IMG/VR virus record: IMGVR_UViG_3300013101_002680
Location: 1-23,426 of that record
Strand: one strand, 5' to 3'
Origin: a virus
DNA: 23,426 bases
A model generated the notes under the pieces. That model saw nothing but the letters and a program-made list of their open reading frames with translations, was not told the origin of the DNA and did not search any database. The translations under genes and the position numbers were made by a program. Each line of letters opens with the position of its first letter. Position 1 is the stretch's first letter. Below are positions 1-23,426 of this stretch, piece after piece.

Positions 1-425
1 TACTTAGTAAGATCAAAAGATTGAGTCTCTCCGTTAGCAACTTCAACTTCCATCTGTTTAGGACTGTCATCATCTAGCCATAGAGCCTTCAAAGGATACA
101 AACCTACAGAGAACGCACTCATAAATCCTTTTACATAGAGATCTTCGATTTCTTTACCTTCGTCTGAATCTGAAAATTCAAAATCAAACTCCACTGCATC
201 TTTATCTATTCTAATCGCATGAACCTTACCTACAGGAATATGCTGATAATTATGGATACGAAGCATCACAGGATTCTTTAAAAAGTTTTCTGTAACACAA
301 CCTTTAGGCAATAAAACCTCTCTGTCCCGATCTAACGCATCGGTAGAAGCGATAGCTGAATACAGCTTTGTATCGCCATCTGATTTTATTGCCCCTTTAA
401 ATTTAAACGGAGCAGAATATTTCAT
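1..425 (-). CDS. Prohead (capsid maturation) serine protease, HK97 type, C-terminus cut off by the window
   Basis: About 141 residues are visible, from the ATG at 425, and the frame is still open at the window edge. I read the N-terminal core of the HK97 gp4-like prohead protease family (peptidase S78). The sequence shows a DALDRDREVLLPKG segment near residue 30, NPVMLRIHNYQHIPVGKV with a candidate catalytic His58, and GFMSAFSVGLYP with a candidate catalytic Ser at 106 (or 103). In this family the protease trims the scaffold and the N-terminus of the major capsid protein during head maturation. The start has AAAGAGG seven bases upstream. It lies directly downstream of the portal gene in transcription order, the usual HK97-like order portal, protease, capsid. 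The scaffold and capsid genes would lie beyond position 1. Confidence 0.88.
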   Translation of the reverse strand, partial: MKYSAPFKFKGAIKSDGDTKLYSAIASTDALDRDREVLLPKGCVTENFLKNPVMLRIHNYQHIPVGKVHAIRIDKDAVEFDFEFSDSDEGKEIEDLYVKGFMSAFSVGLYPLKALWLDDDSPKQMEVEVANGETQSFDLTK

Positions 426-496
426 GAAACAACCTCTTTAAAGAGAAAGAAATTTTAGTTACACAATTATGTATACAAATCTTGCTAAGATACAAC

Positions 497-2437
497 CTAA
501 ATCCTTAAAAATTCTAAAGGTACAGTGGTGCAATTGCATCCTATAACATCTGATAAAGGTAATCCTTTTTGATGTGGATGATCTGCACCAATAGAAAAGA
601 ATTCTTTACCTAAATCTATTCTTTGTCCATGTAGAAGTTTATGACAGTCACCTTTAGAAACCCAAATTAGAGATTTTACACCTAAAAGTTGAAATGCTAA
701 ATGCCTCACTGTCTCTCTTATTGTATAGACTAAAGATGCAGCTAATACATCTATAGATGCTTTTAGTTTATTCCAAACAAAAGAATCCCCTTTTTCTAAT
801 GCATTTAAAACCTTTATAGGAATATCTCTGGATTCTTGTATTTGAGAATGTACTAAAGCTTTTAATTTTTTTAATGTTTTAAAAGATACATAAGATTTTA
901 TATCTTGAATAGTTTCAATCCTTCCTTGGTTCTCAACAGACTTCATAACCTTGACACTTGCTAAAATAGCTTCTTCGCCTACTTTAGAAAGCTCTCGACC
1001 TACTGTATCTTCCCATAAATTTGCCCATCTAAGCTGTTTTAATACAGAACCTTGATTTACAAAAGGAACTAATTTATCTACAAAATTTTGAATAGAGGTT
1101 TCTACCGTTGCAATAGAACCTTTCAACTCCTCAGATTCTAAAGTCGAATAAGCTTCCGCCCATTTCAAAAATCTATCTAAATCATTTACAACTAATGAAT
1201 TTGACTCTTCTTCAGGTTTTGGCTTAGGTTTGGGGGTAGCAACTGGTGTAGTAGCTGGTGCCGCAACCGGTGCAGCACTTGAAAGAGGTTTTAATTTAGC
1301 ACCTTTTTTAGAACCAGGATTAATAGCAATGTCAAGTTCTGGCGTATTTAAGATCACGGAAATCTGTTGTGCATCATACCCCATATCTTGGTAAGTCTTA
1401 GCAGCAGTAGCTAAATCTTTAGGATCATCTCGCATTCCTAAAACTTGTGAAGTGTCCCAAGCGCATGTAATTCCTGGAAATTCTCGATTTAATACATTTG
1501 TTTGTAATAAATCAGAAATTTTATTCATCCTTGGCAACAACGTATTTTCCCAAAAGATTTTACGTTGCTCTTTCACATTTGCATAATTAGCAAATTCAAA
1601 TATTCCTACTAACGCTGGAGGTACTCCATAAATTGAGGTTATCTCTTCTCTATTTAATTTTTTTCCTTGGACAAAGTCCACATCTTTTGGAGATACTTTT
1701 AAAGGTGTAACATCTATATTTCCTTGCAACAACAGTGCTCCATGACCTCCTTCTATCCCACTGTAATAATTTGATATCTCTTTCTTAATCTCTGTTTTTT
1801 GGTTTTTAGTAAGAGTTCCTTTTGCTTGTAAAAGCAAAGGGTTTTTCATCCCACTTTTAAAGAAAGAAGTATTCCAACCTGCAATATTAAATTCAGTTTC
1901 TATACTCAATCTTGCTGCAAGAAGAGGAGACATTCCACTATAAGGATCAGCAGGATTAAAATTTAAAATAGGCAAAACTTGTTGAACAGTATAGGTAAGG
2001 ATTGTTCCATTTGCTGTAATTTCTTTCCAACCTAATAATTTAGGAACTGCTGCATTGCTTAATATAGGTTTAAGGCCTATTCTATATTCTAAAGTAGTAA
2101 GTTGACCTTTTTTTCTTGAAAATACCCAAAAAATCTCACCTGAAATTCCTAAATAAGAAAATGTTTTATATAACAATTCTCTTAATGATGGAATTTCTGG
2201 CTCTTTAGGTGTTTGGAAAAGTTGATTAACAGGATGATCTGGATCAGTTATCCGATTACTTGCTTCTTGAGAAGACCCTTCATAAAAATACAAAGCAGCA
2301 CTGGAAGCAGTAGAAGCAGTGATATTTACACAGGAATACACCCATGCAATCCGTTGATAACTCTGACTAAGAGAGAAGTTCTTTAAACCTTCTGAACCTG
2401 AATTAGTTAGCCAATCGCTAAAACTGAAAACTCTCAT
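497..2437 (-). CDS. Phage portal protein fused to a C-terminal MuF-like head morphogenesis domain
   Basis: 646 residues. Residues about 10-375 resemble the HK97-type portal family: an N-terminal helix region with VYSCVNITA, LYKTFSYLGISGEIFWVF, then YGVPPALVGIFEFANYANVKEQ followed by FWENTLLPRMNKI. The portal is the dodecameric ring at one head vertex through which DNA enters and leaves. Residues about 384-413 are a proline/alanine/threonine-rich linker with a PKPKPKP run. The rest is mostly helical and ends (590-640) with W592, D597-C598, LHGQ at 602-605, a His-Pro pair and GCNC at 633-636. That layout matches the C-terminal motif of Mu gpF / SPP1 gp7-like minor head proteins. A typical HK97 portal is about 400 residues, so the extra 240 fit a natural fusion. 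Genes for terminase (upstream) and protease (downstream) support the call. The stop codon is TAG. Confidence 0.9.
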   Translation of the reverse strand: MRVFSFSDWLTNSGSEGLKNFSLSQSYQRIAWVYSCVNITASTASSAALYFYEGSSQEASNRITDPDHPVNQLFQTPKEPEIPSLRELLYKTFSYLGISGEIFWVFSRKKGQLTTLEYRIGLKPILSNAAVPKLLGWKEITANGTILTYTVQQVLPILNFNPADPYSGMSPLLAARLSIETEFNIAGWNTSFFKSGMKNPLLLQAKGTLTKNQKTEIKKEISNYYSGIEGGHGALLLQGNIDVTPLKVSPKDVDFVQGKKLNREEITSIYGVPPALVGIFEFANYANVKEQRKIFWENTLLPRMNKISDLLQTNVLNREFPGITCAWDTSQVLGMRDDPKDLATAAKTYQDMGYDAQQISVILNTPELDIAINPGSKKGAKLKPLSSAAPVAAPATTPVATPKPKPKPEEESNSLVVNDLDRFLKWAEAYSTLESEELKGSIATVETSIQNFVDKLVPFVNQGSVLKQLRWANLWEDTVGRELSKVGEEAILASVKVMKSVENQGRIETIQDIKSYVSFKTLKKLKALVHSQIQESRDIPIKVLNALEKGDSFVWNKLKASIDVLAASLVYTIRETVRHLAFQLLGVKSLIWVSKGDCHKLLHGQRIDLGKEFFSIGADHPHQKGLPLSDVIGCNCTTVPLEFLRI

Positions 2438-2504
2438 AAAATTAAAATTAGCATCATCTAGATTTATTTACAAGAATTGTATAACAATCAAATAATTTTG
2501 ACAA

Positions 2505-5207
2505 TTAAAAATCCACAGAATGAAAACTAGGATCGTCTATATCTACTTCTGTGCCCATAAAAGATAACCAATCCTCATCTGACATTACTTTTTCATCTTC
2601 TTTTTCTGCTTTCAAAAATTCTACATTTGCAGGACCTCCTCCAGGCTCTTCATAAGCCATTACTAAAGCATCCCAATAATCAGGTGATCTTCCTAATTCT
2701 TTCTTAATTTCTTCTTTAGGCTGTAAAAGAATTTTACCTGCAGATGTGATCTTATATTTTGTAATCTGTAGATCACCTTTTAAGTTTTCCAATAAATCTG
2801 GTACTTTGCGTTCTAATCTAGCTAATCCTATAAATCCTTCTTCAAATCTTTTTCTTAATGCCCAAGCCATTTCTGCACGGACATTACTAAAACGTTCTTT
2901 ATCTACAACTACCTTTGTTTCAGAATTATTAATAGGAAGCACAGGCAAATCTTGTTCTGCTAACCTATCATAAACACCTGCTCCTAAACCTATTATATCT
3001 ATTTTAATAGTACGAACTACCTTTCGATACTTTCTTTCTAAATAACGAATATATTCAATTGTTTCACCTGCAACCTGCATAGTATCGTTGCCAGTTACAC
3101 GTTTCATCTCTAATGCAGCAGATCCGCATCTTACAAACCAAACCGTAGAATCAAGTCCTGATCTGGCAACATCAAGACCTATTTCTAACGCATCATCATC
3201 TAATTCTCCATCCTTGTCGTATGCATGAATTAAAAATTGGTAAGGAAGCACTACCATTTGCACACTAGGTACAAATTCACCTTTTACAAAAATTCTGTAT
3301 AAAGGATCGTCTTCTCCCCAAGCTTTCCTACGTTTCTCTACCCAATCATACGCGACTAATCCAGGATAGATGTTTCTACCTGCTACAACATTTGGAGATT
3401 CTTCAGCACCAATATGAATAATATTCCAAGTGCCATACTTAGATTTCCTTTCTGGCATACAAATATCTGCTAAAGGACAATCTGATATTGCGGTATTACT
3501 AATAGCTAACCAACGACAATTTTCAGAAGTCATTAAACCTTCCGCAGCTTCCCAAAACATCTTAGGCAAACCACCTGCTTGGTCAAATATAACAAGCTGA
3601 TTAGGAGAATGGTACCCAGTAAACATATCCATGTTTCCTTCTTCGGTACTAAATCCTATTGCAAATTGATCGTCATTTAATTTTAAAGATAACTGTAAGG
3701 GGTCTCCTCCTAATTTAACCTTTGCTTGAGAATGTGCAGTTCTTATTTCTGACCAAAGTAAATCGCGTACTTGACGAGAAGTAGGAGCAGTAGAAATTAC
3801 CTTTGCACCTGGAAAGTTGTATAAAAACCATAAAGCAATACGAGCTGCAAGCCAAGTATTATGTTCTACAAAAGTAGTAAGATACGTATGGTATTTAGGA
3901 ACCGAAATAGCTACTGTTTTTCTTGGACCTATATATTCAATGTCTTTTATTCTGACCCAAATATACTCTTCGGAAGGCAAAGACATTTGTGTCCATCTTC
4001 TTGGAGCTATTAGTTTTCTTCCTCTAGCAACTTTTAAACATTGTTCTACTGCAACTTCTTTTCCATAAATACCTATTACTTTAGAAAATCTTTCCATACT
4101 TTCTAAAGTTTTACAACCCCAACAACACGCAGTTAAAAACTCAGATTTAAAACCTCTTTCTTTGCCACTAAAAGTTCTACAAGCTTTAAAACCCCGAATA
4201 CCTAATCTAAGCATTGCAAGCTCTACATCTTCTATTAATTCTTTAGAAGCACTTGTTATAGCAATTTCTGTACTTCTTCTTACTTTCCCTTGTTTATTGA
4301 TTTTTATACTAGAAGATGCCCATCCATCACAAGCAAAATACCTATTAAGAAATAAAGCCAATTGCGAATTAGGTAAAGTCCATACCCAATCAGGAAAAGA
4401 TTTAACTTTTGCAGTTTTACCTAAAAGCTTCCATTCCCTTACTAAATTTAAAATTGGATTATTTGAAGTACCTCCTTTTTTAACATGTTTTGGACCTGTA
4501 ACTCTAAAAGTTAAAGGATCTCCTTTCATAGGAACACAAATGCCACCTAATCTTTCTACAACTTCTACAAATTCTTGTTTTGCAGGACCTTCTTGTTGAG
4601 TAAAAGTTACTCCTCCTGTAGTGCCTCCATCTCCTATCAAATAACCAGCTAATTTTACTTCATCGTCACTTTTTGGAATCTGACCTTCAATTTTTAAAAT
4701 TTTAGGTAAAAGAACAGCATCTCCTATTTTTAAATTTTCTATCTTTCTAAAACCTGGATCTGATAGTCTCGTAGTAGCTTTATTTTTTGTAAGAGTTGCT
4801 GCATACAAAGGATGGTTTCCAGTTCTAGTAACTCTGCTTCCACCTGCGGCAGTGACTTGGTATACAGGTTTAACTCCATTATCAGTAGCCCAAGCTAATG
4901 AAGGTACTTGCTTTCCTGTCTTTTCATCAAATGCAATTATACCAAACTGTGTACCTATCAATGTGTCCGCTAACACCACACGCCCATCAGATAAAGGTAC
5001 TTTCTCGTTATAAATTAAACATTTTCCTACACCAAAAGATGCAGGAACAGCCGTCCTTTCATGATCTACTATAGATTGACAAATATCTTCCTGCTTGGAC
5101 CAAAGATCCCCGCCTAAAACTTCTCTAATCCACCAAGCAGGATTTTTTTGAGCTTTTTGAATGATGGTTCCACGCCAATCAGAACCTTTTATAGATATTC
5201 TACTCAT
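2505..5207 (-). CDS. terL: Terminase large subunit (TerL) precursor carrying an in-frame intein
   Basis: The precursor is 900 residues. Removing residues 63-450 leaves a 512-residue terminase, a normal TerL length. The ATPase half has a P-loop ASFGVGK/T completed only after splicing (residues 56-62 plus T451), a Walker B region LVIFDQAGG with D542, and a coupling motif AISNT near 568-572. The nuclease half is RNase H-like with acidic residues D679 (GLDVARSG), D737 (IKIDIIG) and D843/D846 (SPDYWDAL). TerL is the motor that pumps DNA through the portal and the nuclease that cuts concatemers. It overlaps the small terminase gene by four bases (ATGA) and is followed by the portal gene. One oddity is DQA where most relatives have DEA, so the position of the catalytic glutamate is filled by Gln543. 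Confidence 0.95.
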   Translation of the reverse strand: MSRISIKGSDWRGTIIQKAQKNPAWWIREVLGGDLWSKQEDICQSIVDHERTAVPASFGVGKCLIYNEKVPLSDGRVVLADTLIGTQFGIIAFDEKTGKQVPSLAWATDNGVKPVYQVTAAGGSRVTRTGNHPLYAATLTKNKATTRLSDPGFRKIENLKIGDAVLLPKILKIEGQIPKSDDEVKLAGYLIGDGGTTGGVTFTQQEGPAKQEFVEVVERLGGICVPMKGDPLTFRVTGPKHVKKGGTSNNPILNLVREWKLLGKTAKVKSFPDWVWTLPNSQLALFLNRYFACDGWASSSIKINKQGKVRRSTEIAITSASKELIEDVELAMLRLGIRGFKACRTFSGKERGFKSEFLTACCWGCKTLESMERFSKVIGIYGKEVAVEQCLKVARGRKLIAPRRWTQMSLPSEEYIWVRIKDIEYIGPRKTVAISVPKYHTYLTTFVEHNTWLAARIALWFLYNFPGAKVISTAPTSRQVRDLLWSEIRTAHSQAKVKLGGDPLQLSLKLNDDQFAIGFSTEEGNMDMFTGYHSPNQLVIFDQAGGLPKMFWEAAEGLMTSENCRWLAISNTAISDCPLADICMPERKSKYGTWNIIHIGAEESPNVVAGRNIYPGLVAYDWVEKRRKAWGEDDPLYRIFVKGEFVPSVQMVVLPYQFLIHAYDKDGELDDDALEIGLDVARSGLDSTVWFVRCGSAALEMKRVTGNDTMQVAGETIEYIRYLERKYRKVVRTIKIDIIGLGAGVYDRLAEQDLPVLPINNSETKVVVDKERFSNVRAEMAWALRKRFEEGFIGLARLERKVPDLLENLKGDLQITKYKITSAGKILLQPKEEIKKELGRSPDYWDALVMAYEEPGGGPANVEFLKAEKEDEKVMSDEDWLSFMGTEVDIDDPSFHSVDF
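3858..5021 (-). mobile_element. Intein with LAGLIDADG homing endonuclease, inserted in the TerL Walker A loop
   Basis: 388 residues (63-450 of the precursor). It starts with Cys63 right after GVGK and ends with Glu-His-Asn (448-450), followed by Thr451 as the first C-extein residue. Block A is CLIYNEKVPLSDG. Block B holds the TxxH motif TGNH (129-132). Block F/G is VAISVPKYHTY...VEHN, with the penultimate His and terminal Asn needed for Asn cyclisation. The two LAGLIDADG helices are LAGYLIGDGG (186-195, acid D193) and LALFLNRYFACDGW (283-296, acid D294). All splicing and nuclease residues I can check are present, so the element looks active for protein splicing and probably for homing into intein-free alleles. 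Insertion between the P-loop Lys and Thr/Ser puts it at the most conserved site of the gene, a common intein habit. Confidence 0.94.
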
Positions 5208-5722
5208 TCTTGATGTTCTATAACATCTTTATCAGAAGCAGACACTAATAAATCTGCCCAAGATGTAGGAGCATCCGAATTATTCCCTTCCACAGCTCTT
5301 GTCATTGCAAGACTATTAGCTCTTACTAAAGACTCATACGCATTTGCAAGATTTCTAAAATCCTGTACATCCTTAATATGAAAAGGTAACCCTAACGAAC
5401 AAGTTTCCATTTCCCCTAAAAGATTCTCCATTTGTCTTACTAACCTATTTCTTATGTCTCTTGATTTATTTTTATAATAAGTTTCAAAAGATTTATCTAA
5501 ATCCTTATTTCTGTCAGCAATCTTTTCATCCCATCCAAAAGCATCTGCCCATTGTTTTAAAAGATCAAAATTTATACCTGTTCTACTAGATAAAGTAATC
5601 AAAGACCTATCAGGTCCTAAATCAAAATAGTACTCAAATACTTTATCTATTTTCTCGACTCTTGATTCAACCTGAGGCTTGGGGGTTCTCTTAGAAACAC
5701 GCCTTTTAATTTCTTTTTGCAT
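5204..5722 (-). CDS. terS: Probable terminase small subunit (TerS)
   Basis: 172 residues. The position directly upstream of terL with a four-base ATGA overlap is the classical TerS position. After a basic tail (KRRVSKRTPKP), residues about 24-70 (KVFEYYFDLGPDRSLITLSS, then TGINFDLLKQWADAFGWDEK) look like a homeodomain-like helix-turn-helix of the kind seen in many small terminases, which recognises the packaging site. The following helices with YYKNKSRDIRNRLVRQMENL suit an oligomerisation core. A good ribosome-binding site (GGAAG, seven bases before the ATG) supports this start, even though it overlaps the end of the upstream gene by 76 bases in another frame. The call rests on context plus the HTH, not on a strong sequence signature. 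Confidence 0.78.
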   Translation of the reverse strand: MQKEIKRRVSKRTPKPQVESRVEKIDKVFEYYFDLGPDRSLITLSSRTGINFDLLKQWADAFGWDEKIADRNKDLDKSFETYYKNKSRDIRNRLVRQMENLLGEMETCSLGLPFHIKDVQDFRNLANAYESLVRANSLAMTRAVEGNNSDAPTSWADLLVSASDKDVIEHQE

Positions 5723-6357
5723 CTTTTCACTTCCATAACTGATTTCTTTACATAACCTTTATAAATAGCTAACAAGTCCCTAGTACTTAGTTTCTTTAAA
5801 TCTTTTTTTATTCTTTTCTCTAAATAACTTCCTAATAAAGGATCATATTGCTTTGCAAAATCTATACTTACTTCCAATGTGTTAGACCTTAATAATTGTG
5901 CATACCATTTAGACAAAAATACATGGCCATCCCTTTCATTTGTAGTAACAGGATCTCTGTAAGGGTCACTATCCCTGATAATTATTAAAGTGTCCAATAA
6001 TGTTACCCTATCCTGTAGCCTATACAGCTTGTTGTATGTACTTAACGCCACTTTTTGAATATACACAAACCAAAATCTATAAGGATTTAAAAAATGTTCA
6101 TGTGCCTTTAAATTCAAAAATAGATGTAAAGCACCTTCTTCTGCTGTATTTTCTATCTCTTCCTTATAATCATCTCCTTTTTTAAACAAAAGATAACTTT
6201 CTAACAAAACTCTAAATCTGATTAAAATTTTTACTACATCTTTATTTTGTTCTTTGCACAGATCATTCAAGTCCATCAAAGTCACGTGAATTTTCAAGTT
6301 GAGGAAAGTCGTTTCCTTGGTGAGGTATTTCGGAACCTGTAAATTTTTGGACTCCAT
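5647..6357 (-). CDS. Unknown protein upstream of the terminase genes
   Basis: 236 residues, not recognised. It is rich in Leu, Lys and Tyr and looks all-helical, with a strongly basic C-terminus (GYVKKSVMEVKRCKKKLKGV). It overlaps the small terminase by 76 bases and the upstream 130-residue gene by 95 bases. Both are longer than other overlaps here, so the start is uncertain. The ATG at 6357 has AGGA seven bases upstream. A later ATG at 6276 (MDLNDLCKEQ) would cut the upstream overlap to 14 bases but has no visible ribosome-binding site. Its position suggests a packaging or late-gene accessory role, which is inference only. Confidence 0.7.
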   Translation of the reverse strand: MESKNLQVPKYLTKETTFLNLKIHVTLMDLNDLCKEQNKDVVKILIRFRVLLESYLLFKKGDDYKEEIENTAEEGALHLFLNLKAHEHFLNPYRFWFVYIQKVALSTYNKLYRLQDRVTLLDTLIIIRDSDPYRDPVTTNERDGHVFLSKWYAQLLRSNTLEVSIDFAKQYDPLLGSYLEKRIKKDLKKLSTRDLLAIYKGYVKKSVMEVKRCKKKLKGVFLREPPSLRLNQESRK

Positions 6358-6655
6358 CTAATAATCCTACGACACTTCTGATGTTCATAAATAAAGTACC
6401 GAACTGTACAAGATTCCTAATTGTAGTATTAGAAGTTCTAGAAAGTAATTCTGCTAATGCAATTTGTTGGTTGACTTCCATTTGTGCAATTCTATCAGGA
6501 TCCAACAAAGCTTCTTCAACCATACCCATAGCTCGATTTACTTTTTCTAATCTGTTTACTTCGGTGTGGGCTTGTTCAAATAACGCGCTATAAGTTCTTT
6601 CAAAAGCACTTACCGCATTACCTGCAAATTCAGGAGCTTTGATATTATTAGGCAT
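6263..6655 (-). CDS. Unknown helical protein, first gene of the packaging block
   Basis: 130 residues, not recognised. It is predicted mostly helical by composition (EVNRLEKVNRAMGMVEEALL; EVNQQIALAELLSRTSN) with an acidic C-terminus. It follows a promoter-like element at 6686-6714 and a 67-base gap, so it probably opens the transcription unit that runs into terS, terL and portal. A segment FGTLFMNIRSVVGLLDG near the middle is hydrophobic but too short and too polar to be a confident membrane helix. Confidence 0.75.
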   Translation of the reverse strand: MPNNIKAPEFAGNAVSAFERTYSALFEQAHTEVNRLEKVNRAMGMVEEALLDPDRIAQMEVNQQIALAELLSRTSNTTIRNLVQFGTLFMNIRSVVGLLDGVQKFTGSEIPHQGNDFPQLENSRDFDGLE

Positions 6656-6685
6656 TAGATTCTCTAGTTTCTAGTTTATATAGAA

Positions 6686-6714
6686 ACTATAAATCCAACT
6701 AAGGAAAACTACAA
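6686..6714 (-). promoter_or_regulatory. Candidate sigma70-like promoter for the packaging/head genes
   Basis: Read on the minus strand: -35 TTGTAG (6709-6714), a 17-base spacer, and -10 TATAGT (6686-6691). It sits in the only sizeable gap (6656-6722) between the metabolism genes and the packaging genes. The octamer TTGTAGTT recurs in the candidate minus-strand promoter at 16897-16926. The gap also has an inverted repeat, TAGTTTCT (6665-6672) with AGAAACTA (6682-6689), overlapping the -10 and start region, which could be an operator or a small hairpin. Confidence 0.45.
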
Positions 6715-6722
6715 GAGTGATT

Positions 6723-7148
6723 TTATTTTTTAGATTTAAATTCTAATTTAAGCATTTCTAAATGATTTAAGTGAATTTTTATAACTTCCCCTATTTCACT
6801 TACAACAGAGTTCATAAATTTTCCTTTACTGCCAGGTTTAAAATAACCACCTTTAGGGTCAAACACAGATTGCAATTCTTCTATTAAAAAATTAACTTCT
6901 CCACCTTTTCTAAAAACAGCAGAAATAATTCTTGTTAAAGATACAATCCATTGAAAATGTTCCATGTTTTTAGAATTAATAAATATTTCAAAAGGTCTTC
7001 TATTTTCAAACTCTGTACCTTCATTTAATACAATATCATTTATTGTAATGTACATCGCATGATCATCCATGGGAGTTGAAATTTTATAAGTTCTTCCATT
7101 CAAAATTTCAGGACGTTGAATCCCTTCATTCATTCTAATTTTTTCCAT
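6723..7148 (-). CDS. NrdJb-like protein (TSCPD-associated region of class II ribonucleotide reductase)
   Basis: 141 residues. The order RPEILNGRTYKI, AMYITINDIV, RRPFEIFINSKNMEHFQW, TRIISAVFRKGGEV, EELQSVFDPKGGYF and EIGEVIKIHL closely follows the conserved core of the C-terminal part of B12-dependent ribonucleotide reductase, which in split enzymes is a separate subunit called NrdJb. That enzyme makes deoxyribonucleotides. No large reductase subunit is visible in this window, and the protein has no cysteine, so it lacks the zinc-ribbon tail. It overlaps the thymidylate kinase gene by 14 bases and has AAGGA six bases before its ATG. A role with a host or distant phage NrdJ subunit is inferred. 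Confidence 0.82.
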   Translation of the reverse strand: MEKIRMNEGIQRPEILNGRTYKISTPMDDHAMYITINDIVLNEGTEFENRRPFEIFINSKNMEHFQWIVSLTRIISAVFRKGGEVNFLIEELQSVFDPKGGYFKPGSKGKFMNSVVSEIGEVIKIHLNHLEMLKLEFKSKK

Positions 7149-7782
7149 TGGTTTTCCTTATAAAAATTTCTAATTCTTTCAAAACTTGTTGAAACACAGT
7201 TTTTTTAGATTTAGTAGCATCTATCAATCTATGTGTAAATAAAGATTGTGCTCTAGATAAATAAATTGCACGAGTTCTTTCATAAAATTCATATAGTCTA
7301 GCGTGAAAGTTGTCAGTTTCTGTAGCTCTTAATAACCCTTCTTTAATTGGCACATCTAACACAAACACTAAATCAGGACGAAAATTTCCTTGCACAACTA
7401 ATTCTAAGGTTTGGACAACACTCATATTTAATTCACCTCCTCCTCCTTGATATGCATAAGAAGAATCTGTAAATCTATCAGATACTACCCAACTACCTTG
7501 ACTTAATGCAGGATAAATAACTTCTTCTAAATGTTGAATTCTTGCAGCAAACATCAAAAGAAGTTCTGTAGAAGGAAAGATCTCAAGTTCTGAATATAAT
7601 AGATGTGTTCTTAAGGCTTCTCCTAATTTAGTGCCTCCTGGTTCTCTAGTAACAACTACATGAATATCCTTCTTATTAAGAAATTTTTTTATCTCTTGCA
7701 ATACGGAAGTTTTCCCCGCACCATCTATCCCTTCTAGTACAATAAATTTTCCTGATTTATTTTGAACATTAGCAAATTCCAT
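7135..7782 (-). CDS. tmk: Thymidylate kinase (dTMP to dTDP)
   Basis: 215 residues, the usual length. The P-loop is FIVLEGIDGAGKTS (residues 13-26), followed by REPGGT (46-51), a base-binding helix around FAARIQHL, the DR motif in SDRFTDSSYAYQGGG (101-115) and VFVLDVP near 145. A lid-region RLYEFYERTRAIY follows. These are the standard dTMP kinase landmarks. The enzyme supplies dTTP for phage DNA. Its start overlaps the dUTPase stop by one base (TAATG), and its end overlaps the NrdJb-like gene by 14 bases. With dUTPase this makes the dUTP to dUMP and dTMP to dTDP steps. No thymidylate synthase is seen in the window. Confidence 0.95.
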   Translation of the reverse strand: MEFANVQNKSGKFIVLEGIDGAGKTSVLQEIKKFLNKKDIHVVVTREPGGTKLGEALRTHLLYSELEIFPSTELLLMFAARIQHLEEVIYPALSQGSWVVSDRFTDSSYAYQGGGGELNMSVVQTLELVVQGNFRPDLVFVLDVPIKEGLLRATETDNFHARLYEFYERTRAIYLSRAQSLFTHRLIDATKSKKTVFQQVLKELEIFIRKTNGKN

Positions 7783-8255
7783 TATGATCTACCTGTAGAA
7801 CCAAAACCACCTACACTTCTTTCAGATTCTACAAATTCTGTAACTATTTTAAAATCTACTTGTGCAACAGGAACAAAAACCATTTGTGCAATTCTATCTC
7901 CTGGACGAATTGCATACACGCCTGATGCTCCTGATTCATTCCGATTCCAACAAGACACAAAAACAGTGCCTTGATATGAAGAATCAATAAGACCAACTAA
8001 ATTACCTAAAACAATTCCATTTTTATGACCTAACCCAGATCTAGGAAGTAACAAAGCTGATAAATTTTCGTCATTTATATGAATTGAAATACCCGTAGAA
8101 ATTAAAATCGTCTCTCCAGGCCATATATTTACATCTTCTTTAATACAAGCTCTTAAATCCAATCCTGCGGAACCTAGTGTTGCATATTCAGGTATTCCCC
8201 ATTCATGCAACCTAGCATCTAAAATCTTTAATTCCACACAAGGTTTTTCATTCAT
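7782..8255 (-). CDS. dut: dUTP pyrophosphatase (trimeric dUTPase)
   Basis: 157 residues from the ATG at 8255. A TTG two codons further upstream (8261) is the alternative. All five trimeric dUTPase motifs are present in order: [41 protein letters not shown] and the C-terminal [12 protein letters not shown]. It hydrolyses dUTP to dUMP, keeping uracil out of DNA and supplying dUMP for thymidylate. The AGGA ten bases upstream of the ATG is somewhat distant. The gene overlaps the unknown gene before it by eight bases and is coupled to tmk by TAATG. Confidence 0.96.
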
Positions 8256-8541
8256 TTTCAAAATATCCTAATTTTATCAAATCCAAAAGATTCCATAATA
8301 TAAATTTTGCCTCGTCTCCAAACCATGTACATTGACACTCATCATTTTGAACTTTTCTTATATTTAAAAAATTTTCATATATTTTTCTACAATCTTCACC
8401 TATAGCAACAAGTCGCACATATTTACAGGTTTGCCATTTTGTTACATGTAATAGATATTTATCTTTTTCTGATCCTTTTATTGAAAAAGTATAATTTTGT
8501 GAAATGATTCCAACACCATTTTCAAAATAACATTTAATCAT
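8248..8541 (-). CDS. Unknown small protein
   Basis: 97 residues, not recognised. The start of the protein looks beta-rich ([25 protein letters not shown]) and the end helical ([17 protein letters not shown]). Four cysteines are scattered, one pair as CQC, with no clear metal site. It is locked into the operon by short overlaps with both neighbours (eight bases each side). Confidence 0.7.
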
Positions 8542-8926
8542 TTTTAAATTTTTCTTTAAGTTGTAAAAACATCTTATATTCTTGTGTAAGGCGTCTTTGT
8601 TCCGTTTCTTTACATTTCTCTTCTTCTTCTTTTAACCTCTTCATGACCTTTTCTTCAATTTTCTTCTTAGCTAGTTCTTTCCATTCTTTATCAAAAAGAT
8701 ATTCAAATGGAATTAAAAGTGAATGTTCTTGATAATTGCCGCACCCTTCATATTCCTCAAAATATGCATAAGTTTGATTTTCTTCTATTTTAATATCATC
8801 CCAATCTATTCTACTTTTAAAATTTTCAAGTTCAATAAGAATATTTGCAATAGGTTCAAGGGCTCTTTGCAATTCTTCATACTGAACTATAAAAGTTTCT
8901 ATTTCTTCAGCTGATTTAAATATCAT
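8534..8926 (-). CDS. Unknown charged, helical protein
   Basis: 130 residues, not recognised. The C-terminal half (KEWKELAKKKIEEKVMKRLK and onward) is a long run of Lys and Glu consistent with a coiled coil. The middle has an acidic, aromatic stretch (YAYFEEYEGCGNYQEH). It overlaps the preceding gene by 11 bases. GGAG stands ten bases before the ATG. Confidence 0.7.
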   Translation of the reverse strand: MIFKSAEEIETFIVQYEELQRALEPIANILIELENFKSRIDWDDIKIEENQTYAYFEEYEGCGNYQEHSLLIPFEYLFDKEWKELAKKKIEEKVMKRLKEEEEKCKETEQRRLTQEYKMFLQLKEKFKND

Positions 8927-9287
8927 CTTTGCAATACTCCTTTATGGAACTTGCGTCTTCTTCGGATAATCCTATATTAACTATAAGATCAAGTACTTCT
9001 TCTACTTGCATACCCATTACCCGAGCCAACTGATTTATTAAATCTCCAAATTCTTGTATTTTATCTTTTGTCATTGCAGGATCTATAAAACCTTCATTAT
9101 ATTTTTCATCTTTTAATTGCTCTGCAATAACCTGTGCATCTACACCATGTTGAGCTAATGCAATTTCCATAAAATTTTCATACACATCATACATACCTTT
9201 AGGCCATTTATTTTTTACATGCACACGTGAATTTACCCAACATTGATAAAAGATACATGCCCAATCATGTGCATCGTATTTAATCAT
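8916..9287 (-). CDS. Unknown protein
   Basis: 123 residues, not recognised. The N-terminal segment DWACIFYQCWVNSRVHVKNKWP is aromatic-rich, followed by helices ending in VEEVLDLIVNIGLSEEDAS, which resembles a UBA-like three-helix segment only loosely. Its ATG overlaps the stop of the upstream zinc-ribbon gene by four bases (ATGA), so translation is probably coupled. Confidence 0.72.
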   Translation of the reverse strand: MIKYDAHDWACIFYQCWVNSRVHVKNKWPKGMYDVYENFMEIALAQHGVDAQVIAEQLKDEKYNEGFIDPAMTKDKIQEFGDLINQLARVMGMQVEEVLDLIVNIGLSEEDASSIKEYCKDDI

Positions 9288-9460
9288 ATTCCCTCTAAAG
9301 CATCTAATAGTCTTGTATCTTGATCTTTTTTAGGACCTGTACATTCATAATTATTTAACAAAGAATTTAAACTATCAGCAACTGTTCCACAATCTAGACA
9401 TTTCCATCTTCTAGGACTTCCTGGAGGATCAATTGGTCTGCAATCTAAATGTGGTTTCAT
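9284..9460 (-). CDS. 58-residue zinc-ribbon-like protein
   Basis: A short gene between the SbcC-like gene and the 123-residue gene, linked to both by four-base ATGA overlaps. The protein begins MKPHLDCRPIDPPGSPRRWK and carries a CLDC pair (residues 21-24), with further cysteines at 7 and 40 that could complete a zinc site. The precise stop-start overlaps at both ends leave no room for another explanation of this 170-base interval. Function unknown. Small zinc ribbons next to recombination genes may be adaptors or regulators, but that is inference. Confidence 0.8.
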   Translation of the reverse strand: MKPHLDCRPIDPPGSPRRWKCLDCGTVADSLNSLLNNYECTGPKKDQDTRLLDALEGI

Positions 9461-11322
9461 GCTGTAACCTCATTGGACTCTTCAAATCTAGAACCTTTTT
9501 CATCTTTTGCTACAGTAAAAATTTTATCAAAACCTCCATATTCAAGAGAACGATGATCAATTACAAATAACTGCTTTTCCTGTAATCTTGATCTAGAATC
9601 TAAGGTTTCTAATAAATCTTGGATACCTTTTTCACTTAATCCAGTAGTAGGCTCATCAAAAATTTCTAACGAAGATTCAACTCCATTTCTATTTAAAATA
9701 AGATTAGATAATCCCAATGTTCCTGCAAGTCTTAATCTCTGAGACTCCCCTCCTGACCAACTCTTCCAATTAACAGGTTTTGTATTATAAGGAGAGTAAA
9801 TTAAAACTGTAAAACCTTTTTTGATAGTGCCAGATTTGTTTTCTGTATCTACAGCAAACTCTATTTTCCAATCTCTAAGACCTAATTGGTATAAACAGTT
9901 ATTAACTTCCAATTCTAACTGAGTTAGTACCTCTGAAATTAAAAATAACCGGATTTCTTTAAATCCTTTGATCCAATAACGCACACTATTTGTTTTCTTT
10001 TCAGAAACAATTAAATCTTTACTTTGTTGTTTAATTTGAACACTTATTTCTTTCACGGACTCTAAATTTTGTCGTTCCTCCTCTTTATAAGGATTTTGTT
10101 CTTTTTCTAATGCAATAATAGCTAATCTAGCTTTTTGTAAATCACGCATAGCATTATTAGAATCAGCTTTTATTGAAATTAATTTTCTTTCTATGATGTG
10201 CAATTCTTTATCAGCTTCCCTCATCTCCGAATTATACTCAAACTTCAATTTTTTTAATTCTTGAGTCTCCAAACTTAAATTTTTCAATTCTTTTGCATAA
10301 TAATCTAACTTTTCTTCTTGTATATGCATTCTATCGACTAATATTTTAATTTCCGCGTCCAAATGGTCTTTACTAACTGCTTGTAGACAATAAGGACACT
10401 CGCCTTCCACACTTTCGAGCTTTTGGATCTCTTTATCTAATGTATCCACTAAAGTATCACAACTTGCTTCATCTGCAATCAAGTCTCTATAGAGATCATT
10501 AACTTCTACACTAACTTCTTCACATTCTTCCAACGATACTGTGTAATTTTTGATGATTTTTAATGGTTTTTCTTTACTTGAAATAAGCTGTTTTCCATCA
10601 ATTTTTAGCCGATTTAAGCTGGTTTGAAGCTCTTTTTGCTCAATTTCAAGCCCTTTTAAGTCAAAATCTCTTGATTCCTCCCAGTTTTGAAGCTTTTCAG
10701 TGAAATCAAGCTCTTTTAAAGTATCGTAGCGCCCTTTGAGTTCTGAAATGTACTCTTTAGTATCGTGATAAAACCCTTCTAACTCAGCTACACGAGTTTT
10801 TGCTTTCTTACTATAACCCTCCCATTCTGAAAGATTTAAAATGGACGAAAACAATTCTGACTTTTTAGCAGCATCAAGGTCAAAAAACATATCTTTGAAC
10901 TGACTAAAGAGAATTCCATATAAAAAAGAGTCAAAATCCAATTTAACAAGCTTTTCTACATCTTCTTGTGTAATAGTCTTAAATTCTCCATTATCTTTTC
11001 TTAATTTAAGAGAATTGGGACTCCAACTACGCAATATAGTGTAAATTCCCTCATTTTGAGCAATTGTAAGGGTCACTACACACTTTTCTTTACTGTTCCA
11101 AGGTCCTATATCAGATGCTCTTAAACCTCTGCATGTTTTCCCGTATAGACACCACACAAGAGCATCGAACATGGACGTTTTTCCCGTGCCGTTGGCTTCT
11201 AGCTCTGGTTCTACTTCATTTCTACCTGTAACAAAATAAAATCCTGCTTTTTCAGGAAATACAAAAGTTTTCTTTTTATGGAAAGATTTAAAACCTTGAA
11301 TTGTAAGTTCTTTAAATTGCAC
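9457..11322 (-). CDS. SbcC/Rad50/gp46-like recombination nuclease ATPase subunit
   Basis: 621 residues. An N-terminal ATPase half has TGRNEVEPELEANGTGKTS (Walker A at 43-50). Long coiled coils follow, with a zinc hook CPYC at 309-312 midway. The C-terminal half has the ABC signature SWSGGESQRLRLAG (521-534), Walker B SLEIFDEPTTGL (551-562) and the H-loop His590 in FVIDHRS. This is the SMC-like ATPase that works with an SbcD/Mre11/gp47 nuclease in end processing and recombination. At 621 residues it is short, like the phage gp46 forms. There is an eight-residue insertion (EVEPELEA) between GRN and the P-loop glycines. The partner nuclease is not in this window and is presumably elsewhere. Its start overlaps the preceding gene by 11 bases. 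Confidence 0.93.
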   Translation of the reverse strand: MQFKELTIQGFKSFHKKKTFVFPEKAGFYFVTGRNEVEPELEANGTGKTSMFDALVWCLYGKTCRGLRASDIGPWNSKEKCVVTLTIAQNEGIYTILRSWSPNSLKLRKDNGEFKTITQEDVEKLVKLDFDSFLYGILFSQFKDMFFDLDAAKKSELFSSILNLSEWEGYSKKAKTRVAELEGFYHDTKEYISELKGRYDTLKELDFTEKLQNWEESRDFDLKGLEIEQKELQTSLNRLKIDGKQLISSKEKPLKIIKNYTVSLEECEEVSVEVNDLYRDLIADEASCDTLVDTLDKEIQKLESVEGECPYCLQAVSKDHLDAEIKILVDRMHIQEEKLDYYAKELKNLSLETQELKKLKFEYNSEMREADKELHIIERKLISIKADSNNAMRDLQKARLAIIALEKEQNPYKEEERQNLESVKEISVQIKQQSKDLIVSEKKTNSVRYWIKGFKEIRLFLISEVLTQLELEVNNCLYQLGLRDWKIEFAVDTENKSGTIKKGFTVLIYSPYNTKPVNWKSWSGGESQRLRLAGTLGLSNLILNRNGVESSLEIFDEPTTGLSEKGIQDLLETLDSRSRLQEKQLFVIDHRSLEYGGFDKIFTVAKDEKGSRFEESNEVTA

Positions 11323-11614
11323 GACGGTAACCTTTTATTAATTCCTCAATAATATCTAATTCTCCATCTTGGCATACATAAACCTTATAATCATAAAAAT
11401 CTATTTCTCTCATTTTTGATCTAAGAAACTCTAATTTATACAAAGACTCCTTAAACACCTTTTCTTCATAATTAGCATTGGCATCAGTATAAGGTACTGC
11501 TGAAGAATTGGTAGGCCAAGGTGCAGTAAAAAATGGAGCACACTTCAAGTGACGCACAAAAGTTCCGTCTAAAGGTCCTCCTATGCACAAAACCAAATTT
11601 TCTTTTTGTTCCAT
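11312..11614 (-). CDS. Unknown 100-residue protein with GGPLDG motif
   Basis: I choose the ATG at 11614 (MEQKENLVLCIGGPLDG). It has AGGAAG seven bases upstream, whereas the longer frame would start from a TTG at 11635 inside the previous micro-gene. The GGPLDG segment near residue 13 followed by a beta-rich body is a pattern seen in many short phage proteins of unknown function. It overlaps the SbcC-like gene by 11 bases. Confidence 0.75.
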   Translation of the reverse strand: MEQKENLVLCIGGPLDGTFVRHLKCAPFFTAPWPTNSSAVPYTDANANYEEKVFKESLYKLEFLRSKMREIDFYDYKVYVCQDGELDIIEELIKGYRRAI

Positions 11615-11615
11615 A

Positions 11616-11696
11616 TTAAGGCTTCCTATTTCCAAAAAGCATAAAGATAAAAAGAATAATGACGATTACTCCAAAACTTATTGTTGCACTATCCAT
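11616..11696 (-). CDS. 26-residue single-pass membrane micro-protein
   Basis: The ORF has an ATG at 11696 that overlaps the primase stop by one base (TAATG). An AGGT lies seven bases upstream, and its stop lies one base before the next gene's ATG. The product starts MDSATISFGVIVIILFIFML and ends FGNRKP: one membrane helix (about residues 5-21) with a basic C-terminus, so probably N-out, C-in. The stop-start fit to both neighbours argues strongly that it is translated. Role unknown; small phage membrane proteins range from lysis timing to host inhibition. Confidence 0.75.
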   Translation of the reverse strand: MDSATISFGVIVIILFIFMLFGNRKP

Positions 11697-12727
11697 TAAT
11701 TGTACCTGTACGAAATTGAATTTATTAATTTATAAATCGAAGAAGGTGTCATCTCTCCAGGATCAGAAAAAGGAGAAGGCACCTCTGCTACATCTACTTT
11801 GTCCCTTAAATAAGCAACAGAAGATGCCATAAGCATAGAGGTGTCAGTTTCTGTAGTATCTAATAAAAACACAAGTCTTTTAAAATTCTCTGCCAATTCT
11901 GATAACAAAATACTTTGAGAATCTCTTAACGCCTTGCTAAACAAACAAGTAGCTCTACAATTCATACTCTTTGCATAAAAATCTATTTTTGTTGCATCAA
12001 AAGGACCTTCAGTAACAAACAAAATATTACCGTGTGCAGCAATTAACTTATCATAATTAAATACTGTATCTTTTATTGAAATTGATGCACCTTCATCTTC
12101 ACTTAAAGATCTGTATCTTAAGTTAGACTCTCTAGCAATGTCTCTACCTGTCCAAGTGACTAATTCGTAATCTAAAGTAATAGGAAGAATTATTCTATTT
12201 TGCCATTTCCCTGAAATACAAAAATGCACATTGTAATCTTTTATAAATTCTACTAAATGGTTTCTGTGAAAACCTCTGCTAGTTAAATACTGGATAAATA
12301 ATCTGGCAGAAGGATAATTTAATTGCAAGACTCTAAAATCACTTAGTAATTTCAATTTTTCTTTTTTAGCTAATGTAGGTGTGTCATCAAATATTTTTGA
12401 AGGATCTAATGCTAATGCATCAAATGCACCTTCTTGTAAATATTCATCAAACTCTCCTAAAATAGTGCAGGCTTCTTGATAAGACACATGCCCTACTTTC
12501 ATTATTAATCTGTGCAAACGCCTTCCATGGTGTTTGCGATTACGCCAACAGGACCAAAAACCTGTAGTAGGAGCTACTCCTAAATGATAACTAGGATCAG
12601 GATTACCTTCCTCATTACAAAAAGGGCATGAAATGTTAATCTCATTCTTTTTAACATTGACTCCTTTCGTGATATAGTCAATGCTACGTTTATCATAAAA
12701 TGTTTTAATATCGAATTTTATTGCCAT
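11696..12727 (-). CDS. DNA primase (CHC2 zinc finger plus TOPRIM domain)
   Basis: 343 residues. The N-terminal zinc-binding region has CPFC (34-37), then FWSCWRNRKHHG (58-68) with C60 and H66/67. The central core has the conserved RIILPITLDYELVTWTGRDI segment. The TOPRIM domain has ILFVTEGPFDATKI with Glu240, and FLLDTTETD with D290 and D295, the metal-binding acids. There is no helicase domain, so it would make RNA primers with a separate replicative helicase. The gene is shorter than bacterial DnaG, as is normal in phages. Downstream it is coupled to the 26-residue membrane gene. Confidence 0.92.
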   Translation of the reverse strand: MAIKFDIKTFYDKRSIDYITKGVNVKKNEINISCPFCNEEGNPDPSYHLGVAPTTGFWSCWRNRKHHGRRLHRLIMKVGHVSYQEACTILGEFDEYLQEGAFDALALDPSKIFDDTPTLAKKEKLKLLSDFRVLQLNYPSARLFIQYLTSRGFHRNHLVEFIKDYNVHFCISGKWQNRIILPITLDYELVTWTGRDIARESNLRYRSLSEDEGASISIKDTVFNYDKLIAAHGNILFVTEGPFDATKIDFYAKSMNCRATCLFSKALRDSQSILLSELAENFKRLVFLLDTTETDTSMLMASSVAYLRDKVDVAEVPSPFSDPGEMTPSSIYKLINSISYRYN

Positions 12728-12771
12728 GTGCTATTACGAAGCTTATTACTACATGCTTCTCCTTTATCCAC

Positions 12772-13047
12772 CTAATTGGGATCCTTCTCTAGCTGTTCTA
12801 ATGTACGTTGCATAAGATTTTGTTGGGATTCAAGCAAATGTTCCTGAGGAACATTGATATCTAGAACACTTAAAAATACATTTGGAACACATTTAAATGT
12901 ATCTTTATCAATTTTGGGACCTGATCTAACAAATCTCCAAATTAAATCTCCATAAGCCTTTTTAAAAAATTCATTTTTAAGATCAAGTTCTTCTTTTCCA
13001 CATTCCACGTGAATTCTTATAAATTTTTCTGTTTCTGTAATTTTCAT
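12772..13047 (-). CDS. Unknown small protein
   Basis: 91 residues, not recognised. It has a beta-like N-terminus (KFIRIHVECGKEELDL) and a helical acidic end (EHLLESQQNLMQRTLEQLEK). Its ATG overlaps the stop of the upstream gene by four bases. A 44-base gap separates it from the primase, in which I see no feature. Confidence 0.72.
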   Translation of the reverse strand: MKITETEKFIRIHVECGKEELDLKNEFFKKAYGDLIWRFVRSGPKIDKDTFKCVPNVFLSVLDINVPQEHLLESQQNLMQRTLEQLEKDPN

Positions 13048-13544
13048 CCAAATTCCTCTGCAGAATTATTAACATCTAACAATGAATCTAAAAGACCTGC
13101 TTCTAAATATCCAGGAAAACTTTTATCTATTAATCCAGGTAAATATTGAAAACTATTTATCACTGTTTTTACACTTAAAGGAATAGGACCTGAATCTATA
13201 AAATCTATTACAAGTTCTGAAAATATCGAATACAATCTTCTTTTTTGTGTACGTGTAACACCAGGAAACTGGTCTTTTATCCAAGTATCTAAATCTAAAG
13301 ATACGGTTTTGAATTTCTTAAATAAAGTAATTTGGTTTTTTTGAAATATAGGAAAAGGCATATAAACAGTTTTTGTTTTATAAGCCAAAACCTCTATTAA
13401 TGTTGTGTACAGTAATTCATCCTCTGCTCTCATTTTACCTAGACCTTTTCTAGATCTATACTGTTCTGCAAGCAATTCTATTTCTCTAAGTTCTTGGGCT
13501 GTCAGTTTTATCAACAACTGTTTTATTTGTTGGGCTGGAATCAT
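13044..13544 (-). CDS. Unknown protein, possibly nucleic-acid binding
   Basis: 166 residues, not recognised. The N-terminal half is helical and charged (LTAQELREIELLAEQYRSRK; KMRAEDELLYTTLIEVLAY). The middle has a basic stretch, VTRTQKRRLYSIFSELV. It overlaps the membrane-protein gene upstream by 59 bases. The ATG at 13544 has no good ribosome-binding site, so an internal start or re-initiation after the upstream gene is possible. Confidence 0.68.
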   Translation of the reverse strand: MIPAQQIKQLLIKLTAQELREIELLAEQYRSRKGLGKMRAEDELLYTTLIEVLAYKTKTVYMPFPIFQKNQITLFKKFKTVSLDLDTWIKDQFPGVTRTQKRRLYSIFSELVIDFIDSGPIPLSVKTVINSFQYLPGLIDKSFPGYLEAGLLDSLLDVNNSAEEFG

Positions 13545-13731
13545 GTTTATATTTAATCATAAAATAAGCCATCACAGGCCAAAAAATAAGAATTATTCCT
13601 GGAAATAATATACTTGGTGCACTTTTATACCATTTGTAAAAAATCTGATCTTCTGTATCCAAAGCAGCACACACTCCTGCTCCAATTGCCATACTTACAC
13701 AAATACCAACCAATATCCAAAATGCAATCAT
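13486..13731 (-). CDS. Small membrane protein with two transmembrane segments
   Basis: 81 residues. Membrane helix 1 is about residues 4-23 (FWILVGICVSMAIGAGVCAA) and helix 2 about residues 40-60 (SILFPGIILIFWPVMAYFMI), with a polar C-terminal tail rich in Lys, Asp, Ser and Thr. The hairpin topology resembles small phage holin-like or exclusion proteins, but nothing specific identifies it. Its ATG overlaps the stop of the upstream 65-residue gene by four bases. Confidence 0.75.
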   Translation of the reverse strand: MIAFWILVGICVSMAIGAGVCAALDTEDQIFYKWYKSAPSILFPGIILIFWPVMAYFMIKYKHDSSPTNKTVVDKTDSPRT

Positions 13732-13925
13732 ATATCAAAAGGTGTCTTCATTAAAGCTTCACGAGGTGTTCTAATTTGCCCTGACATAATCAATTGGTCT
13801 ATATGTTTTTGAGACTTATTATGTAATCTGATTAAATGAAGCACCACTGTTTGTAATTCAATTATAGTTAATTGTTTTGTTTCTAAATCTTGCAACGAAG
13901 GGACTTCAGCCTTTTGTTTTACCAT
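13728..13925 (-). CDS. Unknown small helical protein
   Basis: 65 residues, not recognised. It has a helical core (LQDLETKQLTIIELQTVVLH) and a polar end (GQIRTPREALMKTPFDI). It has a strong ribosome-binding site (AAGGA, six bases upstream). It is the first gene after the 170-base structured leader at 13926-14095, so that leader may control this gene and those behind it. Confidence 0.72.
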   Translation of the reverse strand: MVKQKAEVPSLQDLETKQLTIIELQTVVLHLIRLHNKSQKHIDQLIMSGQIRTPREALMKTPFDI

Positions 13926-14095
13926 AATCTTTCCTTATCTAGTAATGTCCCTGTAAGTCGGGACGTATATAGAGATGGTCGCCAAACCATATCACCTTCT
14001 TCTCAAAATAAATGCCCAGTATATTCAGCAGGATCTCACTGGGCTAAGAAGTTAAAAAATTTGCTCCTCTAAAAAGAACAAACCTTGCCTTATTG
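13926..14095 (-). promoter_or_regulatory. Structured leader or small RNA: three consecutive stem-loops before the 65-residue gene
   Basis: There is no coding gene in this interval. Three inverted repeats follow each other. GCCCAGT (14014-14020) pairs with ACTGGGC (14038-14044), flanked by CTTCTT (13996-14001) and AAGAAG (14046-14051) as an outer stem. ATGGT (13975-13979) pairs with ACCAT (13986-13990). GTCCC (13947-13951) pairs with GGGAC (13960-13964). On the minus strand the series ends just before the ribosome-binding site AAGGA of the gene at 13925. I do not recognise a known riboswitch class and find no tRNA T-loop. The first stem is followed on the minus strand by ATTTATTTT, so it could also be a weak terminator for the HTH gene. 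Confidence 0.5.
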
Positions 14096-14437
14096 TTAAA
14101 TTTTCAAATAATCGTCATGTTCAATAGGAATGCCGTGAGACTCTGCCCAATTTAAAATCAATCCTTCATCATAACGGACTGGTGGTTTCTTCCCTCCAGG
14201 TAAATGGTAATAAGGCATACCTCTATTAAGACGCCAATTATAAATCGTCATCAATGTGACATTGAACATTCGACTTAATTGATTGGTTGTAAGTTGAACA
14301 TCATTCCTACTAGATTTGTCTGCTTTATAAAAAGCTTGAGATCCTGATGCATGAACTTTTGCATCTTTTTCAAAAGGTACAGAAATCATAGGATCTAACT
14401 TCTTCCTATTTAATGATACTCGTGATCTTGTTTCCAT
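14096..14437 (-). CDS. Helix-turn-helix DNA-binding regulator
   Basis: 113 residues. After a polar, basic N-terminus, residues about 48-100 read LTTNQLSRMFNVTLMTIYNW, LNRGMPYYHLPGGKKPPVRY and then DEGLILNWAESHG. This is the pattern of the excisionase/MerR-like winged helix-turn-helix group, also found in Nu1-type terminase subunits. It has a near-ideal ribosome-binding site (AAGGAG seven bases before the ATG) and a strong extended -10 promoter of its own, unlike most genes in the operon. A regulatory role is therefore likely. The structured leader follows directly downstream. Confidence 0.83.
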   Translation of the reverse strand: METRSRVSLNRKKLDPMISVPFEKDAKVHASGSQAFYKADKSSRNDVQLTTNQLSRMFNVTLMTIYNWRLNRGMPYYHLPGGKKPPVRYDEGLILNWAESHGIPIEHDDYLKI

Positions 14438-14469
14438 CGGAAAACTCCTTAATTAAATATTATATTTAC

Positions 14470-14478
14470 ATTATAGCA
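14470..14478 (-). promoter_or_regulatory. Extended -10 promoter for the HTH regulator
   Basis: On the minus strand the sequence is TGCTATAAT: a perfect TATAAT (14470-14475) with the TGN extension (14476-14478). It lies in the AT-rich gap 14438-14507, about 32 bases before the HTH start codon. No convincing -35 box is seen, which is normal for extended -10 promoters. Confidence 0.7.
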
Positions 14479-14507
14479 AATATATAAAAAATTCGCAGTA
14501 ATTAAAT

Positions 14508-15260
14508 TTAATTCAAATCTAAAATCTTATGAATTTGTAAACAAACTCTATAGCCATACTTTTGTGAAATTTCAGATACTAAGAACATATTTATAGCATT
14601 TAAAATAGGATCATGTTCATCACAAGGCATGATAAAAATATTTTGTATTCCTAGATTACTATAAAAAGAATCATAATCATAATATCTTGCTGTAAGACCT
14701 TCTTGTCCAGTCCCCATAAGTTCTGTAGGCAATCCATCTGTAGTTGATACCTTATCAGCTCTCAAAACATACTTATAGGCATAAATCCATCTAGCTAATT
14801 TTGTATTCAATTTTTTTGTTTTTGGACTACATACAATAGTAATATGATTTCTGTAAAAAGGATTTGAAAAAAGATCTTGAAAAAAAGGTTGCCAAACAGT
14901 TCCAGCCGTTTCAATTTGAACTCTAAAGCCCTCTTGTATAAGAAATTTACACAAATATGGAAGGTCAGGTTGAATAAAAGGTTCACCTCCTGTAATAACT
15001 ACTAATTGTCGAGTATAATCTAATGTTGCAGGTTTTTGAGATTTTAAAACTTCCACAAGTTCATCTATTTCAAATACATTTCCTTTATCAAATTCTGTAT
15101 CACAAGTAGGACAAGCAAGACAACAATTTTGCAATCTTATAAATAAAGCAGGAGTTCCAGCAAAGGGACCTTCACCTTGTATTGTTTTAAATATACTGTT
15201 TACTGAGAGCTTGCCTAAGGGCGTGTAAGACGGTTTTGTAATTCCATTAGCACCAAACAT
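14508..15260 (-). CDS. queE: 7-carboxy-7-deazaguanine synthase-like radical SAM enzyme (QueE)
   Basis: 250 residues. It has SIFKTIQGEGPFAGTPALFI RLQN in two blocks, then the radical SAM cluster CCLACPTCDTEF (a CX3CX2C arrangement), ITGGEPFIQPDL (SAM-binding GGEP) and a C-terminal CLQIHKIL. These are QueE landmarks. The enzyme turns 6-carboxy-tetrahydropterin into 7-carboxy-7-deazaguanine, the branch point for queuosine and for phage 7-deazaguanine DNA bases. QueD, the preceding enzyme of the pathway, lies two genes upstream. QueC, FolE and DpdA-like genes are not in this window, so the final product cannot be told. AAGGA seven bases upstream supports the start. Confidence 0.9.
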   Translation of the reverse strand: MFGANGITKPSYTPLGKLSVNSIFKTIQGEGPFAGTPALFIRLQNCCLACPTCDTEFDKGNVFEIDELVEVLKSQKPATLDYTRQLVVITGGEPFIQPDLPYLCKFLIQEGFRVQIETAGTVWQPFFQDLFSNPFYRNHITIVCSPKTKKLNTKLARWIYAYKYVLRADKVSTTDGLPTELMGTGQEGLTARYYDYDSFYSNLGIQNIFIMPCDEHDPILNAINMFLVSEISQKYGYRVCLQIHKILDLN

Positions 15261-15290
15261 TATGTTGTCCTTGTTCTTAATTTTAAAACT

Positions 15291-15473
15291 CTAAAAGTTG
15301 CTTGTGTAATGGTCACCTTCCAATTTAAGACTTTGCAACAATTTACCTTCTACGTCAAAACAGTCTACATACGCCGATTGATGTTCCATGTAACCTTCTT
15401 CCTCAAATAAAATTCTTGTAGGAGCGTCTCCATTATCGAGAACAATATATTTGGTTCTAGGATGTAACTGCAT
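15291..15473 (-). CDS. Unknown 60-residue protein between queD and queE
   Basis: 60 residues, not recognised. It reads as a small beta-rich protein (KYIVLDNGDAPTRILFEEEG; YVDCFDVEGKLLQSLKLEG). Its ATG overlaps the queD stop by one base (TAATG), so it is made together with QueD. A 30-base gap with the queE ribosome-binding site follows. Its position suggests a link to the deazaguanine pathway, but nothing in the sequence proves it. Confidence 0.7.
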   Translation of the reverse strand: MQLHPRTKYIVLDNGDAPTRILFEEEGYMEHQSAYVDCFDVEGKLLQSLKLEGDHYTSNF

Positions 15474-16093
15474 TAGGCACCTCCAGAATAAATACTAGAT
15501 GTTTTTGGAGTCTCTTTAAATTCTACTGCAACCACCCAAATACGTTTTTGATCTTCTACAGAAAGCTCTTCTTCAAGTTTGATAGCAATGATATTAGAAA
15601 ACATCTTGGCAAGATTTTCTGACGTGGGAACAAAATTGACAACCACTAGACCTTCAAGAATTTCGGTAATAGCTACGGCAGCTTTTTGAGGAACAAACAA
15701 CCTTGAATACTCAATAATTGAAGTGTAATTAGGAACAAAAAAATTATTATTTGAATAGTTATAATTTTCCCATTCTTCAATTTGAGTTTCAGCATCTATT
15801 AAAGGCATAGGAAAATCTTCTAACATTATAGGCAAGTAAGGATCAGCACTATCTAAAATCATTTTATGATCAAAATACTTATCTATAAACAGTTTAAACC
15901 AATTTAAATGATGGAAATCTGTAACCATTCCATCTTTTAAATCCTCAGCACCTAACTTAACAATAATCTCTCCTTGATGGCCATGAAGATGCCGACATTT
16001 ACACTCGGTAGTACATGCTAAAACAGGATCTAAAGTTTGGCTATGCACCCGGTGTCCGAAGCAGAGACTAAACTGTTTAGTAATTATATACAT
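15473..16093 (-). CDS. queD: 6-carboxy-tetrahydropterin synthase-like protein (QueD)
   Basis: 206 residues. It has FSLCFGHRVHSQTLD with the first zinc histidine, CKCRHLHGHQGEI with the HxH zinc pair and substrate cysteine region, GMVTDFHHLNWFKLFIDKYF DHKM with the conserved DH, and PTSENLAKMFSNII near the C-terminus. This is the PTPS/QueD fold and motif set. QueD converts dihydroneopterin triphosphate to 6-carboxy-tetrahydropterin, the QueE substrate. It is longer than bacterial QueD (about 120-140 residues) because of an insertion around 100-140 (PLIDAETQIEEWENYNYSNN). GGAGA stands ten bases upstream of the ATG, inside the end of the HTH gene. Confidence 0.9.
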   Translation of the reverse strand: MYIITKQFSLCFGHRVHSQTLDPVLACTTECKCRHLHGHQGEIIVKLGAEDLKDGMVTDFHHLNWFKLFIDKYFDHKMILDSADPYLPIMLEDFPMPLIDAETQIEEWENYNYSNNNFFVPNYTSIIEYSRLFVPQKAAVAITEILEGLVVVNFVPTSENLAKMFSNIIAIKLEEELSVEDQKRIWVVAVEFKETPKTSSIYSGGA

Positions 16094-16094
16094 C

Positions 16095-16285
16095 TTAAAT
16101 GTGTCTCCAATGTGTTCTATTTAATACTCTATAAATAGTATGAGTATGAACATTATATTTTATTGATAAATTTTTAGGTGAATTTAATGATTTACGAATA
16201 TATCTCACTTCCTGTTCGGTTAATTTGTGGCCTCCAGCTTGTTCTCCAACAGGTCTACGTTTTTTATTATCTTTGTCATTTTCAT
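16095..16285 (-). pseudogene. Small HTH-type DNA-binding gene with a -1 frame break at A AAA AAC
   Basis: Frame 0 starts at the ATG at 16285, which overlaps the upstream stop (TAATG), but stops after 21 codons. In the -1 frame from 16259 on, 54 codons read RRPVGEQAGG, HKLTEQEVRYIRKSLNSPKN, then LSIKYNVHTHTIYRVLNRTH and WRHI. This looks like a helix-turn-helix of the type found in small phage DNA-binding and HNH-associated proteins, and it has no start codon of its own. The break lies on the heptamer A AAA AAC (16259-16265 on this strand), a classical -1 slippery sequence. One extra A would also restore a single 63-residue protein. It is therefore either a sequencing error, a disrupted gene or programmed frameshifting. 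Confidence 0.62.
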
Positions 16286-16542
16286 TATCTAGATTTTATT
16301 TTTAAATGAGTTCTCTTAATACCTTTAGATTTTTTAATTGGAATTTTTTCTACATAATCAGTTATAGGTTTAGAAGATACACATGCTTTATTAATTCTTC
16401 TTGTCATAAATGTACCGTCTAATAATTGATATCGTATTCCCCAACGATTTAAATAATCAGCTATAACCGTACCTACGAAAGGAGGTTGAGGTTCCCCGAT
16501 CTCTTGAAACTTCTGGTAAATCAATACTTGCTTGTTGATCAT
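16285..16542 (-). CDS. Unknown small protein with basic C-terminus
   Basis: 85 residues, not recognised. The core (QPPFVGTVIADYLNRWGIRY QLLDGTFMTRRINKA) looks like a small beta barrel, and the end is strongly basic (IPIKKSKGIKRTHLKIK). It overlaps the upstream gene by 86 bases in another frame, and the ATG at 16542 has only a weak ribosome-binding site. The true start may lie a little further in. Confidence 0.65.
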   Translation of the reverse strand: MINKQVLIYQKFQEIGEPQPPFVGTVIADYLNRWGIRYQLLDGTFMTRRINKACVSSKPITDYVEKIPIKKSKGIKRTHLKIKSR

Positions 16543-16861
16543 TTGGTTTCTTTATAAATATTGGTGAAGAGGAAGAGATTCTTAAAAGGGGGGAGCACTT
16601 ACTTCGATAATCTTGTTGAACGTTAATTACCCAATTACCTGGGATACCTACTTTATTTCCTATTTGTCCTATTCCAAATAACCAACAACCATTTTGCCTT
16701 ATCATTGCTAACTGTACTGTGCTTCCTAAAGTACATGTACCTAAAATACCTTCATCTTTTTTATTTACTTTTAAAATATCTGTAAGAACTACATAATCTG
16801 GACCTTGAACTTGCAATTCTACAACATTCTCAGACTTTACATAAAACGAATAAGTGAACAT
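16457..16861 (-). CDS. Unknown protein, first gene of the minus-strand operon
   Basis: 134 residues, not recognised. The N-terminal 85 residues look beta-rich (TYSFYVKSENVVELQVQGPD; LGTCTLGSTVQLAMIRQNGC) and the C-terminal 45 are polar and Ser/Arg-rich. It begins the leftward transcription unit, 89 bases from the divergent rightward gene. The final 86 bases are shared with the next gene. Confidence 0.68.
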   Translation of the reverse strand: MFTYSFYVKSENVVELQVQGPDYVVLTDILKVNKKDEGILGTCTLGSTVQLAMIRQNGCWLFGIGQIGNKVGIPGNWVINVQQDYRSKCSPLLRISSSSPIFIKKPNDQQASIDLPEVSRDRGTSTSFRRYGYS

Positions 16862-16876
16862 GTTTTTAAAGTTAGG

Positions 16877-16905
16877 ATCTTAGGTATGTTATATATAGTA
16901 TAAAC
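16877..16905 (+). promoter_or_regulatory. Candidate rightward promoter, copy 1 of a repeated AT-rich motif
   Basis: ATCTTAGGTATG is followed by TTATATATAGTATAAAC, 45 bases before the first rightward gene. The 11-base ATCTTAGGTAT recurs at 23128, and the GGTATRTTATAT part at 18901, each time upstream of a plus-strand gene. It overlaps the leftward -10 box, so the two directions may compete. Confidence 0.45.
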
Positions 16906-16926
16906 AAAATAGCCATGTAACTACAA
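16897..16926 (-). promoter_or_regulatory. Candidate leftward promoter for the minus-strand operon
   Basis: On the minus strand: -35 TTGTAG (16921-16926), an 18-base spacer and -10 TATACT (16897-16902), about 36 bases before the first leftward start codon. The -35 octamer TTGTAGTT is shared with the candidate promoter at 6686-6714. Confidence 0.45.
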
Positions 16927-16949
16927 CCTCTTCTTATAGGAATTTTTAA

Positions 16950-17153
16950 ATGTATAGACACGCTCAAAATAATTTTAAAATTTGGCATCTGTTTTTATTA
17001 TTTCTAATTATCGGAATTCCAGCAATAGTAGGATGGATTCTTAATATTATGGAAATTATAACCTTGATAAATGATCCTGTAACCAATATGTTTATTTTTA
17101 GATGTGTAGGAGTAATTGTAATTCCTTTAGGTGCAATACTAGGTTACGTATGA
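16950..17153 (+). CDS. Small membrane protein with two transmembrane segments
   Basis: 67 residues. Helix 1 is about residues 10-33 (KIWHLFLLFLIIGIPAIVGW) and helix 2 about residues 47-67 (FIFRCVGVIVIPLGAILGYV). The ending RCVGVIVIPLGAILGYV resembles a recurring type of short phage membrane protein of unknown function. AGGA stands eight bases before the ATG. It is the first gene of the rightward block, and its stop overlaps the next ATG by four bases. Confidence 0.8.
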   Translation: MYRHAQNNFKIWHLFLLFLIIGIPAIVGWILNIMEIITLINDPVTNMFIFRCVGVIVIPLGAILGYV

Positions 17154-17383
17154 AAACATACACTATTAAAGTGACATACTTTAAACAAAGTGGTAAATTT
17201 TATGCTGAGGGAGAATACGAAACATCTCTTTCCTATATGTTTGAGGTGTTTAGAGAATTTGAAGAAATGTTAAAAAAAGGAATAAGACCCGGACTTGTAA
17301 ATGGGCATAGTAACTTTATTGCTGTACTAGATTGTGAAGGACATCCTAAAGGTTACCCTGCAGCATTTGTAGGAAAAGCGTAA
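17150..17383 (+). CDS. Unknown 77-residue protein
   Basis: I choose the ATG at 17150 (MKTYTIKVTYFKQSGKFYAE), because it forms the usual ATGA overlap with the previous gene. A longer frame from 17102 would cut into the membrane gene. The product is alpha/beta in appearance, with GHPKGYPAAFVGKA at the end. Function not recognised. Confidence 0.76.
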   Translation: MKTYTIKVTYFKQSGKFYAEGEYETSLSYMFEVFREFEEMLKKGIRPGLVNGHSNFIAVLDCEGHPKGYPAAFVGKA

Positions 17384-17568
17384 TGCCTGAAATTATTAAT
17401 CGCAACGCACTAATTCAAATGATAAGAAATGGTAAATTAGATAAATCTACAGCTATTGATAAGGATCCCAAAAAATATTATCTAATAACTAAAGACATTA
17501 CAGGAAGACTTTGTTTAGGTGCAATAGGTAGCAAGCATCATCTTTTAAAAAAAGTTACCCAAAAATAA
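17383..17568 (+). CDS. Unknown 61-residue protein
   Basis: The ATG overlaps the previous stop by one base (TAATG). Basic, with no recognisable motif (NALIQMIRNGKLDKSTAIDK; LITKDITGRLCLGAIGS). It is followed at once by a GC-rich hairpin, so it is the last gene of this small unit. Confidence 0.73.
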   Translation: MPEIINRNALIQMIRNGKLDKSTAIDKDPKKYYLITKDITGRLCLGAIGSKHHLLKKVTQK

Positions 17569-17584
17569 ACCTGCCTAAGCAGGT
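17569..17584 (+). terminator. Stem-loop directly after the stop codon, terminator-like
   Basis: A perfect inverted repeat, ACCTGC then CTAA then GCAGGT, begins on the first base after the TAA. It lacks a clear T run (CTATTC follows), so termination may be inefficient or it may protect the mRNA end. Confidence 0.5.
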
Positions 17585-17886
17585 CTATTCGTACTATTTA
17601 AAAGAAGGACTGCACCGATTATGGTTTGCTGTTCCTTACAGACTAGCTTTATACACATCAATCACAATGGCTATCAAACAATCTATTATCCCCGAAGAGA
17701 TGTTCTTGCGTCTAGCATACCTGTTCAGTTATTATGTGGCGCGTAGCGTCTCATCGTCAATTACCAAGTAGTTGGAAAATTGTTCCCATCTTTTGAACGG
17801 TACCTGTTTTCCAATGCTCCTTAAAAGCAGTATGGCTAATTTAACAGAATTATTTTTGGTGTCAACCATTTATTTAAAATTTTAAT
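17585..17886 (+). ncRNA. Gene-free stretch with several stem-loops, candidate non-coding RNA
   Basis: This 300-base gap is striking in a genome with overlapping genes. It looks richer in G+C than its surroundings. Stem-loops: AAGGA (17605-17609) with TCCTT (17633-17637), enclosing GCACC (17612-17616) with GGTTTGC (17623-17629). Also TTGGAAAA (17772-17779) with TTTTCCAA (17807-17814), enclosing GTTC (17782-17785) with GAAC (17795-17798). Only short ORFs (34 and 41 codons, at 17667 and 17621) exist, and neither has a ribosome-binding site. No tRNA or known RNA family is recognised. Strand is assumed from the neighbouring genes. Confidence 0.45.
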
Positions 17887-18168
17887 ATGAAAATTATAAA
17901 TTATCCTAATGAACCTCCTTTTGAAATAGGAGATTCCGTATTAACAGATTTTTATTCTTACGGATCTAACAAACTCAAAGAATGTAGAAAAATAACCTCT
18001 ATCGAGTGGAAGGGAAAAGGTTGCCAAACAGGCTGGTGGGTTTGTGCAAAAAATAAACAAGGTTTAAATCTTTGTTGTGATGCAGCTTGGTTTGAAAAAG
18101 AAAACCCAGGATTCTTCGGAGCAGAAAAAAATGCAAGAAGAAAATTGACAAAAAGAAACGAAACTTAA
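17887..18168 (+). CDS. Unknown 93-residue protein
   Basis: Not recognised. The start resembles a small beta-barrel module (PPFEIGDSVLTDFYSYGSNK; ITSIEWKGKGCQTGWWVCA), with three Cys in the middle (CQTGWWVCAKNK, then LCCDAAW) and a basic tail. There is no clear ribosome-binding site before the ATG; the upstream bases are nearly all A and T. It follows the structured gap, which may be its leader. Confidence 0.72.
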   Translation: MKIINYPNEPPFEIGDSVLTDFYSYGSNKLKECRKITSIEWKGKGCQTGWWVCAKNKQGLNLCCDAAWFEKENPGFFGAEKNARRKLTKRNET

Positions 18169-18179
18169 ATACTTTAGTA

Positions 18180-18458
18180 ATGTACCCTCAAATAAAACCA
18201 GTAACAAAACATGAAAAGGAATCCTTCCATAAAAATCCTAAATCTTTTATAGAAGCAAAATTTGCAATTTTAGACGAGACCCATCCATTGGTACATGCTG
18301 TAAACAAATCTATCATTCAAAATAATTTATCAGATACAGATTTTTATTTATTTTTAGCCTACTATGCAATGGCAGAGTTAATCGAAATTGAAAACCAATT
18401 ACTCTCACATACCAGCTCTCCTACAAAACCTATCATACTAAGAGATACAATATTATGA
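18180..18458 (+). CDS. Unknown 92-residue helical protein
   Basis: Not recognised. It is helical in the second half (LSDTDFYLFLAYYAMAELIE IENQLL), a pattern of an amphipathic rather than membrane helix. Its stop overlaps the next ATG by four bases. Confidence 0.72.
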   Translation: MYPQIKPVTKHEKESFHKNPKSFIEAKFAILDETHPLVHAVNKSIIQNNLSDTDFYLFLAYYAMAELIEIENQLLSHTSSPTKPIILRDTIL

Positions 18459-18631
18459 CACCAGAGGAAAAAAGAATTTTAGCTAAAAAGAAAGGTGTAG
18501 GTGTCAACACTATAAATGTATGGATAAGAACCCACGGTGAAGAGTACGCTAAAAATAAAATTCCAGCATCTAAAACAAGTGCAGCAAAACTAGGTAAAAA
18601 GAAAAGTCCTTGGAGACATTTTAAAATATGA
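18455..18631 (+). CDS. 58-residue basic helix-turn-helix-like protein
   Basis: A short gene fitting exactly between its neighbours by ATGA overlaps at both ends. It reads MTPEEKRILAKKKGVGVNTI, then NVWIRTHGEEYAKNKIP and a basic end SPWRHFKI. The segment ILAKKKGVGVNTINVWI looks like a helix-turn-helix. It is very rich in Lys and probably binds DNA or RNA. The end PWRHF recalls the THWRHI end of the broken HTH gene at 16095. Confidence 0.78.
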   Translation: MTPEEKRILAKKKGVGVNTINVWIRTHGEEYAKNKIPASKTSAAKLGKKKSPWRHFKI

Positions 18632-18885
18632 ATAATAATTCTACATCTATGTATGAACCTTTTAATCGCTACCACGGCATACCTATCCATGCAAATCAGT
18701 ATTTACCTGCTACTAAAAATAAAATAGAACTCTCTCCAAAAGTTCAAGTACCAGACGCATTCCGAGAACAATTTAATTTGTTTTTAAAAGAATTTTTTGG
18801 AGAAGAAGCATGTGTCTTTGTAATGGATGACAAATTATTTATGCACCCTACCATACAAGAATTATTTAAACTTCAAACAAAATAA
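18628..18885 (+). CDS. Unknown 85-residue protein
   Basis: Not recognised. It has a polar Asn/Pro-rich N-terminus, then VPDAFREQFNLFLKEFFGEE, a typical closing helix of short phage proteins. Overlaps the previous gene by four bases and ends its unit, followed by 65 AT-rich bases. Confidence 0.72.
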   Translation: MNNNSTSMYEPFNRYHGIPIHANQYLPATKNKIELSPKVQVPDAFREQFNLFLKEFFGEEACVFVMDDKLFMHPTIQELFKLQTK

Positions 18886-18900
18886 CTATATTTTAATTAC

Positions 18901-18932
18901 GGTATATTATATAATATATAAAGTATAAAATT
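18901..18932 (+). promoter_or_regulatory. Candidate promoter, copy 2 of the repeated AT-rich motif
   Basis: GGTATATTATATAATATATA followed by AAGTATAAAATT, about 20-50 bases before the nucleotidyltransferase gene. It shares GGTATRTTATAT and GTATAAA with 16883-16905. Several TATAAT-like hexamers overlap, so the exact -10 cannot be fixed. Confidence 0.42.
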
Positions 18933-18950
18933 AATAAAGAGTATTAAAGC

Positions 18951-19895
18951 ATGGAAACTATCGTAAAAATGATTTTTGGATCTCATTTATACGGATTAGA
19001 CACACCTAAATCTGATATGGATTATAAAGGTGTTTTTATGCCCTCTTACAACAAGATCCTGTTAGGAAGAATTCAAAAAAATGTAACTACTTCTACAGGA
19101 AAAGACCATTCCAAAAATACAACAGTAGATGTAGATTTAGAATTCTTTTCCTTACATTACTTTATAGAACTTGCCTGTCAAGGTCAGACAGTAGCATTAG
19201 ACATGCTCCATGCACCTGATGATATGATTATCGAAACAAGTCCTATTTGGAAACACTTGGTGCAACTCCGACATCTTTTTTATACTAAAAATCTTTCTGC
19301 ATTTATTGGATACGCTCGTCGTCAAGCCTCGAAGTACGGAATCAAAGGTAGCAGATTAAATTCTGTAAGAATGGTACTTGAACATTTAGAAATTTTAGAT
19401 TCCTTTACAAAGCTTCGAGACATTTGGGATGCGTTACCTACAGGCGAACATATCCATTTCCTAGATCCAAATCCTTTAGACACCAATAAATTTCGCATAT
19501 ATCAAGTAGTAGGTAAGAAGTTTTTAGAATCTGTAAAAATAGAAGATGTGTACAATGCTCTTTCCAAATTTGAAAAAGATTACGGAGCAAGAGCTAAACT
19601 TGCTGCTGAGAACAAAGGTATAGATTGGAAAGCTATTTCTCATGCTTTAAGAGCTGCATACCAAGTAAAAGAACTTTTGACTGATGGTACAATCACATTT
19701 CCTTTAAAAGATGCAGAATATCTTAAACAAGTAAAATTAGGACAACTAGATTATTTAACAGAAGTAAATATTGTATTAGAAAATCTTATGGATGAAGTTG
19801 AACAATTAGCAACATTATCTTCTTTACCTGCAAAAGTGAATAGAGCCTATTGGGATGACACATTACTTTATTTTGTAAAAGAGTACTATAAATGA
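18951..19895 (+). CDS. RlaP-like nucleotidyltransferase (DNA polymerase beta superfamily)
   Basis: 314 residues. The active-site pattern is MIFGSHLYGLDTPKSDMDYKG (GSxxxG...SDxD in the first 30 residues), with a further acid in VDVDLEFFSLHYFI near residue 62. The GSHLYGL and SDMDYKG motifs match the predicted nucleotidyltransferase family PF10127 (RlaP), named for its link to RNA repair and common in large phages. The helical remainder (YARRQASKYGIKGSRLN; AISHALRAAYQVKELL) fits a substrate-binding domain. It would transfer a nucleotide to RNA, protein or a small molecule; the substrate is unknown. It is the largest gene of the rightward block and has its own upstream AT-rich motif. Confidence 0.86.
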   Translation: METIVKMIFGSHLYGLDTPKSDMDYKGVFMPSYNKILLGRIQKNVTTSTGKDHSKNTTVDVDLEFFSLHYFIELACQGQTVALDMLHAPDDMIIETSPIWKHLVQLRHLFYTKNLSAFIGYARRQASKYGIKGSRLNSVRMVLEHLEILDSFTKLRDIWDALPTGEHIHFLDPNPLDTNKFRIYQVVGKKFLESVKIEDVYNALSKFEKDYGARAKLAAENKGIDWKAISHALRAAYQVKELLTDGTITFPLKDAEYLKQVKLGQLDYLTEVNIVLENLMDEVEQLATLSSLPAKVNRAYWDDTLLYFVKEYYK

Positions 19896-20059
19896 AAATA
19901 TTAAATACAAACATTAGAATCACTGGCCCTTATCTTGGAGGATTTGGTATAGGTATATGGAGAACAAACATGGGAACACATGTAAAACCAAAATCTATTT
20001 GGACACTTTGTTTATTACTTTGGACTTGGCATTGGGTAGATACTAAACATGAGCATTGA
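19892..20059 (+). CDS. Unknown 55-residue protein
   Basis: Starts by an ATGA overlap with the nucleotidyltransferase stop and ends 11 bases inside the next gene. It reads MKILNTNIRITGPYLGGFGI, then a Trp-rich hydrophobic stretch (SIWTLCLLLWTWHWVD) and a His-containing tail. The stretch could sit on a membrane. Function unknown. Confidence 0.7.
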   Translation: MKILNTNIRITGPYLGGFGIGIWRTNMGTHVKPKSIWTLCLLLWTWHWVDTKHEH

Positions 20060-20252
20060 TGATGATTATTTTGACGTACGAAATTTTGTTGAACACACTG
20101 AATTAAAAGACAGTTTTGATCGATTTTCAGAATATTTAAAAAATCTAGAAATCGAAAACATTCAACTCCACAAGGAAGTTACGGTGCTTCGCAAAGCAAT
20201 GACTGTTCTTGAAAGTCCAATGTTAGATAAGGTATCAAAAGATGAAAACTAA
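20049..20252 (+). CDS. Unknown 67-residue coiled-coil protein
   Basis: An acidic start (MSIDDDYFDV) is followed by a likely coiled coil (FSEYLKNLEIENIQLHKEVT VLRKAM). It overlaps the acyl carrier protein gene by 11 bases, so the two are probably translated together. Not recognised. Confidence 0.75.
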   Translation: MSIDDDYFDVRNFVEHTELKDSFDRFSEYLKNLEIENIQLHKEVTVLRKAMTVLESPMLDKVSKDEN

Positions 20253-20517
20253 AAAAATTGAAAAACTCGTAAAACAAGCTATTTGTTCTATGCTTGCTCC
20301 TAAAAAAGATAATATACATCTAACATGGGAAGATTTAAAACTTACTGACGGTCTTTACGAAAATTTCAATATGGACTCTTTAGATGCAGTAGAACTTATA
20401 ATGGAATTAGAAGAAATTTTTGATATAGATCTTACTGAATTTGATGAATTATCAAGAAATCTTACAGTAGAAAATATAATTTCAATTGTAAAAGAACTTA
20501 CAAATGACTACACTTAA
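20242..20517 (+). CDS. Acyl carrier protein
   Basis: 91 residues. The conserved helix-2 motif DSLDAVELIMELEEIFDIDL is complete. The DSL serine (near residue 51) is where 4'-phosphopantetheine would be attached. The preceding LTDGLYENFN and following LTVENIISIVKEL fit helices 1 and 3 of the four-helix ACP fold. ACPs carry growing acyl chains for fatty acid, lipid A and related syntheses. No acyltransferase or ketosynthase is present in the window, so it would rely on host enzymes or modify a target by transferring acyl groups. It lies between unknown small genes with 11- and 14-base overlaps, so it is a native part of this operon. Confidence 0.92.
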   Translation: MKTKKIEKLVKQAICSMLAPKKDNIHLTWEDLKLTDGLYENFNMDSLDAVELIMELEEIFDIDLTEFDELSRNLTVENIISIVKELTNDYT

Positions 20518-20686
20518 TTCTTGGTTAAATAAACTACGTTCTTATATAACACATACTCAACCTCAATGTCCTCATGATAATGTACATGTGATATTTGTCA
20601 ACCCAATAGACTTTGCACCTGTAGAAGGTTTTTGTAAAGATTGTAAAAAAACAGTAGTCCCTTGTTGGAAAATAAAAGATGTTTAA
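20504..20686 (+). CDS. 60-residue zinc-binding protein
   Basis: It has CPH near residue 22 and CKDC with a further Cys (FCKDCKKTVVPCW) near the C-terminus, a plausible zinc ribbon. Overlaps the acyl carrier protein gene by 14 bases. Function not recognised. Confidence 0.73.
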   Translation: MTTLNSWLNKLRSYITHTQPQCPHDNVHVIFVNPIDFAPVEGFCKDCKKTVVPCWKIKDV

Positions 20687-20897
20687 AACTACAGAATGTC
20701 CTTTTTGCACTTCCAATTTAGTAGCTGATATTAGTTATCTGGATGACAAACACACAGTGGTTCATACAGTCAAAGAAGTTCCTTTATCCTACTTAGTATT
20801 ACCCCTACAAAAATATAAGCACTCACGCCCTTACGCTACTGCTGTGTATTGTCCTTTACATAGAATACTATTTAAAATAGAAGATATTTCAGAATGA
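20679..20897 (+). CDS. 72-residue zinc-finger-like protein
   Basis: CPFC at residues 7-10 and a later CPLHR (near 58-62) could form a C2CH zinc site. The middle is beta-rich (KHTVVHTVKEVPLSYLVLPL). It overlaps both neighbours by eight and four bases. Function not recognised. Confidence 0.73.
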   Translation: MFKTTECPFCTSNLVADISYLDDKHTVVHTVKEVPLSYLVLPLQKYKHSRPYATAVYCPLHRILFKIEDISE

Positions 20898-21099
20898 AAG
20901 AATTTGCAGAATTTTTAATACCTTATAATAATTATATTATTACTGGAATATCTCTTCTATCTTTTTAGTCCTTTCGATTACTGCTCTTTTTAAAAGTGAT
21001 GATTTTATGGATAAAATATTACTTACTACATTTTTAATATCATTACCTTTGGCTACCTATTCTGTTCTGTCAGTACTAGCTAAAGATTTATTCAAATAA
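20894..21099 (+). pseudogene. Small two-helix membrane protein gene with a -1 frame break at a T run
   Basis: Frame 0 from the ATG at 20894 (ATGA overlap) gives 24 residues, MKEFAEFLIPYNNYIITGIS then LLSF, and stops at TAG (20966-20968). Shifting -1 on the T run at 20962-20966 continues as LVLSITALFKSDDFMDKILL, then TTFLISLPLATYSVLSVLAK DLFK, to the stop at 21097. The joined protein would be 68 residues with two membrane helices, the first of which spans the break. One extra T would restore it. The continuity of the helix suggests one gene that is misread, mutated or frameshifted. Confidence 0.62.
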
Positions 21100-21119
21100 A
21101 TATTTACAAAGGTTTTTAT

Positions 21120-21323
21120 ATGAAAAAACGGAAAGTCATAAAACGTAACAATCTACCTATCCGTCCACCTTTAACAATTACATTGGTAATGTATCTATTA
21201 CTCGAACATTTCAATGCACCAGGATGGGCATGGGGGATTGTAGGAACAATTTTAGGTATACTTTGGATTGGTGGAATCTTAGATATTTTTAATGAAGAAG
21301 ACATAGATCTTTTAAACAAATGA
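21120..21323 (+). CDS. Small membrane protein
   Basis: 67 residues with a basic N-terminus (MKKRKVIKRNNLPIRPP), then two hydrophobic segments: TITLVMYLLLEHF and GWAWGIVGTILGILWIGGIL. The APGWAWGIVGT turn is a feature of a recurrent short phage membrane protein type, function unknown. AAAGG stands seven bases upstream of the ATG. The positive-inside rule places the N-terminus in the cytoplasm. Confidence 0.78.
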   Translation: MKKRKVIKRNNLPIRPPLTITLVMYLLLEHFNAPGWAWGIVGTILGILWIGGILDIFNEEDIDLLNK

Positions 21324-21559
21324 GTCTTTTTAAAACTTTACGAGGTTTTGAGCATTTTGGTACACAATCTTCTTTTGAAGAATGGCAATTAAAATATCCT
21401 GACTATGTTATAGATTTAATTCAACCTATGAAGAATAAAGTTATTTTTTCTAAATATTCTACAAGTAGGTGTAATGCAGGTTACAATGGAATCGAGCCCG
21501 TATACGGCATTTTCATAACATATTCTTATCTTTACAAAATAGAAAAAAATGAAATTTAA
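21320..21559 (+). CDS. Unknown 79-residue protein
   Basis: Starts by a four-base overlap with the membrane gene. It has aromatic-rich segments (FEHFGTQSSFEEWQLKYPDY; YGIFITYSYLYKIE). No motif recognised. It overlaps the next gene by 11 bases. Confidence 0.7.
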   Translation: MSLFKTLRGFEHFGTQSSFEEWQLKYPDYVIDLIQPMKNKVIFSKYSTSRCNAGYNGIEPVYGIFITYSYLYKIEKNEI

Positions 21560-21779
21560 ATCTGGCAGGACAGGAATACCTTGGGAAATTGTCCTAGAAG
21601 AATCTGGTACCTATCTTTCTACCTATTACACATTTTTAGAAAAACTTTCTAAACCAACATGTATATGTAAAATATGGAAAAATAAAATTTATATAGCATG
21701 GAAATCAGACCATTTAAAACCTTGTGCAAACCGAGCACGTAAACTCCGTAACTTACAAAACAGACTACATAGAAATTAA
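21549..21779 (+). CDS. Unknown 76-residue basic protein
   Basis: Three Cys (CICKIW; KPCANRA) and a basic C-terminus (NRARKLRNLQNRLHRN) suggest nucleic-acid binding, but no family is recognised. It ends two bases before the ribosome-binding site of the next gene. Confidence 0.7.
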   Translation: MKFKSGRTGIPWEIVLEESGTYLSTYYTFLEKLSKPTCICKIWKNKIYIAWKSDHLKPCANRARKLRNLQNRLHRN

Positions 21780-21790
21780 AGGAGCTCACA

Positions 21791-21910
21791 ATGAAATGTA
21801 ATGAATGTAAATCAGGTACCTTTATACCTAGATATCGTAAAAACAAAGCACCAAAATTTTATTGCTCAAAATGTGGCAAACGTCATCATCCTAAAGTAAA
21901 AAAGACATGA
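21791..21910 (+). CDS. 39-residue zinc-ribbon micro-protein
   Basis: It has two CxxC pairs: CNEC (residues 3-6) and CSKC (near 25-28), with basic residues around them (RYRKNKAPKFY; GKRHHPKVKK). This is a minimal zinc ribbon. AAAGGAG stands six bases before the ATG, one of the best ribosome-binding sites in the window, and its stop overlaps the next ATG by four bases, so I regard it as a real gene. Confidence 0.8.
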   Translation: MKCNECKSGTFIPRYRKNKAPKFYCSKCGKRHHPKVKKT

Positions 21911-22104
21911 TTACAATTCAATCAGCAGGTGTGCTTAGATGTTGTCTAGCATCTATAGGTGGAACTCGTGATGGATATGGAACATGGAAAGTTTTTATAA
22001 AGCCTAAAGAAAGAGACACGGACATTTGTGAGTACTGTGGACGAGTATTTGTATTGCACGGTACAAAATGGGAAGCTACAGAAAAATACAGGCCAAAAAA
22101 ATGA
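21907..22104 (+). CDS. 65-residue zinc-binding protein
   Basis: CC near residues 12-13 and CEYC (near 41-44) form a likely metal site. The end (FVLHGTKWEATEKYRPKK) is basic. Linked by four-base overlaps to the 39-residue gene before and the 68-residue gene after. Not recognised. Confidence 0.75.
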   Translation: MITIQSAGVLRCCLASIGGTRDGYGTWKVFIKPKERDTDICEYCGRVFVLHGTKWEATEKYRPKK

Positions 22105-22307
22105 CTGGTGCATACTTACGTGTAAAAAGAGATGGCAAATGGAAATCTGTCGAAGTGGAATACCTTACGGATAATGAAAGGTCTTTACTTTTACAAAATC
22201 GTAGTGCCAAAGAATTGTTCAATTGGATTGACGTACTTTGCACAACGCTCTTAGGAGCGGAAGAAGAAATCCGTCATTTAGAGGATTCTATTTTTAATGA
22301 ACATTAA
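22101..22307 (+). CDS. Unknown 68-residue protein
   Basis: I choose the ATG at 22101 because of the ATGA overlap; a frame from 22068 would cut far into the previous gene. It reads GAYLRVKRDGKWKSVEVEYL, then TDNERS and an acidic helix ending in DSIFNEH. The WKSVEVEYLT element is a common short phage-protein pattern of unknown function. Confidence 0.75.
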   Translation: MTGAYLRVKRDGKWKSVEVEYLTDNERSLLLQNRSAKELFNWIDVLCTTLLGAEEEIRHLEDSIFNEH

Positions 22308-22479
22308 AGAAATCAAACAAGCAAAGATTTTATTGACTCAAGAAATCGGAGATGCAATTTATACCTTTGAAACAAATACCACATGTAAAGTTCAAGAAAT
22401 AGAACTTGTCCACAGAGAACGAATGGGACGAGATGAAATTTCTATAACTACACATGTTATTGTAAAAGTAAAGGTGTGA
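22297..22479 (+). CDS. Unknown 60-residue protein
   Basis: It has an alpha-beta-beta appearance (ILLTQEIGDAIYTFETNTTC; VQEIELVHRE; ISITTHVIVKVKV), like many small phage proteins of unknown function. It overlaps the previous gene by 11 bases. Its stop lies inside the left arm of a long inverted repeat. Confidence 0.74.
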   Translation: MNIKEIKQAKILLTQEIGDAIYTFETNTTCKVQEIELVHRERMGRDEISITTHVIVKVKV

Positions 22480-22529
22480 ATTGATTCTAAACCAAAAAGA
22501 ATCTGAAACTAGAATCAATTCACATACCT
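22472..22529 (+). repeat. Long inverted repeat across a gene junction
   Basis: GTGAATTGATTCTA (22476-22489) pairs perfectly with TAGAATCAATTCAC (22510-22523) across a 20-base loop. After a two-base AT bulge, AGGT (22472-22475) pairs with ACCT (22526-22529). That gives 18 base pairs in all. The left arm contains the stop of the preceding gene and the right arm lies in the coding frame of the next. No T run follows, so it is not a simple terminator. Confidence 0.75.
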
Positions 22530-22652
22530 ACAGGTATAACTGTTGTAGTGGATTTTAACTACAGTAGATCTTTTCATAAACAAAAGGAAGCTGCCTTAAA
22601 AATCTTAAAATCTAAACTTTGGATGAAGCAAAATTTACAATTAGGAGATTAG
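22481..22652 (+). pseudogene. Small gene without a usable start (broken 5' end)
   Basis: The frame open from 22491 to the TAG at 22650 reads NLKLESIHIPTGITVVVDFN, then YSRSFHKQKEAALKILKSKL and WMKQNLQLGD. The IPTGITVVVDFNYS block looks like a genuine short phage protein. There is no ATG, GTG or TTG at its start in that frame. A TTG at 22481, four bases after AAGGTG, is one base out of frame. The right arm of the inverted repeat covers this start. Either one base is wrong here or the start was destroyed by the repeat. Confidence 0.5.
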
Positions 22653-22964
22653 TTATCTTTACAAGACGATTATCAAGAAGCAATACAACTAACAGATGCA
22701 CAAAATAAGGCATTTAATAAACTTATACGAGCAATAAAAGATTGTAAAAAAACCAAGGTGTACTTTTACCAAAATATGGAACATTTAGGTGCTCTAAATG
22801 GAAATAACGTATTATCAATAGGCACTACCAGTGATCCTGAACTTAAGAATTATGATTCTAATTCTCCTAGTTGCTTACAATATAAAAGTTACCCAAACAT
22901 ACAAACTGCTTGTTCATTTGCAGATGATAATCATTTTATCGTATTACATTCTAAGAAAACTTGA
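22653..22964 (+). CDS. Unknown protein, start codon abnormal
   Basis: Coding-like sequence continues directly after the TAG in the same frame: SLQDDYQEAIQLTDAQNKAF, then NKLIRAIKDCKKTKVYFYQN and MEHLGALNGNNVLSIGTTSD, to a TGA at 22962 (about 103 residues). AGGAG (22643-22647) sits at the right distance for a start at codon 22653, but that codon is TTA. A one-base change would make a TTG start. GTG at 22758 is a poorer in-frame option because it discards 35 plausible residues. Function not recognised. Confidence 0.55.
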   Translation, partial: LSLQDDYQEAIQLTDAQNKAFNKLIRAIKDCKKTKVYFYQNMEHLGALNGNNVLSIGTTSDPELKNYDSNSPSCLQYKSYPNIQTACSFADDNHFIVLHSKKT

Positions 22965-22989
22965 TTTTAAAAAGATTCTATTTTACACT
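22961..22989 (+). promoter_or_regulatory. Candidate promoter upstream of the structured RNA
   Basis: -35 TTGATT (22961-22966), a 17-base spacer and -10 TACACT (22984-22989), each matching four of six consensus bases. It would start an RNA near 22996 that runs into the terminator at 23117. Confidence 0.35.
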
Positions 22990-23039
22990 GGTATACATGT
23001 TGTGTCCTTCTTAGCGTCGAATTGACCTGATGCACCATA

Positions 23040-23117
23040 GGGACGAGAACTGAGATTAAGATCTCTCTAAAATGCTTTTCCTCCTCTCATTTTAGATTAT
23101 TTTCTCGTCCCTTTTTT
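23040..23117 (+). ncRNA. Three-stem structured RNA with intrinsic terminator and CCUCCU loop
   Basis: The outer stem GGGACGAGAA (23040-23049) pairs with TTCTCGTCCC (23102-23111) and is followed by six T (23112-23117), an intrinsic terminator. Inside it are two further stems. GAGAT (23052-23056) pairs with ATCTC (23061-23065) with a TAAG loop. TCTAAAATG (23066-23074) pairs with CATTTTAGA (23088-23096) with a 13-base loop CTTTTCCTCCTCT. The stems are contiguous, giving a three-way junction. The loop carries CCTCCT, the same bases as the 16S rRNA anti-Shine-Dalgarno. A plain terminator needs none of this, so a small regulatory RNA is the better reading. No ORF lies in 22965-23183. Confidence 0.68.
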
Positions 23118-23127
23118 ATTGCACACA

Positions 23128-23150
23128 TCTTAGGTATATATTACATATAG
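23128..23150 (+). promoter_or_regulatory. Candidate promoter, copy 3 of the repeated AT-rich motif
   Basis: ATCTTAGGTATATATTACAT followed by ATAG, eleven bases after the terminator T run and 60 bases before the next gene. Its first 11 bases are identical to those at 16877. The position after a terminator and before a new unit fits a promoter. Confidence 0.5.
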
Positions 23151-23209
23151 CTACACATCTATAAAGGTTCATAAATACAGAAAATGTTTTCATTTTTGGA
23201 CCTTAAGAA

Positions 23210-23388
23210 ATGAAATTATCTATAGAAGTAGTCTTTGGAATTTTCTTTGGAATGTTATTTGGTGCAGTACTACACAATGGACAAATAATGCATTTGTCGA
23301 TCGAATACTTGAACCTTGTGAAAAATCTTTGCCTAGAGATCAATCTTGTAAGCTTGTAGCTATTCCTAAAAATAAGGAAAATAATTAA
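23210..23388 (+). pseudogene. Small single-pass membrane protein gene with a -1 frame break
   Basis: Frame 0 from the ATG at 23210 encodes a glycine-rich membrane helix, KLSIEVVFGIFFGMLFGAVL, then runs into unlikely sequence. The -1 frame from about 23280 reads NNAFVDRILEPCEKSLPRDQ then SCKLVAIPKNKENN, to a TAA at 23386 that overlaps the next ATG (TAATG). The two-Cys CEKSLPRDQSC segment after an N-terminal membrane helix resembles a recurring small phage envelope protein. One missing base, for example in the AAA at 23283-23285, would join them into 59 residues. Confidence 0.58.
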
Positions 23389-23426
23389 TGAAATTTTTAC
23401 CATTGTCATTATTGATATTCAAAGCA
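23388..23426 (+). CDS. Start of a further gene, cut by the window end
   Basis: ATG at 23388 in a TAATG overlap with the preceding gene, with AAGGA nine bases upstream. The thirteen visible residues MKFLPLSLLIFKA look like the start of a signal peptide or membrane helix. Nothing more can be said. Confidence 0.55.
   Translation, partial: MKFLPLSLLIFKA

Follow-up and report, generated by a model that had tools for sequence, protein, structure and literature searches.

The DNA analysed here, a 23,426-bp virus fragment (the window, i.e., the whole record), carries at 23039-23117 on the + strand a branched RNA structure that is probably a variant form of intrinsic (Rho-independent) terminator, ending the transcript of a rightward run of small genes. 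The stems, the tail, and the position can be read directly from the DNA, and from these we infer termination itself. An earlier note had taken the outer stem for an intrinsic terminator, a reading that the stem, the T run, and the position support well. The three perfect stems it described, of 10, 5, and 9 bp, are all present, but the outer one has 11 bp rather than 10. The features of the region, all on the + strand, are the following.

22653..22964, +: last upstream open frame, without an ATG, related to phrog_2821 (unknown function; E 3.2e-10)
22961..22989, +: weak sigma-70-like motif TTGATT-17-TACACT (8/12 in sequence, below the scan threshold)
23004..23044, +: possible competing helix between GTCCTT (23004-23009) and AGGGAC (23039-23044), around a 6-bp hairpin; statistically unremarkable
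23039-23049 and 23102-23112, +: arms of the perfect 11-bp outer stem (pair probabilities 0.70-1.0)
23052..23065, +: inner hairpin A, 5 bp, loop UAAG (sequence, folding, pair probabilities)
23066..23096, +: inner hairpin B, 9 bp, 13-nt pyrimidine-rich loop CUUUUCCUCCUCU (sequence, folding, pair probabilities)
23113..23117, +: remainder of the U-tract, predicted 3' end of the transcript (sequence)

Architecture and predicted stability

The outer arms, AGGGACGAGAA (23039-23049) and TTCTCGTCCCT (23102-23112), are 100% complementary and include six G-C pairs. The T run occupies 23112-23117, its first T pairing within the outer stem, and a stable, G-C-containing stem of 11 bp thus stands directly before a U-tract. 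Enclosed by it are hairpin A, with arms GAGAT (23052-23056) and ATCTC (23061-23065) around the loop TAAG (as DNA), and hairpin B, with arms TCTAAAATG (23066-23074) and CATTTTAGA (23088-23096) around a loop that reads CTTTTCCTCCTCT as DNA. The hexamer CCUCCU lies at 23080-23085, inside the 13-base loop of the longest inner stem, just as had been described. It is not a rare motif here, since CCTCCT occurs 16 times in the record versus 6.8 expected.

A 101-nt stretch covering the structure has an MFE of -29.1 kcal/mol, compared with -12.9 +/- 2.55 for dinucleotide shuffles (z -6.35), and none of the 200 shuffles folded as well. Ensemble prediction gave pairing of 0.7-1.0 in the stems and an unpaired probability of 1.0 for CCTCCT. 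A coarse scan in 90-nt windows placed it among the most structured sites of the 23.4-kb record but not first, as 22381-22560 and about 511-600 have similar or lower z.

The sequence GGGACGAG from the outer 5' arm matches the window three times versus 0.09 expected; two matches are the stem's own arms, and the third (22425-22432, inside an upstream small ORF) is probably a coincidence.

Gene context and proposed termination

The leftward genes of the fragment encode portal, terminase (intein-bearing), primase, and QueD/QueE-like proteins, among others, and a run of small genes points rightward (about 16.95-22.96 kb). The structure lies downstream of this run in a 245-nt gap, on the same strand and outside coding sequence: it starts 74 nt past the last rightward frame (22653-22964), whose transcript the terminator presumably ends, and finishes ~95 nt ahead of the next ATG (23210, a small frame). 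It is crossed by no ORF of 50 aa or longer, which bears out the coding-free location claimed for it.

Frames are broken in genes on both sides of the structure, and the nearby contig end may hold errors. Downstream, a small gene at 23207-23388 is seemingly split over two frames, MKLSIEVVFGIFFGMLFGAVLHNGQ and FVDRILEPCEKSLPRDQSCKLVAIPKNKENN; taken with the broken upstream frames, the split points to decay or indel errors close to the end of the contig. Upstream, 22472-22652 holds in two frames the remains of a gene for an RF-1-domain (peptide chain release factor-like) protein (phrog_20323, E 0.0014), apparently without its start and GGQ region. A perfect 15-bp inverted repeat, TGTGAATTGATTCTA and TAGAATCAATTCACA with a 20-nt gap, spans 22475-22524. 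Its right arm falls in the release factor-like coding sequence and its left arm at the place expected for the upstream portion of that gene; the repeat possibly arose as an artefact of template switching or assembly. At the other end of the fragment, the gene for the terminase large subunit (2505-5207) has an apparent LAGLIDADG intein (Pfam PF14528), with Intein_splicing below its cut-off.

Like intrinsic terminators, the structure has a perfect, G-C-containing stem followed by a U-tract and comes after a gene run. It differs in its loop, which is about 3-10 nt in typical terminators and here is a 52-nt interior holding two hairpins. Because this interior lies outside the loop definition of 3-8 nt in our terminator scan, from whose list the structure is absent, we regard it as a branched variant and not as a canonical member, and one that should work like an intrinsic terminator. 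The rightward transcript of the small genes (about 16.95-22.96 kb) would then end before the next small genes (~23.2 kb). RNA polymerase would make the two inner hairpins first, the distant 3' arm would close the 11-bp outer stem beside the U-tract, and the transcript would be released near 23117; the compact branched fold might also give the upstream mRNA a stable 3' end. For the CCUCCU loop, the simplest reading is that of an incidental pyrimidine-rich loop. If ordinary in this way, the structure is one more phage terminator, of mild interest for being branched and unusually stable.

We compared it with other sites by scanning the window plus 42 virus loci (645 kb in all, mostly from phages) for T-runs that follow a stem with seven or more pairs, three or more of them G-C. 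This yielded 182 candidates, 44 of them enclosing at least two hairpins, and many are probably chance occurrences inside coding sequence. No other branched candidate in the 645 kb scanned combines 11 outer pairs with six G-C. An intergenic structure at locus L012 (z -4.68) has a similar layout, in which U6 follows an outer stem with another long stem inside it, so this phage is not alone in having branched or extended terminators. The covariance model matches L012 with E 0.16, a likeness in layout that does not establish homology.

Search for relatives

Relatives of the region were found in none of the viral, phage, plasmid, or bacterial-genome collections. Pattern searches of viral contigs with the outer stem and with hairpin B returned nothing, and blastn against phages and plasmids gave chance-level pieces only. 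A single-sequence covariance model, run over the 645 kb, recovered only the structure itself below E 0.1; on a further set of 30 whole virus records it came back empty, in a run without a positive control. Searches of viral contigs with six proteins retrieved relatives solely of the portal/terminase end (among them L016, 99.6% identical over 2.6 kb), the nucleotidyltransferase, and QueE, none of which was shown to carry the structure region.

Regulatory alternatives

The earlier note had proposed that the exposed loop blocks AGGAGG-type sites. In the form considered here, the structure belongs to a phage small RNA of ~75-120 nt, either independent or derived from a 3'-UTR, and pairing of its CUUUUCCUCCUCU loop with purine-rich RBSs (AGGAAAA/AGGAGG type) would keep host or phage mRNAs from being translated. 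If the loop were functional, this would be a phage RNA with broad action on translation initiation. As a type of mechanism this is not far-fetched, since phage RNAs that act at RBS regions exist, namely c4 of P1/P7 and DicF of the Qin prophage (PMC12197685, a review). The antisense RNA c4 is likewise a phage RNA with loops thought to be complementary to an RBS region, but its complementarity is defined around the ant RBS, whereas here no specific target emerges and Rfam has no match. DicF is similarly a small phage-derived, terminator-like RNA that pairs with mRNA to block translation; here, in contrast, we have no evidence of a processed or separate transcript or of a target.

The loop is fully exposed in the predicted ensemble, and the phage genes use Shine-Dalgarno-type starts (anti-SD duplex energy of about -3.3 kcal/mol at the starts versus about -1.9 further upstream). 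Three RBS windows contain a 7-mer complementary to the loop (AGGAAAA ahead of the gene start at 7148(-), AGGAAAAG ahead of 17383(+), and AGGAAAA ahead of the gene at about 23389(+)), and the best loop duplex, -13.4 kcal/mol, is at 17383. The loop complement shares 6-mers with 8 of 48 RBS windows versus 2.3 expected from random windows. However, shuffled loops of the same bases do equally well: they reach a mean of 5.1 for 6-mers (p 0.20), with p 0.17 for 7-mers, p 0.07 for 5-mers, and p 0.22 for duplex energies. The RBS enrichment is what any pyrimidine-rich loop gives. Seed complementarity to RBSs stays at chance level among the phage targets, and target prediction with the loop sequence, as had been proposed, was no better than shuffled loops on phage RBS regions (p 0.07-0.22). 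AGGAGG is absent from all start regions checked in the window, an Rfam search returned no family at or above the gathering cut-off, a tRNA/tmRNA search of the region gave nothing, and relatives were not found.

Nor did the promoters claimed for such an RNA materialise. The one said to lie 50-80 nt upstream probably corresponds to TTGATT-17-TACACT at 22961..22989, which at 8/12 is under threshold, and the separate motif said to follow the structure was not found in the sigma-70 scan. That scan of 21500-23426 gave two sites, both on the - strand and fewer than in shuffles (9.8); no + strand site of at least 9/12 occurs nearby, a statement about the sigma-70 consensus, outside which phage-specific promoters fall. 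We consider a small RNA of this kind unlikely, and the regulatory claim, which rests on one 6-base motif and passed none of the tests run, is not supported. A more specific version, in which the RNA imitates the 16S rRNA 3' end with CCUCCU in a protected loop and titrates or blocks RBSs during infection, is highly improbable. Conditional termination is another way in which the structure could regulate: pairing of GTCCTT (23004-23009) with the 5' arm of the terminator would delay or prevent termination and so control the genes after 23.2 kb. In folds of the growing transcript, this upstream helix does retain the 5' arm until synthesis has covered the 3' arm (~23108), but shuffles fold as well as the upstream region (z -0.55), a random upstream segment does equally well in 7% of cases (p 0.07), and the full terminator fold is favoured by a wide margin. 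With no leader peptide or known ligand motif seen either, we judge attenuation very unlikely.

Palindromes with similar arms

The outer-arm pattern occurs at 16 places in bacterial genomes, and in six Flavobacterium genomes GGGACGAGAA...TTCTCGTCCC lies within palindromes flanked by GTCATTTCGA or close variants. This would fit capture by the phage of a mobile, REP/REPIN-like palindrome, which we nevertheless hold to be extremely improbable: only one base is shared beyond the arms used for the search, the flanks and the interior are different, a U-tract is missing from the Flavobacterium elements, and by our own estimate about a dozen chance matches are expected for such a pattern in 257 Gb. Flanks of the GTCATTTCGA type are not present on both sides of the phage structure. 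With no likeness beyond the searched arms, we rejected the Flavobacterium palindromes as homologues.

A T-box-like terminator was considered for CTCGTCCCTTTTTT, which is reminiscent of T-box leaders, and was rejected as well; the arm order is opposite and Rfam has no match.

All six Flavobacterium genomes (L044, L046, L049, L053, L055, and L058) carry common palindromes of the form GTCATTTCGAGGGACGAGAAATC...GATTTCTCGTCCCTCGAAATGAC with a variable interior, REP/REPIN-like in character, and those with GTCATTTCGA-type flanks are probably REP-like elements.
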